From assembly GCF_000024465.1 (NCBI RefSeq), contig NC_014010.1, positions 2,579,001 through 2,643,000 on the forward strand: a stretch of 64,000 nt of DNA, in the 5' to 3' direction. The notes beneath the pieces are model-generated. The model did not search any database. It worked only from the letters and a program-made list of their open reading frames with translations, and was not told where the DNA came from. Numbering within the stretch: position 1 is the stretch's first letter; each line of letters opens with the position of its first letter. A program made the position numbers and the translations under genes. Shown piece by piece: positions 1-64,000 of the stretch. Origin of the DNA: Candidatus Puniceispirillum marinum IMCC1322. GTDB taxonomy: Bacteria > Pseudomonadota > Alphaproteobacteria > Puniceispirillales > Puniceispirillaceae.

Positions 1-261
1 GCTGAGGATCATTATCTTCGCGTTGTTACCGACAAGGGTGAGGCGCTTATATTAATGCGATTACGCGATGCAATCGCAGCGATGAGTAAGGATGCTGGTA
101 TGCAGACGCATCGCTCACATTGGGTTTCTGACGCGTCTAACCCCGAATTGGTCCGGCAAAATGGAAAACCGGCTCTGATGTTAGATGATGGGCGCACGGT
201 TCCAGTCAGCCGTCATTATTTGCGCGCGGTTCGTGCGTCTTTATCAGCAAGGAAGCCATGA
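1..261 (+). CDS. LytTR-type DNA-binding regulator, C-terminal part (cut by window start)
   Basis: The open frame enters from the left edge and ends at TGA 259-261, leaving about 86 residues. The visible protein starts EDHYLRVVTDKGEALILMR and continues with a HRSHWVS segment, the pattern of the LytTR DNA-binding domain (a beta-rich fold of response regulators such as LytR and AgrA). Whether a receiver or membrane sensor domain precedes it lies outside the window. The end (SRHYLRAVRASL) fits the usual C-terminal strand and helix of the domain. Family call fairly sure; target genes unknown. Confidence 0.75.
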   Translation, partial: AEDHYLRVVTDKGEALILMRLRDAIAAMSKDAGMQTHRSHWVSDASNPELVRQNGKPALMLDDGRTVPVSRHYLRAVRASLSARKP

Positions 262-330
262 CAAAATTGCCATGACCCTTGAATGTGCGGACACTCTTCC
301 CACTTCATATGAATACAAATATAAAATAGC

Positions 331-354
331 AGATGGCTGGCGCGCCAGCCATCT
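331..354. promoter_or_regulatory. Perfect 24-bp palindrome ahead of the rhodanese gene
   Basis: Arms 331-342 (AGATGGCTGGCG) and 343-354 are exact reverse complements with no spacer. The site ends 17 bases before the ATG at 372. No T-run follows, so it is not a standard intrinsic terminator. It could be an operator, or an RNA hairpin ending the upstream gene or covering the ribosome site. Confidence 0.45.
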
Positions 355-371
355 TGATCAAGGGGTTTAAA

Positions 372-746
372 ATGAAACGTGCACAAGATTATCTTGCCGA
401 AGCCAACGCAGTTGTTCCAAAAATCACACCCGAAGACGGTATCGCCAAACATGAAGCGGGCAATAGCTTGTTTATTGATGTGCGGGCCAGTACGGCAATT
501 GATGACAGCGGCACGATCGCGGGCGCTGTTCGGATTGACCGTGGCTTTATCGAATTTGCTGCTGATGATTCGACACCGTACCATAATCCGGCTCTGACCA
601 AAGATGCCGATATCATCTTGGTTTGCGCTGCCGGTGGCCAGGCCGCGCTGGCAGGCAAAACATTAAAAGATATGGGTTATGAAAATGTTGCCAATGTTGG
701 CGGCATTGGGGATTGGATTGCTGCTGGCGGTAAAACCGAAGCTTAA
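372..746 (+). CDS. Single-domain rhodanese-like protein (sulfurtransferase)
   Basis: A 124-residue single rhodanese domain. The LFIDVRAS segment (residues 33-40) is the conserved strand entering the fold, and the active-site loop VCAAGGQA places the catalytic cysteine at residue 85. Rhodanese domains carry a persulfide on this cysteine and move sulfur from donors such as thiosulfate to acceptors; the donor and acceptor here are unknown. The ATG at 372 is chosen over an upstream ATG at 333 because it has an AGGGG site 5-10 bases ahead and the upstream start would add residues encoded by the palindrome. The TPR gene follows 17 bases later on the same strand, so co-transcription is likely. Confidence 0.85.
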   Translation: MKRAQDYLAEANAVVPKITPEDGIAKHEAGNSLFIDVRASTAIDDSGTIAGAVRIDRGFIEFAADDSTPYHNPALTKDADIILVCAAGGQAALAGKTLKDMGYENVANVGGIGDWIAAGGKTEA

Positions 747-763
747 CCACAGGTGAGGTGGCT

Positions 764-1300
764 ATGAATATTAAGACAAACGCCGAAGGGCAGATTTTTC
801 ACACCCTGCTTATGCGGGTCTTTATGGCTGGTGCATTGGCTATTCTGATAGCATCTGCAAGCACAATGAGCTTTGCGGCAGGCAGTGACTCAGGATCGTC
901 AGATTCGAGTGGCTACAGCACCGCAGGCACCAATAATAGCAAGGAATTACGTGAAGCTATTAAGCTTATAAACCGTAATCTGTTCGAAGCCGCATTGGTG
1001 CCGCTTGCCCTTGAAACAATGCAGAATCCGAAAAACGCTGATGCGTGGAATTACACGGGCTTTGCTTTGCGCAAAAGTGGCCGCTATGACGAGTCAATGG
1101 CCGCCTATGACAAGGCGTTGGCGCTTGACCCTGAACATGAAGGCGCGCTGGAATATCAAGGCGAGCTTTTCCTGACGTTAAAACAACCTGACAAGGCCAA
1201 GGAAAATCTTGCCAAGCTGAAACAGCAATGTTCGTTTAACTGCAAGGAACGCGACGATCTGATGCGGGCAATCAACGCCTATAACGCCGCGAATAAATAA
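764..1300 (+). CDS. Exported TPR-repeat protein
   Basis: A 178-residue protein. A hydrophobic stretch at about residues 18-40 (MRVFMAGALAILIASAS followed by FAAG) looks like a signal peptide or signal anchor, so the protein is probably periplasmic. It is followed by a Ser/Gly-rich linker and two TPR-like helical repeats (NPKNADAWNYTGFALRKSGR and the next unit with DPEHEGALEYQGELF). TPRs mediate protein-protein contacts; no catalytic motif is visible. The start at 764 has AGGTGAGG at 751-758. A GTG at 758 and an ATG at 812 are alternatives, and the latter would give a cleaner signal peptide but has no ribosome site. Probably in one transcript with the rhodanese. Confidence 0.8.
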   Translation: MNIKTNAEGQIFHTLLMRVFMAGALAILIASASTMSFAAGSDSGSSDSSGYSTAGTNNSKELREAIKLINRNLFEAALVPLALETMQNPKNADAWNYTGFALRKSGRYDESMAAYDKALALDPEHEGALEYQGELFLTLKQPDKAKENLAKLKQQCSFNCKERDDLMRAINAYNAANK

Positions 1301-1313
1301 ATCTGGACAAAAT

Positions 1314-1335
1314 AAAGGGGGATAAATCCCCCTTT
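1314..1335. terminator. Bidirectional terminator-like hairpin
   Basis: An 8-bp stem AAAGGGGG / CCCCCTTT with a 6-base loop. On the minus strand the stem is followed by ATTTTGT, so it can end the small minus-strand ORFs as well as the TPR gene on the plus strand. Its position exactly between converging units supports that. Confidence 0.6.
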
Positions 1336-1377
1336 ACGTGATTGGCTATCGAAATAACCTGTATTCAAATTGTTAAG

Positions 1378-1458
1378 TTAACCGCGACGCGAGAGGCTGC
1401 TCTCACATCCAGAATACCCAACCAGGTTATTTGATAGATTCCGAATATCACTAGACAT
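1378..1458 (-). CDS. 26-residue small ORF with a full-length Shine-Dalgarno
   Basis: Start ATG at 1458, stop TAA at 1380-1378, product MSSDIRNLSNNLVGYSGCES plus six residues (SLSRRG). The bases just upstream on the minus strand (1472-1461) read AAGGAGGTGATC, complementary to the whole 12-base tail of 16S rRNA, at ideal spacing. A terminator-like hairpin (1314-1335) lies just downstream. Such an exact ribosome site is hard to explain by chance, so I think this is translated. One Cys, Ser/Asn-rich, basic C-terminus. Could be a leader peptide, a small regulator or a modified-peptide precursor; no family recognised. Confidence 0.5.
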   Translation of the reverse strand: MSSDIRNLSNNLVGYSGCESSLSRRG

Positions 1459-1566
1459 TAGATCACCTCCTTTTCATGTTGTTACTGTTATCAAATACCC
1501 TAGCGGGTAAATTCAGGCTTGTCACTAACCGCATGATCCTGTCTGCGTAAAACTATTGGTCGCAGG

Positions 1567-1737
1567 TCAACTGCCCAGAAACGATTTTGACATATCCATA
1601 ATCATGGTCATTTTGTCAGCCAGAAAATGGCTGATATCTTGACTTGCACTAACCGCATGTTTAAACCCCGCATCGCTGATGGCCACGACATTATCGGTAA
1701 AGCTTGTCCATAATTCCACGAGTGATATATCATCCAT
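1567..1737 (-). CDS. 56-residue small hypothetical protein
   Basis: Start ATG at 1737 preceded by a GAAGGATC-type ribosome site, stop TGA at 1569-1567. The product begins MDDISLVELWTSFTDNVV and has an amphipathic helical look with a Met-rich segment (DKMTMIMDMSKSF) near the end; the pattern of helices with phase-conserved hydrophobics recalls phasin-like or coiled small proteins, but I do not recognise a family. It lies upstream of, and on the same strand as, the 26-residue ORF (108-base gap), and opposite to the flanking genes. Real-gene status is likely but unproven. Confidence 0.5.
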   Translation of the reverse strand: MDDISLVELWTSFTDNVVAISDAGFKHAVSASQDISHFLADKMTMIMDMSKSFLGS

Positions 1738-1834
1738 CTTTGATCCTTCAATTTACTTTTGCCAAATGGTCACCTTGTGGCAGTCGAGAGTGTCATTATA
1801 TAAGCGTTAATGAATTTAATGTTGAGAGATCAGA

Positions 1835-2431
1835 ATGTTTGAACCTGCGTCACATATAGCCTTTGTAGCACCATCCAAATCGGTATCTATCTGGGCTATT
1901 ATTCTGCTGTTTGTAACATTTGTAACGGAGCCTCTGATGCCTGCACATGCCAAGAACGCCCATGATATTTCGTTCGAAAATATCGAAGGGGGCACGCTTG
2001 ACCTTGCCGAATTTCGCGGCAAGGTGATTTTGCTTGTCAACACAGCGTCACAATGTGGTTTCACACCGCAATATGAAGCTTTGCAAGCTATGTGGGATAA
2101 TTATCGTGACCGCGGTCTGGTGGTGATTGGCGTGCCAAGCAATGATTTTGGTGGTCAGGAACCAGGCGCCAATTCCCAGATCAAGCAATTCTGCACGATC
2201 AATTATGGCATTGATTTTCCAATGACTGAAAAGGTTGCGGTCACCGGATCGGATATACATCCCTATTATCAATGGGTGCTTGAAGCTGGTGGACGTTTGG
2301 CGATGCCACGCTGGAACTTTTACAAACATCTGATCGATCAAGAGGGTAATTTTGTCACCTGGTTTGCCGCGACCACCGCGCCGGATGCCCGGAAAATCCG
2401 GCAGGCTATTGAAAAGCTTCTACCCAATTAG
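1835..2431 (+). CDS. Glutathione peroxidase family thiol peroxidase, exported
   Basis: A 198-residue GPx-fold protein that reduces hydroperoxides. The catalytic tetrad is visible: Cys74 in NTASQCGFTPQY (Cys in place of selenocysteine), Gln108 in DFGGQEPG, and Trp160-Asn161 in MPRWNFYKHL. A hydrophobic segment at residues 18-37 ending in PAHAKN resembles a cleavable signal peptide, so the enzyme is probably periplasmic, unlike the usual cytoplasmic BtuE type. As in other Cys-GPx proteins the real reductant may be thioredoxin instead of glutathione. The ATG at 1835 has a weak GAGAG site; it is the only start that keeps the signal peptide. Confidence 0.9.
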   Translation: MFEPASHIAFVAPSKSVSIWAIILLFVTFVTEPLMPAHAKNAHDISFENIEGGTLDLAEFRGKVILLVNTASQCGFTPQYEALQAMWDNYRDRGLVVIGVPSNDFGGQEPGANSQIKQFCTINYGIDFPMTEKVAVTGSDIHPYYQWVLEAGGRLAMPRWNFYKHLIDQEGNFVTWFAATTAPDARKIRQAIEKLLPN

Positions 2432-2543
2432 ATAACAGCATCTATCACCTGATGTGCGCATATAGGCAGGGTTTTAGCTTTCCTCTTCATAAATGCACGT
2501 TCTACAATGAAAACGAAAACTATTGATAAATCTGGAGCCTGTC

Positions 2544-3470
2544 ATGTCGCTGATCCTTCATCATTACCCGCAATCACCTGTTGCGCATAAGACGCGCATG
2601 GCATTGGGCATTGCGGGCGCAACATGGCAAAGCGTTGAAATTCCGCGCATTCCACCAAAGCCTTTGCTGATGCCGCTTACCGCTGGCTATCGCCGGACGC
2701 CGGTTTTACAGATTGGCGCGGATATCTATTGTGACAGCCAGAATATAGTCCGGGCTCTTGAAGAATATGGCTGTCCTAACAGCCTGTTTCCCGATGGGGT
2801 TACGGGACGCTCGATGATGATGGCATCATGGGCTGAAAACACATTATTTGATCTGGCGGTGCGGGTGGTCATTACCAATGCACTGGATTCGGCACCAGCC
2901 GACTTTATCGCTGATCGTGGTGCGCTTTATTTTGAAAAAGACTGGTCGCCAGAAACCTTGCGCGCAGATATGCCCGGCGTCTTATTGCGTTTACAGGCAG
3001 GGCTGGCCTGGGCTGAATTTCAGCTTGTCGCCAGTGATGGTGTGTTTCTGAATGGTGACACGCCATCTTATGCCGATGCGTCAATTGGCTATATTGCTTG
3101 GTTTTTGCGCGGGCGCTGGCAAGGCGGGCCAGGATTCCTTGGTCCATTTGAACAGGTCTGTAAACTCGAATCTGCCCTGGCCGATATTGGGGAAGGTAAC
3201 AGCAGCGACCTATCGGGCGAAGACGCACTGGCCATTGCCAAAGCGGCAAATCCGGTGTCGCCAACGGGGGTTTCGGTGCCCTTTACCGCTGGTATCAAAG
3301 AAGGGCATATGGTTGCCATTCAGCCGCATGGCACGAATGCGGATCCACAGGTCACAGGCAGTTTGCGCTATCTTGATGCCACACGGGTATCGATCGATCA
3401 TGATACGCCAGAAACAGGTCCGGTGGCAGTGCATTTCCCGATCGCTGGATATGATATACGTCCGCTTTAG
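2544..3470 (+). CDS. Glutathione S-transferase-like protein
   Basis: 308 residues. The N-terminal 80 residues follow the GST thioredoxin fold (LILHHYPQSPVAHKTRMALG, then TPVLQIG and a CDSQNIVRALEE cis-Pro/helix region), followed by an all-helical domain. The C-terminal 90 residues (from about FTAGIKEGHMV) are beyond the normal GST length of about 200-220 and look beta-rich, so this is a GST with an extra C-terminal domain of unknown role. The ATG at 2544 is preferred over TTG at 2523 because it has a CTGGAG site. Substrate unknown. Confidence 0.8.
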   Translation: MSLILHHYPQSPVAHKTRMALGIAGATWQSVEIPRIPPKPLLMPLTAGYRRTPVLQIGADIYCDSQNIVRALEEYGCPNSLFPDGVTGRSMMMASWAENTLFDLAVRVVITNALDSAPADFIADRGALYFEKDWSPETLRADMPGVLLRLQAGLAWAEFQLVASDGVFLNGDTPSYADASIGYIAWFLRGRWQGGPGFLGPFEQVCKLESALADIGEGNSSDLSGEDALAIAKAANPVSPTGVSVPFTAGIKEGHMVAIQPHGTNADPQVTGSLRYLDATRVSIDHDTPETGPVAVHFPIAGYDIRPL

Positions 3471-3496
3471 TGATAGAGTTATAATTTGGCAGTTTG

Positions 3497-3527
3497 GTAT
3501 GGTGATGCAATAATTGCATCGCCATAC
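3497..3527. repeat. Inverted repeat after the GST-like gene
   Basis: 14-bp arms 3497-3510 and 3514-3527 with one G/T mismatch and a TAA centre (GTATGGTGATGCAA as left arm). No T-run follows. It may end or stabilise the GST mRNA, or be a protein-binding site upstream of the small-RNA candidate. Confidence 0.5.
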
Positions 3528-3543
3528 GGCGTAACCAGCACTT

Positions 3544-3572
3544 CTGTTATGCGCTAATTTTGCGCATAACAG
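3544..3572. promoter_or_regulatory. Perfect 11-bp inverted repeat overlapping the likely sRNA promoter
   Basis: CTGTTATGCGC (3544-3554), a 7-base loop, then the exact reverse complement (3562-3572). A possible -10 element CATAAC lies in the right arm at 3565-3570, about 7 bases before the first base of the sRNA stem, with a weak -35 near 3542. The symmetry suggests an operator controlling the sRNA; a second RNA hairpin is the alternative. Confidence 0.4.
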
Positions 3573-3576
3573 CTTT

Positions 3577-3683
3577 GCAAGGAGCGCACCTCCCTCCAAT
3601 CCGGTTACTCTCCAGTTTCCACGCGCTCCTTGCCGAATCTCCGTTAACTTCCCCTGGCTGCTATGCAGACCAGGGTTTTTTTT
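3577..3683 (+). ncRNA. Candidate trans-acting small RNA with a C-rich loop
   Basis: About 107 bases with no convincing ORF. The 5' part is a perfect 11-bp stem, GCAAGGAGCGC (3577-3587) with GCGCTCCTTGC (3623-3633), enclosing a 35-base pyrimidine-rich loop with ACCTCCCTCC and TTACTCTCC. A single-stranded linker carrying ATCTCCG follows, then an intrinsic terminator (3652-3683). Exposed CU-rich anti-Shine-Dalgarno motifs plus a T-tailed terminator are the hallmark of alphaproteobacterial regulators of the AbcR/alpha-r15 or CCUCC-loop kind, which block ribosome sites of transporter mRNAs. I cannot assign it to a family without a covariance search. The 5' end is inferred from the stem. Confidence 0.6.
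3652..3683 (+). terminator. Intrinsic terminator of the sRNA candidate
   Basis: Stem CCCTGG-CTGC, loop TAT, GCAG-A-CCAGGG, followed directly by eight Ts (3676-3683). Textbook Rho-independent terminator on the plus strand. Confidence 0.85.
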
Positions 3684-3757
3684 ATCTTATCCCCATCACA
3701 CTCTTGACCTTGCTGGGTGATCGTTACACAACAGGTCACCTAGTCGCGAGGATATCT

Positions 3758-4117
3758 ATGAAAATTACCATTAAGGACTCACCATTACATGGACTTGGCG
3801 TTTTTGCTGTAGAAGATATCGCTGCTGGCAGCACGATTGAACGATGCTTTTATCTTGTGATTGATGACGATGATCTGCAAAGCACCAACCGGTTGAATGA
3901 TTATCTATTTACCAGTCCGGATGACCCGAATGACTATCTATGCGTTATGGGATGCGGGATGGTTTATAATCATGGCAATCCTGCCAATGCTGAATGGCAG
4001 ATAGATGATGACGATAATCGCTTTGTCCGCTTTTCGGCACTTTGTGACATAAAGGCAAGTACTGAAATCCTGCATGATTACGGCGCCGACTATTGGACCA
4101 CGCGCGCCGAAACCTAA
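3758..4117 (+). CDS. Small SET-domain protein
   Basis: 119 residues. The N-terminus KDSPLHGLGVFAVEDIAAGSTIE is the opening of SET-domain proteins, and the later segments GCGMVYNHGNPANAEW and ILHDYGADYW match the NHS-type pseudoknot and the DYG/Y motif near the end. SET domains methylate lysines using S-adenosylmethionine; bacterial substrates of these short versions are mostly unknown. The ATG at 3758 has a GAGGA site. A longer frame back to 3560 would run through the sRNA candidate and is rejected. Monocistronic, 74 bases after the sRNA terminator. Confidence 0.8.
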   Translation: MKITIKDSPLHGLGVFAVEDIAAGSTIERCFYLVIDDDDLQSTNRLNDYLFTSPDDPNDYLCVMGCGMVYNHGNPANAEWQIDDDDNRFVRFSALCDIKASTEILHDYGADYWTTRAET

Positions 4118-4211
4118 TGCTGTGTCACACATGATAAATCGCTAAACCAAGGCTTTGAAATCTGCATGTTATGGGATAAAGATTATGTATGTTGATATGG
4201 AGGATCGCGTG

Positions 4212-5084
4212 ATGACAGGTCATATTTTTGATACATATAAGCAAAATTTTGAACGTGACGGTTTTGTCATGATGAAAGATGCGCTCACTGCGCAACAGGT
4301 GCAGGATATGAATGCACAATTGCGTTTATGGGTCGATGAATCGCGCAATCATGACAAAGCCTATGGGCAGATTGCTGATGGCCGCCCGCGTTTTGATGTT
4401 GAACCGTCAAGCCATAGCCATGACACACCTGCATTGCGCCGGATTTCGGCGCCTATCGAAGTGTCTGATATCTATCTTGATGTGATGCGTAATAACGCTG
4501 CGCTTGACCTGACAGCGCATATTTATTCACCAAACATAAAACTACATGCCACCAAGATTAATCTGAAACTGCCTGGTTCAGGCACTGCGGTGAAATATCA
4601 TCAGGACTTTCCTTTTGAACCGCATTCAAATGATGATGTGATGACAGTGCTGTTTTTTCTTGATGATGTAACCTTGGAAAATGGCCCACTTGAAGTGGTA
4701 TCGGGCAGCCATAAAGGCCCACTTCACTCACTGTGGCAGGATGGCGTATTTACCGGCGCGGTTGATGCCGATATCGAGGCCGATGTGCGGGCAAATGCGC
4801 TCAAATGCACAGGCAAGGCTGGTGATGCCTGTCTGATGCATTCGCGGCTGTTACATGGATCACTGCCAAACATGACCGATGCACCACGCTGTCTATATAT
4901 TGTGACTTACGTTGCCGAAGATGCCATTGCGCTGGATCGTAACCCGATTCCCCATAAATATGATGGCGAGATTGTACGGGGGCACTATACAGGACGCGTG
5001 CGCAGTACGTCGTTCGAGATGGAAATGCCCGAATATCCGAAAGAGGCATCATTCTTTGGTCAGCAATCAAAAGTTGAGTCATAG
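4212..5084 (+). CDS. Phytanoyl-CoA dioxygenase (PhyH) family protein
   Basis: 290 residues. The Fe(II)/2-oxoglutarate oxygenase triad is visible: His130-x-Asp132 in VKYHQDFPFEPHSNDDV and His215 in MHSRLLHGSLPN. The segment NGPLEVVSGSHKGPLH is typical of the family. Members hydroxylate lipid-like or small organic molecules; substrate here unknown. The start at 4212 has GGAGGA at 4199-4204. Upstream in-frame starts at 4155 and 4185 add residues with no family match. No close same-strand partner. Confidence 0.88.
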   Translation: MTGHIFDTYKQNFERDGFVMMKDALTAQQVQDMNAQLRLWVDESRNHDKAYGQIADGRPRFDVEPSSHSHDTPALRRISAPIEVSDIYLDVMRNNAALDLTAHIYSPNIKLHATKINLKLPGSGTAVKYHQDFPFEPHSNDDVMTVLFFLDDVTLENGPLEVVSGSHKGPLHSLWQDGVFTGAVDADIEADVRANALKCTGKAGDACLMHSRLLHGSLPNMTDAPRCLYIVTYVAEDAIALDRNPIPHKYDGEIVRGHYTGRVRSTSFEMEMPEYPKEASFFGQQSKVES

Positions 5085-5123
5085 CCTAGCCAGACGCTCC
5101 GGACTTGTGCCCAACGGCCACAT

Positions 5124-5315
5124 CTAAGTTCTTTTGGCCAGCCATTCTTCGGTTGAACAGGTGGGATGCGGGCGCAATAGATCGATCGGGGGGGACGTCC
5201 GGTCGATAACCAGCTCGATTTCACCGTCGGTTTCGTCTTCATCGGGTTGCTGTGCATAGCGGCGGTTATTAGGCCGCCCCATATTGTCCCGTATGTTCAT
5301 AGAATTGATCCGCAT
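5124..5315 (-). CDS. Small acidic hypothetical protein (uncertain)
   Basis: Open frame of 63 residues from ATG 5315; another ATG at 5300 gives 58. The product is hydrophilic and ends PPIDLLRPHPTCSTEEWLAK, with an acidic stretch DEDETDGEIEL in the middle. It fills the gap between the PhyH gene and the GST gene and has no strong ribosome site. Composition looks like a real small soluble protein, but I do not recognise it. Confidence 0.35.
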   Translation of the reverse strand: MRINSMNIRDNMGRPNNRRYAQQPDEDETDGEIELVIDRTSPPIDLLRPHPTCSTEEWLAKRT

Positions 5316-5368
5316 AACAGAAACATGAACGACGCACATCGACGGTATTTTAGGTCATGGATGGCGGT

Positions 5369-5989
5369 TTATATGTAAAACGGCATGACCGCCTGTACTG
5401 ATGAACGCGCGCGCATCATCGCGTCATGCTGTTTCAGTTTTGGAAAATGATCCAGCTCTACACCATCGCCTCCAAACCAGCGAATGATAAGCGCCAGATA
5501 GGGGTCACATAGTGAATATTGGTCGCCCAGAACATAGGGTCCAATGAAATAGTGATCCTCAATCATCTGGGCATAGAGGGTCATGTTTTCAGCGACCTTT
5601 GCGCTCATGCTGGCTTGCGCCGCTTCATCATCTGCCCAGCGATAGCCACGATGGCGGTGGGCATGGGCAACATGCACCGTCGAGGCGATAAACATATTAA
5701 ACGCCTGCGCCTGTGCCAACAGAAACGGATCGGTTGGTGCTAACTGCTTGTCTGGATTTAACTGGGCGATATATAGCAGAATCGCCGGGTTTTCGGTCAG
5801 AATCCCCTGCGGGGTAACCAATGCGGGGACGCGTCCCTTGGGGTTCACCGCCAAAAAGGCTGGCTTGTTCTGTTCGTCTGTTTCAAAGTCAACTGGCATG
5901 GCCGTAAATTCTGCACCGGCATCATACAGCAATATATGCGGGGCATAGGCACAGGACATCTTTGAATAATATAGTGTAAGCATGATCAT
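5369..5989 (-). CDS. Glutathione S-transferase
   Basis: 206 residues, the normal GST length. The N-terminal thioredoxin-like domain is clear: LTLYYSKMSCAYAPHILLYD (catalytic Ser/Cys region near residues 9-13), NPKGRVPALVTPQGILTEN with the cis-Pro, and the glutathione-binding ENPAIL segment. The C-terminal helical domain ends YSLCDPYLALIIRWF, the usual N-capping motif region. The start at 5989 has AAGGAT 7 bases upstream; ATG 5983 is an alternative. Its promoter (6012-6041) contains an operator-like palindrome, so it is probably induced by a small molecule or stress. Confidence 0.9.
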   Translation of the reverse strand: MIMLTLYYSKMSCAYAPHILLYDAGAEFTAMPVDFETDEQNKPAFLAVNPKGRVPALVTPQGILTENPAILLYIAQLNPDKQLAPTDPFLLAQAQAFNMFIASTVHVAHAHRHRGYRWADDEAAQASMSAKVAENMTLYAQMIEDHYFIGPYVLGDQYSLCDPYLALIIRWFGGDGVELDHFPKLKQHDAMMRARSSVQAVMPFYI

Positions 5990-6011
5990 GATATCCTTGT
6001 TGGCTTGGGTC

Positions 6012-6041
6012 TATCTAATGATAGTTTGACTATCAGGGCAA
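6012..6041 (-). promoter_or_regulatory. Promoter of the GST gene with a palindrome in the spacer
   Basis: On the minus strand: TTGCCC (6041-6036), 18-base spacer, TAGATA (6017-6012), 22 bases before the ATG at 5989. The spacer holds the perfect palindrome TGATAGT-CAA-ACTATCA (6035-6019), the position expected for a repressor that blocks polymerase between -35 and -10 (MarR, TetR or HxlR style). Sequence elements seen; function inferred. Confidence 0.55.
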
Positions 6042-6175
6042 GTGAAACAACCATCCACATGGCCTTTAAATCATCCGCCGCGGTGCTCAATTTTATGGCT
6101 GATATATGACCAGAACCGGCCGCTGATGTGCTATGTCTTGTTAATGTCTAGGCACATAATTTTAGGAGAAATAAA

Positions 6176-6859
6176 GTGGCTGAATCAGTTTTAATAGTGG
6201 GTGCGGGACAAGGTCTGAGCGCGTCTTTGGCGCGGCTATGCACTCAAGAGGGCATGTCAGTTGCGCTGGCAGCCCGCAATATGGACAAGCTCGGTGATCT
6301 AGCGGTTGAAACCAATGCCAGCTTGCATAAATGCGATGCTGCCGACAGTGACGATGTTGCTAAATTATTCACCCAATTGGATGCGACGATCGGGACACCT
6401 GATCTGGTGATATATAACCCGTCAGCCCGCCTACGTGGAGGGATTGCAGACCTGGATCCTTCGGCCACTTTAGACGCGCTTAAAATCACCTGTTTTGGCG
6501 CCTTTTTGGTAGCGCAACAGGCGGCCAAGCGCATGCAGGCGCGTGGCAGTGGCAGTATCTTCTTTACGGGTGCTTCGGCGGGTGTCAAAGCCTTTCCATA
6601 TTCGTCGGTTTTTGCGATGGGTAAATTTGGCCTTCGTGCTCTTGCGCAGTCACTGGCGCGCGAACTGCATCCACAGAATATACATATCGGTCATTTCATT
6701 ATCGATGGCAGCATCCAATCATCCGCCACTATAGATGATCCTGATCATACCAGACTTGACCCTGATGAAATTGCCCGCACCTATATCGAATTTCACCGGC
6801 AACACCGGTCTGTCTGGGCATGGGAAATCGAATTGCGGCCGTGGGTGGAGACCTTCTAG
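6176..6859 (+). CDS. SDR-family oxidoreductase with Phe in place of the catalytic Tyr
   Basis: 227 residues. The nucleotide-binding motif GAGQGLS (residues 9-15) and the strand AARN fit an NADP-type Rossmann fold; NPSA replaces the usual NNAG. The active-site Ser134 (FFTGASAG) and Lys150 are present, but the canonical YxxxK reads FAMGK, so residue 146 is Phe. The segment after it (ALAQSLARELHPQNIHI) is normal. This is a recurrent SDR subfamily, so it may bind cofactor but have altered chemistry. GTG start at 6176 with AGGAGA 6 bases upstream. Confidence 0.85.
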   Translation: MAESVLIVGAGQGLSASLARLCTQEGMSVALAARNMDKLGDLAVETNASLHKCDAADSDDVAKLFTQLDATIGTPDLVIYNPSARLRGGIADLDPSATLDALKITCFGAFLVAQQAAKRMQARGSGSIFFTGASAGVKAFPYSSVFAMGKFGLRALAQSLARELHPQNIHIGHFIIDGSIQSSATIDDPDHTRLDPDEIARTYIEFHRQHRSVWAWEIELRPWVETF

Positions 6860-6930
6860 ATTATCCTCATCTTCCAACATGAATAAAGAATATTTCATAC
6901 CGCATTCGGATCGATTGTGATCGCCGCGTC

Positions 6931-6950
6931 ATATATATATATATATATAT
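6931..6950. repeat. (AT)10 dinucleotide repeat
   Basis: Ten AT units just upstream of the HAD-like gene, ending 34 bases before its ATG. Short simple repeats in a promoter or leader can change length by slippage; whether this one does is unknown. Confidence 0.8.
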
Positions 6951-6984
6951 TATCTAATGAATGTATCGTTATTTGGAGTTTGTG

Positions 6985-7629
6985 ATGAAAGCTTTACTTT
7001 TTGGATCGATTGGCGTCATCGCAGAAACCTCTGAGTTACAGCGTCAGGCCTATAATATGGCCTTTGCCGAGCATGGTCTTGATTGGTATTGGAATGTTGC
7101 AAATTATTGTCGGCTTCTAAATGAGCCGGGAGGCGTAAAACGTTTGACCTCTTATGCTAGCGGCAAAGTTTCGCCAGATTTAATCCATAGCATTCACCAA
7201 GCGAAAGAAAGCTTTTTTGAAACCTTGCTCAAGCAAGGTATCGCGCCGCGTGAAGGTGTCGTTGAATGTCTTGAACATTGTGCCAGACAGAATATTAAAG
7301 TTGGCTTTATCACAACGACGTCGCAACGGAATATCGATAATCTGGCAAAGGCATTGTCGCGTCACATTGACTTTGGCTGTTTTGATCTCATCACAACCAA
7401 GCAGGATGTGGTTGAAGAAAAGCCAAATGGTGCTGTTTACCAGCTGGCGGTTACAAAATTAGGCGTTGCGCCCGAAGACACCATAGCCATCGAGGATACC
7501 GAGCCTAATCAGGAAGCCGCGCTGCAAGAACAAATCCTTTGTTACCTATATGCAGGTGAATATGCAACTACGCGCCATAACATCAACGCCGTGAAAAACT
7601 TGGATATTATCAGCAGTCAAATATCCTAA
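6985..7629 (+). CDS. HAD-like protein (CbbY/Gph type) lacking the nucleophile motif
   Basis: 214 residues with the overall layout of a subfamily I HAD phosphatase: N-terminal motif, helical cap, GFITTTSQRN (motif II Thr), EEKPNGAVYQLAV (motif III Lys) and IAIEDTEPNQEAA (motif IV acids). Motif I, normally DxDGT/V, reads LLFGSIGVIAET, so both catalytic Asp residues are missing (Gly7, Ile9). The fold is kept but ordinary phosphatase activity is unlikely. Start at 6985 with TTGGAG; ATG 6961 is upstream in frame. Function unknown; perhaps a binding or regulatory relative. Confidence 0.8.
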   Translation: MKALLFGSIGVIAETSELQRQAYNMAFAEHGLDWYWNVANYCRLLNEPGGVKRLTSYASGKVSPDLIHSIHQAKESFFETLLKQGIAPREGVVECLEHCARQNIKVGFITTTSQRNIDNLAKALSRHIDFGCFDLITTKQDVVEEKPNGAVYQLAVTKLGVAPEDTIAIEDTEPNQEAALQEQILCYLYAGEYATTRHNINAVKNLDIISSQIS

Positions 7630-7941
7630 AGAACAGGCGTGAGCGCCCCTCTGATACATTGTGGATGGCGTCACTAGGCTAAGCACCCTAGTCATTACAA
7701 CAGGCTCAAAACCCATGGCGTCGTGTCGCGGGAACCAGATTGTTTGCTGTCAAACGTCTGCAAATCAGCTCATCCAAACGCCCGGTGTCATGATCAGAAT
7801 GAAAATGATAGGTGCGTTATTTACTATATGCAGGTTATGTAATTATGTGGTTTAGTCGAAGTCCGTTATAGGGCAACTGGCGGATAGTGTGCTGACAGAC
7901 ACATGCTAGGCCATGTCTGGTTTTGATGAAATGGAAACACA
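7630..7941. other. Intergenic region, no gene seen
   Basis: About 310 bases between two plus-strand genes. A short hairpin ACTAGG / CCTAGT (about 7672-7691) is visible. A 64-codon open frame at 7661-7855 has no ribosome site and unconvincing composition. I see no RNA gene. Confidence 0.5.
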
Positions 7942-8874
7942 ATGTTAACCTGGTTACGCACCATGCCGGCATCAAAACGTGGTGCTGTGCTTCTTGTTTC
8001 GGGGATCTCTATTTTCGGATTCTCCGACAATTTGACATTGCTGGTTTCGGATCAGGTTGGTGTTGGCCAGTTTCATTTTAGCCGGTCATTATTCGCGGTT
8101 TTAATGGTGACATTGCTTGGCAGAATTTTTGGGCTTTCCATCATGCCACGTCATTGGAAGCCTATGCTGGCCAGAACCGGTTTCATGGTGACATCGATTC
8201 TGCTTTATTTCAGCGTCATGCCGATGATGCCGATTGCCGAAGCGGGGGCAGGTCTCTTTACATCACCCATTTTTGTTCTGCTATTTTCAATGATTCTGTT
8301 TAAAGAGCGCATTGGGTGGCGTCGGATAGTGGCCGTTCTGATTGGTACAATTGGGGTCCTTTTGGTTTTGCAGCCAGGCAGGGATGGCTTTGCCATTTAT
8401 CATATGCTGCCGATCATCGCGGGGGCGTCCTATGCGATGGGGTCAATCATCACCTACCGGTATCTTCAAGACGAAAGTTCACTTGCCATTTTGATGAGTT
8501 TTATCGTCAGCATCGGATTATGTGGTGCCCTTGGTACATCTGCCTTAACACTTTTTCCGGTATCGCCCGATTTGCTGGATCAAGCGCCTTTCCTGTTTCG
8601 AGGCTGGCACGCTGTCGATGGTGTGTTTTGGTTATGGATGGTTATCATTGCGGCGGGTGCCTGCGCGGCTTTATCCTTGATGACGCGCGCCTATCAACTG
8701 ACCAAAACGAGCTATGCCGCGATCTATGAATATGCCTATCTGATTTCAGTTGGTTTGTTTGGCTGGCTGTTTTGGGGGGTCATGCCCAACATCATAAGTA
8801 TTATTGGCATTGCCCTTATCATAAGCGCTGGTGTCATTATTGTGCTTGCACAACAAAATATGGATGACGCATAG
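7942..8874 (+). CDS. EamA/DMT-family membrane transporter
   Basis: 310 residues, about ten hydrophobic helices in two five-helix halves. The SPIFVLLFSMILFKERIGWRR segment at the end of the first half is the classic EamA signature, and the second half repeats it (YEYAYLISVGLFGWLFWG). These inner-membrane proteins export or exchange small metabolites. ATG at 7942 has a TGGAAA site. No substrate clue in the neighbours. Confidence 0.88.
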   Translation: MLTWLRTMPASKRGAVLLVSGISIFGFSDNLTLLVSDQVGVGQFHFSRSLFAVLMVTLLGRIFGLSIMPRHWKPMLARTGFMVTSILLYFSVMPMMPIAEAGAGLFTSPIFVLLFSMILFKERIGWRRIVAVLIGTIGVLLVLQPGRDGFAIYHMLPIIAGASYAMGSIITYRYLQDESSLAILMSFIVSIGLCGALGTSALTLFPVSPDLLDQAPFLFRGWHAVDGVFWLWMVIIAAGACAALSLMTRAYQLTKTSYAAIYEYAYLISVGLFGWLFWGVMPNIISIIGIALIISAGVIIVLAQQNMDDA

Positions 8875-9168
8875 ACAATCACGAATAGCTATCAATTCAG
8901 CTTTTCATAAACCTCAGTGATTGAGAATAATATATTGCCTGTAGTTCCATCATCATGGTTTGCGCGATATACATATCTACAAAACTGTTGAACCTAAACC
9001 ATTCTGGAGGGTGCAAGCAGCCGACAATCGACCTGCTCAATAAGCCCAGTCATTAAAACCCTTTTGGTGTGAGGTGACAGGGTCAGGCGCGATTATGGCG
9101 GGCTAGGCCACTGGCCAAACATATGGCTAGGTCAATTCGAGGGTTAACACATGATGTGAAGGGGAGAA
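8875..9168. other. Intergenic region, nothing assigned
   Basis: About 290 bases between the EamA gene and the end of tRNA-Thr. I see no convincing ORF, terminator or structured RNA. A weak AATCAC / GTGATT inverted pair occurs near 8877 and 8922. Confidence 0.4.
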
Positions 9169-9244
9169 TGGTGCTGGCGGAGAGACTCGAACTCCCAACC
9201 GCCCGATTACAAATCGGGTGCTCTACCAATTGAGCCACGCCAGC
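9169..9244 (-). tRNA. tRNA-Thr (anticodon UGU)
   Basis: Reading the minus strand from 9244: acceptor GCTGGCG pairs with CGCCAGC, D arm GCTCAATTGGTAGAGC, anticodon stem CCCGA/TCGGG with loop TTTGTAA (UGU, Thr), T arm GGGAG-TTCGAGT-CTCTC, discriminator A and encoded CCA (9171-9169). All stems pair. Reads ACA and related Thr codons. Confidence 0.95.
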
Positions 9245-9315
9245 ACGTAACGGTCTTTTACCAGAGTTTTTGCTGGGGTCAACTATTTGCGATACCAAAG
9301 TTAAAACAATTTATC

Positions 9316-10176
9316 CTAATGTGCTGTTTTAGCCATTATGAGCCGTATAAATCGTGCCAGCTCCTGCACCAGCATATCTTGGCCACCTTCGGCGATATAC
9401 ATATGGATTCCATAGTTGGGCAAAGGCGGCAGTCCGGCGTCGGCGGGGATGATTTCCCAGTTCGGATTATGCGTACCTTCCAGCACGGCCGTAATCGCCA
9501 GATCGGCGCTGACAAAGGCCATAATATTCTGATAATCATTACTGTTGATAGGAATGTCCCAGGTGATATCATGCTGATCAAGCGTGGCTATGGCTTCGCT
9601 CCGAAAAATACAGCTTGGCTGATAGGCCAGTTGAACAGGCCGCTTTTTCCATACCTCGCCACCTACGGCGCCATACCAGCGCAAGGGCGTGCGCTGTAAC
9701 AGTTCAGTATTAGCATCAGTCTTTGTTTCGGTGGTTAGGATAATATCCGCTTGGCCGTGCGCCAGATTTTCCTTCAGAGCAAGCGACGGTTCACAGGTCA
9801 GCTTGACATTTACCCGTGGAAAATCGGTTGCAAAATGATGCAATACTTCGGGGATATGCGGATATATAATGTCTGGTGGTACGCCCAAATTAATATCACC
9901 CTCATAGGCATCATGCGTAAGTCGCCCCCAGGCCTCGTCATTCAATGCTAGCATCCGGCGGCCATAGCCAAGTAACTGTTCGCCTTGCGCTGTCAAACTG
10001 ATGCCCCGCCCAGATCGTTCAATCAGGTCAGTATCCAGCAGATTTTCCAGCCTTTTGAGCTGCATCGATACGGCTGACTGCGTGACATGCAGTTTGCCTG
10101 CCGCGCGTGTGACGCCGCCTGTATCGGCCACGGTCACAAAAGAGCGAAGCGCTGTCATATCCAGATTCCGGTACAT
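9316..10176 (-). CDS. LysR-family transcriptional regulator
   Basis: 286 residues. The N-terminal winged helix-turn-helix is textbook: LRSFVTVADTGGVTRAAGKL then VTQSAVSMQLKRLENLL (residues about 6-45), followed by a periplasmic-binding-like effector domain (INLGVPPDIIYPHIPEVL onward). The ATG at 10176 has AAGGAGATG just upstream; an in-frame ATG at 10209 lacks a site. Divergent from the DUF1127 gene at 10300, with about 120 bases between, the usual arrangement for autoregulation and a possible target. Effector unknown. Confidence 0.92.
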   Translation of the reverse strand: MYRNLDMTALRSFVTVADTGGVTRAAGKLHVTQSAVSMQLKRLENLLDTDLIERSGRGISLTAQGEQLLGYGRRMLALNDEAWGRLTHDAYEGDINLGVPPDIIYPHIPEVLHHFATDFPRVNVKLTCEPSLALKENLAHGQADIILTTETKTDANTELLQRTPLRWYGAVGGEVWKKRPVQLAYQPSCIFRSEAIATLDQHDITWDIPINSNDYQNIMAFVSADLAITAVLEGTHNPNWEIIPADAGLPPLPNYGIHMYIAEGGQDMLVQELARFIRLIMAKTAH

Positions 10177-10299
10177 ATCACATCTCCTTATGTCTGTGCT
10201 CACAATCATTCATTTCACAAATTAGGCGGCATTAACCAAAATCATCAAAGAAAATGATGAAAATGTCTCATCACATAACGAAATGGAAAGGATCAAGAA

Positions 10300-10668
10300 A
10301 TGTTATATATTTACAATATGTTAAAAAAGCAGATCATTGCCGCCTTTCGGGGATTGTTGCAAAGCGTCAGGTCTTTATGGGCACGCTATCGTCATGCGAA
10401 GGCACTTTACCAATCACGTTCTCATTTGGTGGCGCTTGATGATCGCGAGCTTGATGATATTGGTATTTCACGCGCCGATAGAGACGCCGAATGCGCCCGC
10501 CCCATTGGTCAGGACAAAGCGCCATGGATAGAGTCTTCACACTTATCTGACTCGCCCTTTCGTCGTTCGGCGATTGACAGGCCCGCACCAGCGCATATTC
10601 GTGGGCGACCGGCCTCGCACATTCGTTCTTTTTACAACGAGCGCGGGCGATGCCCGACGGCGCGCTAG
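10300..10668 (+). CDS. DUF1127-domain small protein
   Basis: 122 residues. The DUF1127 motif is clear around residues 39-60: YQSRSHLVALDDRELDDIGI followed by SRADRD. The domain is a short Arg-rich helix pair; in alphaproteobacteria DUF1127 proteins have been tied to RNA metabolism, phosphate and growth control. Here the domain is followed by an unusual 60-residue Arg/Pro-rich tail, longer than the common 45-70-residue proteins. Start ATG 10300 has an AAAGGA site at 10286-10291. It lies divergent to the LysR gene and ends 13 bases before the end of rlmB. Confidence 0.75.
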   Translation: MLYIYNMLKKQIIAAFRGLLQSVRSLWARYRHAKALYQSRSHLVALDDRELDDIGISRADRDAECARPIGQDKAPWIESSHLSDSPFRRSAIDRPAPAHIRGRPASHIRSFYNERGRCPTAR

Positions 10669-10681
10669 ACCAGCTTTGGTA

Positions 10682-11620
10682 TCAGCCTTTAGCCGCATAT
10701 AGGGCGATCGCCGCGGCGATTGACACGTTCAAGCTGTCTGCATCGGGTGCGATATCGATGCGGACAAGATGATCGCAATGTTCGCGGCTTAGCCGACGCA
10801 AGCCTGGGCCTTCGGCGCCCAGCATGATGGCCAGACGCGGGAAATCGGCCAGCGCCCCAACATCCATCGTGCCATCACCAGCCAATCCGGCAACGGTGAT
10901 ATCATGATCCTGCAGGCTTTCGACCGCCCGCGCCAGATTGACCACCCGAATGATCGGAATATGTTCAAGCGCGCCTGTTGCTGTCCGGGCAAGCGCGCCA
11001 TTTTCTTCGGGGGCATGACGTTGTGTGGTGATGATCGCGTCACACCCAAAGGCACGCGCCGAACGCAAAATAGCCCCTACATTACGGGGGTCGGAAATCT
11101 GATCGAGCATGATGATACGCACAGGCTTATCGGCAATGTCTGCGATGAAATCGTCCAGATGCGGGGCGTCCAACGGCCAGACTGCCGCCGCCATACCCTG
11201 ATGCACCACCTTTTCGCTATCATGCCCGCCAATACCATCAAGCCGCCGCCGTTCAATCGGGCGGGCGTCGGGAAGTTCGGCCTGCCTGTCCATGGCTAGG
11301 GTTTGCCACATTTCATCAAAGCTGTCGCGGCTGTCATCGGTAACATATAGCGCGGCGATCCGGCGGTCCGGATTGACCAGTGCCGCGGCAACGGCATGCC
11401 GCCCCCACAGAAAATAGCCACCTTGAGGAGGTTTTGGTGCAGCTTTGATCTGTGAATCGTCATTTTGCCTTGCTGGTGCCCCCCGACGCGGTGCCCCCCG
11501 GCGCGGTGCATTTGACGCGCTTCGGCCTGATGCGTCTGCTGCACGTTTTACAGGGTCAAAAAGTGGGTTTTTGCCCTGGCTTTTGACCTTGGGTCGCTTT
11601 TTACTGCTTTTTGCGCTCAT
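10682..11620 (-). CDS. rlmB: 23S rRNA (guanosine-2'-O-) methyltransferase, SpoU/TrmH family
   Basis: 312 residues. Layout: a basic disordered N-terminus rich in Arg/Gly/Ala (about 65 residues, with an RRGAPRRGAP repeat), a substrate-binding domain (GGYFLWGRHAVAAALVNP), then the SPOUT knot domain with motif 1 (DPRNVGAILRSARAFG), motif 2 (IMLGAEGPGLRRL) and motif 3 (DSLNVSIAAAIALY). RlmB methylates the ribose of G2251 in the peptidyl-transferase P loop; a related TrmH-like target is possible. ATG 11620 is preferred to an in-frame upstream ATG at 11677 because the protein starts MSAKSSKKR, basic as usual. Divergent from tRNA-Tyr. Confidence 0.85.
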   Translation of the reverse strand: MSAKSSKKRPKVKSQGKNPLFDPVKRAADASGRSASNAPRRGAPRRGAPARQNDDSQIKAAPKPPQGGYFLWGRHAVAAALVNPDRRIAALYVTDDSRDSFDEMWQTLAMDRQAELPDARPIERRRLDGIGGHDSEKVVHQGMAAAVWPLDAPHLDDFIADIADKPVRIIMLDQISDPRNVGAILRSARAFGCDAIITTQRHAPEENGALARTATGALEHIPIIRVVNLARAVESLQDHDITVAGLAGDGTMDVGALADFPRLAIMLGAEGPGLRRLSREHCDHLVRIDIAPDADSLNVSIAAAIALYAAKG

Positions 11621-11635
11621 TATATGACTTCTTTG

Positions 11636-11664
11636 TTGACAAATTGGCTCGTACTTTTTACTTC
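11636..11664 (+). promoter_or_regulatory. Likely promoter for tRNA-Tyr and tuf copy 1
   Basis: Consensus TTGACA at 11636-11641, 17-base spacer, TACTTC at 11659-11664. The -35 is perfect and the -10 weak. It sits about 50 bases before tRNA-Tyr. Confidence 0.45.
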
Positions 11665-11717
11665 GCAATACCTTCACTTTTTCGCAAGTCTAAAGGTGCA
11701 GGTTTTTAAGGCAATCC

Positions 11718-11802
11718 GGTGGGGTGGCCGAGTGGTTAAAGGCAGCAGACTGTAAATCTGCCCGCGTAGCGTACGTAGGTTCGAATCCTACCCCCACCAC
11801 CA
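11718..11802 (+). tRNA. tRNA-Tyr (anticodon GUA)
   Basis: Acceptor GGTGGGG / CCCCACC, D arm, anticodon loop CTGTAAA (GUA, Tyr), long variable arm (CCCGCGTAGCGTACGTAGG region) as in class II bacterial Tyr tRNA, T arm GTAGG-TTCGAAT-CCTAC, discriminator A and encoded CCA. Followed 122 bases later by tuf, and probably co-transcribed. Confidence 0.95.
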
Positions 11803-11923
11803 TTGTTATGGCATCAATTTGCCAGTATATACAGTTTTTCCCGTCAGCTAGCTGATAAATAATCCATCGGACCTTTGAATGCCTGCGGCACGGTCCACCA
11901 CATGTAGAGAAAAGGGCGAGCCC

Positions 11924-13114
11924 ATGTCTAAGGAAAAGTTTGATCGTTCCAAGCCACATTGTAACATCGGAACGATTGGTCACGTTGACCATGGTAAGAC
12001 GACATTGACAGCAGCGATCACCAAGGTGATGGCGGAAGCTGGCGGCGCAGAGTTTCAGGATTACGACCAGATTGACAAGGCGCCTGAAGAGCGTGCGCGT
12101 GGTATCACCATTTCGACAGCGCATGTTGAATATGAGACAGAGCAGCGTCATTACGCGCATGTTGATTGCCCGGGTCACGCCGATTATGTGAAGAACATGA
12201 TCACTGGTGCGGCGCAGATGGATGGTGCGATTTTGGTTGTATCAGCGGCTGATGGCCCGATGCCACAGACCCGCGAGCACATTTTGCTGGCGCGTCAGGT
12301 TGGTGTGCCGGCTTTGTGCGTATTCATGAACAAGGTTGATCAGGTTGACGATGAAGAGTTGCTTGAGCTTGTTGAGATGGAAATCCGCGAATTGCTGTCA
12401 TCATACGAATTTCCAGGCGACGATATTCCGATTGTCAAAGGTTCGGCATTGACCGCACTTGAGGGTGGTGATGATACGATTGGTTCTGGTGCGATCAAGG
12501 AATTGATGGCGGCGGTTGATGCGTATATTCCCCAGCCAGAGCGTCCGAAGGATCAGCCATTCCTGATGCCGATTGAGGATGTGTTCTCGATTTCGGGTCG
12601 TGGTACGGTTGTGACCGGACGTATTGAGCGCGGCATTGTGAATGTTGGCGAAGAGATCGAGATTGTTGGTCTGAAAGACACACAAAAGACGACCTGTACG
12701 GGTGTTGAGATGTTCCGCAAGCTGCTTGATCAGGGTGAAGCTGGCGATAATGTTGGTGTGTTGCTTCGTGGTACCAAGCGTGAGGAAGTTGAGCGTGGTC
12801 AGGTTCTTTGTGCGCCTGGTTCAATCTCACCACATACCGAGTTCAAGGCCGAGGCTTATATCCTGACCAAGGATGAGGGTGGTCGTCATACGCCGTTCTT
12901 CTCTAACTATCGTCCACAGTTCTATTTCCGGACGACGGATGTGACTGGTTCGGTTGAACTGCCATCAGGCACCGAAATGGTGATGCCAGGTGATAATATT
13001 GCGATGACCGTGACCTTGATCGCGCCGATTGCGATGGATGAAGGCTTGCGCTTTGCGATCCGCGAAGGTGGCCGCACCGTGGGTGCTGGTGTCGTCGCAA
13101 CAGTGGTAAAATAA
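11924..13114 (+). CDS. tuf: Elongation factor Tu, copy 1
   Basis: 396 residues, full length. EF-Tu brings aminoacyl-tRNA to the ribosome and hydrolyses GTP. G motifs: [11 protein letters not shown] (P loop), the RGITIS effector Thr, DCPGHADY, and MNKVDQVDD; domains 2 and 3 follow without gaps. The 1191-base gene is nearly identical to 31377-32567. I found three base differences, near 12428, 12690 and 12960, all silent. Identity begins exactly at the ATG and ends at the stop codon, which points to gene conversion. Upstream site AAGGGCGAG. Placed between tRNA-Tyr and tRNA-Trp. Confidence 0.97.
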
Positions 13115-13163
13115 ATCGAATATCCAGCCTGATTGATGTTACAATCATGCTGATGACAAGTTT

Positions 13164-13239
13164 AGGAGTGTAGCTCAATTGGTAGAGCACCGGTCTCCAA
13201 AACCGGGGGCTGTGGGTTCGAGTCCCTCCGCTCCTGCCA
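13164..13239 (+). tRNA. tRNA-Trp (anticodon CCA)
   Basis: Acceptor AGGAGTG / CGCTCCT (one G-U), D arm GCTCAATTGGTAGAGC, anticodon stem CCGGT/ACCGG with loop CTCCAAA (CCA, Trp), T loop TTCGAGT, discriminator G, encoded CCA. The T stem GTGGG/CCCTC has a T-T mismatch at its second pair. Typical of the tuf-tRNA-Trp-secE order, but here secE is 3 kb further on. Confidence 0.95.
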
Positions 13240-13263
13240 TCTTCACCGATGGTCTTATGAAAA

Positions 13264-13292
13264 CCCCCGGCTTTTATAGCTGGGGGTTTTTT
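13264..13292 (+). terminator. Intrinsic terminator after tRNA-Trp
   Basis: Stem CCCCCGGC / GCTGGGGG (one G-T), loop TTTTATA, followed by six Ts. Ends the tRNA-Tyr-tuf-tRNA-Trp transcript. Confidence 0.9.
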
Positions 13293-13376
13293 CATGGGTT
13301 CTGTTTGTTCAGCTGCAAATGTATTTTGGGTAAAGCTTAATGGTTATAGACTTCTTTGGTGAGCTTGACGAAATCA

Positions 13377-14234
13377 ATGGCAAGACCAATGGCAACCACG
13401 CAACAGCAAAAATATCAAAGCTTTAAAGCCCTTCATGAAAATGAAAATGCCTTTGTCATGCCTAATCCCTGGGATGCGGGTTCGGCCATCATTCTTGAAC
13501 AAACCGGATTCAATGCACTGGCAACGACAAGTGCGGGTTATGCCTTTGGTGCCGGTCAGCGTGATTCATCTGGTGTTGTCACGCGCGCTGATATTCTGGC
13601 CAATGCAGGTGCGGTTGTTCAGGCTACATCCCTACCTGTTTCGGCTGATTTGGAAGATGGATTTGGCCTTGCCCCGGATATCTGTCATGAAACCATTTCT
13701 TTGGCGATACAGGTGGGGCTTGTTGGCGGTTCGATCGAAGATGCCAGCAGTGATGCAGACACGCCGATTTTGCCGCTGGATATAGCGGTCGAACGAATCA
13801 AGGCCGCAGCATCGGCAGCACATGGACAGCCCTTTATGCTCACGGCGCGCGCTGAAAATTATTTGTGGGACAAGCCTGATTTAGCTGACACAATCCGGCG
13901 GTTACAGGCGTTTGATCAAGCTGGTGCAGATGTGCTTTATGCGCCGGGTCTAGATAATCTCGACGATATTCGCACGCTTTGTGCCGCGGTCGATAAGCCA
14001 GTCAATGTCGTGATGGGGTTGCAGAACGCCCTGTTTAGCGTTGCGCAATTGGCTGAAGTCGGCGTCAAACGGATCAGCGTGGGTGGCTCATTTGCCCGGG
14101 CTGCCTATGGCGCATTGATTCGGGCGGCAACCGAGGTCATTGAGCACGGCACCTTCACCTATGCGCGTGATGCGATACCGGATCATGACATTAACCAGAT
14201 GATGTCCGCTGAAAAACGCGCCAGCCGAACCTAA
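13377..14234 (+). CDS. Isocitrate lyase/PEP mutase superfamily protein (PrpB-like)
   Basis: 285 residues from ATG 13377. Motifs follow the phosphoenolpyruvate mutase / 2-methylisocitrate lyase fold: FVMPNPWDAGSAIIL, the metal-binding SADLEDGFG, GGSIEDASSD, MLTARAENYLWD and a DQAGADVLYAPG barrel strand. The KKCGH loop of true isocitrate lyase is absent, so it belongs to the broad carboxyvinyl-phosphonate/oxaloacetate-decarboxylase-like group; the substrate cannot be read from sequence. The start is uncertain: ATG 13389 and TTG 13356 are alternatives and none has a strong ribosome site. Probable operon with the GST gene 28 bases downstream. Confidence 0.82.
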   Translation: MARPMATTQQQKYQSFKALHENENAFVMPNPWDAGSAIILEQTGFNALATTSAGYAFGAGQRDSSGVVTRADILANAGAVVQATSLPVSADLEDGFGLAPDICHETISLAIQVGLVGGSIEDASSDADTPILPLDIAVERIKAAASAAHGQPFMLTARAENYLWDKPDLADTIRRLQAFDQAGADVLYAPGLDNLDDIRTLCAAVDKPVNVVMGLQNALFSVAQLAEVGVKRISVGGSFARAAYGALIRAATEVIEHGTFTYARDAIPDHDINQMMSAEKRASRT

Positions 14235-14262
14235 TCTTCAATAGGGTATATGGAGGACAAAA

Positions 14263-14913
14263 ATGCCTAAGATTAAAATATGGGGGCGGTCATCATCATC
14301 GAATGTACAGGCGGCTTTGTGGTGTCTTGCCGAATTAGAACTGGATTTTGACCGCATTGATGCGGGTTTGATGTATGGGGTGGTTGATACATTAGACTAT
14401 GCGCGCATGAACCCGAACAAAACCATTCCGACATTGGTTGATGGCGATCAGCAACCGTTGTTTGAAACTGGCGCGATACTGCGTTATCTGGGTGGGCGTT
14501 ATGGTGATGACCGTTTCTGGCCAGAGGATATTAGTGCACGGGCACAGATTGATAAATGGGCTGAATGGGCAAAGATCAATACTGTTGATAAATTTACGTG
14601 GCCAATTTTCTGGAAAGTTGTGCGGACGGCACCATCGAAACGTGATCCCGTGCTAATTGCTGAAAATCTTGAAATTTTAAACCGCTATTTGGCGATTGCC
14701 GATGAACGGTTGGCGCATCATGCCTTTCTGGCAGGCGCGGATTTCACCCTTGCCGATATCCAGTTCGGTCATGTCCTATATCGCTATTTTGATATTGAAC
14801 TGGATCGCCACGATTTCGCACATATCCGCCGCTATTACGATGATATGGTAAAGCGTCCAGCCTTTGAACGTTGTGTCATGGTATCGTATGACGAATTGGC
14901 GGTTTCCGACTGA
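14263..14913 (+). CDS. Glutathione S-transferase
   Basis: 216 residues. N-terminal thioredoxin domain: IKIWGRSSSSNVQAALWCL with an SSS active-site region, MNPNKTIPTLVDGDQQPLFE (cis-Pro), then ETGAILRYLG (glutathione contact). C-terminal helices include TLADIQFGHVLYRYFDI. Strong ribosome site GGAGGACAAAA before the ATG. It follows the PEP-mutase-like gene closely and may act in the same detoxification or catabolic step; inference only. Confidence 0.88.
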   Translation: MPKIKIWGRSSSSNVQAALWCLAELELDFDRIDAGLMYGVVDTLDYARMNPNKTIPTLVDGDQQPLFETGAILRYLGGRYGDDRFWPEDISARAQIDKWAEWAKINTVDKFTWPIFWKVVRTAPSKRDPVLIAENLEILNRYLAIADERLAHHAFLAGADFTLADIQFGHVLYRYFDIELDRHDFAHIRRYYDDMVKRPAFERCVMVSYDELAVSD

Positions 14914-14949
14914 TATTGCCAATGGGCGCAGGTTTTTGGAGTTGTCGTC

Positions 14950-15837
14950 TCATGTTTTTTTTGAGGTGACAATGCGTTCGCGCCGGAACATATAGATGCC
15001 GGTGGTAACGATGATTGCCATGCCGATAAGCGTCAGATTATCCGGCCATTCGTCAAATACCATATAACCCAGAATGATTGCCCAGATCAGCGCTGAGTAG
15101 CGGAATGGTGAGACAAAGCTGATATCGCCAACCCGCATGGTCATGACGCTGAACAGATAGGCCACAACAATCACGCATGCTGTCGCCACCAGAACCACCC
15201 AACTTGTTAATGATGGGGGCACCCAGCCTGATGCCGGCATCATGACCGCGCCAAGACCAGTAATTGCGATTGCGGTAATCAGTGTGACAAACAAAGATGG
15301 CATCTCGCGCGACAGACGGCGGGTGACAATATCGCGCACAGTTACACAGACTACCGCCGCCAGTCCCCATAATGAATACAGGCTGAAACCCTCTGTCCCG
15401 GGGCGTATGATAATCAGAACCCCGATGAAGCCGATAATGATCGCGCTCCAGCGTCGCCAGCCTACAGGCTCGCCTAGGAACAGCGCCGCCACCATTGTCA
15501 CGCTCATAGGCAGGGTCTGTAAGATCGCAATGGTATTAGCCAGTGGCATATTCGCCAGTGCTGTTAGAAAGCAGATTGTTGCTGCTACTTCGGCGCCAGC
15601 GCGGATCAGAACGATACTCATGTCATGGCGAGTTGCGCGGACGAAAAGTTGCGCGCGTCGATGCGCCATATAGGTGATTACGGGTAAACACAGCAATCCA
15701 CGTAACAACACGGCCTGAAATAACGGAATGTCACCGAACAGGAATTTCATCATCGTGTCATTGGCCGTAAAGCAGAGTACGCTAAACGCCATCAGTGCTG
15801 CACCGCGGGTATTGTCTGAGACAGGCATATGTTTCAT
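14950..15837 (-). CDS. EamA/DMT-family membrane transporter
   Basis: 295 residues with about ten membrane helices. The first half ends AALFLGEPVGWRRWSAIIIG, the EamA signature; the second half ends with a similar FDEWPDNLTLIGMAIIV motif and a positively charged C-terminus. Converges with the GST gene (37 bases apart), so it is a separate unit. Start at 15837; ATG 15828 is also possible. Substrate unknown. Confidence 0.87.
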   Translation of the reverse strand: MKHMPVSDNTRGAALMAFSVLCFTANDTMMKFLFGDIPLFQAVLLRGLLCLPVITYMAHRRAQLFVRATRHDMSIVLIRAGAEVAATICFLTALANMPLANTIAILQTLPMSVTMVAALFLGEPVGWRRWSAIIIGFIGVLIIIRPGTEGFSLYSLWGLAAVVCVTVRDIVTRRLSREMPSLFVTLITAIAITGLGAVMMPASGWVPPSLTSWVVLVATACVIVVAYLFSVMTMRVGDISFVSPFRYSALIWAIILGYMVFDEWPDNLTLIGMAIIVTTGIYMFRRERIVTSKKT

Positions 15838-16145
15838 ATCCAGTGGCTGTCATGCTGGATCGCACCGCCCTCAATTCCACCTATGCCGATCACGGACAAT
15901 GGTCAAGCATATTACGTCTTGGGGTGAATTAACGTTATCCGGTTGTTCCTGTCATGGCGGTGAAAATTGTTGCGACATATATGCTTAAATCCCATATCAA
16001 GGGTTGCTTTGCTGGTGATGTTTTGGTAATAGGCTCCATCCACGGTGGCATTCTTTGACTTTCATAGTTGTAGCGGGATTACCCGGCACAGGCACATAGG
16101 CCTTGGTCGGGGGGCTTGGGCTGAGAGTTTTAACTAGGAAAGACA
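15838..16145. other. Upstream region of the secE operon
   Basis: About 310 bases holding the promoter and leader for the following operon. A possible promoter is annotated at 16055-16083. Apart from that and the short leader ORF, no gene is seen. Confidence 0.5.
16055..16083 (+). promoter_or_regulatory. Possible promoter of the secE-nusG-rpl operon
   Basis: TTGACT at 16055-16060, 17-base spacer, ATTACC at 16078-16083. The -10 is poor; the location about 60 bases before the leader ORF fits. Confidence 0.35.
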
Positions 16146-16205
16146 ATGCAAATGTATGCTGCTATTGTGAAAATTGAACTTGAAGTGGCAGCTATTGATG
16201 GCTAA
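16146..16205 (+). CDS. 19-residue leader ORF overlapping the secE start
   Basis: Encodes MQMYAAIVKIELEVAAIDG and stops at TAA 16203-16205, inside the first codons of secE (ATGGCTAA overlap), in another frame. AGGAAA at 16134-16139 is a good ribosome site 6 bases before its ATG, whereas secE itself has no clear one. This looks like translational coupling of secE to a leader peptide. Confidence 0.45.
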   Translation: MQMYAAIVKIELEVAAIDG

Positions 16206-16395
16206 GGTATCGCCCGCACAGTTTGTTAGGCAGGTACGTCAGGAAATCAGTCGTATTTCTTGGGCGTCTCGGCGTGAAACAGGTACAGCTACGCTAACTG
16301 TGTTTATTATGGTAACCATTGCCGCAATTTTCTTTTTGCTGGTGGATATGGTGCTTTCTAATGTTGTCCAGTTTGTTCTAGGTCTTGGTAGCTAG
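16198..16395 (+). CDS. secE: Preprotein translocase subunit SecE
   Basis: 65 residues, the short SecE form with one transmembrane helix. The cytoplasmic amphipathic helix FVRQVRQEISRISWASRRET contains the conserved W-A-S-R-R/ET region, followed by the helix FIMVTIAAIFFLLVDMVLS. SecE clamps SecY (gene at 42108). Starts at ATG 16198 by length and family match; a TTG-like longer frame from 16174 adds nothing conserved. Followed by nusG after 54 bases. Confidence 0.92.
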   Translation: MAKVSPAQFVRQVRQEISRISWASRRETGTATLTVFIMVTIAAIFFLLVDMVLSNVVQFVLGLGS

Positions 16396-16449
16396 GAACG
16401 AAGTGGTTTTTTGACGTTTTGCCTGTGGCAAGACAAATGGGATTTATTG

Positions 16450-16980
16450 ATGGCCAAACGCTGGTACGTTGTTCATGTGTTCTCAGGATCTGAGAAAAAG
16501 GTCGCTCAGGCAATTACCGAGCAGGCCGTGACGCATGGGCTAGAAGATCAGATCGATGAAGTGATGGTTCCTACCGAAGAAGTAGTTGAGATGCGTCGTG
16601 GTGTGCGCGTCCAGTCCGAACGTAAATTCTTCCCCGGTTACATCCTTGTAAAATTGGAACTCAGCGATGAGGCGTGGCAGCTTGTCACCAGCCAGCCGCG
16701 GGTCACAGGTTTCTTGGGCGGCAAAGGTAAGCCTATTCCGATTACCAATAGTGAGGCTGAACGCCTGATCAAGCAGATGAGCGAAGGCGTAGAACGTCCC
16801 CGTTCAACAATCACATTCGATATTGGCGAGCAGGTACGCGTATCTGATGGCCCGTTTGCCTCCTTTAACGGATATGTCGAAGAAGCTGATGATGATAAGG
16901 CAAGGTTGAAAGTTACAGTGTCCATCTTTGGGCGCTCAACCCCAGTCGAACTGGAATATAGTCAGGTAGAAAAAGTTTAA
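16450..16980 (+). CDS. nusG: Transcription elongation/antitermination factor NusG
   Basis: 176 residues. NGN domain: [36 protein letters not shown], then a C-terminal KOW domain: [20 protein letters not shown]. NusG holds RNA polymerase in the processive state and links to Rho or ribosome. ATG 16450 gives the usual N-terminus; frame extension to 16411 is not conserved. Confidence 0.96.
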
Positions 16981-17050
16981 ACAGGTGCGGTTAACGCAAT
17001 AACGAAGGCATCATTTAACATGATGTCTCGTAAGTCAGGGAAAGATAGTT

Positions 17051-17482
17051 ATGGCAAAGAAGATTGACGGATATATCAAGCTGAATATTCCAGCTGGAGC
17101 GGCTAACCCGTCACCACCAGTAGGTCCAGCACTGGGCCAGCGCGGTGTAAATATCATGGAATTTTGTAAGGCGTTCAACGCGGCAACTGATTCACTGGAA
17201 AAGAATATGCCTATTCCGGTTGTTATCACCGTGTATCAGGACAAATCCTTTACCTTTGCCACCAAAACAGCACCGGTCAGCTTTTTCCTGAAAAAAGCGG
17301 CAGGCTTGCCAAAAGGTGGTCAGGAGCCTGGCCGTACTGTTGCGGGCAAAGTGACAATGGCGCAGGTGCGCGAAATTGCTGATCAGAAGATGGGCGATAT
17401 GAATGCGATTGATATTGAAGGTGCCATGCAGATGGTGATGGGTTCTGCCCGCGCCATGGGCCTTGAAGTCGTGGAGGGCTGA
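17051..17482 (+). CDS. rplK: 50S ribosomal protein L11
   Basis: 143 residues. N-terminal [20 protein letters not shown] with the Pro-rich methylated segment, C-terminal RNA-binding domain with the [13 protein letters not shown] helix. L11 binds the GTPase-associated 23S region. GGAAAG site upstream. The ribosome site of rplA lies inside its last codons (GGAGG at 17473-17477), so the two are tightly linked. Confidence 0.97.
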
Positions 17483-17486
17483 ACCA

Positions 17487-18173
17487 ATGGCTAAACAGAC
17501 AAAGAACTTACGTGCTGCTTATGAAGCGGTTGACCGGAACAAAGCCTATGCGCTGGCTGAGGCTGTCGAGCTGGTAAAGTCAAACGCCAAGGCGAAATTT
17601 GACGAAACCATCGAAATTGCCATGAATTTGGGTGTTGATCCCCGTCACGCTGACCAGATGGTTCGTGGTGTTGTGGCGATGCCTAATGGCACGGGTAAAA
17701 CTATGCGGGTTGCGGTTTTTGCTAAAGATGCTAAAGCTGATGAGGCGAAAGCCGCCGGTGCTGACCTTGTTGGTGCTGATGATCTGGCTGAAGCTATCCA
17801 GAATGGCGAGTCTGCTTTTGATCGTGTGATTGCAACGCCTGACATGATGGGTGTTGTTGGTCGTCTTGGTAAGGTACTTGGCCCACGTGGCCTGATGCCT
17901 AACCCTAAGCTGGGCACGGTGACAGCTGATGTAGCCGAGGCTGTTAAAGCCGCTAAGGCTGGTGAAGTTCAATATCGCGCCGAAAAGGCTGGTGTTGTGC
18001 ATGCCGGTGTTGCCAAAGCAAGTTTTGGTGCCAAACAGATCGAAGAAAATGCCAATGCCTTTATCGAAGCTGTCCGCAAGGCGCGGCCCAGTGGTGCAAA
18101 AGGTACTTATATCAAAAAGATCACGATCAGCTCAACAATGAGCGCCGGGGTGTTTGTCGAAGACAACGCCTAG
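17487..18173 (+). CDS. rplA: 50S ribosomal protein L1
   Basis: 228 residues. The L1 signature [14 protein letters not shown] and the domain 2 [20 protein letters not shown] run are present. L1 forms the mobile stalk at the E site and in many bacteria represses its own operon by binding the L11 mRNA. Starts at ATG 17487, four bases after the rplK stop. Confidence 0.97.
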
Positions 18174-18453
18174 ACGAATTTGAATTCTTCATCGGCGCGG
18201 AAACGTGTTGATGATGATTAGGGGTGGTGCTTGCACGACCCCGCACCTGTCCAAGACTGCAGGGGCACCGATCCAGCCATCAGGCTGACACGTGCTTAAT
18301 AACCTGCAATAGACGGGGAGCAAAAGCGGAAATTCCGCTTGAACTTCTTATGGGCAGGCCAGCGGACCGGAGGACTATTTCCGGTCTTGTTTTGCAACCG
18401 GGATGGCATGCCCAACAGGGTATAAGATCCTAAACGAAGAGTGGAGATTATCG
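18174..18453 (+). promoter_or_regulatory. L10-type leader of rplJL
   Basis: 280-base untranslated stretch before rplJ, the place where L10-(L12)4 binds its own mRNA in most bacteria. It contains several short pairings and a terminator-like element (18365-18393). No ORF of note except overlapping short frames. Family assignment (L10_leader) is by position and needs a covariance check. Confidence 0.55.
18365..18393 (+). terminator. Attenuator-like hairpin in the L10 leader
   Basis: GACCGGA (18365-18371), 8-base loop, TCCGGTC (18380-18386), then TTGTTTT. Weak intrinsic terminator geometry about 60 bases upstream of rplJ; could attenuate transcription when L10 is in excess. Confidence 0.4.
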
Positions 18454-18972
18454 GTGAATAGAACAGAAAAAGCCGAATTGATCGAAACCCTGCAAGCAAC
18501 CTTTAATGCCTCAACAACAATTGTTGTGACGCATCAGGTTGGTTTGACCGTTGCAGAGAGTGGCGAACTGCGTCTGAAGATGCGGGAAGCCGGTGCTGGC
18601 TTTAAGGTAACCAAAAACCGGATTGCCAAGCTAGCGCTTAAAGACACGCGCTACGAAGATTTGGACAGCCTGTTTACCGGACCAACAGCGATTGGTACGT
18701 CGCAAGACCCGGTGGCAGCAGCCAAAACCCTCGTAGAATTTGCCAAGACGAATACAAAATTGACCATCATCGGCGGTAGCATTGACGGGAAAGTTCTCGA
18801 CAAGTCTGGCGTTGAAGCGTTGGCCAAATTGCCTTCACTTGACGAATTGCGCGGCAAGCTTGTTGGGCTTTTACAAGCCCCAGCAGGAAAACTTGCACGT
18901 GTGGCTCAGGCTCCGGCCGGAAAGCTCGCACGCGTCATCAAAGCACGCGAAGACCAATTGCAGAGTTCATAA
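18454..18972 (+). CDS. rplJ: 50S ribosomal protein L10
   Basis: 172 residues from GTG 18454 (site GTGGAG at 18441-18446). Starts NRTEKAELIETLQATF as in alphaproteobacterial L10, with TVVVTHQVGL-type strand and the C-terminal helix that anchors L12 dimers; the end has a repeated APAGKLARV motif. A longer frame from 18403 lies in the leader and is rejected. Base of the L7/L12 stalk. Confidence 0.95.
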   Translation: MNRTEKAELIETLQATFNASTTIVVTHQVGLTVAESGELRLKMREAGAGFKVTKNRIAKLALKDTRYEDLDSLFTGPTAIGTSQDPVAAAKTLVEFAKTNTKLTIIGGSIDGKVLDKSGVEALAKLPSLDELRGKLVGLLQAPAGKLARVAQAPAGKLARVIKAREDQLQSS

Positions 18973-19009
18973 TTTAAACCTAGAAGTTCAAGCTTAATGG
19001 AGTATACAA

Positions 19010-19390
19010 ATGGCTGATATAGCAAAAATCGCAGAAGACCTATCCAACCTCACAGTTCTCGAAGCTGCTGAGTTGGCAACTATGCTGGAAGAGAAGTGGG
19101 GCGTTTCTGCTGCCGCTGCTCCTATGGCAATGGCAATGCCAGCTGGCGGCGGTGACGCTGGCGGCGCGGCTGAGGCAAAAACCGAATTTGACGTTGTTCT
19201 GACTGCCGCTGGTGCATCAAAGATCAATGTTATTAAAGAAGTTCGCGCGATCACAGGTCTTGGCCTGAAAGAAGCAAAAGACCTCGTCGAAGCTGCACCT
19301 AAGGCTGTTAAAGAAGGTGTGTCTGAAGACGAAGCAAACGAAATTAAAGGCAAGCTTGAAGAAGCTGGTGCCTCTGTCGAAGTTAAGTAA
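19010..19390 (+). CDS. rplL: 50S ribosomal protein L7/L12
   Basis: 126 residues. N-terminal dimerisation helices ([20 protein letters not shown]), an Ala/Gly/Met hinge (residues 36-58), and a C-terminal domain with [20 protein letters not shown], the factor-binding helix. Present in multiple copies on the ribosome and recruits EF-Tu, EF-G and IF2. GGAG site before the ATG. Confidence 0.97.
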
Positions 19391-19431
19391 CTTTGACGGA
19401 ACAGCTTGGATTTAAAAGCTGTTGAAAATTG

Positions 19432-19466
19432 CTTGCACCGGGTGGCGTTTCGCTATCCGGTGCAAG
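19432..19466 (+). other. Intergenic hairpin between rplL and rpoB
   Basis: CTTGCACCGG and CCGGTGCAAG form a 10-bp stem extended by weaker inner pairs, without a T-run. Position matches the processing or attenuation site that lowers rpoB expression relative to rplL in other bacteria. Confidence 0.6.
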
Positions 19467-19517
19467 GTCGTTAAAAACCTGAAAGCTGAAACATTTTCGC
19501 TGGAGGGACTAAACCAC

Positions 19518-19548
19518 GCTTCCAACTTGGTTTTTTGAGTTGGGAAGC
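19518..19548 (+). other. Second intergenic hairpin before rpoB
   Basis: GCTTCCAACT pairs with AGTTGGGAAGC (one bulged G) around a TGGTTTTTTG loop, ending 25 bases before the rpoB ATG. Possible mRNA-stability or translation element. Confidence 0.45.
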
Positions 19549-19573
19549 CGAGATTTTGATGAGGGATCACTAA

Positions 19574-22500
19574 ATGGCATCGCATGTAAGTACCTTGGAT
19601 AGTCGAAAGCGGGTTCGCCGTACGTTTGGGCAGTTGGAAGAAATCACCCCAATGCCAAACCTGATTGATGTTCAGCGGTCAAGTTATGATACTTTTTTGC
19701 AGATGGATGTTCCGGTCCCTGATCGTATTGATCACGGGTTGCAGGAAACCTTTAAATCAGTGTTCCCGATTGGGGATTTTGCTGGTCGTTCGATACTTGA
19801 ATTTGTGTCTTATGATCTTGAAAAACCAAAATATGATGTCGAAGAATGTCAACAGCGTGGGCTGACCTTTGCCTCGCCGCTGAAAGTGACCTTGCGACTG
19901 GTGGTCTGGGAAGAAGACGAAGACACAGGCGCGCGTTCAATCCGCGATATTAAGGAACAGGACGTCTATATGGGCGATCTGCCGCTGATGACATCTAACG
20001 GTACCTTTATTGTGAATGGCACCGAGCGTGTGATCGTTTCACAGATGCACCGTTCGCCTGGCGTGTTCTTTGACCATGACCGTGGCAAAACACATGCTTC
20101 GGGCAAATTGCTATTTGCTGCCCGCGTTATTCCTTATCGTGGGTCATGGCTGGATTTTGAATTTGATGCCAAAGATATTCTGAATGTGCGGATTGACCGC
20201 AAGCGCAAACTGCCATCTACCACCTTCATGATGGCTTTGCCCGATGCTGACTCATTGGCCTATATGGATGCCTGCGCCGAATCTGGCGAAGACGTTGACC
20301 CAACGCGCATTGTTGGCATGAGCCGTGAAGAAATTCTTGGCTATTTCTACAATGCGGTTGACTATAAGCGTGATGGTGATGGCTGGCGTTACGCGCTCAA
20401 CCCTGAGGCACTAAAAGGTAGCCAACTGATACGCGATCTTGTTGATGCCGACACCAAAAAGGTTGTTGCCAAAGCAGGCACAAAAATGACACCGCGCGCG
20501 CTGAAAAAGCTGGTCGAAGATGGCGTTAAAGACGTTCTGGTGCCTGATACAGATGTTCTGGGCCGGTTCATTGCTGAAGACATCATCAATATGTCAACTG
20601 GCGAAGTCTATGCCGAAGCGGGTGAAGAAATCACCGAAGAGCTGATGGCACGCTTTGTGGAAAACGGCAATGATGATATCAGCATCTTGTTCATCGATAA
20701 TGTCAATTACGGTCCGCATCTGCGCAACACGCTTGCCGCTGACCGGAATACCTGCCGTGAAGAGGCGCTGGTTGATATTTATCGTGTTATGCGTCCGGGC
20801 GAGCCGCCAACATTGGAAAGCTCGCATGCTTTGTTCCAGAGCCTGTTTTTCACATCCGAGCGTTATGATCTGTCATCGGTTGGCCGGGTGAAGATGAATT
20901 CACGCCTTGAACTCGATACAGATGATTCTGTTCGTATCTTGCGCAAGCAGGACGTGATGGCGATCCTGAAAGTGCTGACAGGTCTGAAAGATGGTCGTGG
21001 CGATATTGACGATATTGACCATCTTGGTAACCGCCGGGTGCGTTCGGTTGGTGAATTGATGGAAAATCAGTACCGTGTGGGTCTGTTGCGGATGGAACGT
21101 GCCATTCGCGAACGCATGGGCGCTGTTGAAATCGACACTGTTATGCCTGCCGATCTGATTAACGCCAAGCCGGCCGCTGCCGCTGTACGTGAATTTTTTG
21201 GATCATCGCAGCTGTCTCAATTTATGGATCAGACTAACCCCTTGTCTGAAATCACCCATAAACGCCGTGTATCGGCGCTTGGGCCGGGCGGTCTGACCCG
21301 TGAACGTGCGGGCTTTGAAGTGCGCGACGTACATCCAACGCATTATGGCCGGATTTGCCCGATTGAAACGCCTGAAGGCCCGAATATTGGTCTGATTAAC
21401 TCGCTGGCAACCTACGCCCAGATTAATCGTTACGGCTTTATTGAAACACCCTATCGCAAAGTTGTTGAGGGCAAGGTCACTGACGAAGTGCGTTATATCT
21501 CGGCGATGGAAGAAGGTCGCTACACAATTGCACAGGCGAATGCCGAACTTGATGCCAAGGGTGTATTTGTTGGTGAATTGATTCCGGTGCGTCGGGCTGG
21601 CGAAATCGGCCTTGCGCGTCCAACTGATATCGAACTGATGGACGTATCGCCAAAACAGCTAGTTTCGGTTGCTGCGGCGCTGATCCCGTTCCTCGAAAAT
21701 GACGATGCGAACCGTGCCTTGATGGGGTCGAACATGCAACGTCAGGCTGTGCCTCTGGTGAAAGCCGAAGCCCCGATCGTGGGTACTGGAATGGAAGCCC
21801 GCGTTGCGCGTGACTCGGGTGTGACCATTGTTGCCAAACGTGCTGGTGTGATCGATCAGGTCGATGCGACACGTATTGTTGTTCGTGCCAGCGAAGAAAC
21901 CGCCGAAGATGTATCACCTGTTGATATATACAGCCTGCTGAAATTCCAGCGTTCGAACCAGAACACCACGGTCAACCAGCGTCCGCTTGTCAAAGTGGGT
22001 GATACGGTTCGTCGGGGTGATATCATCGCTGATGGCCCATCAACCGAAGACGGTGAATTGGCGCTTGGCCGGAACGTGCTTGTCGCCTTCATGCCGTGGA
22101 ATGGGTACAACTTTGAAGATTCAATCCTGATTTCTGAGCGTATCGTCCGTGACGACGTATTCACCTCGATACATATCGAAGAATATGAAGTGATGGCACG
22201 TGATACAAAGCTTGGTCAGGAAGAGATCACCCGTGACATTCCTAATGTCGGTGAAGAAGCACTGAAGAATCTTGACGAGGCTGGCATTGTATATGTCGGT
22301 GCCGAAGTCGGACCTAGTGATATTCTGGTTGGCAAGGTGACACCAAAAGGTGAATCACCAATGACACCGGAAGAAAAACTGCTCCGTGCCATTTTTGGTG
22401 AAAAGGCGTCCGACGTTCGTGATACCTCGCTGAAACTGCCACCTGGCGGTTCAGGCACGGTTGTCGAAGTGCGTGTGTTCTCTCGTCGTGGTGTTGAAAA

Positions 22501-23752
22501 AGACGAACGTGCGCTGGCCATTGACCGCGCTGAAATCGATCGTCTTGGCAAGGACCGTGATGACGAACGTAGCATTCTTGAGCGTGGTTTCTACGGCCGT
22601 ATGACTGAACTCTTTGCTGGTCAGACAGTGGCTTCAGGTCCAAAAGGCGTGAAAGCAGGCACCAAAATCGATGATGCGTTGCTTGATGAACTGCCAAAAT
22701 CACAATGGCAGCAGATCGCTGTTAAAGATGACAATGTGCAAAAGCTGATCGAAGCGCAGATTGCCAACTTTGAAAGTGCTGTTGCGGCTTTGCAGGCACG
22801 TTTCAATGATAAGGTTGACAAGCTTCAAGGTGGCGATGAATTGCTACCTGGCGTGATGAAGATGGTAAAGGTCTTTGTTGCCGTGAAGCGCAAGCTTCAG
22901 CCTGGTGACAAAATGGCTGGCCGTCATGGTAACAAGGGTGTGATCTCACGGATCGTACCGGCTGAAGATATGCCGTATCTCGAAGATGGTACGCCGGTCG
23001 ATATCGTGTTGAACCCGCTTGGTGTGCCGTCACGAATGAATGTTGGTCAGATTTTGGAAACCCATCTTGGCTGGGCGGCGCGTGGTCTTGGTAAACAGGT
23101 TGGTGCGGCAGCTGAAGCGGCGCGTGCTAATGCAGATACCTCAAAGCTTCGCGATACCTTGTCAGGTATGTATTCTGCTGAACAATATGAGAATGAGCTG
23201 GCCGTGATGGATGATGATCAGATCATTGAACAGGCCGAAATTCTTGGTCGTGGTGTGCCTATGGGAACGCCGGTATTTGATGGTGCGCGTGAAGCCGATG
23301 TCTTGGCTCTGCTGAAAAAGGCTGGGCTTAGCGAAACAGGTCAGGAATGGCTCACCGATGGACGTACAGGCGAGGTTTTCGACCGGGCGGTTACCGTTGG
23401 CTATATCTATATGCTGAAATTGCATCACCTTGTTGATGACAAGATTCACGCTCGTTCGATTGGTCCTTACTCGCTGGTTACACAGCAGCCACTTGGTGGT
23501 AAGGCACAGTTTGGTGGACAGCGCTTTGGTGAGATGGAGGTCTGGGCACTTGAAGCTTATGGTGCGGCCTACACCTTGCAGGAAATGCTCACCGTCAAGT
23601 CGGATGACGTTTCAGGCCGGACAAAGGTTTACGAGGCTATTGTTCGCGGTGATGACGACTTTGAATCTGGCATTCCGGAATCCTTCAATGTTTTGGTCAA
23701 AGAGCTTCGCTCACTTGGTTTGAATGTTGATTTGCATGAGGCAGAATACTAG
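19574..23752 (+). CDS. rpoB: RNA polymerase subunit beta
   Basis: 1392 residues, full length for alphaproteobacteria. Starts [19 protein letters not shown]; the rifampicin-pocket region [20 protein letters not shown], the [20 protein letters not shown] segment and the C-terminal [20 protein letters not shown] are all intact. The rifampicin-pocket residues (D, H and S in that segment) look wild type. ATG 19574. Confidence 0.98.
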
Positions 23753-23767
23753 GCCGTTTAGGCTGGT

Positions 23768-23794
23768 GCCCCCACCGCGATGTCGGTGGGTGGC
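23768..23794 (+). other. Hairpin between rpoB and rpoC
   Basis: CCCACCG / CGGTGGG around CGATGT, extended by GCC/GGC with one bulge. Lies in the 84-base rpoB-rpoC gap. No T-run; likely an RNA-processing or stability element. Confidence 0.55.
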
Positions 23795-23836
23795 AGGTAC
23801 TTATTTGAAACCAACTTATGTTGGAAAGGTAGATAG

Positions 23837-26800
23837 ATGAACGATTTGATGAATCCTTTCGGGCAAACGCAAGGCCCGCAGAGCTTTGACAAAATCAGAA
23901 TTTCCATCGCATCACCCGAGCGTATTCGGTCTTGGTCATTCGGTGAGATTAAAAAGCCTGAAACGATAAACTATCGTACGTTTAAGCCAGAAAAAGACGG
24001 TCTTTTCTGTGCCCGTATTTTTGGTCCTGTTCGTGATTACGAATGTCTTTGCGGTAAATATAAGCGGATGAAGTATCGCGGTATTATCTGCGAAAAATGT
24101 GGTGTTGAAGTTACCCTTTCCAAAGTACGCCGTGAGCGTATGGGGCATATTGAACTAGCTGCGCCTGTCGCGCATATCTGGTTTCTGAAATCGCTTCCAA
24201 GCCGTATCGGTCTGCTTGTCGATATGACATTAAAGGATCTGGAACGCGTTCTGTATTTTGAAAACTTTGTCGTGATTGAGCCTGGTATGACGTCGCTGGT
24301 CAAAGGCCAGCTTCTGTCAGAAGAAGAATATTACGATGCGCAGGACGAATTTGGTGATGATGCCTTTGAAGCCAGTATCGGTGCCGAAGCAATCAAAAAA
24401 GTTCTTGTCGATCTTGACCTTGATCAGGAACGCGTAAAAATCCGCGAAGAGCTTATTGCGACGGGTTCAGAAGCCAAGCGCAAAAAGCTGGTAAAGCGTT
24501 TAAAACTTGTTGATGCGTTCAAAGAGTCTGGATGTCGTCCTGAATGGATGATCCTTGACGTTGTGCCTGTGATTCCACCTGAATTGCGCCCACTGGTGCC
24601 GTTGGATGGGGGGCGCTTTGCAACCTCTGACCTTAACGATCTCTATCGCCGGGTTATCAACCGTAACAACCGTCTAAAGCGTCTGATCGAGCTGCGCGCA
24701 CCGGACATTATTGTCCGTAACGAAAAGCGTATGTTGCAGGAATCAGTTGACGCGCTGTTTGACAATGGCCGTCGTGGCCGTGTTATCAGCGGTGTCAATA
24801 AGCGCCCCTTGAAATCACTGTCAGATATGCTGAAAGGTAAGCAAGGTCGTTTTCGTCAGAACCTGCTTGGTAAGCGCGTCGATTATTCTGGCCGTTCGGT
24901 TATCGTTGTTGGGCCTGAGCTGAAACTGCATCAATGTGGTTTGCCAAAGAAGATGGCGCTGGAACTATTCAAGCCGTTTATCTATTCAAAGCTAGAGCTA
25001 TACGCGATGGCGAGTACGGTCAAAATGGCCAAACGCATGGTGGAAAAAGAACGCCCCGAAGTCTGGGATATTCTTGAAGAGGTGATCCGCGAGCATCCGG
25101 TGATGTTGAACCGGGCACCGACCCTGCACCGTCTTGGTATTCAGGCGTTTGAGCCGGTTTTGATTGAAGGCAAGGCCATTCAACTGCATCCATTGGTATG
25201 TACCGCCTTTAACGCTGACTTTGATGGCGACCAGATGGCGGTGCATGTGCCTTTGTCACTTGAAGCCCAGCTTGAAGCCCGTGTTCTGATGATGTCGACA
25301 AACAACATCCTCAGCCCGGCCAATGGCAAGCCGATCATTGTGCCGTCACAGGATATCATCCTTGGTCTTTATTATATGTCGATGATTCGTGATGGTGAAA
25401 AGGGCGAAGGCATGGCGTTCTCGAACGTCAAAGAAATCCTGCTCGCCCTTGGCAATGGCTCGGTGAGTCTGCATGCCAAGGTAAAGGCGCGTGTCCCGAC
25501 CCGTGATGCCAATGGCGAGCGTGTGTTGGCGGTTGTTGAAACCACCCCGGGACGTGCCCAGTTGGCTGATTTGCTGCCTGACAACCCGTCTTGTTCGTTC
25601 GAGCTGGTTAACAAGCTGATGACCAAGAAAGAAGTCAGTAACGTGATCGATCACGTCTATCGCCATTGTGGTCAGAAAGACACGGTGATTTTCTGTGACC
25701 GTTTGATGAGTCTTGGTTTTGGTCAGGCATGTGATGCTGGTATTTCGTTTGGTATCGCCGATCTGACAACGCCTGATCTGAAGGAAAAATACGTCAATGA
25801 AGCTGAAGACGAGGTAAAGACCTTTGAACAGCAATATCTCGATGGTCTGATCACGCAAGGTGAGAAATATAACAAGGTGGTCGATGTATGGTCACGCTGT
25901 TCGGATCTTGTTGCTGATGAGATGATGAAAGGTATTTCAACCGAAAAAGATGGCGAGCCAATCAATTCGGTCTGGATGATGGCGCATTCAGGTGCGCGTG
26001 GTTCGGCCGCCCAGATCAAACAGCTTGCTGGCATGCGCGGCCTTATGGCCAAGCCGTCAGGCGAGATCATTGAAACCCCGATCATTTCATCCTTTAAAGA
26101 AGGTCTGAATGTTCTGGAATATTTCAACTCGACGCATGGTGCCCGTAAAGGTCTGGCTGACACCGCTTTGAAAACCGCGAATTCGGGTTATCTGACGCGG
26201 CGTCTTGTTGACGTGGCTCAGGACTGCATCATTCGCGAAGTCGATTGTGGCACGTCAAAAGGTTTGACGATTCGTCCGGTCTTGAATGGTAGTGAAATTG
26301 TTGATTCGCTCTATGAAAGGATTTTGGGACGGGTGCTGGCTGAAGATCTGGTTGATGTCAAAACCAGCGAAGTGATTTTGCCTTTGGGTGAAATGGTCAC
26401 CGAAGAGCATTTTGACAAGATCGACTCATCTGGCGCTGATCAGGCTTTGATCCGTTCGGCATTGCTATGTGAAGCCGAAACCGGCATCTGTGCAAATTGT
26501 TATGGCCGTGATCTGGCGCGTGGCACCGATGTGAATATGGGTGAAGCTGTCGGTGTTATCGCCGCCCAGTCAATTGGCGAGCCAGGCACCCAGCTGACCA
26601 TGCGTACCTTCCACGTTGGTGGTGCGGCACAGCGGGATGCCCAGCAGTCAAATATCGAAGCGACAATCGGTGGTACCGTAAAGCTTGAAGATGCAACATT
26701 GGTTACAGACAAGAATGGCATTCCTATTGTCATGAGCCGGAATACCGAATTGCTTATTCTTGATGAAAAGGGACGCGAACGTCTTCGTCACCGTCTGCCA

Positions 26801-28030
26801 TATGGTGGTAAACTGTTGGTTAGTGAAGGCGAAGAGATCGCGGCTGGCAAAATACTGATCGAATGGGATCCATATACGATGCCAATCATCACAGAAATGA
26901 ACGGTACTGCGCATTATGTCGATTTGACTGATGGCATATCCGTTCGTGAAGTGACTGACGATACAACAGGTATCTCAAGCCGCGAAGTGGTGGACTGGAA
27001 AGCGGCCGCGGGCGGTGCAAACCTGCGTCCACGCATTACCTTGCGCGATGAAAAGGGCGAAGTGTTGACATTGACCAATGGTCTTGAGGCACGCTACTTC
27101 CTGTCAGCGGGTTCAATTCTGTCGATTGAAAATGGTGCCGAGGTACAGGCTGGTGACGTGCTGGCGCGTATTCCACGTGAATCATCAAAGACGCGTGACA
27201 TTACCGGTGGTCTGCCCCGTGTTGCCGAACTCTTTGAAGCACGTAAGCCAAAGGACTTTGCTGTTATTGCCGAGGCTGATGGCCGTGTTGAATTTGGTAA
27301 TGACTACAAGGCAAAGCGTCGTATCCGTGTGGTGCCGTTGGATGGTGATTTGGAAGCGGTTGAATATCTATTGCCAAAAGGCCGCCCACTGGCTGTCAAC
27401 GAAGGTGACGTCGTGCGCAAGGGTGACTTGTTGCTTGATGGAAGCCCGGTGCCGCATGACATTCTGAGCATTCTGGGTGTCGAGGAACTGGCTGCCTATC
27501 TGGTCAAGGAAATTCAGGACGTTTATCGTCTGCAGGGTGTGAAGATCAATGATAAGCATATTGAAGTCATTGTGCGCCAGATGTTGCAGAAGGTCGAAGT
27601 CGAAGATGCTGGTGACAGTACATTCCTTGTTGGTGAACAGGTTGATCGTGAGGAGTTTGCGCAGGCCAATACAGCTCTGGAAGCTGAAGGGTTGCGGATT
27701 GCCACAGCGCATCCGGTTTTGCTTGGTATTACCAAGGCGTCTTTGCAGACAAAATCCTTTATCTCTGCAGCCTCATTCCAGGAAACAACCCGCGTTCTAA
27801 CCGAAGCGGCTGTTAGCGGTCGTGAGGATACGCTGGATGGTTTGAAAGAGAATGTCATTGTCGGTCGGTTGATTCCGGCAGGAACCGGTTCGGTCATGAA
27901 TCGGCTTCGTCGGATTGCTTCCGAACGCGATAAAGGCATCTTGGCACAGCGCGCCGCCGCTGCACCAGCACTCGAAAGCAATGAATTTGCCACCGAATCG
28001 GAAGAAACAGTGGTTGAAAGTGACGCATAA
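23837..28030 (+). CDS. rpoC: RNA polymerase subunit beta'
   Basis: 1397 residues. The zinc site [20 protein letters not shown] is near the N-terminus, the catalytic triad is in [13 protein letters not shown] near residue 460, and the trigger loop region is in [19 protein letters not shown]. The C-terminal tail (about 25 residues) is acidic. ATG 23837 has a GGAAAGG site. Forms the core enzyme with RpoB and RpoA (45003). Confidence 0.98.
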
Positions 28031-28330
28031 TTAGTATGAATGTGCCAATTTTACGTTATTTGAAAAAAAATGGGGATAACGGACGGGTTTGCGTAAAAAG
28101 CGCTTGACCCATCCACCCTCAAAAACATAGTATCCGCCAACCTTTTAGACCTTGGTGGTGGTTCACTCTGCTGAATGCAGTAGTCGTACCAGACGCAGGG
28201 CCTGTATATTAGGTGACGAAAATTCCTCCGTTAGCGGAGATTAAACCGAGGGTTTTGCTCTGATTATCAGGGGAAATTCCCTCTGTTGCACGTTTTGTGC
28301 GTATTTGGTCGAGACAAAGAAGGGGCAGTA
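28031..28330 (+). other. rpoC-rpsL intergenic leader
   Basis: 300 bases without a gene. Holds the promoter at 28104-28133 and then a roughly 190-base leader with small hairpins (CTCCG-TTAG-CGGAG near 28226; GCAC-GTTTT-GTGC near 28288). Possibly the target of ribosomal-protein autoregulation; not recognised as a known element. Confidence 0.45.
28104..28133 (+). promoter_or_regulatory. Promoter of the rpsL-rpsG-fusA-tuf operon
   Basis: TTGACC (28104-28109), 18-base spacer, TAGTAT (28128-28133). Placed about 200 bases before rpsL. Confidence 0.55.
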
Positions 28331-28702
28331 ATGCCAACGATTAACCAGTTGATCCGTCACGGGCGCAAGCGTCCTGTTGAACGTACTAAAGTTCCGGCAA
28401 TGGAAGCATGTCCACAAAAGCGTGGTGTATGCACCAGAGTCTATACAACAACACCTAAGAAGCCGAACTCAGCGCTTCGTAAGGTTGCACGTGTGCGCCT
28501 GACGAACGGGTTTGAGGTTTCCAGCTATATTCCTGGCGAAGGTCACAATCTGCAAGAGCACTCAGTTGTGCTTATTCGGGGCGGCCGCGTAAAGGATTTG
28601 CCTGGTGTTCGCTATCACATCATTCGCGGTACTTTGGACACCCAAGGCGTGTCTGATCGTCGTCAGCGTCGTTCGAAATACGGCGCTAAGCGTCCTAAGT
28701 AA
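28331..28702 (+). CDS. rpsL: 30S ribosomal protein S12
   Basis: 123 residues from ATG 28331 (AAGGGGCAG site). The decoding-site loops [16 protein letters not shown] (Lys43 streptomycin site, Lys present) and [10 protein letters not shown] (Pro/Lys88 region) are intact, so no known streptomycin-resistance change is seen. Frame extends upstream to 28286 without conserved sequence. Confidence 0.97.
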
Positions 28703-29185
<483 letters not shown>

Positions 29186-29207
29186 GCCTGAAAGCAGGAG
29201 CAATAGC

Positions 29208-31346
29208 ATGTCACGTGAATATCCTTTAGAGCGTTACCGTAATTTTGGCATCATGGCTCATATCGATGCAGGTAAGACGACTGCAACTGAACGTATTCTG
29301 TATTACACAGGTCGTTCACACAAAATTGGTGAAGTCCATGATGGTAACGCCACAATGGACTGGATGGAACAAGAGCAGGAGCGCGGCATAACAATCACGT
29401 CTGCGGCTACAACCTGTATGTGGTTCCGGACAAATGATGGTGAAACCCCATCAGGTGAGTATGGTTCGACTGAGGAAGAAGCTAAATTCCGCTTCAACAT
29501 CATCGATACACCAGGTCACGTTGACTTTACGATCGAAGTTGAGCGTTCATTGGCGGTTCTTGACGGTGCTGTTTGTGTGCTTGATGCAAATGCTGGTGTT
29601 GAGCCGCAGACAGAAACAGTCTGGCGGCAGGCTGACCGTTATTCGGTTCCGCGTATCGTCTTTGTGAATAAGATGGACAAGACAGGCGCAGATTTCTTTA
29701 ACTGCGTTGATATGATCCGTGACCGTACAGGTGCGGTACCTTTGCCAGTTCAGATGCCAATCGGTGCTGAAACTGAGCTTGAAGGTCTTATCAATCTTGT
29801 CACGATGAAAGAATGGGTCTGGGATTCAGAAGATCTTGGCGCAACATGGACAGTAAAAGACATTCGCCCTGAATTGGCTGAAAAAGCTGCTGAAATGCGC
29901 GCTTATCTGATCGAGATTGCAGTTGAGCAGGACGATGTGGCTATGGAAGCCTTCCTTGAAGGTGAAGAGCCTGATGAAGCGACATTGCAGCGTTTGATCC
30001 GTCTTGGGACTTTGAATATGTCTTTTGTGCCTGTGCTATGTGGATCGGCGTTCAAGAATAAAGGTGTTCAGCCGATGTTGAACGCTGTTATCGATTATCT
30101 GCCGGGTCCTTTAGATGTGCCAGCCTATAAAGGCTTTGCACCTGGTGACGTAACTGAAACACGTGACATTGAACGCAGCGCAGATGACTCTGCTCCGCTT
30201 TCGGGTCTGGCCTTTAAAATCATGAATGATCCGTTTGTTGGTTCGCTGACTTTCGTTCGTATCTATTCTGGTACGCTTAACAAAGGCGATAGCATCCTCA
30301 ACTCTACTAAAGGCAAGCGTGAGCGCGTTGGTAGAATGATGTTGATGCATTCAAACAACCGTGAAGAAATCGATGTGGCTTACGCAGGCGATATTGTTGC
30401 GCTTGCCGGCATGAAAGAAAGCACGACTGGCGACACATTATGTGACAACGTAAAGCCAGTTGTTCTTGAAACAATGACATTCCCCGATCCGGTTATTGAA
30501 ATCGCGGTCGAGCCAAAGTCAAAGAATGATCAGGAAAAAATGTCCACAGGGCTTCAGCGTCTAGCGGCAGAAGATCCATCATTCCAGGTGACAACTGACA
30601 TTGAGTCAGGCCAGACTATCATGCGGGGTATGGGTGAACTTCACCTTGATATCCTTGTTGACCGTCTGAAGCGTGAATTCAAGGTTGAGGCAAATATTGG
30701 TGCGCCGCAGGTGGCGTATCGTGAAACCATCACCAAGGAAGTTGACATTGATTACACCCACAAGAAACAGTCGGGTGGTACAGGTCAGTTTGCGCGCGTG
30801 AAGATCAAGTTTGCGCCGCTAGCTGAAGGAAACTTCGAATTCACCAACAAAGTTGTTGGCGGTAACGTGCCAAAGGAATTTATTCCAGGCGTTGAAAAGG
30901 GTATCGTCATGGCCAAGGAAACCGGCACAATCGCTGGCTTCCCGGTAATCGACTTTTCTGCCGAACTTTATGACGGCGCCAGCCATGATGTTGACTCATC
31001 TGTTTTGGCCTTTGAAATTGCGGGTCGTGCGGCATTCCGTGAGGCGATGCAAAAAGCAGGCGCTAAATTGCTTGAGCCGGTTATGCGTGTCGAAGTTATC
31101 ACTCCTGAAGAATATATGGGTGATATCATTGGTGACCTGAACAGCCGCCGTGGTAATGTTGGCGGTATGGATCAACGTGGTAATGCCCGTGCGATCGATG
31201 CGATGGTGCCTTTGGCCAATATGTTTGGTTATATCAACACCTTACGTTCGATGAGCCAGGGTCGCGCCCAGTATTCAATGCAATTCGACCATTATGAACA
31301 AGTGCCTCAAGCGGTTGCGGATGAAGTCCGCGCCAAATTGGCCTAA
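29208..31346 (+). CDS. fusA: Elongation factor G
   Basis: 712 residues. GTPase motifs [17 protein letters not shown] and NKMD, then domains II-V with [14 protein letters not shown] and the C-terminal [11 protein letters not shown]. Compared with enteric EF-G it has an acidic insertion of about 11 residues just before the DTPGHVDF motif (after the FW-type segment, reading [19 protein letters not shown]). EF-G drives translocation and recycling. GCAGGAGC site before ATG 29208; longer frame to 29127 overlaps rpsG and is not used. Confidence 0.97.
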
Positions 31347-31376
31347 CTGAAATCTTAAGAATAGGAGACCATAGAT

Positions 31377-32567
31377 ATGTCTAAGGAAAAGTTTGATCGT
31401 TCCAAGCCACATTGTAACATCGGAACGATTGGTCACGTTGACCATGGTAAGACGACATTGACAGCAGCGATCACCAAGGTGATGGCGGAAGCTGGCGGCG
31501 CAGAGTTTCAGGATTACGACCAGATTGACAAGGCGCCTGAAGAGCGTGCGCGTGGTATCACCATTTCGACAGCGCATGTTGAATATGAGACAGAGCAGCG
31601 TCATTACGCGCATGTTGATTGCCCGGGTCACGCCGATTATGTGAAGAACATGATCACTGGTGCGGCGCAGATGGATGGTGCGATTTTGGTTGTATCAGCG
31701 GCTGATGGCCCGATGCCACAGACCCGCGAGCACATTTTGCTGGCGCGTCAGGTTGGTGTGCCGGCTTTGTGCGTATTCATGAACAAGGTTGATCAGGTTG
31801 ACGATGAAGAGTTGCTTGAGCTTGTTGAGATGGAAATCCGCGAATTGCTGTCATCATACGAATTTCCGGGCGACGATATTCCGATTGTCAAAGGTTCGGC
31901 ATTGACCGCACTTGAGGGTGGTGATGATACGATTGGTTCTGGTGCGATCAAGGAATTGATGGCGGCGGTTGATGCGTATATTCCCCAGCCAGAGCGTCCG
32001 AAGGATCAGCCATTCCTGATGCCGATTGAGGATGTGTTCTCGATTTCGGGTCGTGGTACGGTTGTGACCGGACGTATTGAGCGCGGCATTGTGAATGTTG
32101 GCGAAGAGATCGAGATTGTTGGTCTGAAAGACACACAAAAGACAACCTGTACGGGTGTTGAGATGTTCCGCAAGCTGCTTGATCAGGGTGAAGCTGGCGA
32201 TAATGTTGGTGTGTTGCTTCGTGGTACCAAGCGTGAGGAAGTTGAGCGTGGTCAGGTTCTTTGTGCGCCTGGTTCAATCTCACCACATACCGAGTTCAAG
32301 GCCGAGGCTTATATCCTGACCAAGGATGAGGGTGGTCGTCATACGCCGTTCTTCTCTAACTATCGTCCACAGTTCTATTTCCGGACGACGGATGTGACTG
32401 GTTCGGTTGAATTGCCATCAGGCACCGAAATGGTGATGCCAGGTGATAATATTGCGATGACCGTGACCTTGATCGCGCCGATTGCGATGGATGAAGGCTT
32501 GCGCTTTGCGATCCGCGAAGGTGGCCGCACCGTGGGTGCTGGTGTCGTCGCAACAGTGGTAAAATAA
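31377..32567 (+). CDS. tuf: Elongation factor Tu, copy 2
   Basis: 396 residues identical in protein sequence to copy 1 (11924-13114). Three silent base differences were found by eye. This copy has the standard place in the str operon, 30 bases after fusA, with a GGAG site. Flanks outside the coding region are unrelated to copy 1. Confidence 0.97.
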
Positions 32568-32579
32568 TTATACTTATTC

Positions 32580-32600
32580 AGGGGGGCGTTTTGCTCCCCT
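32580..32600 (+). terminator. Weak terminator-like hairpin after tuf copy 2
   Basis: AGGGGGGC, loop GTTTT, GCTCCCCT, then TTATT. Weak T-run, so probably partial termination or a processing site before the S10 operon. Confidence 0.5.
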
Positions 32601-32628
32601 TTATTGATTACTAACGAGGTAGAACAAT

Positions 32629-32937
32629 ATGGAAACCCAGAACATCCGAATCAGGTTGAAAGCGTTCGACCACCGTATTCTTGACCAGTCCACGACCGAA
32701 ATCGTGAATACGGCTAAGCGTACAGGTGCGGAAGTTCGCGGGCCAATTCCGTTGCCGACTAATTTGCGTCGGATGACAGTCCTGCGTTCACCTCATATTG
32801 ACAAGAAAAGTCGTGAACAGTTTGAAATGCGTACGCATAAGAGACTGCTCGATATTGTTGACCCGACACCACAAACCGTTGACGCGCTGATGAAGCTCGA
32901 TCTGGCGGCTGGTGTCGATGTTGAGATTAAGCTCTAG
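32629..32937 (+). CDS. rpsJ: 30S ribosomal protein S10 (NusE)
   Basis: 102 residues. [17 protein letters not shown] start and the loop [14 protein letters not shown] are standard. Also a component of antitermination complexes with NusB. ATG 32629 with AACGAGGTAGAA. First gene of the S10 operon. Confidence 0.97.
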
Positions 32938-32952
32938 GGAAGGGGCAGAATT

Positions 32953-33780
32953 ATGCGTAGCGGCATCATCGCACGTAAATTGGGAATGACCCGTGTCTTT
33001 AACGAAGCTGGCCATCATGTGCCAGTGACAGTTCTAAAGATGGACGATGTTCAGGTTGTTTCTGTGCGTAACAAACAAGTAGATGGTTATACTGCGGTTC
33101 AGCTTGGAGCAGGCATGGCGAAAGCCAAGAACGTTTCCAAGCCAATGCGTGGTCACTTTGCCAAGGCAAATGTGTTGCCAAAGTCAAAGCTTGTCGAGTT
33201 TCGGGTCAGTGATGATGCGGTTCTTGATGTGGGTGCGACATTGGTGCCAAGCCATTTCGTGGCTGGTCAGAAAGTTGACGTTGTCGGCACCACTCAGGGT
33301 AAGGGTTTTGCAGGCGCGATGAAGCGGCATAATTTTGCCGGTTTACGGGCTTCGCATGGTGTATCGATCTCGCATCGTTCGCATGGTTCTACTGGCCAGT
33401 GTCAGGATCCGGGCAAGGTCTTCAAAGGCAAGAAAATGGCCGGCCATATGGGTGCAGTGCGCAACACAACCCAGAATATTGAGGTTGTCGCGGTTGATGA
33501 TGAAGAAGGTGTCGTATTGTTATGCGGTGCTGTTCCCGGTCCGAAGAATGGCTGGGTATTGATCAGCGACGCGATTAAGGCAAAGCCGTTTGATGGTGTG
33601 CCATTCCCGGCAGGGTTGCTGAGCGATGCGCCAGCCGCCCCAACCGCCGTTGAGGATGCTTCACCAGCAGACGCGCCAGCCGAGGCCGACGTCCCAGCAC
33701 AGGACGCCGCACCAGCCGAAGATACAGCTGTTGAAGCACCTGCTGAAACATCTGCTGATGCTGAAGCCGAGAAGGAATAG
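32953..33780 (+). CDS. rplC: 50S ribosomal protein L3 with a long Ala/Pro/Glu tail
   Basis: 275 residues. Core L3 is complete by about residue 220: [17 protein letters not shown] start, and the methylated-Gln region [20 protein letters not shown]. The last 55 residues are a low-complexity acidic tail of Ala, Pro, Glu and Asp, absent from most L3 proteins (about 210 residues). It would extend from the ribosome surface. GAAGGGG site. The next gene, rplD, starts just 5 bases after its stop. Confidence 0.95.
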
Positions 33781-33784
33781 CAAG

Positions 33785-34402
33785 ATGAAGTTGAATGTGA
33801 AAACACTCGATAACAAAGCTGCTGGTGATATCACCGTGGATGACACTGTATTTGCAGTGGCGCCGCGCGCTGACTTGCTCGCCCGCGTTGTTAAATGGCA
33901 GTTGGCCAAGCGCCGCGCTGGTTCGCACAAGGTTAAGAGCCGGTCCGAAGTGGCCCGTACAACTGCCAAGATGTTCCGTCAAAAGGGCACAGGTCGCGCC
34001 CGTCATGGTGCCGCTTCGGTGGTTCAGTTCCGTGGTGGTGGCGTTGTGCACGGTCCGGTTGTTCGTGATCATGGTCATGCCTTGCCAAAAAAGGTACGCC
34101 GTGCAGGTCTGCGTTCGGCTTTGTCTAGCAAGGCATCTGAAGGCAAGCTAATCGTTCTCGATAAGCTGGTCAGCAAGGGTAAAACCGCTGCATTGCGTGC
34201 GCAATTGTCAAAGCTGGGTGCTGAAAACGCGCTGATCATTGGCGGTGAAGAGCTGGATGCCGGTTTTGTAAATGCGGCGAGTAACATCCCGCTTGTCGAT
34301 GTACTGCCGCAGCAAGGCATCAATGTGTATGACATTCTGCGTCGTGACGTTCTTATTCTTTCGAAAGACGCGGCGGCCCATCTTGAGGAGCGCTTGAAAT
34401 GA
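33785..34402 (+). CDS. rplD: 50S ribosomal protein L4
   Basis: 205 residues. Extended loop [19 protein letters not shown] and KGTGRARHG reach into the exit tunnel. In enteric bacteria L4 represses the S10 operon by attenuation. Its stop overlaps the start of rplW by 4 bases (ATGA). Confidence 0.97.
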
Positions 34403-34725
34403 GTATCCGTGCACGTAAACCAGAAAAAGTGACATTAAGCCGTGCGGCTGCCTATGACACCATTCTACGCCCGATCATCACCGAAAAAGCAACACAGGCC
34501 AGCGAAAATGGTCAGGTGACATTTGCAGTGCCGTTGTCGGCTACCAAGCCGGAAATCAAGGCAGCTGTCGAAATGCTGTTTGACGTCAATGTAACCGCGG
34601 TAAATACAATCCTGCTTAAAGGTAAAAGCAAGATGTTCAAGGGCCGTCCGGGTCGCCGCTCAGACATGAAAAAGGCAATGGTAACATTGGCCGAGGGTCA
34701 GAATATTGACCTGATGGGAGTCTAG
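34399..34725 (+). CDS. rplW: 50S ribosomal protein L23
   Basis: 108 residues. [16 protein letters not shown] is the signature; it lies at the tunnel exit and docks SRP and trigger factor. Overlaps rplD by 4 bases. The N-terminal extension of about 14 residues is somewhat longer than usual. Confidence 0.96.
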
Positions 34726-34728
34726 ACA

Positions 34729-35553
34729 ATGGCTTTGAAGAAGTTTAATCCAACCACACCTAGCCAGCGGAACCTTGTTCTGGTCGATAAATCTGACCTT
34801 TACAAAGGCAAGCCAGTTAAAAAGCTGACTGTTGGTTTGTCAAAGACAGGTGGTCGTAATAATTCGGGTCACGTGACGTCCTGGCAAAAAGGTGGCGGTC
34901 ATAAACGCCGCTATCGCATGGTTGATTTCAAGCGCACCAAAACAGGCGTTATGGCGACAGTTGAGCGTCTTGAATATGATCCTAACCGTACGGCCTTTAT
35001 TGCTCTTATCACTTATGATGATGGCGAACAAAGCTACATTCTGGCACCACAGCGTCTGTCTGTTGGTGACAAGGTCAGCTCGGGCATAGGTTCTGATATC
35101 AAGCCTGGTAATGCGTTGCCGCTTGCAAATATCCCGGTTGGTACATTGGTTCACAATGTCGAGCTAAAGCCTGGTAAGGGTGGTCAGCTTGCACGTTCGG
35201 CTGGTACTTATATCCAGCTGGTTGGTCGTGATCGCGGCTATGCTATTTTGCGCCTGACATCTGGTGAGGTTCGCCTTGTTCGCTCAGAGTGCATGGCGTC
35301 AATCGGTGCGGTATCAAATCCGGATCAACAGAATATCAAAATTGGTAAAGCTGGCCGTAACCGCTGGCTTGGACGTCGCCCCCATGTACGTGGTGTCGTC
35401 ATGAACCCGATCGATCACCCGCATGGTGGTGGTGAGGGTCGTACGTCAGGTGGTCGCCATCCGGTAACACCTTGGGGTAAGCCAACTAAAGGTAAGCGTA
35501 CTCGTTCTAACAAGAAGACTGACCGCCTGATCGTGCGGCGTCGCAAGCCATAA
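34729..35553 (+). CDS. rplB: 50S ribosomal protein L2
   Basis: 274 residues. [20 protein letters not shown] and the C-terminal [20 protein letters not shown], with the conserved peptidyl-transferase-proximal His, are intact. Three-base gap from rplW. Confidence 0.98.
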
Positions 35554-35569
35554 GGGTTTTTTGATAGTC

Positions 35570-35845
35570 ATGGCACGTTCAGTTTGGAAAGGTCCGTTTG
35601 TTGACGGACATCTTTTGAAGAAGGCAGACAAGGTTCGCGAATCTGGTCGTAATGAAGTCATCAAGACTTGGTCACGCCGTTCAACCATCCTGCCACAATT
35701 CGTTGGTTTGACCTTCGGAGTGCATAACGGAAACAAATTCATTCCGGTATCTGTCTCTGAAGAAATGGTCGGGCATAAATTTGGTGAATTTTCACCAACC
35801 CGCACCTATTACGGTCACGCCGCCGACAAGAAATCAAAGCGTTAG
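35570..35845 (+). CDS. rpsS: 30S ribosomal protein S19
   Basis: 91 residues from ATG 35570. [18 protein letters not shown] and the [17 protein letters not shown] end are standard. A TTG at 35561 is in frame but the family starts at [10 protein letters not shown]. Confidence 0.97.
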
Positions 35846-35854
35846 GGGCTCACG

Positions 35855-36232
35855 ATGGGTAAGCAAGCAAAACCAAGAGTTCTGGCTGATAGCGAAGCCA
35901 AAACGGTTGTCCGCAATATTCGAGTCAGCCCGCAAAAGCTGAATCTAGTAGCGACTATGATCCGGGGTATGGATGTGAACAAGGCGATTGCAACCTTGAC
36001 CTTTTCGCGGCGCCGGATTTCTAACGACGTTGAAAAAGCTTTGCAGTCAGCTATCGCAAATGCGGAAAACAACCATTCACTGGATGTTGATCGTCTTTAC
36101 GTCAAAGAAGCACATGTTGGCAAAGGTCTGGTGATGAAGCGGTTTAAGGCACGCGCACGCGGTCGCGGGGCACGTATCTTAAAGCCATATTCACATCTGA
36201 CGATTATTGTCGGTGAAAGAGGAGACCAGTAG
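35855..36232 (+). CDS. rplV: 50S ribosomal protein L22
   Basis: 125 residues. [20 protein letters not shown] and the tunnel hairpin [19 protein letters not shown] are present; the hairpin is where macrolide-resistance changes occur and looks ordinary. Stop directly abuts the rpsC start. Confidence 0.97.
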
Positions 36233-36928
36233 ATGGGTCAGAAAGTTAAGCCAATTGGTCTGCGTGTTGGTATCAACCGCACATGGGACTCACGCTGGTA
36301 TGCTGGTCGTAATTACGGCACATTGCTGCATGAAGATATCAAACTTCGCGAATATCTGATGGAACGCCTAAAGCAGGCCGCTATCAGCCGCGTTGTTATC
36401 GAGCGCCCTGCTGGTCGCGCACGTGTCACAATTCATGCGGGTCGCCCTGGTCTGATCATCGGTAAAAAGGGTCAGGATATCGAAAAGCTACGCCTTGACC
36501 TAAGTAAGCGTATTGGCGGTGAAGTTAGTTTGAATATCGTTGAGGTGCGCAAGCCCGAGATTGATGCCAAACTGGTTGCTGAAAATATCGCCCAGCAGCT
36601 TGAACGCCGTGTTGGTTTCCGTCGCGCGATGAAGCGTGCGGTTCAGTCAGCCATGCGTCTTGGTGCTTTGGGTGTGCGGATCAACTGTGCTGGCCGTTTG
36701 GGCGGTGCTGAAATTGCCCGTACAGAATGGTATCGTGAAGGGCGTGTGCCACTTCACACATTGCGCGCTGAAGTTGATTACGGTGAAGCTACTGCGTTTA
36801 CCACCTACGGTGCCTGTGGCATCAAAGTTTGGGTATTCAAGGGCGAAGTTATGGCTCATGACCCGATGGCACAAGACAAGCGCTTGGCCGAACAGCAAGC
36901 TGGCCCCGCGCCACGCGCAAACGGTTAA
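36233..36928 (+). CDS. rpsC: 30S ribosomal protein S3
   Basis: 231 residues. KH domain with [15 protein letters not shown], then the C-terminal S3 domain ([19 protein letters not shown]). At the mRNA entry channel. GAGG site inside the end of rplV. Confidence 0.97.
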
Positions 36929-36946
36929 GACGAGGGAGATTAAGTC

Positions 36947-37366
36947 ATGCTTTCGCCAAAGCGTACCAAATTCCGCAAGGCTCACAAAGGCCGTATCCAC
37001 GGCAATGCCAAAGGTGGAACACAATTGAATTTCGGGTCTTATGGCTTGAAGGCCATGTCACCTGAGCGTGTTACAGCGCGCCAGATTGAGGCAGCCCGTC
37101 GTGCTATCACACGTCACCTGCGCCGTACTGGTCGTGTCTGGATCCGTATTTTTCCTGATGTGCCTGTATCATCAAAGCCTGCCGAAGTGCGGATGGGTAA
37201 AGGTAAAGGTTCACCCGAATTTTGGGTAGCCCGCGTAAAGCCGGGCCGCATCATGTTTGAAATTGATGGTGTTCCGTGGGAATTGGCACAAGAGGCATTC
37301 CGTCTTGCTGCCGCCAAGCTTCCGCTTGATACCAAAATTGTTCGTCGTCTCGGCGATAGCGATTAG
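36947..37366 (+). CDS. rplP: 50S ribosomal protein L16
   Basis: 139 residues. [16 protein letters not shown] start, [17 protein letters not shown]. Organises the A-site side of the 50S subunit. Confidence 0.97.
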
Positions 37367-37380
37367 AAAGAGGCATTAAG

Positions 37381-37596
37381 ATGGCAACCGTTAAGGCTGA
37401 AGAGCTTCGTGCTAAAACACCCGACGAGCTGAAAACCCAGCTTGTTGATCTGAAGAAAGAGCAGTTCAATCTGCGTTTCCAGATTGCTGGTGGACAGAAT
37501 GAAAACCCGGCGCGTGCACGTATTGTGCGCCGCGAAATCGCCCGCATCAAAACTGTACTTGGCCAACAAGCCAGTGCAGAAAATGCAGCTAAGTAA
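37381..37596 (+). CDS. rpmC: 50S ribosomal protein L29
   Basis: 71 residues, two helices: [17 protein letters not shown] and the conserved [26 protein letters not shown]. Tunnel exit. AAGAGGC site; 12 bases before rpsQ. Confidence 0.96.
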
Positions 37597-37608
37597 GGAA
37601 AGCAAGTT

Positions 37609-37854
37609 ATGCCAAAGCGTACCATGCAGGGAACCGTTGTGAGCGATAAGGCCGACAAGACTGTAACAGTGCTTGTTGAGCGTCGCATCATGCACCCGGT
37701 TTATAAAAAGATTATTACCAAGTCGAAGAAGTTTGCGGCACATGATGCTGAAAACCACTTTAAAGAGGGTGATTTTGTTCGCATCCGCGAATGTGCACCG
37801 ATTTCCAAGTCAAAGGTCTATGAAGTGATCTATGACGATGCAGCCAAAGCTTAG
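37609..37854 (+). CDS. rpsQ: 30S ribosomal protein S17
   Basis: 81 residues. [17 protein letters not shown] and [14 protein letters not shown], an OB fold that binds the 5' domain of 16S rRNA. Confidence 0.97.
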
Positions 37855-37865
37855 GGGAGACTGAC

Positions 37866-38234
37866 ATGATTCAAATGCAGTCAAATCTTGAAGTAGCCGA
37901 TAACTCTGGCGCACGCCGGGTTCAATGTATCAAGGTGCTTGGTGGTTCCGGCCGCAAAGTAGCTGGTGTTGGTGACGTGATTGTGGTGTCTGTTAAGGAA
38001 GCCATTCCGCGCGGTAAGGTCAAGAAAGGCGATGTTCATCGTGCTGTTATTGTCCGTACCGCCAAGGAAATTCGTCGTGCAGATGGCAGTGCTATCCGTT
38101 TTGACCGTAACGCAGCCGTTTTGCTCAACAAGCAGGACGAGCCGATCGGGACACGTATCTTTGGACCTGTAACACGTGAATTACGTAGCAAGAAATTCAT
38201 GAAGATTGTTTCGCTTGCGCCGGAGGTGCTGTGA
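37866..38234 (+). CDS. rplN: 50S ribosomal protein L14
   Basis: 122 residues. [20 protein letters not shown] start; [20 protein letters not shown]. Binds the subunit interface and is where RsfS acts. Its TGA overlaps the rplX ATG. Confidence 0.97.
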
Positions 38235-38551
38235 TGGCTGATAAGTTCAAGATCAAAAAAGGTGACCAGGTGATCGTGATCACTGGCCGTGACAAGGGCA
38301 AAAAAGGCGAAGTTCTTGAAGTGCTTCGCGCTGAATCCCGTGTGCGCGTTCAGGGTATCAACATGGTGAAACGGCATCGTCGTCCAACCCAGAATGATGC
38401 TGGTGGCATCATTCCGATGGAAGCCCCAATGCATATTTCAAATGTCGCCCATATTGACCCAGATAACGGTGCCGCAACACGCGTCGGTTATGAAGTCAAG
38501 GATGGCAAAAAAGTTCGGATCGCTCGTCGGTCTGGTAAGGCTCTGGCATAG
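38234..38551 (+). CDS. rplX: 50S ribosomal protein L24
   Basis: 105 residues. KIKKGDQVIVITGRDKGKKG is the KOW motif. ATG 38234 overlaps the last base of the rplN stop (TGATG); a GTG one codon earlier is possible. Assembly initiator of the 50S subunit. Confidence 0.97.
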   Translation: MADKFKIKKGDQVIVITGRDKGKKGEVLEVLRAESRVRVQGINMVKRHRRPTQNDAGGIIPMEAPMHISNVAHIDPDNGAATRVGYEVKDGKKVRIARRSGKALA

Positions 38552-38576
38552 GCCAGGGTAAGGAGAGTAAGCTGAG

Positions 38577-39122
38577 ATGAAAACGCGTTTAGAAGAACAT
38601 TATCTGACGGCAGTTCGCCCGGCTCTTGTGGAAAAGTTTGGTTATAAAAATGCCATGCAAATTCCAAAGCTTGAGAAGGTCGTCATTAACATGGGTGTCG
38701 GTGAAGCCGTACGTGATTCGAAGAAAATCGATCATGCTACGCGTGAACTGGCTGCGATAACTGGTCAAAAGCCGATTGTGACACGCTCAAAGAAAGCCAA
38801 TGCGGCTTTTAAATTGCGCGAAGGTATGCCAATCGGTTGTAAAGTGACCCTGCGTCGCGAACAGATGTATGAATTCCTTGATCGCCTTGTAACAATTGCC
38901 CTGCCGCGTGTGCGTGACTTCCGTGGTCTGAATGGCAAGAGTTTCGATGGTAATGGCAATTATGCCATGGGTATCAAAGAACAAATCATTTTTCCTGAGG
39001 TTGATTACGATCAAGTTGATGAAGTCCGCGGTATGGACATCATAGTGGTCACCTCTGCCAACACGGATGACGAAGCCCGCGAATTACTCGCGAACTTTCA
39101 GTTTCCGTTCATTAAAGCTTAA
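38577..39122 (+). CDS. rplE: 50S ribosomal protein L5
   Basis: 181 residues. [20 protein letters not shown] and [20 protein letters not shown]. Binds 5S rRNA and contacts P-site tRNA. GGAGAG site. Confidence 0.97.
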
Positions 39123-39138
39123 GGCAAAGGGGTCAGAC

Positions 39139-39444
39139 ATGGCTAAGAAAAGCGCCGTCGAAAAGAATAATAAGCGCAAGCGTATAGTCGCCTCTAAGGG
39201 TGCACGTCGCGCTGCTTTGAAGGCAATTATCAAGAATAAGGAACTGCCAATCGAAGAGCGGTTTCAGGCTGTTTTGAAGCTGGCTGAAGAGCCACGCGAC
39301 AGCGCGGCAATTCGCGTTCGCAATCGTTGTGAAATCTCAGGACGTCCTCGCGGTTATGATCGTAAATTAAGAATGTCTCGGATCGCGCTTCGTGATCTGG
39401 CCTCAATGGGTCAGGTGCCGGGTGTCGTGAAATCAAGCTGGTAA
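39139..39444 (+). CDS. rpsN: 30S ribosomal protein S14, zinc-free type
   Basis: 101 residues, the long C-minus form: the region [18 protein letters not shown] lacks the CxxC pairs of the zinc type. ATG 39139 with AAAGGGG; the frame continues upstream through rplE without meaning. Confidence 0.96.
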
Positions 39445-39463
39445 GACAGAGGAGATATAAAAA

Positions 39464-39862
39464 ATGTCAATGAGTGATCCTCTAGGTGATATGCTGACCC
39501 GTATTCGTAACGGTCAGAATGCACGCAAAAATGTCGTATCCAGCCCATCATCACGGTTCCGGACAAATGTTCTCGAAGTGCTGAAGCGCGAAGGTTACAT
39601 CCGTAACTATTCTAGCGTTGATGTGCGTCCTGGCATTAAGGAACTGAAGATTGAGCTGAAATATCATGAAGGTGAGCCGGTAATTTCCGAGATCAAGCGC
39701 GTGTCACGCCCTGGTCGTCGGGTCTATCATGGTCTTCGTGATCTGCCACGGGTGTATAACGGACTTGGCATTGCCATTCTGTCCACACCACGCGGTGTTC
39801 TTTCAGATAATGAGGCGCGCACAGCCAAAGTTGGCGGCGAAGTCCTCTGCCACGTATTTTAG
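39464..39862 (+). CDS. rpsH: 30S ribosomal protein S8
   Basis: 132 residues. [15 protein letters not shown] start, [13 protein letters not shown] end motif. In enteric bacteria S8 represses the spc operon near rplE. GAGGAGA site; a second ATG lies two codons on. Confidence 0.97.
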
Positions 39863-39874
39863 GGAGCTGTTTAG

Positions 39875-40408
39875 ATGTCTCGTGTCGGAAACAGTGCGAT
39901 TACTATCCCGTCGGATGTGACAGTGTCACAAGAAGGCGGCATGGTTATTGTCAAAGGTAAAAATGGTGAGCTTAGCGCGCCGTTGCATAATGATGTCGAA
40001 TTGTCGGTTGCCGACAATATGGCAACTGTTGCACCGCGCCGTAATTCAAAGCAGGCAAAAGCGCTTTGGGGTACAATGCGGGCCACTGTTAACAATATGG
40101 TAGCTGGTGTTACTGCTGGTTTTACCCGCAAGCTTGAAATCAACGGTGTTGGTTATCGTGCGGCAATGCAGGGTAACAAGCTTGTTCTTAGCTTAGGTTT
40201 CAGCCATCCGGTTGAAATGGAAGTGCCAGCAGGGCTCAAAGTAACCGTTGAAGGTAACACGCAGGTGTTCATTAGCGGTGCTGACAAGCAGTTAATTGGC
40301 CAGTTTGCGTCTGAGGTTCGTTCAAAGCGTCCCCCAGAGCCGTTCAAGGGCAAAGGCGTTAAATATGCTGACGAATATATCGTCCGCAAAGAAGGCAAGA
40401 AGAAGTAG
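39875..40408 (+). CDS. rplF: 50S ribosomal protein L6
   Basis: 177 residues. MSRVGNSAITIP start and the C-terminal RSKRPPEPFKGKGVKYADE signature. Near the sarcin-ricin loop. Confidence 0.97.
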   Translation: MSRVGNSAITIPSDVTVSQEGGMVIVKGKNGELSAPLHNDVELSVADNMATVAPRRNSKQAKALWGTMRATVNNMVAGVTAGFTRKLEINGVGYRAAMQGNKLVLSLGFSHPVEMEVPAGLKVTVEGNTQVFISGADKQLIGQFASEVRSKRPPEPFKGKGVKYADEYIVRKEGKKK

Positions 40409-40417
40409 GGATCGCTC

Positions 40418-40780
40418 ATGTTTACATCAAAAGAACTCTTTGAGCGTCGTAGAGCGCGGAACCGGACAGCCTTGCGCAAGCATGCTGGCGGACGTCCTCG
40501 TCTTTCCGTACATCGCTCGTCACAGCATATTTACGCACAGATCATTGATGACAAGGCAGGCGTTACACTTGCAGCTGCATCAACGTTGGATGCGGATTTT
40601 AAGAAGATCAGCAAAAAAACTGCCGACACATCTGCTGCGGCAGAGGTAGGCAAGCTGGTCGCGGCACGGGCACAGGCAAATGGTGTTGACACCGTTGTGT
40701 TTGACCGTGGCGGTTATATTTTCCATGGCCGGGTAAAGGCGTTGGCTGACGCCGCGCGTGAAGCCGGTTTAAAATTCTAG
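40418..40780 (+). CDS. rplR: 50S ribosomal protein L18
   Basis: 120 residues. [20 protein letters not shown] and [20 protein letters not shown]. Binds 5S rRNA with L5. Confidence 0.97.
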
Positions 40781-40792
40781 GGAGCGCTAGTG

Positions 40793-41362
40793 ATGGCACG
40801 TAATAATGACAGGCAGGATCGTAACGCCGCCCGTGAAGAACCGGAAATGCTTGAAAAGCTGGTTGGTATCAACCGCGTAGCAAAAGTAGTCAAAGGTGGT
40901 CGCCGTTTTGGTTTTGCCGCCTTGGTCGTGGTTGGTGATGGCAAAGGCCGCGCTGGCTTTGGAACAGGTAAAGCGCGCGAGGTGCCCGAGGCAATCCGCA
41001 AGGCTACCGAAGGTGCTAAGCGTAACATGGTGCGTATTCCGCTTCGTGATGGCCGTACATTGCATCATGACATCAAGGGTGGTTACGGTGCTGGCAAGGT
41101 TCTGCTTCGTGCGGCACAGGCTGGTACGGGCATCATTGCTGGTGGTCCAATGCGCGCCGTTTTCGAAGTGTTAGGCATTCAGGACATTGTCGCCAAATCA
41201 ATCGGCAGTTCAAACCCGCACAATATGATCAAGGCAACCTTCTCGGCGCTTAAGCATATTCAGGCTCCGCGTGCTGTCGCGCAAAAGCGTGGTAAGCGTG
41301 TTGGTGATGTGCTTGGCAAACGTGCAGATAAAGGTGCCGGCGACGAAGCCGCCGCATCTTAA
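40793..41362 (+). CDS. rpsE: 30S ribosomal protein S5
   Basis: 189 residues. [19 protein letters not shown] is the S5 signature loop, and [19 protein letters not shown] the second domain. ATG 40793 preferred; GTG 40790 is one codon upstream. GGGAGCG site. Confidence 0.97.
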
Positions 41363-41374
41363 GGGAGAATAATC

Positions 41375-41560
41375 ATGGCTGCCAAACAAACAGTTGTAGT
41401 AACACAGACCAGAAGTGCGATTGGCCGTCAGGCTGACCAGCGTCAGACTTTGATCGGCCTTGGGCTGAACAAGATCGGGCGTACCCGTGAGCTTGAAGAC
41501 ACACCGTCAGTCCGCGGTATGATCAACAAGGTCAAGCATCTGGTCAAAGTCGAAGACTAA
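41375..41560 (+). CDS. rpmD: 50S ribosomal protein L30
   Basis: 61 residues. [20 protein letters not shown] and [25 protein letters not shown] site. Fifty bases before rplO. Confidence 0.96.
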
Positions 41561-41610
41561 TTATTAAAAGATTATGAAGCGCGATTCACATTGGATCGCA
41601 GGAGCAAGAC

Positions 41611-42084
41611 ATGAAACTGAATGAAGTCAAAGATAACAACGGCGCGACCAAGAATTCAAAGCGTGTTGGCCGTGGTATCGGCTCTGGTACCGGCAAAACA
41701 TCTGGTAGCGGTCACAAAGGTCAGAAAGCACGCTCAGGCGTGTCTATCAACGGCTTTGAGGGCGGTCAGATGCCGATTCATCGTCGTCTTCCAAAGCGTG
41801 GCTTTACCAATATTTTCCGCAAAAATTATGTCGAGGTCAATCTTGGCCGTATGCAGTCAGCGATTGATTCAGGCAAGCTAGACGCTGGCAAGCCAGTCGA
41901 TGCCGCGGCCTTGGTAAGCGCGGGTGTCATTTCAAAGGCACGCGATGGTGTTCGGATTCTTGCCAAAGGCGAACTCAAGGCCAAGAAACTTGAAATTCAT
42001 GCTGCTGGCGCATCAAAGGCGGCGATCGCGGCAATCGAAGCGGCTGGCGGTAAAGTGGTTATTCCAACAGCATCTGCTGAATAA
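41611..42084 (+). CDS. rplO: 50S ribosomal protein L15
   Basis: 157 residues. Glycine-rich N-terminus [20 protein letters not shown], then [24 protein letters not shown] site. Confidence 0.97.
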
Positions 42085-42107
42085 TTGACGTTAGGTATCT
42101 AGGTATT

Positions 42108-43442
42108 ATGGCAACAGCATCAGATCGCATGGGCGGCGCAGGACTTGGCGGATTGGCAAAAGCCAGTGAACTAAAAAGCCGTCTCCTGTTTACGGTTGGC
42201 GCGCTGATTATCTATCGTCTAGGTACATATCTGCCGATCCCGGGCATTGATCCGGGCGCATTGGCTGATATCTTTTCACAGCAATCAAGCGGCATTCTGG
42301 GCATGTTCGACATGTTTTCTGGCGGTGCCTTGTCGCGTATGACGATCTTTGCGTTGAATATCATGCCGTACATTACGGCATCGATCATCATGCAGTTGAT
42401 GACCGCGATTGTGCCAAGCCTTGAAGCCCTCAAGAAAGATGGTGAAAGCGGTCGCAAGATCATCAACCAATATACTCGCTATATGACGGTGGTTCTGGCC
42501 ACGGTTCAGGGTTACGGCATTGCTGTCGGTCTTGAAGCGGCTAGCGGTGTTGTTGGTGATCCGGGCATGTTTTTCCGCGTCACAACGGTTGTTACCTTGG
42601 TAGGCGGCACCTTGTTCCTGATGTGGCTGGGTGAACAGATCACCAGTCGTGGTGTTGGTAACGGTATTTCGCTGATTATCTTTGCTGGTATTGTGGCGAA
42701 TTTGCCCTCGGCTTTGGCGGGCACCTTAGAGCTAGGTCGTACGGGCGCTTTATCGGCCTTCCTGATTGTTCTGCTCTTTGCGATGGCCATTGGCGTGATT
42801 GCCTTCATCGTCTTTATCGAGCGTTCGGTGCGCAAGATTCTGGTGCAATATCCAAAGCGCCAACATGGTAACAAGGTATTTGGCGGCGACCAGTCCTTCC
42901 TGCCTTTGAAGATCAATGTACCGGGTGTTATCCCGCCGATTTTTGCCTCGTCATTATTGTTGATGCCGATTTCGATCATCAATCTGACTGGCGGTCAAAG
43001 CGGTGGTGCTGACTGGCTGGTAACATTGAACGCCTTGCTTGGTCGTGGCCAGCCGCTTTATCTGGCTATCTATATCGGCATGATCGTGTTTTTCGCCTTC
43101 TTCTACACAGCGATTGTTTTCAATCCCGAAGATACGGCTGAAAATCTACGCAAACATGGTGGTTATATTCCGGGTATTCGTCCGGGTAAATCAACCGCCG
43201 ATTATCTGGATTTTGTGCTGACACGTTTGACTGTTCTGGGTGCTGGTTATCTGTCTGCGGTGTGTATTTTGCCGGAAATTCTTATCAGCCAATATGCGGT
43301 TCCATTTTACTTTGGCGGTACATCCTTGCTGATTGTGGTGACAGTAACGCTTGATACAGTTGGTCAGGTGCAATCGCATCTTCTGGCGCATCAATATGAA
43401 GGACTCGTCAAGAAGTCAAAATTGAAAGGGCGCAACAGATGA
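42108..43442 (+). CDS. secY: Preprotein translocase subunit SecY
   Basis: 444 residues, ten transmembrane helices. RLGTYLPIPGIDPGAL, the plug region MFDMFSGGALSRMTIFAL and the SRGVGNGISLIIFAGI loop are conserved. Forms the SecYEG channel with SecE (16198) and SecG (not in this window). Last 4 bases overlap adk. Confidence 0.97.
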   Translation: MATASDRMGGAGLGGLAKASELKSRLLFTVGALIIYRLGTYLPIPGIDPGALADIFSQQSSGILGMFDMFSGGALSRMTIFALNIMPYITASIIMQLMTAIVPSLEALKKDGESGRKIINQYTRYMTVVLATVQGYGIAVGLEAASGVVGDPGMFFRVTTVVTLVGGTLFLMWLGEQITSRGVGNGISLIIFAGIVANLPSALAGTLELGRTGALSAFLIVLLFAMAIGVIAFIVFIERSVRKILVQYPKRQHGNKVFGGDQSFLPLKINVPGVIPPIFASSLLLMPISIINLTGGQSGGADWLVTLNALLGRGQPLYLAIYIGMIVFFAFFYTAIVFNPEDTAENLRKHGGYIPGIRPGKSTADYLDFVLTRLTVLGAGYLSAVCILPEILISQYAVPFYFGGTSLLIVVTVTLDTVGQVQSHLLAHQYEGLVKKSKLKGRNR

Positions 43443-44005
43443 ACATAATTCTTTTTGGCGCACCTGGAGCTGGCAAGGGTACTCAGGCCGAACGTTTGGT
43501 TTCTGAACGCGGAATGATACAGCTATCTACTGGCGATATGCTTCGCAGTGCGATTGCGTCTGGCAGTGAGCTAGGATTGCGCGCCAAGGACATTATGGAT
43601 CGCGGCGATCTGGTATCTGATGATATTATGGTCGGTATGATTGCCGAGCGTATGGATAACGACGATTCTACATCTGGATATATTCTTGACGGGTTTCCGC
43701 GCACAGTGGCCCAGGCCGAAGCACTGGATGAGATGATGGCAAGCCGGGGCGATGAAATTGCCCATGTGATTGAAATTAAAGTTGATGAAGCTGCCTTATT
43801 TGCACGGATCGAAAACCGTGCAAAGGAATCAGCTGGTAACCGTAGTGACGATAATGCAGAAACCTTGCGTAACCGTCTTGTGGTTTATCATGAGAATACG
43901 GCACCGTTACTTCCCTTTTACCAAGCCAAAGGGAAATTGCGGAGCATTAACGGTATGACCTCTATTGAGGACGTGTCGTCAGAAATAAATAAGATACTTG
44001 GATGA
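43439..44005 (+). CDS. adk: Adenylate kinase, short form
   Basis: 188 residues. Walker A GAPGAGKGTQ, ILDGFPRTVAQA, and NRAKESAGNRSDDNAETLRNR, which shows the short lid instead of the 30-residue zinc-type LID. Interconverts ATP + AMP and two ADP. Translationally coupled to secY by the ATGA overlap. Confidence 0.96.
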   Translation: MNIILFGAPGAGKGTQAERLVSERGMIQLSTGDMLRSAIASGSELGLRAKDIMDRGDLVSDDIMVGMIAERMDNDDSTSGYILDGFPRTVAQAEALDEMMASRGDEIAHVIEIKVDEAALFARIENRAKESAGNRSDDNAETLRNRLVVYHENTAPLLPFYQAKGKLRSINGMTSIEDVSSEINKILG

Positions 44006-44021
44006 ACTGATAGCGTTTAGG

Positions 44022-44049
44022 TTGACTGTAACTGGGGAAAGCCTATAAT
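44022..44049 (+). promoter_or_regulatory. Strong promoter for rpsM-rpsK-rpoA-rplQ
   Basis: TTGACT (44022-44027), 16-base spacer, consensus TATAAT (44044-44049), in the 130-base adk-rpsM gap. A hairpin CTGGAA-AATG-TTCCAG follows in the leader at about 44060-44075. Best promoter match in the window. Confidence 0.7.
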
Positions 44050-44135
44050 TCGCCGTTTTCTGGAAAATGTTCCAGTATGGTGTTGACGGGCAAAACCCAA
44101 GCCAAACTAGCCGTTAAAAATAAAGGAGCCAGATA

Positions 44136-44504
44136 GTGGCACGAATTGCTGGTGTAAATATTCCGACCAAAAAGCGGGTCGAGATCGCACTAACCTATAT
44201 TCATGGTATTGGTACAACCACTGCCAAGAATATTTGTGAGAGAGCGGGCGTTCCAGACGAACGCCGGGTTAATGATTTGTCTGAAGAAGAGCTGACAAAA
44301 CTGCGTGATATCATTGATGCAGATGTTCTTGTTGAAGGTGATCTGCGTCGCCAGACATCGATGAATATCAAGCGCTATCTTGATCTTGGTTGTTTGCGCG
44401 GGCTTCGTCATCGCCGCGGTCTGCCAGTTCGCGGTCAGCGTACCCATACAAATGCACGTACCCGCAAAGGCCCCGCAAAGGCCATTGCCGGTAAGAAGAA
44501 ATAA
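44136..44504 (+). CDS. rpsM: 30S ribosomal protein S13
   Basis: 122 residues from GTG 44136 with [27 protein letters not shown] start and [20 protein letters not shown] end. Bridges to 50S and contacts P-site tRNA. Confidence 0.97.
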
Positions 44505-44528
44505 TCGCGGGACATCAGGAGAACAAAA

Positions 44529-44924
44529 ATGGCAAAACAACCTAGCCAAGGCCGAGTTCGTCGTCGCGAGCGCAAGAATATCACTAACGGCGTAGCGCAT
44601 GTGAACTCAACATTTAACAATACAATGATCACCATCACCGATGTTCAGGGCAATGCAATTGCGTGGGCGTCTGCTGGTGGCATGGGCTTCAAGGGATCGC
44701 GTAAATCGACCCCGTTTGCCGCGCAGATGGCCGCCGAAGATGCTGGTCGCAAGGCCGCAGACCATGGCATGAAATCATTGGACGTACAGGTACGTGGCCC
44801 GGGTTCGGGTCGTGAATCAGCTTTACGCGCATTGCAGTCTGTCGGTTTTAATGTGACATCAATCCGTGATGTAACACCAATTCCGCATAATGGATGCCGC
44901 CCGCGTAAGCGTCGTCGCGTTTAA
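44529..44924 (+). CDS. rpsK: 30S ribosomal protein S11
   Basis: 131 residues. [20 protein letters not shown] and the [15 protein letters not shown] end. Platform protein. Confidence 0.97.
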
Positions 44925-44950
44925 CGTCGCCAATATAATATCCATAGTCG

Positions 44951-44970
44951 GGTGCCGCCTTTTGTGGCAC
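44951..44970 (+). other. Hairpin between rpsK and rpoA
   Basis: GGTGCC and GGCACC pair around GCCTTTTGT. No T-run. Likely processing or stability element in the 78-base gap. Confidence 0.5.
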
Positions 44971-45002
44971 CGGGTGCTAACCTCCTATAAAAGGACATCG
45001 CC

Positions 45003-46019
45003 ATGATTGAAAAGAATTGGCTTGATCTGAAAAAGCCGGATGAGCTTGAAATCAAAGTATCTGAATATAACCCAAGTCAGGCGGTTGTCGCTGTTGGGCC
45101 TTTTGAACGTGGTTTTGGTGTAACTATCGGTAATGCGTTGCGTCGTGTTTTGCTGTCATCCTTGCAAGGTTCGGCAATCACCGCCGTCCAGATTCAGGGT
45201 GTTGTACATGAATTTTCGTCAATTCCGGGCGTCCGTGAAGACGTTACCGATCTTGTTCTGAATCTAAAGGGCGTCGCTGTCCGCAAAGACGAAGAAGGCT
45301 CAAAGCGTCTGCGTCTTAGCGCCGAAGGTCCGTTGGCTGTTACAGCTGGCATGATTTCGGAAAGCGCTGGTGTTGAGATCATGAACCCAGATCATGTTCT
45401 GTGTCATCTTGATAAGGGTGCCAGCCTTGCTATGGAGCTCACAGTGGCTTCGGGTAAAGGCTATGTTCCGGCTGTTGCTAACCGCAGTGAAGATTCACCA
45501 ATCGGCCTTATTCCGATCGATGCTATCTTCAGCCCGGTTCTGCAAGTGGCATATAAAGTTGAAAATGCCCGTGTTGGCCAGATCACCGACTATGACAAAT
45601 TGCTTTTGACACTTGAAACTGATGGGTCTGTTACCCCCGAAGATGCAGTTGCCTATGCAGCGCGTATCTTGCAGGAACAGCTACAGACATTCATCAACTT
45701 TGAAGAGCCAAAGTCGAACACACAGGATGAAGACCCTGATCCATTGCCATTTAGCCGTAACTTACTTCGTAAGGTTGACGAGCTTGAGCTGTCAGTCCGT
45801 TCGGCTAACTGTCTGAAAAATGACAATATCGTCTATATTGGCGATCTTGTTCTTAAAACCGAGCATGAAATGCTTCGGACACCTAATTTTGGTCGCAAGT
45901 CGTTGAACGAGATCAAGGAAGTGCTGAAAGGCATGGAGCTTGAGCTTGGTATGGATATTGCCAACTGGCCACCAGAGAATGTTGAAGAATTAGCCCGACG
46001 CCTCGACGAGCCGTTTTAG
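45003..46019 (+). CDS. rpoA: RNA polymerase subunit alpha
   Basis: 338 residues. N-terminal dimerisation domain ([20 protein letters not shown]) and the C-terminal domain ([36 protein letters not shown]) that contacts UP elements and activators. AAAGGA site before ATG 45003. Confidence 0.98.
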
Positions 46020-46053
46020 GCTGTTAGTCGGATCTTTTTGAAGGAGAATTAAA

Positions 46054-46488
46054 ATGCGTCATCGCAATGCCGGTCGGAAGCTGAACCGTACCTCGCAACA
46101 TCGTCAGATGTTGTTCAGGAATATGGCGCAGGCGATCATCAAGCACGAGCAAATCGTTACAACTCTGCCAAAGGCAAAAGAACTTCGTCCTGTTGTCGAA
46201 CGTTTGATTACCCTTGGTAAACGTGGCGATCTCCATGCCCGTCGTCTTGCCTTTGCACGTTTGCGCTGTAATGACATGACCAAGAAACTATTTGATGTGC
46301 TTGGCCCGCGTTACAAAGAACGTCATGGTGGTTATACACGCGTCATGAAAGCTGGTTTCCGATATGGTGACTCAGCGCCAATGGCTGTTATCGAATTTGT
46401 TGATCGTGATGAAGATGCACGTGGTCAGGATTCAGGTCCTGTCATGGGTATGGAAGACGAAGCTGAAACCGCAGATACAGCCGCTTAA
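46054..46488 (+). CDS. rplQ: 50S ribosomal protein L17
   Basis: 144 residues. [17 protein letters not shown] start, [20 protein letters not shown]; the last 25 residues are an acidic tail, common in alphaproteobacteria. GGAG site. Confidence 0.97.
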
Positions 46489-46514
46489 CGCGCAACGATT
46501 TTTGAATATCTGAT

Positions 46515-46544
46515 AAAGGGTGGCTTTTGCCGCCCTTTATTTTT
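46515..46544 (+). terminator. Intrinsic terminator of the S10-spc-alpha cluster
   Basis: AAAGGGTGGC, loop TTTT, GCCGCCCTTT (one T-G), then ATTTTT. End of the ribosomal block. Confidence 0.85.
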
Positions 46545-46624
46545 GCCTGCCACTAGGCATTATGAAGCCAAAAGCGATGAAAATAGCACTGGCGGCAAAC
46601 CCGTGCTTAGGCGATTATACCCTC

Positions 46625-47953
46625 ATGAGTGAATTTGATTTCGGCGATAAAAATAAAGACGTGCCCCCTAAAGACGTACCATTGGCCGAAGCCTTGCGTC
46701 CCCGAACGCTGGATGACGTGGTCGGGCAGGATGGCTTATTGGGGGAAGACGGGCGTCTGCGCCAGATGCTGGCACGGGGCAATCTGGCATCAATCATCCT
46801 GTGGGGCCCGCCTGGTACAGGCAAGACCACGATTGCGCGTTTGCTGGCCGATGCCGCCAGCATGGAATTTGAACCTGTTTCGGCGGTCTTTGATGGCGTA
46901 GCCGATTTGCGCAAAATCTTTACCCGCGCCGAAACCCGCCTGCGTGATGGCAAGCGTACCTTGCTATTTGTCGATGAAGTGCATCGTTTCAACAAAGCCC
47001 AGCAGGATGGCCTTCTGCCACGGGTTGAGGATGGCACCGTGACATTGGTGGGGGCAACGACTGAAAACCCGTCTTTTGCGCTCAATGGGGCGCTATTGTC
47101 GCGGGCACAGGTGCTGGTACTTGAACGATTGAACAATGCCGCCCTTGCATCTATCTTGCAACGTGTCGAGGCGCATATAGGCGCTTCATTGGCGCTTGAT
47201 GAAAATGCCCGCGCCGCCTTGATCGCTATGGCTGATGGTGATGGGCGTTATCTGCTGAATATGGCATCTTTGCTGGTTGATGTGCCAGCCACGCCTTTGC
47301 TCGATCTTGATGCCATGACGCGGTTGGTGACCAGCAAGGCACCAGCTTTCGACAAAACAGGCGACCAGCATTATAATCTGATGTCGGCTTTACATAAAAC
47401 CTTGCGGTCATCCGATGCTGATGCAGGGCTTTATTGGCTCGCGCGCATGTTGGCAGGGGGCGAAGACCCGCATTATATTCTGCGGCGTTTGACGCGTTTT
47501 GCCTCCGAAGATATCGGTCTGGCCGAACCCGAAGCCTTGCCGCGTGCTTTGGCCGCTTGGCAGGCCTATGAACGGCTTGGCAGCCCCGAAGGTGATTTGG
47601 CTATTGCCGGTTTGGTGATCTATCTGGCCACTGCGCCAAAATCGAATGCCGCCTATGCCGCATTCAAAGCCGCGACAAAGGCCGCTATGACAACCGGATC
47701 ATTATCGCCACCAGCCCATATTCTGAATGCGCCGACCAGAATGATGAAAGAGCTTGGCTATGGCGCGAATTATCAATATGACCATGATGACCCGGATGGG
47801 TTTTCTGGACAAAATTGTTTTCCTGATGAAATGGAACGCGCACAATTCTATCATCCGGTCGAACGCGGATATGAACGTGAAATTGCCAAACGGCTTGCCT
47901 ATTGGAATAAGCTGAGACAGCAAAAACATATGGACGATAATAATGACGCATAG
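46625..47953 (+). CDS. rarA: Replication-associated recombination protein A (MgsA-type AAA+ ATPase)
   Basis: 442 residues. LAEALRPRTLDDVVGQDGLL, Walker A GPPGTGKTT at 61-69, Walker B LLFVDEVHRFNKAQQD and sensor 1 LVGATTENPSF, then the MgsA tetramerisation domain (ending FYHPVERGYEREI). RarA acts at stalled replication forks with SSB. The family N-terminus fits ATG 46625; earlier ATGs at 46562 and 46577 are in frame but upstream of any conserved sequence, and the ribosome site is weak. Confidence 0.93.
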   Translation: MSEFDFGDKNKDVPPKDVPLAEALRPRTLDDVVGQDGLLGEDGRLRQMLARGNLASIILWGPPGTGKTTIARLLADAASMEFEPVSAVFDGVADLRKIFTRAETRLRDGKRTLLFVDEVHRFNKAQQDGLLPRVEDGTVTLVGATTENPSFALNGALLSRAQVLVLERLNNAALASILQRVEAHIGASLALDENARAALIAMADGDGRYLLNMASLLVDVPATPLLDLDAMTRLVTSKAPAFDKTGDQHYNLMSALHKTLRSSDADAGLYWLARMLAGGEDPHYILRRLTRFASEDIGLAEPEALPRALAAWQAYERLGSPEGDLAIAGLVIYLATAPKSNAAYAAFKAATKAAMTTGSLSPPAHILNAPTRMMKELGYGANYQYDHDDPDGFSGQNCFPDEMERAQFYHPVERGYEREIAKRLAYWNKLRQQKHMDDNNDA

Positions 47954-48007
47954 ACCCAAGAGGACACATAGGCCCAAGGGAACATTTAAGCATAAGGGCA
48001 AAAGACA

Positions 48008-48421
48008 ATGGCGACTGTGACCATGCCCGGTTTTATGATGGTGCTTGTTGTGGCTGCTGGTGGTGCGATTGGCGCGGTGATCCGCTATCTCATATCCTTA
48101 TGGGTTGGGGCGGGTCTGTTCGGCATCTCCGGCCCTCTGGCAACACTAGCTGTTAATATCGTTGGCTGTAGTCTGATGGGGCTTCTGGCAGGTGCTATTG
48201 CGGGTGGATTCTTGTTGCCCGACGCGTGGCGCGGCTTTATTGCTGTTGGCTTGTTGGGGGCTTTGACCACATTTTCTAGTTTTGCGCTGGATGCGGGTAA
48301 TCTGATACAGCGTCAGGGTGTCTATATGGCGGCTACTTATGTGGCGGTTTCGGTGCTTTTGTCATTGCTTGTATTTGCTCTGGCTTTTGCGCTGATGCGA
48401 AGCGTAATGGGAACACAATGA
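48008..48421 (+). CDS. fluC: Fluoride-specific channel FluC (CrcB)
   Basis: 137 residues, four transmembrane helices. GGAIGAVIRYLIS, VNIVGCSLMGLLAG and VGLLGALTTFSSFALD are the Fluc signatures, with the pore Asn and the TTFSSF phenylalanine box. Exports fluoride as a dimer of antiparallel subunits. Its stop overlaps the start of the pseudouridine synthase (ATGATGG). Confidence 0.95.
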   Translation: MATVTMPGFMMVLVVAAGGAIGAVIRYLISLWVGAGLFGISGPLATLAVNIVGCSLMGLLAGAIAGGFLLPDAWRGFIAVGLLGALTTFSSFALDAGNLIQRQGVYMAATYVAVSVLLSLLVFALAFALMRSVMGTQ

Positions 48422-49425
48422 TGGCGTCTGCTGATACCGCTAAATGGCGTTTTGAAACAATATCCGAAGATGAAGATGGTAGCCGGCTTGATCGCGTCTT
48501 GCGCCGCCTTATTCCGGGGCTGGCGCAGGGGCAGATCGAAAAGATGTTGCGTAATGGTCTGATCCGTATTGACGGTGCCAAGGCCAAATCGGCTAGCCGT
48601 GTTGCGGTCGGACAGCAAATCCGCCTGCCCATATCTATTGATGCGCTGGCCACGGTTAAGCCAGCGGCCAACAAAATGTCAGCCAAGGCACTGGGCGCCC
48701 CATCCATAGGCGGTGCACCATTACAGAAAACCTTTGATGATATGGTGATTGGCGAAGGTAAAGGCTGGCTTGCATTAAACAAGCCAAGCGGGCTTGCGGT
48801 TCAGGGCGGGACAGGCACAAAACAGCATGTTGACGGGATGCTGGCGGCACTAGCCGCACGTGGTGGCGATAGATTGCGGCTGGTACACCGGATTGACAAG
48901 GATACCTCTGGCGTTTTGTTGCTGGCCAAGACTTTGCAGTCGGCGCGAAGTCTGACTGACGCATTTCATAAGCATGCGATTGAAAAAACCTATCTGGCTT
49001 TATGTATGGGTTTGCCGCCGGAAGAGGGCGCGGTCAAACAGGCGATCAGCAAATTACCAGGCAAGTCAGGCGAGCGCATGGTGGCGGATGATGATGGGCA
49101 ATCTGCGCATACATTGTTCCGGCGGGTCGATCATGCAGGTCGCAAGCTGACCTTGATGGCTTTGCGGCCACTCACGGGGCGGACACATCAGCTGCGTATC
49201 CATATGGCGCTGATCGGGCATGTGATCTGCGGCGATGGCAAATATGGCGGGGTTGATGCGCATCCTGGCGGTATGGTTGCACGACAGTTGCATCTTCACG
49301 CGTGGCAGTTGAAATTACCGGATGGCAAGCTGATCACCGCTCCGCCTAGCCCGCATATGGTAACCAGCCTTGATGCGCTGGGGCTATCGATACCATCAAA
49401 AGGCTGGCGGTTTCAGGATTTTTAA
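48418..49425 (+). CDS. RluC/RluD-type 23S rRNA pseudouridine synthase
   Basis: 335 residues. S4 RNA-binding domain at about 20-70 (SRLDRVLRRLIPGLAQGQIE), then the RluA catalytic domain with HRIDKDTSGVLLLAKT, whose Asp is the catalytic residue, and GRTHQLRIHMALIGH. Overlaps fluC by 4 bases; ATG 48421 is one codon later. An about 55-residue linker separates S4 and catalytic domain. RluC versus RluD cannot be decided by eye. Confidence 0.93.
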   Translation: MMASADTAKWRFETISEDEDGSRLDRVLRRLIPGLAQGQIEKMLRNGLIRIDGAKAKSASRVAVGQQIRLPISIDALATVKPAANKMSAKALGAPSIGGAPLQKTFDDMVIGEGKGWLALNKPSGLAVQGGTGTKQHVDGMLAALAARGGDRLRLVHRIDKDTSGVLLLAKTLQSARSLTDAFHKHAIEKTYLALCMGLPPEEGAVKQAISKLPGKSGERMVADDDGQSAHTLFRRVDHAGRKLTLMALRPLTGRTHQLRIHMALIGHVICGDGKYGGVDAHPGGMVARQLHLHAWQLKLPDGKLITAPPSPHMVTSLDALGLSIPSKGWRFQDF

Positions 49426-49456
49426 GGGTGAATGCGCAGCTATTTAAGGATTGAGC

Positions 49457-50155
49457 ATGCAGATGCGGAAACGATTTTACAAGGATGTGCGTGCGATCGA
49501 GGCTGATACAGGCTGGCAGATCGCGCTTGATGGGCGTGCTGTCAAAACACCAGCAGGCAGTCAACTATGTATGCCGACAGCGGCGCTTGCCAGTGCGATT
49601 GCGGCGGAATGGGATGCGCAGGATGATGACATTAAACCTGCAAGCATGCCGCTTTTCGCCTATGCGGTAACAGCTTGTGATCGGGTGGCTAGCCAGCGTG
49701 CGGCGGTGATTGCCGAAATCACCAGCTATGGCGGCAATGATCTATTATGCTATCGGGCCGATGACGCGGATCTGGCGGCACGACAGGCGGCCGCATGGCA
49801 AAACTGGCTAGATTGGGCAGCGCGCGAGCTAGAGGCACCCTTGATCGTGGCGCATTCGATCATGCCGGTTAATCAGCCAGACCATGCGGTTGCGGCCTTG
49901 CGCCATTGTGTGGCGGCCTATGATGAATGGCATCTGGCGATTTTGCACCGCACGGTCAGTCTGGGTGGGTCGCTGGTAATGGGGTTGGCCTGGATCCGCG
50001 GTGATATCGATAGTGAAAATTTCTTTGCGACAACCTTTCTTGACGAATTATGGCAGGTCGAAAAATGGGGCAGTGACTGGGAAGCCGAAGACCGCCGCGG
50101 CTTTATCCGCGCCGAATTGGACGAGGCGGCACGCTTTCGTGATTTGCTCAAATGA
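49457..50155 (+). CDS. ATP12-family F1-ATPase assembly chaperone
   Basis: 232 residues. KRFYKDVRAIEADTGWQIALDG, KTPAGSQLCMPTAALASAIA, and the W-rich NLLCYRAD / LHRTVSLGGSLVMGLAWIRG segments are those of ATP12, which binds F1 alpha in alphaproteobacteria and mitochondria. ATG 49457 has AAGGA 6 bases upstream; TTG 49451 is in frame. The ATP synthase genes are not in this window. Confidence 0.92.
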   Translation: MQMRKRFYKDVRAIEADTGWQIALDGRAVKTPAGSQLCMPTAALASAIAAEWDAQDDDIKPASMPLFAYAVTACDRVASQRAAVIAEITSYGGNDLLCYRADDADLAARQAAAWQNWLDWAARELEAPLIVAHSIMPVNQPDHAVAALRHCVAAYDEWHLAILHRTVSLGGSLVMGLAWIRGDIDSENFFATTFLDELWQVEKWGSDWEAEDRRGFIRAELDEAARFRDLLK

Positions 50156-50186
50156 TGCGCTGGCTAACCTATGCTTGTTCCCGTTA

Positions 50187-50202
50187 TGTTTCACGTGAAA
50201 CA
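50187..50202. other. parS-like centromere site (ParB-binding)
   Basis: The 16-bp palindrome TGTTTCACGTGAAACA matches the bacterial parS consensus exactly. Such sites recruit ParB and lie within the origin-proximal part of the chromosome. It is in a noncoding gap between the ATP12 gene and the next ORF. No parA or parB is in the window. Confidence 0.85.
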
Positions 50203-50263
50203 TTTTCAAAAATAGGTACGGATATGGTGCGGATGTATGTTTTTCGGGTTAAGGGGGTGTAGT

Positions 50264-50668
50264 ATGAGAACCGTGGCACCGCAGATCCTGACACGATTAT
50301 CGCGCTATCGGGCGGATGATCTGGGCCCGCATGCAATGGCAATACTAACCGAATTACAACGCGCATCGGCGGTGCCTTTACCACTGACGATTGTCACGCT
50401 GGCGGCGGCTCTGGTCGATATTGTCGCGCATGAAGCGGCAGGCCCGTCAGGCTATCTGGATGGCGCGGCCTTTGCCTATGCGGGGAATAAGGCGGCGCTG
50501 GGCTGGCTTCGCGGCCGGCGCAATAGCATCCTGCATCACGAAACCCCGTCTGATGGCTTGATGGGTGAGGGGGATGCGGCAGACTGGCAAATTACGGATG
50601 CCGAACGCGCGCTTAGCGCATTACTAGATTATCTAGAAGATATTTCAATCGTTGATGATGGTTATTGA
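50264..50668 (+). CDS. Hypothetical protein, 134 residues
   Basis: ATG 50264 with an AAGGGGGTG site. The protein is mostly helical, Ala- and Leu-rich (RLSRYRADDLGPHAMAILTE, LTIVTLAAALVDIVAHEAA), with a later NKAALGWLRGRRNSILHHE stretch, ending in an acidic tail. I do not recognise a family. It is next to parS and might belong to chromosome organisation, but that is proximity only. GC-rich like lipB. Confidence 0.6.
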   Translation: MRTVAPQILTRLSRYRADDLGPHAMAILTELQRASAVPLPLTIVTLAAALVDIVAHEAAGPSGYLDGAAFAYAGNKAALGWLRGRRNSILHHETPSDGLMGEGDAADWQITDAERALSALLDYLEDISIVDDGY

Positions 50669-50855
50669 GGCGTGGTTCCCAAACAGGCGTGGCTCCCAAA
50701 CAGGCGTGGCTCCGAAATAGCGATGATGACAATAGCAAGCTAGCGACACGAGGCGTGATCGCCAAACAGGCGTGGTTCCCAAACTGGGCGTCTCCGAAAT
50801 AGCGATGATGACAATAGCAAGCTAGCGACACGAGGCGTGATCGCCAAACAGGCGT
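50668..50855. repeat. Repeat cluster: 17-bp units and two 64-bp direct copies
   Basis: AGGCGTGGTTCCCAAAC-type 17-mers recur near 50668, 50685, 50702 and 50768. Two identical 64-bp segments lie at 50710-50773 and 50792-50855 (82-bp period), each holding ATAGCAAGCTAGCGACACG. Noncoding. Origin unknown; recent tandem duplication is likely. Confidence 0.85.
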
Positions 50856-50999
50856 TTTCTAAGCTGGGTTATGGGGATTGGGCAAGATTGGCTAGGGCAG
50901 GCCGCATAATAGGCTAGCAGGTTGCCGCCATTAGGCCGTGATGCGCCTGTGCGGATGGGCTGGTGCGCGCAACCCAAGCGTGAGGCCTGAATGCGCGGG

Positions 51000-51725
51000 C
51001 TATCTGGAACGATAGGCAAGCGGGCTGGTGGCGCCGAAATGCGTGTCAAAATGCGCGCGCATGGAAGCATCCAGCTGGTCAAAGGTTACGTTATGACCCA
51101 GCGCATCAAGCGAGGTGACGCCCGCATCGGTGACGCCGCAGGGGACAATCGCGTCAAAGGCGGCCAGATCGGGTGCCAGATTGATAGCGATGCCATGCCA
51201 GCTGACCCAGCGGCTGACGCGCACGCCGATGGCGGCGATCTTGTCATAGCCGGAGAGGCTGTTGCCATTATGCACCCATATGCCGGGCAGCCCCGCGCGC
51301 CGCGTGCCAGTGACGCCAAAATCACCGATGATATCGATGATCCAGCCTTCGAGCGCATGCACATAGGCGCGGATGTCGCCACCACGGGCGGCCAGATCAA
51401 GCATGACATAGGCGATACGCTGACCCGGGCCATGATATGTCCATTGCCCGCCGCGTCCGGTGCGATGCGTGGGGGTGGCGGAATTGGCGACCAGCAGATC
51501 AGCATCACGCGCCGAAGTGCCACCGGTATAGACGGCGGCATGTTCGAGCAGCCATACGGCCTCAGCCGCGCCCGTAGCGCGGATCGCGGCATTATGCGCG
51601 GCCATGGATTCGATGATGGGCAGATAGGGCTGAAGGCCGGAAAAGCATTGCCATGCCACGGCGGGTGCGCCAGATGATGTAGTAGAAGATTCCATAGGGG
51701 CGGTGATGTCTGAACCGGATGGCAT
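51000..51725 (-). CDS. lipB: Lipoyl(octanoyl) transferase
   Basis: 241 residues. RGGQWTYHGPGQRIAYV, KIAAIGVRVSRWVSWHGIA with the catalytic Lys, and IVPCGVTDAGVTSL with the catalytic Cys are all present. Transfers octanoyl groups from acyl carrier protein to lipoyl domains before LipA inserts sulfur. Ends at TAA-type stop near 51000. Start ATG 51725; ATG 51695 also possible, no strong site at either. Confidence 0.95.
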   Translation of the reverse strand: MPSGSDITAPMESSTTSSGAPAVAWQCFSGLQPYLPIIESMAAHNAAIRATGAAEAVWLLEHAAVYTGGTSARDADLLVANSATPTHRTGRGGQWTYHGPGQRIAYVMLDLAARGGDIRAYVHALEGWIIDIIGDFGVTGTRRAGLPGIWVHNGNSLSGYDKIAAIGVRVSRWVSWHGIAINLAPDLAAFDAIVPCGVTDAGVTSLDALGHNVTFDQLDASMRAHFDTHFGATSPLAYRSR

Positions 51726-51838
51726 GGTGGGGCGGTCTCTATCGGCAAAGGGCTTTTACAGTTTTATGAACTGGTTAGGGAATATATGGATCATGGTCAA
51801 GGATGACCCCGCGCGGCGGTGCCTGTCAATATAGGTTA

Positions 51839-51874
51839 GGGGGGTAGGTTGGGATAGGCTGGGGTGTGCGGGGG
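51839..51874 (+). other. Potential G-quadruplex
   Basis: Four G-runs (6, 3, 4 and 5 Gs) with loops of 6, 7 and 5 bases, fitting the G3+N1-7 rule. Lies between divergently oriented lipB and tRNA-Leu, about 20 bases before the tRNA promoter. Confidence 0.6.
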
Positions 51875-51891
51875 TGAGAGAAAGTAGGGGC

Positions 51892-51920
51892 TTGATTAAA
51901 GCCGGGCATAATGACATATA
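51892..51920 (+). promoter_or_regulatory. Promoter of tRNA-Leu
   Basis: TTGATT (51892-51897), 17-base spacer, CATATA (51915-51920), 17 bases before the tRNA. Confidence 0.5.
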
Positions 51921-51937
51921 GAGGGCACCTCAAACGT

Positions 51938-52024
51938 GCGGCCGTGGCGGAATTGGTAGACGCGCAGCGTTGAGGTCGCTGTGGGCTAACCCCCGTGGAA
52001 GTTCGAGTCTTCTCGGCCGCACCA
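51938..52024 (+). tRNA. tRNA-Leu (anticodon GAG)
   Basis: Acceptor GCGGCCG / CGGCCGC, D arm, anticodon loop with GAG (TTGAGGT), long class II variable arm, T loop TTCGAGT, discriminator A and encoded CCA (52022-52024), followed by a T-run. The AT-rich accessory region starts right after it, as for tRNA-integrated elements, although I find no integrase. Confidence 0.93.
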
Positions 52025-52122
52025 TTTTTTCTTAACATTAACGTTTTCTTTACGCCTTATCGTGTAGCTTGAGTTGGGATTTTCATCTCACTGTGAGTGC
52101 CGATATGCTTGAGGAAATATAA

Positions 52123-52437
52123 ATGCGTGTTTCGATAAAATACATTTTGCTGGCGGTTGTAATGCTAACAGCAAGTGTCACGCCATCGATAGCGACAACG
52201 AACTGTCGGCAAGTTGGTGAAGCTGCTTCATGGATTTATCAAATATACGAGCAAGACAGACCTATTTCGGACGTTATGGACGTGATTGATTCTCGTGGCT
52301 TTAAGGGGCTTACAAAGGAACAATCTCGTAAGCTCGCTTTAGATGTTCACAAGTTGATGAGTCGGTCTATTTTCCTTTCGATTATAGATGCCCGCGATTT
52401 TTTCGAGCGGCGTTGCTTTGAGGAAAAGTATAATTGA
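52123..52437 (+). CDS. Exported small hypothetical protein
   Basis: 104 residues with a signal peptide (MRVSIKYILLAVVMLTASVT, cleavage probably after SIA near 24). The mature part is helical with two cysteines, one near its start (TTNCRQVG) and one near its end (RRCFEEK), so a disulfide is plausible. GAGGAAAT site before the ATG. No family recognised. Three stop codons in a row end it; an open stretch in another frame (about 52436-52501) ending QIDRDYFE may be a frameshifted remnant. Confidence 0.6.
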   Translation: MRVSIKYILLAVVMLTASVTPSIATTNCRQVGEAASWIYQIYEQDRPISDVMDVIDSRGFKGLTKEQSRKLALDVHKLMSRSIFLSIIDARDFFERRCFEEKYN

Positions 52438-52618
52438 TGATGAGAGGCTGGCAAAGCTGATGATTGCCTACATGCAAATTGATCGTGATTACTTTGAATG
52501 AGAATTTGGTGTCTAGGTTTAAGGGTTGGGATTTATTATTTTGATTTATTATTGAGGTTCAGCTTTTAACTGAGTGTTTTGATGCTATTTGAACTTTCTG
52601 TTCTGATACTAACCAATC

Positions 52619-53941
52619 TTATTTCAATACTGGTAAGTTTTGTGAAATCCAACTACTTCTTTTTAACCATTCTGCTGGAACGATGCAGTTTGCTCTCTTT
52701 GTTGCTTCAGCTAGGAACAATATTGCAAATACAACATGGAGTGTTTGAGTGATTTTATGTATGTCATTTACATCATAATTTTGTGAAGTTTTCATCAAAT
52801 GTGCTTCTTGGTTTCTATAGGATGCAACTTTTGTAGCTATATCTCCCCACTGATATTCGCAATTTGATATTTCCTCAAAATCAGCAAATAGTTCATCTAT
52901 CCTTGTTTTAAGGCTTATACTCTTTCTATTTTTATTGTTGTTGCATCTCAGGAGTCGGTGGAAGCCTTCAAGGGCTTTGGTAATCATAAAGAAACGAGTG
53001 GAAGCATACTGATTGTCAGTAAATTTGGAAGAGAAGAACGCATCAAATATCAAGTGATATTCCTTTCTCAACTTTAAAAACTCTTTAAGTAACTTATCAG
53101 TAATGTCTTTTTCTTCTGACCGTTTAAACAAAAGGTTGCTTGAAAAAGGTTTAATATGCCTTTTTGGGTTTGGCTCACTATAGCTGATGAAGTCCAGAGT
53201 TTCTTCTTTTCCGTTTAATTTATATGATGATTGAATAGATATTAAAGGAAGGGGTTGCCCAAATAATATGCATACGATTTGGTTGAGGCTTATAATTTCA
53301 TCCCACCAATCTGATAAAGACATTGGTATTTCTGATTCTAACCGAAACTTGGTCGTTTGTTTGATTGCTAGTTCTGAAAAACCTGGTGAATATTTGAACC
53401 CAAAGTGAGCATAGAGCGATACTCCATTTTCATGGAATATTTGAACGCGGTCAGGATGTGAATAGGTTGGTTCAAAGACCGCACCGGTCAATTTGTTTTG
53501 TGCGTCAGCTTTAATATTTTGTTTGTATTTAAACCCTGAAACAAAGATGAACTCATCAAGGCCATCTATTTCAAGTGATATGTTTGATAGCTTCAAATCA
53601 TCTTTCTCAAAGTCTATACTAGAAATGCAGATATACGCTGGGTAGCAATCGTACTCCAAAATTACAAGATTCTGCATTCCACTGAAAAAGCATGACACAT
53701 TATCAGCTGTGACTACTTTGCCATTGTGGAGGAGACCGACTAAGCGAGAAAATTTAAATGGACGTCCACCAATTTTAGCTTCTTCAAAGTTGAAAAAGTT
53801 GTTGCTATCAATTTCATCATTTGGGAAGAGTGTTATCTTTGTGCTTCCTGATTGTTCAATTTCAAGAGTGCCATTAACCCTTGTTTTGGGTTTTCCCGCT
53901 ATCCACCAACGTCCTTGTAAAATTTGCGCTTCTACTTTCAT
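52619..53941 (-). CDS. HEPN-domain protein resembling the anti-phage protein ApeA
   Basis: 440 residues. The first 60 fit the ApeA N-terminal domain: LQGRWWIAGKPKTRVNGTLE, an ordinary GxWWxxG strand pair, followed by a beta-rich domain through about residue 200, then a helical C-terminal HEPN domain. The HEPN RNase motif RN-xxx-H is intact as R376-N-Q-E-A-H381. ApeA proteins are single-gene defence HEPN RNases whose activation leads to growth arrest (known from published screens). AT-rich, unlike neighbours. The gene upstream on the same strand is an HNH protein 128 bases away. Function by analogy only; substrate and trigger unknown. Confidence 0.75.
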   Translation of the reverse strand: MKVEAQILQGRWWIAGKPKTRVNGTLEIEQSGSTKITLFPNDEIDSNNFFNFEEAKIGGRPFKFSRLVGLLHNGKVVTADNVSCFFSGMQNLVILEYDCYPAYICISSIDFEKDDLKLSNISLEIDGLDEFIFVSGFKYKQNIKADAQNKLTGAVFEPTYSHPDRVQIFHENGVSLYAHFGFKYSPGFSELAIKQTTKFRLESEIPMSLSDWWDEIISLNQIVCILFGQPLPLISIQSSYKLNGKEETLDFISYSEPNPKRHIKPFSSNLLFKRSEEKDITDKLLKEFLKLRKEYHLIFDAFFSSKFTDNQYASTRFFMITKALEGFHRLLRCNNNKNRKSISLKTRIDELFADFEEISNCEYQWGDIATKVASYRNQEAHLMKTSQNYDVNDIHKITQTLHVVFAILFLAEATKRANCIVPAEWLKRSSWISQNLPVLK

Positions 53942-54069
53942 AATGGTTGCCTTTCGGGTGGTCGGTCATATGGTTACTCTTTATGTGAATGTCGGAGTAT
54001 CAACACATCTGGCGGGAAACGTAACAGAGCCGAACGCTATTAAATCAGCGTTGCGCATTGACCCTATGT

Positions 54070-54894
54070 TCATATGATTGCTTTTGTATGGTGTATGCCT
54101 TTTTCTGCTGATGTACGCCAGATACGATCATTACTAATTAGGGATGCGTTGTCTGTGAATTTATAGTTTGCCCGGTCAGACACTAACGCCACGTAAGCTA
54201 ACCCTTTGTGTAATTCAACAGCGCATAACCCGATACCTTGTGACGAAGAAAAATTATACTGATACTGGAACTGGTCAGGTGTGCGCCATGAACCTTGTGA
54301 TAAATTTTGGGCAGGTGATGAAAAATCTATTGGAAGGTTACTTATGAGATTGGCATATATTTGCTTTTCATGTGTCATGTAATGGTTGATTCTTATTGCA
54401 CCATTTTCAGTAAAAATTCTTCCTGTGTGTTTATACCAGAGTGCAATCGTTTGTTTTGCAAACCATGGCTCAAGATAATCTGTGTACGCCTCTGGTTTTA
54501 ATTTTATTACGTTAAATTCCCTAATGAGGCCTTTTAATCTCCGTTCAGTTTTTCCAGCATCAACAAAAAGTTTGTTGGCTTGAAAGTTTTTGTTTTGAAC
54601 AGACCGCATTACTTTTTTAAAGTAATCGTCATATTCATTAAATTTTGCCCCTTCATTAAGCATTTCTTGAGCCTGTGATAATGAAATTAATGATACGAAA
54701 GAGTCTTGACTACTTGATCCGTTGTTACATCTCTTACAAGCTGGAAAAAACAGGGCATCAGGGCGTGATTTTTTAAGAAAAAGAACTTTTGGTGGAGTGT
54801 GTTCAATTGTTTGGGTATCTTTAGACCCACCGCAAAAACAGCATTTTGGGTGTTCTTGTTTCAACTTGGCCAATCTATTTTTTTTTTCACCCAT
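54070..54894 (-). CDS. HNH-type zinc-finger protein
   Basis: 274 residues. Near the N-terminus, C18-C19-x-C21, IEH32TPPK, then C53-x2-C56-N57 form an HNH/treble-clef layout, in which the metal ligands and a catalytic His are present. Many such proteins cut DNA, but the C-terminal 200 residues match nothing I recognise. First of a minus-strand pair with the HEPN protein, which suggests a shared unit (nuclease plus RNase, or modifier and effector). Start ATG 54894. No promoter found for it that I trust. Confidence 0.65.
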   Translation of the reverse strand: MGEKKNRLAKLKQEHPKCCFCGGSKDTQTIEHTPPKVLFLKKSRPDALFFPACKRCNNGSSSQDSFVSLISLSQAQEMLNEGAKFNEYDDYFKKVMRSVQNKNFQANKLFVDAGKTERRLKGLIREFNVIKLKPEAYTDYLEPWFAKQTIALWYKHTGRIFTENGAIRINHYMTHEKQIYANLISNLPIDFSSPAQNLSQGSWRTPDQFQYQYNFSSSQGIGLCAVELHKGLAYVALVSDRANYKFTDNASLISNDRIWRTSAEKGIHHTKAII

Positions 54895-55239
54895 ATTGAT
54901 ACCACCTAAAATAAAGTGACAGAATTCTTAGAATGAAAACTTAAACGTGATTGTTTTGCTCCATCTCTAAGGGTTGATGTAGCACCAATAGAAAAAACAC
55001 TAACTAAAAAGAAATACAACTTACGTTAGTGCCGCATTTTCAAGCATATGGGTGGTTCTATGTCTTTTGTCAATAATACAGAAGGATAGCCGCTATTCCC
55101 CACATCCCCCCTATCCGCCATCCGGTGTCATCGATCTAACATCATAAGCGGGGGCGAAAGCGACCAAGGCCGTGCAGGATAGGGCAGTGCATAGAAACAA
55201 CAGCGGCAACCCATATGTCGCGCCGCCCCAGCCCATCCG
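54895..55239. other. Noncoding stretch upstream of the HNH gene, with an 85-bp repeat
   Basis: No ORF with a good start. Contains a CACTAAC/GTTAGTG inverted pair (54998-55004 / 55025-55031) and, at 55118-55168, an element that recurs at 57728-57778 (CCATCCGGTGTCAT core). Confidence 0.5.
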
Positions 55240-55342
55240 CCCCACACCGTCACCCACGCGCCCTAGAGCATATCCCCGTTTTCAAAACATGCCGCGACAG
55301 CTTTTGATCAGTGCCGCGATACTGGCCAGCATCGATGACATA
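55240..55342 (-). pseudogene. Remnant of an aspartyl hydroxylase 3' end
   Basis: 103 bases matching 56737-56841, the last 27 codons and stop region of the intact aspartyl hydroxylase gene, at roughly 85% identity by eye. The remnant reads ...SSMLASIAALIKSCRGMF then hits TGA where the intact gene has TAT. No other part of the gene is present. Suggests an old duplication followed by deletion. Confidence 0.65.
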
Positions 55343-55528
55343 GACTGTTCGTTACGTTTTCGGCCAAAAGCTGTTGGGAATGGGAATGCCGCCCCATTGG
55401 CGCCAAACCCAAGGCGGAAGAATGAATATAGATTAGCATTATTGCCAAAACAGCAAAAAATATTACCAAAATGGCCTGTTTACTACGGGATTTGTTTATA
55501 ATAAATTATTTTTTTGGGGGAGTCAGTA

Positions 55529-55822
55529 ATGAAAACATTTATATTAAGTTTATGGAATGTTGTAATGGAACATAACCATAATCCGTTGAAACATATTCCA
55601 GACATTCAGGTCAGACATATCGTGCTGCAAGTTTTAGCGTGGATGTGGTGCATAATTTTCGCAATGAGTACGGGTTCAATAACAGTGTTTGGTGTTTCGG
55701 CTGTTGCCCATGCTTTGGTGATTGCTGGTATCGTTGTAACGGTTGCAACCTTTCAAACAGCACGTATCCAGCCAAATCGCTTTGTTTCTTTGGCCAGAGG
55801 CGTTGGCGGTGAACACGAGTAA
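55529..55822 (+). CDS. Small membrane protein, 97 residues
   Basis: ATG 55529 with GGGGGAG upstream. Cytoplasmic start with HNHNPLKHIPD (His/Asn-rich), then two hydrophobic helices (ILQVLAWMWCIIFAM region and HALVIAGIVVTVATF) and a short basic tail. No family recognised. Sits between the aspartyl hydroxylase remnant and the methyltransferase; not clearly linked to either. Confidence 0.6.
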   Translation: MKTFILSLWNVVMEHNHNPLKHIPDIQVRHIVLQVLAWMWCIIFAMSTGSITVFGVSAVAHALVIAGIVVTVATFQTARIQPNRFVSLARGVGGEHE

Positions 55823-55950
55823 TAGCTAGCTTGTAGCTTTGCTTATCTATGACCAAAGTGTTAGGCAGACCTATGACGTCAAGCCTTTCACTTGGTTAGA
55901 TAAATATGATATAACTTGCGCTTATCATAACGGTTTTAAGGTAAGTTGGG

Positions 55951-56592
55951 ATGCAAACAGCAAAACAATATGAAAGTGACAATGTAAGACCTGATCTCCA
56001 GAAAACTAGCGACCCTACGTTTCCAGATAGAGTGAATTTTGTGAAGGCGTGTATTCAAAGTCATTTTGGAGAAGAGCCAAGGCAATTGCGTATTTTGGAT
56101 TTTGGTGCTTGCGTTGCTGAAATCACAGAAGAGGTAAAATCGGCTTTTCCTGGCAATCAACATGTGTGCTTTGAGATATGGACAGATTTTCATCCTGTTA
56201 TTCAACAAAAAAAAATAACGTTGCTGGAAACTTATGAGGAACTTTTAAAGAGTGGTAAATATGACGTTGTAATATTTTGCGAAGTTATTGAACATATATT
56301 GGACATGGAAACAGCCATGTCATCAATTGAAAAGATTACAGGGGAAAACTCTATAGTCATCTGTACAACTCCTGATTCATCATGGTATTTGGCTTTTCTG
56401 AGAATTCTTGTAGGTAGATACGAAAGATGGTTTTGCAATCCATTCGATTCCCACATTAGATTTTTTACTTTCAATAGCTTATTCACTTTGTTCAGGGGGT
56501 ATGGTTTTGGTGTAAAGAAATCTAGTCATTATCGAAAAATACGTTACGGTGTGTTCTCTATTTATGCTTGCTTTTGCAAGTTTGAAAAATAA
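55951..56592 (+). CDS. Class I SAM-dependent methyltransferase
   Basis: 213 residues. The Rossmann motif I is degenerate (RILDFGACVAEITEEV rather than DxGxGxG), but motif post-I (VCFEIW), motif II (YDVVIFCEVIEHILDMETA) and the CTTPD strand are recognisable. The C-terminus (LFTLFRGYGFGVKKSSHY) is a normal end for a Methyltransf_11/23 type protein. Substrate unknown. Low GC. Starts at ATG 55951 with a GTAAG site. Confidence 0.75.
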   Translation: MQTAKQYESDNVRPDLQKTSDPTFPDRVNFVKACIQSHFGEEPRQLRILDFGACVAEITEEVKSAFPGNQHVCFEIWTDFHPVIQQKKITLLETYEELLKSGKYDVVIFCEVIEHILDMETAMSSIEKITGENSIVICTTPDSSWYLAFLRILVGRYERWFCNPFDSHIRFFTFNSLFTLFRGYGFGVKKSSHYRKIRYGVFSIYACFCKFEK

Positions 56593-56759
56593 CAACCAAG
56601 TAACAAAGATTTATCCATTTACTTTAATTCTAAAATGTTTCCGCTATACTTAAGAGGAACTCCGCTAACCTCAATCGGGTGTCATTGACCCCATACTTAT
56701 GCGGCAGATATTGTCAATTATGCGCATGGATAAACACCCCACACCGTTACCCACGCGCC

Positions 56760-57554
56760 CTAGAGCATGTCCCAGTTTTTATAAAACATGCCGCGATAGC
56801 TTTTGATCAGCGCCGCGATACAGGCCATCATCGATGACATAAGCCTGTGCGCATAGCTGGGGCGCAATATGTCAATAAAGGCGCAATAGCGCGTATCATC
56901 TGTATCATTCACACTGCGGTGCAACAGCGTGTCATCAAACATAAATAGCGGCGCGTCCCGCCACAGATGCCTGACATGCGTGGTTTCGATAAAGGCATCT
57001 TCGGTCTGGCTGGGGGCGAAATTATACAGAATGCGTACGCTCAGGCGCAGGGGGCCAAAATGCCACGAAGTCTTTGTATGCGGCTGAAAGGTCGAAACGC
57101 CAATGGTGCGGATATATTTATAGGGCTTGGCAAAAGCCGGCGTCGAGTTGTCAAGAGGCTGGCCATACCATGAAAAGAACAGCATGGTTCTTTGCGCGCT
57201 GGATTGCGCTTTGATGCGCTGTTCGATCTGGTCTTTATTGCGGTCAAAATCGGCCAGTACCGCTTTGATCTCGGCCTGATGGGCGGCGGGATAGGAATCC
57301 AGCGTCAAAACATGCGGCGTGGACACACATAGCAGGTCAGCCAGCACATTCAAAGGCGATAAAATCCAGGTCAATAGGCCCTTGCCCAAAAAGTAATCGC
57401 GCAATAAGCGAGGTGTGATCTGGCGGTGGCGGCTGACATCAATAAGCCCGCAGACCAGCCATAAAAGCGGCAATGACCACCAGCCGATAACGCCAAAGGC
57501 AGCGTAAAATATATATCCAAAGAGAACCAGCAGAAGACAGCGTGTTACCAACAT
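56760..57554 (-). CDS. Aspartyl/asparaginyl beta-hydroxylase domain protein
   Basis: 264 residues. Two hydrophobic segments in the first 30 residues (CLLLVLFGYIFYAAFGVIGW) anchor it to the membrane. The hydroxylase domain shows SWHFGPLRLSVRILYNFAP, then RDAPLFMFDDTLLHRSVND and RYCAFIDILRP: the FDD-x-H metal/2-oxoglutarate region and the Arg are present. Members act on lipids or proteins; related LpxO-type enzymes modify lipid A. A repeat element and a broken copy flank it. Converges with the methyltransferase. Confidence 0.8.
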   Translation of the reverse strand: MLVTRCLLLVLFGYIFYAAFGVIGWWSLPLLWLVCGLIDVSRHRQITPRLLRDYFLGKGLLTWILSPLNVLADLLCVSTPHVLTLDSYPAAHQAEIKAVLADFDRNKDQIEQRIKAQSSAQRTMLFFSWYGQPLDNSTPAFAKPYKYIRTIGVSTFQPHTKTSWHFGPLRLSVRILYNFAPSQTEDAFIETTHVRHLWRDAPLFMFDDTLLHRSVNDTDDTRYCAFIDILRPSYAHRLMSSMMACIAALIKSYRGMFYKNWDML

Positions 57555-58023
57555 GATGTCGCCTCATCGTAAACAAAAACAACAACCAACTGGCAAAAGG
57601 TAATGGTGCCGAAACTGTATATTAGGTTGCATTGTGAGACTATGTAGAGGTAATAAATTCTGTCAAATATATACAGGCTTCACCGCGTGCCTGCATCTAT
57701 CGGCACGATATGTCGCCTCACAATCCCCCATCCGGTGTCATTGATCTGACATCATAAGACGGGGCGAAGGCGACCAAGCTAGCAACAAGCCGCAAGCCAT
57801 ATGACGATAGACTGGTTGCCGCGGTAGGCAACCCGGCGGCAGGCAACCCGGCGGTAGGCTATCATTTTCATATCATCTAGTTAGGCAGAAGTGGGAAGTG
57901 GATTGTTCCGCAACCGCTTGGTTTGACGAAGTTTTATAAAGGTAAGGAGCAGAAGCTACCACTTCCCGCCTGTGTGATAGCAAATGCCGTGCCAAAATCG
58001 TCAGGATCGGTATTTTTGGGGGT
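57555..58023. other. Noncoding stretch with repeats and one long hairpin
   Basis: 469 bases with no ORF. Holds an 85-bp-type repeat (57728-57778, copy of 55118-55168), a small GGCAGGCAACCCGGC tandem (about 57822-57861), and a 9-bp inverted pair GGGAAGTGG / CCACTTCCC (57893-57901 / 57959-57967) enclosing 57 bases. Confidence 0.6.
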
Positions 58024-58857
58024 TTAATGATGCGGTGGCATGTTTTTGAGATAGCCGGTTATCAGTGCCACAACGCCAATAACGGCGACCAAATGTACGG
58101 GCATGATGGTTAGCATCGAGAGATAATCGATGATCTGTATAGATGGTATCGCGGATTCAACGGCAGTGCGTATCAGTTCGCCTATTGCGCCAATTGCAAC
58201 TAAATAACATGCCGTATAGAACGCAAAATGGCGCGTCAGACCGATGGGTTCATGTTCAGACCTATAGGCAGAAGCCTCACCAAGCGACATTTTCTGCCCG
58301 TATAGAGTCAGTGACATGATGCCGACACTATATCTAAGATAGAAAAGCTCTATGATAAAAATTGCAATGAATGTCAGAATGATAAACGCGATAAAAAAGC
58401 TTACGTCCGAGATCGGATATTCTGGGCCATAAGTATCTGCCAAACCATATGTAATCATGAGTACCCAAGCCGGAAGAAATACGATCAGACTAATCAAGCC
58501 GCAAATCAAACCAACACAAAACTGATGCCAGCATAGAGCGCGAAAATGCGCGCCTGCTGGCAGAGGATGCGACATGTCATCTGGAACCAGCTCATGACGT
58601 ATCCAGCCTGACAATATCCATGACCATGCACATAAATATGCAAAAGCCATGATAAGCCCCCAAGCAATGGAAGCATAATGAAATGCTAGGGCTTGCCCAC
58701 CTTGTGAAAGTTGACTCAAAACTAAATGTGTAAAAAGCAGATCGATAGCAGGCAGACAAAAGATAAAAACCAGAAAACGTGGCCATAGATGCCACGCAAC
58801 ATGAAGTATATTAACTAGTGTTATTCGAATTGAATACATATCAGCCATTTTAATCAC
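58024..58857 (-). CDS. Integral membrane protein of unknown function
   Basis: 277 residues with about six transmembrane helices (examples: LWPRFLVFIFCLPAIDLLF, WGLIMAFAYLCAWSWILSG, IIVFLPAWVLMITYGLA near the middle), and a final helix LVAVIGVVALITGYLK. No catalytic motif. Start at 58857; internal ATG 58845 and later starts possible. Ends in a gap of repeats; single-gene unit. Confidence 0.65.
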   Translation of the reverse strand: MIKMADMYSIRITLVNILHVAWHLWPRFLVFIFCLPAIDLLFTHLVLSQLSQGGQALAFHYASIAWGLIMAFAYLCAWSWILSGWIRHELVPDDMSHPLPAGAHFRALCWHQFCVGLICGLISLIVFLPAWVLMITYGLADTYGPEYPISDVSFFIAFIILTFIAIFIIELFYLRYSVGIMSLTLYGQKMSLGEASAYRSEHEPIGLTRHFAFYTACYLVAIGAIGELIRTAVESAIPSIQIIDYLSMLTIMPVHLVAVIGVVALITGYLKNMPPHH

Positions 58858-58989
58858 TTCCGCCAGAATGGCAGACCCTATGGTGATTAATAAAGTTGAA
58901 CAAGCTTTTGAACAAAGTTAGAGAAGTCTAGAAATGAAACATACCTATCCGGCCTGTAAGGAGGGTTGGGGTGACACTTTCCGCCCATA

Positions 58990-59979
58990 TCACAGTCTTG
59001 GCAAAGACGCATCGGCAGTATAGCGGGCATAGCGATCGGGGCTGATATTCGAGCCGCAAGCCAGCACGCCAACCGATTTTCCCCTGATCCGATCACGCAA
59101 AGGCCCCAGAACGGCGGCTAGTGATGCCGTGCAGGCTGGTTCGGCAACCAAGGTGAGGGCATGTCGCATCAGCAACATGGTGTCGGCCATCGCGCTATCA
59201 TCGATAAGCACGATGTCATCGACATTCTGGCGCGCCAGCGCAAAGGATTCAGGCATCGCCATCGGCGCACCCAGACTGTCGGCGATGGTATCGATCCGGT
59301 CAAGCGTGGCAGGGGTACCGGTGGCAAAACTTCGGCTTAGGCTGTCGGCGCCCTTTGGTTCGACACCAATCACGGTAATTGCCGGATTATGCCGCTTGAT
59401 CGCCGCGGCCATGCCCGAAATCAAGCCACCACCGCCAACTGGCAGAACAATGATATCAAGCGGCGGCGCGTCTTCGACAAATTCGGCGCCGCAAGTGGCC
59501 GCGCCATAGGCCATATTTACATCATTGAAAGGATGCAGGATATGCCGGCCTTCATCGGCGGCAATCTGGTCAAGCATGGGCAAGGCGCGTGCCATATCAG
59601 GCACCAGAACAATCTCGGCACCCAGCGCGCGGCAACCTTCGATGCGGATCGGATCAGCGGCCTCGGTCATCAGGACTTTGGCGCTGATGCCCTGTTTGCG
59701 GGCTGCCCAGGCGGTGGCTAGCGCATGATTGCCACCACTGAAGGTGACAACGCCTTTGGCCTTTTGCGCATCTGCCAGCCAGTCAACACCAAGCAAGGCC
59801 CCGCGCGCCTTGAACGAGCCTGTATGCTGAAACAATTCGAGTTTCATGAAAAGCTTGGTATCAGCCGGAATATAGGGAGCGATTTTGCTGCTTTCTAGCG
59901 GCAGAACGGGGGTATGGATGACGCGGCCAGCCAAGGCATCGCGCGCCGTAACAATCAAATCAGACGCAAATTTTTTCAT
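58990..59979 (-). CDS. PLP-dependent threonine/serine dehydratase-like enzyme
   Basis: 329 residues. The PLP-lysine motif LFQHTGSFKARGALLG, the FSGGNHA Asn motif and the phosphate-binding GGGGLISGMAAAI loop are clear, and there is no regulatory ACT domain at the C-terminus. Family: fold type II, catabolic threonine dehydratase (TdcB-like) or related racemase. Deaminates Thr/Ser to ammonia and 2-oxo acids; exact substrate uncertain. Ends DASLPRL. Single-gene unit, no operon partners. Confidence 0.87.
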   Translation of the reverse strand: MKKFASDLIVTARDALAGRVIHTPVLPLESSKIAPYIPADTKLFMKLELFQHTGSFKARGALLGVDWLADAQKAKGVVTFSGGNHALATAWAARKQGISAKVLMTEAADPIRIEGCRALGAEIVLVPDMARALPMLDQIAADEGRHILHPFNDVNMAYGAATCGAEFVEDAPPLDIIVLPVGGGGLISGMAAAIKRHNPAITVIGVEPKGADSLSRSFATGTPATLDRIDTIADSLGAPMAMPESFALARQNVDDIVLIDDSAMADTMLLMRHALTLVAEPACTASLAAVLGPLRDRIRGKSVGVLACGSNISPDRYARYTADASLPRL

Positions 59980-60182
59980 GTCTCGAACCTATCAATAAGC
60001 GCTGGGCGGCGTCAATCAGGCAATCTGGGTGATATATGGATTTGCCATAGTTTGTGGCGTTTTGATCGGGATGAGGCGATGCGTCGCATTGTGCGATACG
60101 CTGGCACACGCCATCTATCCATCATCGCGCATCACTTGTCTTGCTAGGCAATGGTGCTGTCATCTTTGTAAGGAATATGTTT

Positions 60183-60602
60183 ATGAAATTTATGTTATGC
60201 GCACTGATTGCGTTATTCGTCACCCCCGCCATTGCCGCGGATACAACCATTGAAATGCTGAATAAAGACGCCGATGGTAACAAGATGGTCTATAGCCAAG
60301 AGATTGCCATGATTGATAGTGGCGATACCGTGACTTGGGTGCCTTCGTCAAAAGGGCATAATGTCGAAATCATCGCCTCGCCAAACGGTATGAAATTCAA
60401 GTCAAAGAACAGCAAGGAAGCCGCAATCACCTTTGATGCGCCAGGCATCTATTACTACTGGTGCACCCCGCATAAAGGCATGGGCATGATCGGACTGGTC
60501 GTTGTTGACGGTGATCTGTCAAATAAGGATGACATTGCCAAAGCCAAGGCGATGGGTAAAAGCAAAAAGAAATTAAAGGCCTTGCTAGCTAGCCTGTCAT
60601 AG
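60183..60602 (+). CDS. Pseudoazurin
   Basis: 139 residues with a signal peptide (KFMLCALIALFVTPAIAA, cleavage near 19). The blue copper site is complete: His59, Cys94, His97 and Met102, the last three in YWCTPHKGMGM. Pseudoazurins shuttle electrons in the periplasm, classically to nitrite or nitrous oxide reductase; neither gene is in this window. ATG 60183 has AAGGAA 7 bases upstream; ATG 60177 also in frame. Confidence 0.93.
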   Translation: MKFMLCALIALFVTPAIAADTTIEMLNKDADGNKMVYSQEIAMIDSGDTVTWVPSSKGHNVEIIASPNGMKFKSKNSKEAAITFDAPGIYYYWCTPHKGMGMIGLVVVDGDLSNKDDIAKAKAMGKSKKKLKALLASLS

Positions 60603-60628
60603 ATACTTGAAGCAAATGTCGGATATCA

Positions 60629-60654
60629 AAAAAGGCAGCGAAAGCTGCCTTTTT
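60629..60654. terminator. Bidirectional intrinsic terminator
   Basis: AAAAAGGCAGC, GAAA tetraloop, GCTGCCTTTTT: a perfect 11-bp stem with T-runs on either strand. Separates pseudoazurin from the converging amt unit. Confidence 0.9.
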
Positions 60655-60673
60655 CTTTAGTATATTTAGTTCA

Positions 60674-60889
60674 TCAATAGCCACTGATAAAGCTTTTGAC
60701 TTTGGCTGAATCATTGCCTTTTGATGCTTCATCCAGCTCTTTGGTTTCGGCTTTGAACTGTATGCGATGCCAGCCAAGCCAGAAGATAACACCGATGATT
60801 GTCATGGTGACCTCCCATCCCTGAAAGGGATAGACAGCACCGACATCAGCAAGATCAACCGCCCAGCTTTCATATCCGATAGTTGACAT
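60674..60889 (-). CDS. Small membrane protein paired with amt
   Basis: 71 residues. One hydrophobic helix (EVTMTIIGVIFWLGWHRIQF) after an acidic periplasm-like N-terminus (YESWAVDLADVGAVYP) and a charged C-terminal tail. Starts 11 bases after the amt stop on the same strand, with GGAGA upstream. No GlnK is visible in this unit, so this might be a small Amt partner; unrecognised family. Confidence 0.65.
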   Translation of the reverse strand: MSTIGYESWAVDLADVGAVYPFQGWEVTMTIIGVIFWLGWHRIQFKAETKELDEASKGNDSAKVKSFISGY

Positions 60890-60900
60890 AATGTTCTCCT

Positions 60901-62250
60901 TTATAAATGTGTCTTGTCAGATGCGATAATGTCGGCTTTGGCTGCTTCGTAAACGGCATTATCGCCATAATCGAGCCCTTCGATTTCAACTTTTTCAGGA
61001 ATACGTAGGACATTCATCTTCGCCTGAATACGCGTAACGATATAAGCAGGCAGGAAGCCAAGCACGCCAAACATAATCACCGCCCCGACAAATTGACCAA
61101 GCGGATTGATGGTGGCATAGCCTTCAAATGGTGATGATGGAACACCCCAGAGGACGAAGCCCGATATCACCAGGCCGATAAAGCCAGCATAGCCATGCAC
61201 AGCAACCGCGCCAACCGCATCATCGATTTTGAATCTACGCTCAACCCAGTAATGTAGCTTGTAAGCGATTACAACGCCGACAGCCCCGATGAGCATCGCT
61301 TGTATCGGATGGTATAGATCATTACCTGCCGAGGCCGCGATAATGCCAGCAAGGCCCCCAGAGAAGGTCCAGAACGGATTGCCCTTGGAGATAATGTAAG
61401 CAGCCATCAGTCCACCCGATAGCGACATCAGGAAGTTAAAGGTTATCGCGCTAAGCGAGGTTGGTGCCAGATAGATATTGGTGGCTGTCCAGGTATCACC
61501 GGTGATTTGCCCGCCGATAGCTTCAGGTGAAATAACCGGTACATTACAGGCGGCATAAAAGCCCCAGAAACCAGTATAGATCATGAAGAGACCGACGCTT
61601 AGTAACCAGGGATTATGCGGGGGTATATCGCGTGGGGTTCCATCCTTGGCAAATTTGCCAATGCGGGGTCCAAGCACCGCCAGAACACCAAGCGCATAGC
61701 CGCCAGCAATAGCGTGAATCACACCCGAAGCATAGGCATCATGATAGCCCAGTTCGCGCACCATCCAGCCAGCGTAATGCCAGCCCCATGCCGCATCGAC
61801 AATCCAGAACACCGAACCAATCAGTACGGCATGTACCCAGAAGGCACTTGACCGGATTCGCTCGATAACGGATCCCGATACGATTGAAGCGGCTGTCCAT
61901 GAGAATAGCAGGAATGCCGCCCAGAAAACGCCAGTAATGCGATCATCAAGATTGGTGGCCATATTTTCGGACCAGGGCAAATTGGCCGCGCCTGATTCAA
62001 GGTCAAGTCCGCCGAATAGCGGGAAATCGGGGAATGCCCAATAGATCCACCATCCAAAGAAAAAGAAAGTGACCGTGACCAAAGGAATGATCATGATATT
62101 CTTCATTAGCGTGTGAAGATGGTTCTTGCGACGGCTTGCGCCAACCTCATACATGCAGAACCCGACATGAATAAGAAACATAAAGACTACGGTAACCCAA
62201 TAATAGAACTCAGTAAAAATCGTGGTCAGTGCATTTAAATTGCCGACCAT
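60901..62250 (-). CDS. Ammonium transporter (Amt family)
   Basis: 449 residues, about eleven transmembrane helices. Both conserved pore His are seen (SGVIHAIAGG and VAVHGYAGFIGL), and the AWGWHYAGW, GGLMAAYIIS and LHYWVERR segments follow the Amt layout, with YASG in place of the usual FAGG. The N-terminus MVGNLNALTTIFTEFYYWV lacks a cleavable signal. Takes up ammonium/ammonia. GGAGG site before ATG 62250, a promoter upstream at 62335-62363. Confidence 0.93.
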   Translation of the reverse strand: MVGNLNALTTIFTEFYYWVTVVFMFLIHVGFCMYEVGASRRKNHLHTLMKNIMIIPLVTVTFFFFGWWIYWAFPDFPLFGGLDLESGAANLPWSENMATNLDDRITGVFWAAFLLFSWTAASIVSGSVIERIRSSAFWVHAVLIGSVFWIVDAAWGWHYAGWMVRELGYHDAYASGVIHAIAGGYALGVLAVLGPRIGKFAKDGTPRDIPPHNPWLLSVGLFMIYTGFWGFYAACNVPVISPEAIGGQITGDTWTATNIYLAPTSLSAITFNFLMSLSGGLMAAYIISKGNPFWTFSGGLAGIIAASAGNDLYHPIQAMLIGAVGVVIAYKLHYWVERRFKIDDAVGAVAVHGYAGFIGLVISGFVLWGVPSSPFEGYATINPLGQFVGAVIMFGVLGFLPAYIVTRIQAKMNVLRIPEKVEIEGLDYGDNAVYEAAKADIIASDKTHL

Positions 62251-62334
62251 TATTACCTCCTATAGTTGTGTTAATATTATTTCTTAACTTTATTTTAACT
62301 CCAAGAATAAAATTTTCATTACAATATAATATTT

Positions 62335-62363
62335 TATATTCATTGTTACGACGATAAAGTCAA
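62335..62363 (-). promoter_or_regulatory. Promoter of amt
   Basis: On the minus strand TTGACT (62363-62358), 17 bases, AATATA (62340-62335), about 85 bases before the ATG. AT-rich leader. No sigma-54 type -24/-12 element seen, although amt genes elsewhere often use one. Confidence 0.55.
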
Positions 62364-62607
62364 CCAATGTTTGAATATTAGCAATTTTCAATATGTGGTA
62401 AATATATGACAGATATCATTCTTCATCACAGATCTGTGGGATAAAACCCAGCTGGATCTGGCGCGAAAAAATATGTCAGGTTCGCTTCATGTGACGGTGT
62501 CAGCCTAGCCACTAGGCCAGCTGGCACAAGGTGGATTCTATCCACATGAAAGGGCATCATGGATCAAGGGTGTCATGAGTCAGGAGGACAAAACCTGCGA
62601 CAGGCTG

Positions 62608-62850
62608 TTAGGCGATTTGTTGATCGTTGATGTTGCCTGTCGGGGTAAAGCGGATTTTGATCCCATGCTCAGACAATGTAAGGTAGGTCAATGTGGTCTT
62701 GTTCTGCAGTTCAAAATGGGTGATACCCATAAGGACTTTTGTCCCCATGACTTCCAGAAACTGACCAGTGCCGTTGTCACGTAAAATATCGCCTTGTTGA
62801 AGCAAGGGTATCTCCATTTGCAATGAGGGATATTCGATAGACTCAACCAT
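62608..62850 (-). CDS. Hypothetical protein, 80 residues
   Basis: Start ATG 62850, stop near 62608. Beta-rich look: IPLLQQGDILRDNGTGQFLE then TLTYLTLSEHGIKIRFTPTG. Plausible composition, no good ribosome site. A plus-strand open frame at 62575-62784 overlaps it and reads worse. Family unknown. Confidence 0.4.
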   Translation of the reverse strand: MVESIEYPSLQMEIPLLQQGDILRDNGTGQFLEVMGTKVLMGITHFELQNKTTLTYLTLSEHGIKIRFTPTGNINDQQIA

Positions 62851-62938
62851 CGTATAGCAAATCTCTTACCCCTTGGCTATAATATAAGAACTGGTTTGGG
62901 TATATTTTTATAGCGGGGTTTATCAGGTGATACAGAAT

Positions 62939-63499
62939 ATGAAATTAACTTTCAGCGCATTGATTTTTATCGCTTTTATTTTTTGTGCTTCGGGGCAGGT
63001 GTTAGCCGCAACCATGACGATTGGCGAATATGCTAAGGCACCTTTCGGGCAGGTGTTGTTTATGCGGCATGCTCTGGCACCGGGTACTGGTGATCCCGGA
63101 AATTTTGAAATGTCGGTTTGTGCAACCCAGCGCAATCTTGATGACGTGGGGCGGCAACAAGCGCGTGATCTGGGGGCGACGATGGCAAGCGCGGGCATAT
63201 CATTTGGTGCAGTCTATTCAAGCCAATGGTGTCGCTGTCTGGAAACGGCACATTTGCTTGACCAGGGGGTGGTGACACCTTTGCCTGGATTGAATTCATT
63301 TTATCAGGCGATTGTCCCGCGTGCCGCAACGCTTCAAAGCTTGCGCCAGTTTCTGGCCGGACTGGATAACGCGGCTGTCCCTGTTCTGATGGTAACCCAT
63401 TTTGTGACGATCAGCGCCATGACGGGCATGAGCGTGTCGAGTGGCGGGGCTGTTGCCTATGATATAGAAACAGGCCAAGCTGTCGAAATTATATTTTAA
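62939..63499 (+). CDS. Periplasmic histidine phosphatase family protein
   Basis: 186 residues with a signal peptide (KLTFSALIFIAFIFCASGQV, cleavage before AATM). The RH motif VLFMRHALAPG, then YSSQWCRCLETAHLL and MVTHFVTISAMTG give the histidine phosphatase superfamily (first His is the nucleophile, second His donates). Substrate unknown; a periplasmic phospho-ester or phytase-like role is possible. ATG 62939 with AGGTGA; GTG 62927 also in frame. Confidence 0.85.
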   Translation: MKLTFSALIFIAFIFCASGQVLAATMTIGEYAKAPFGQVLFMRHALAPGTGDPGNFEMSVCATQRNLDDVGRQQARDLGATMASAGISFGAVYSSQWCRCLETAHLLDQGVVTPLPGLNSFYQAIVPRAATLQSLRQFLAGLDNAAVPVLMVTHFVTISAMTGMSVSSGGAVAYDIETGQAVEIIF

Positions 63500-63533
63500 T
63501 GATTATCATGTAACGCCATTCAAGCAGGTTCCC

Positions 63534-64000
63534 ATGAGCATTTTTCTGACAATTTTTCTGGCAGGCGTTTTTGCCTGTATTATTCTGGATTTGTGGCAGA
63601 TAGGTCTGCAACGTCTTGTCGGCATTCCAGCCACCAATTGGGGAGTGGTTGGACGCTGGCTGATCGTCGGGCTCGGTACGGGTCGTTTTGTGAATGACCA
63701 GCTTGATGATACAGCCACCATAAAAAATGAAGCTGCGGCAGGCTGGACGCTGCATTACGCGGTGTCGATTGGGTATGGCGTTATTTATGCGGTGCTGATG
63801 TATCAGACGCCTTGGTTTGGTACCACATGGCTGGATGGTATCTATTTCGGAGCCGCCAGTGTTGTTGTGCCGTGGTTTATATTTCTGCCCTGTATGGGGA
63901 AAGGGATTTTGGCGCGTAAAACACCAAATCCGGTCAAGGTATGCGGGCTGGCTCTGGCCGCCCATATCATCTTTGGCGTTGCAATGGCGTTTGGCTTTGG
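63534..64000 (+). CDS. DUF2938-family membrane protein (cut by window end)
   Basis: About 155 residues visible from ATG 63534, no stop before the window end. The pattern IPATNWGVVGRWLIVGLGTG, GWTLHYAVSIGYGVIYAVL, and several transmembrane helices fit DUF2938. Function unknown. Preceded by a GCAGG site. The gene continues outside. Confidence 0.75.
   Translation, partial: MSIFLTIFLAGVFACIILDLWQIGLQRLVGIPATNWGVVGRWLIVGLGTGRFVNDQLDDTATIKNEAAAGWTLHYAVSIGYGVIYAVLMYQTPWFGTTWLDGIYFGAASVVVPWFIFLPCMGKGILARKTPNPVKVCGLALAAHIIFGVAMAFGF

Follow-up and report, generated by a model that had tools for sequence, protein, structure and literature searches.

The intergenic region between the genes for a glutathione S-transferase-like (GST) protein (2544-3470, + strand) and a small SET-domain protein (3758-4117, + strand, starting 74 nt past the T tract described below) of Candidatus Puniceispirillum marinum IMCC1322 contains a long hairpin followed by a terminator. 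This raises the question of whether the structure belongs to one of its neighbours or is an RNA in its own right, and under which conditions such an RNA would be made. We consider it probable, at roughly 0.6, that 3577-3683 encodes a trans-acting sRNA that is transcribed on its own, belongs to the nitrogen-limitation response, resembles the rhizobial sRNA NfeR1 in its build and is controlled from the operator of a LysR-type regulator. The predicted transcript, about 107 nt long, would begin with a hairpin whose loop is rich in C and U and continue through a short linker into an intrinsic terminator. Coordinates refer to the window, i.e., the whole 64-kb stretch of DNA that was analysed.

All structural parts named in the earlier note are present at 3577-3683 on the + strand: a stem of 11 perfect base pairs, a loop of 35 nt, a linker rich in C and U, and a terminator. 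The stem arms of the predicted hairpin 1 (3577-3633), GCAAGGAGCGC (3577-3587) and GCGCTCCTTGC (3623-3633), are 11 nt long, 100% complementary and separated by a spacer of 35 nt. The resulting loop ACCTCCCTCCAATCCGGTTACTCTCCAGTTTCCAC (3588-3622), which includes ACCTCCCTCC, is composed of 16 C, 10 T, 6 A and 3 G, so that 26 of its 35 bases are pyrimidines. A single-stranded CU-rich linker (3634-3651) leads to the intrinsic terminator, the presumed 3' end of the sRNA, with a stem at 3652-3675 (6 bp, a bulged A, 4 bp and the loop TAT) and a T8 tract at 3676-3683; the simple terminator scan did not list it, probably because the stem is bulged. Since the T tract lies 3' of the terminator stem on the + strand, the direction of transcription is likely +. 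The fold of 3560-3700 is unusually stable (z = -4.68), with none of 200 shuffles being equally stable. Perfect inverted repeats with arms of at least 10 nt and a spacer of at most 45 nt number just seven in the window; two of them lie in this intergenic region, and the repeat at 3577-3633 is the sole one with a spacer above 15 nt. Of all 107-nt stretches of the window on both strands, those overlapping this one included, 0.045% contain at least five CTCC motifs. Concerning the earlier proposal of an sRNA with an anti-Shine-Dalgarno loop, the existence of a + strand sRNA is well supported at the sequence level by the hairpin, the T8 terminator and the upstream operator.

Directly upstream of the hairpin are two palindromes, I1 (3497-3527, + strand) and I2 (3544-3572), which the earlier note had missed and which alter the interpretation of the locus. 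I1 carries the operator core GTGATGCAATAATTGCATCGC at 3502-3522, the presumed site of a LysR-type regulator linked to PII and Amt genes, and exactly 14 nt past this operator, as in relatives, follows AGCAC (3537-3541, + strand), the presumed second subsite of the regulator. I1 contains an exact copy of the operator GTGATGCA-N5-TGCATCRC-N14-AGCA. Regulators of the LysR type commonly have two binding sites, one of T-N11-A form near -65 and another near -40, a layout that the operator with its AGCA fits if transcription starts near 3577. The own genome has just two strict matches of the operator pattern, one at the window site and one at the regulator/PII-Amt locus. When the window was scored with a position weight matrix built from 29 relatives, the own regulator site excluded, the window site ranked first of 127,848 positions, with 40.3 bits from operator to AGCA versus 1.0 for the next position; the sites of the matrix had been picked partly by AGCA. 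With three mismatches allowed, the operator matched 49 and 45 times on the two strands of the own genome, compared with 5 and 4 times for the control; all 22 of these loci that were read (L100-L121) overlap open reading frames, although L101, at the regulator gene, does so only by way of a start of that gene placed further upstream. We rejected the idea that I1 is a repeat or mobile element because no genome has more than two strict matches.

The link to nitrogen comes from the relatives. A search with the whole intergenic region in the 60 other genomes of the family gave one match at E ≤ 1e-3, a piece of I1 in genome G023, where it sits directly upstream of a LysR-type regulator gene that has a PII-like gene as its divergent neighbour; being palindromic, I2 also matched itself in this search. 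The pattern GTGATGCA-N(3-7)-TGCATCRC was found at 12 places in 9 of the 61 genomes, own included, always with the N5 spacer and versus none for the reversed pattern used as control, and the second element AGCA lies 14 nt past the operator in most contexts of these 12 places. The regulator has matches at E ≤ 1e-30 in 37 of the 61 genomes. Among the best 30 of these, own included and the seven weakest being outside the count, the operator (0-4 mismatches) with an equally spaced AGCA lies upstream of the regulator at all 30 loci read, a count favoured by selection because the sites were picked partly by AGCA; the strict order-wide search, which gave 45 places spread over 34 of 136 genomes and none for its control, provides the unselected check. 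A PII gene, recognised by its start motif, was seen beside the operator at 25 of the 30 loci and was not found by this motif at five. The own regulator site departs from the operator at one base and lies outside the window, at the locus G000:C1:2665088-2666115 (L101, L134), where the LysR-type regulator gene (2665088-2666011) is divergent from genes for PII and a marine-type ammonium transporter, which match PF00543 and PF00909 over cut-off. NCBIfam names no family for the regulator, its listed matches all being far below cut-off, and a PDB search with the own regulator gave no match at 1e-15. From these patterns, the conserved operator GTGATGCA-N5-TGCATCRC-N14-AGCA looks like the mark of a nitrogen regulon of the order.

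The genes that follow the operator point in the same direction. By coordinates, 20 of the 45 strict places lie beside regulator matches, one more was read as such (L190) and one is the window site; 16 further places were read for their downstream genes, and the remaining seven are outside this breakdown. A pair of mannosyl/glucosyl-3-phosphoglycerate-type phosphatase and synthase is preceded by the operator at six of the 16 places (L168, L170, L171, L172, L185, L186); in the one pair tested, the specific models scored below their curated cut-offs and the general HAD-IIB model above. This pair of glucosylglycerate type suggests that a nitrogen-free compatible solute is made under nitrogen limitation. 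UrtA-like substrate-binding proteins follow at four places, with the one tested reaching 546 bits versus a cut-off of 493, and the N-terminus of a cyanase at the end of a contig follows at one, scoring over the Pfam cut-off and below that of NCBIfam. Four other places (L156, L157, L183, L187) precede an open frame of 64-84 aa that begins or continues MF(I/V)A...CS, and the frame of L183, the one tested, had no Pfam or NCBIfam match. In two genomes an NMT1-type substrate-binding protein comes after an operator that has no AGCA. As the operator-linked genes are largely a nitrogen-acquisition set, we infer that the LysR-type regulator is a nitrogen-limitation regulator. The RNA would probably take part in the response to nitrogen shortage, because the operator adjoining it is the switch found at the ammonium and urea uptake genes of relatives. 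If this is true, the fixed operator signature defines a nitrogen regulon of a marine group, covering the use of ammonium, urea and cyanate and a glucosylglycerate-type solute, predicts which sRNAs respond to nitrogen, and provides a precise control region for testing the mechanism of the C-rich loop.

The same operator could instead serve the SET-domain gene, with 3577-3683 being its 5' leader and the terminator acting conditionally as an attenuator. The SET gene is on the same strand and starts 235 nt past the operator, slightly beyond the 98-212 nt that separate operator and PII gene at 25 loci, and in five relatives (G004:C158, G014:C74, G017:C9, G023:C39, G029:C14) the SET orthologue shares a contig with the regulator/PII locus at a distance of about 5-11 kb. 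However, no operator place was found closer than about 5 kb to the SET orthologue in the 33 of 60 relatives that have one (34 of 61 genomes, own included), the T8 terminator is strong and still folded in both the minimum free energy and the centroid structure, and a 35-nt open pyrimidine loop is, in our judgement, unlike an aptamer; we therefore regard a leader as unlikely. In the own genome, the SET gene and the regulator/PII locus are about 82 kb apart. An in-frame extension of the SET open frame reaches upstream as far as a TTG codon at position 3560 and takes in the sRNA; it is probably spurious and due to chance because it crosses the terminator.

An origin from the other neighbour, with hairpin and terminator forming the 3' UTR of the GST-like gene and yielding at most a processed, 3'-UTR-derived sRNA, also appears improbable. 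The GST gene, which has the same orientation, ends at 3470, and between this point and the structure no further hairpin followed by a T tract was seen; UTR-derived sRNAs are known in Rhodobacter. Against this stand the operator and its fixed-spacing AGCA, which lie between the GST stop codon and the hairpin and are directed at the hairpin, as well as the 16 GST-match loci of other genomes, in which no similar hairpin was seen. GST matches were found in 17 of the 61 genomes, own included, and in none of the 15 other genomes with both genes are GST and SET adjacent; the GST-like protein searched against the genome contigs found one distant locus with 39% identity.

Returning to the independent sRNA, its start near 3577 would follow the candidate -10 hexamer CATAAC at 3565-3570 (+ strand), which is weak with 4 of 6 matches. 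The extended -10 TGNTA, which lies about 25 nt past AGCA at PII promoters, the only promoters compared, is not matched at the window site, and 26,517 of the 127,848 window positions score as well as this site with the matrix of the PII-type extended -10; the start site and the promoter strength are therefore uncertain. That the sRNA is real but starts near 3521, from a sigma-70-like site at 3486-3514 (TTGGCA-17-AATAAT; 10 of 12 consensus matches) and with I2 as its first hairpin, as the fold of 3480-3690 with I1 and I2 as hairpins would allow (z = -8.3), is very unlikely, as two promoter-like sites were found versus 0.9 ± 0.9 expected by chance, and its -10 falls within the operator, so that the regulator would have to act as a repressor.

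With the start near 3577, the presumed core promoter is overlaid by I2, CTGTTATGCGC-N7-GCGCATAACAG at 3544-3572 on the + strand, which carries TGCGC-N7-GCGCA, i.e., TGC-N11-GCA, at 3550-3566. NtrC is encoded in the own genome, with 565 bits versus a curated cut-off of 558.6, in a cluster whose first protein is presumably DusB-like. The 9 kb around this cluster contain four loose TGC-N11-GCA matches, one of them just before the DusB-like gene, and the tighter TGCRC-N7-GYGCA has no match there or at the own regulator/PII locus and two in the window, one inside the GST gene. TGC-N11-GCA has been reported as the form of the NtrC site in the promoter of NfeR1 (PMC10746234). Judging from I2, NtrC control of the window RNA is possible.

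We propose that the LysR-type regulator would bind the operator and activate the sRNA promoter, and that the sRNA would come on together with ammonium uptake at nitrogen shortage, because its promoter has the operator of the regulator whose gene diverges from those for PII and the ammonium transporter. Through I2, which covers the presumed core promoter, NtrC or a different repressor could keep the sRNA off. The loop would then most likely pair with the G-rich translation-start regions of some mRNAs and block ribosomes there. The broader claim that repeated CUCC motifs could hit many ribosome sites gained no support, as pairing was no better than expected from composition, with 158 of 200 shuffled loops matching or beating the loop-to-start energy. 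These comparisons used the 62 predicted start regions of the 64-kb window, chosen by our own rule. Complements of loop 6-mers were present in 20 of the 62 regions versus 16.4 ± 4.5 for shuffled loops (at least as many in 117 of 500 shuffles), those of 7-mers in 4 of the 62 versus 4.7 in shuffles, and the reversed loop pairs better than the real one (-13.75 vs -12.19 kcal/mol).

The RNA is single-copy in the own genome (one contig of 2,753,527 bases) by BLASTN, and no homologue was found in the 60 relatives by DNA or covariance-model search. BLASTN gave only short matches in these relatives (best E = 0.0017); those to the 5' part, mostly coding, were rejected by eye as due to chance. The covariance model, which was built from the window RNA alone (one sequence entered twice) and searched under stricter filters, recovered itself and two weak matches (E = 0.26 and 0.55), rejected because the folds of their surroundings have no such hairpin. 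Scanning both strands near the SET gene (30 of 34 matched loci) and the GST gene (17 loci, own included) revealed several hairpins with C-rich loops, none of them judged similar except that of the own genome. In viral contigs there were three matches to the hairpin pattern, all without the 3' arm and one within an 80-aa open frame, and none to the operator pattern. Conservation of the structure at homologous loci, on which the earlier note had placed weight, was thus not found in other genera, the searched genomes containing no other species of this genus.

Among the sRNAs compared, the window RNA would work most like NfeR1 (alpha-r14), and by the features tested it is not a member of that family. 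NfeR1 of Sinorhizobium meliloti is a nitrogen-stress-induced sRNA with C-rich motifs in its hairpin loops, three hairpins each carrying CCUCCUCCC; its promoter has a site of the LysR-type activator LsrB, TGCA-N6-GCAT, at -72 to -60, and a site of the repressor NtrC, TGC-N11-GCA, at -101 to -116 (PMC10746234). The window RNA resembles this described arrangement in its TGCA-N5-TGCA operator, its TGC-N11-GCA palindrome and its C-rich loop. It differs in having one C-rich loop with ACCUCCCUCC plus a terminator instead of three hairpins, in its presumed regulator, which adjoins PII-Amt and is presumably distinct from LsrB, and in the position of the NtrC-like palindrome over the presumed core promoter. 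The motif CCUCCUCCC is absent from the RNA, which has CCTCC twice and CCTCCTCCC nowhere. A LysR-type site upstream of the promoter, as in alpha-r14, is present as far as can be told from the DNA, and it is an analogy rather than a homology because the regulator is presumably another one.

The AbcR-type RNAs are known for binding Hfq and down-regulating ABC-transporter mRNAs, and the CcsR or cuckoo RNAs of alphaproteobacteria have CCUCC-type loops and are linked to a DUF1127 gene. Unlike the latter, the window RNA is adjoined by the GST-like and SET genes and preceded by a separate operator. AbcR-type membership is unsupported, with no Rfam match at the gathering score and no homologue found. 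The comparison with anti-Shine-Dalgarno sRNAs is apt in function and finds no support at the level of family membership. At E ≤ 10, Rfam gave three matches only on 361 bases (best 13.7 bits vs a gathering score of 50), and no alpha-r family was among these Rfam 15 matches. The anti-Shine-Dalgarno motifs of AbcR1 and AbcR2 (alpha-r15) are described as similar to those of NfeR1, and AbcR1 as co-activated by LsrB (PMC10746234). Among the papers searched, no title or opening of an abstract describes an sRNA or a LysR/PII regulon of SAR116. As a tentative and rather doubtful generalization, SAR116-type bacteria may have a nitrogen-limitation regulon under the PII-Amt-adjacent LysR-type regulator that includes sRNAs with C-rich loops, here activated by this regulator and blocked by NtrC, convergent with the rhizobial NfeR1 logic and using an unrelated RNA and another regulator.

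Two operator places of other genomes carry structured units of their own. At L182, the remaining one of the 16 places read (G029, minus strand, operator at 802-838), the nearest long gene downstream begins about 280 nt away. Two long hairpins come after the operator, the first beginning near the expected start site and the second having the loop ATTTCTCCCCCGTTT (CTCCCCC) and a T-rich tail. The arrangement could be an independent sRNA, or it may encode a small protein instead, because a 77-aa GTG open frame spans the hairpins. At L187, the small open frame, which starts with MFIAK, comes after a long hairpin with the loop TTTCTCCCCTT; neither unit had an Rfam match at the gathering score. In two other genera, the operator is thus followed by long hairpins with TTTCTCCCC in the loop, which are like the window RNA in their C-rich loops and unlike it in sequence.
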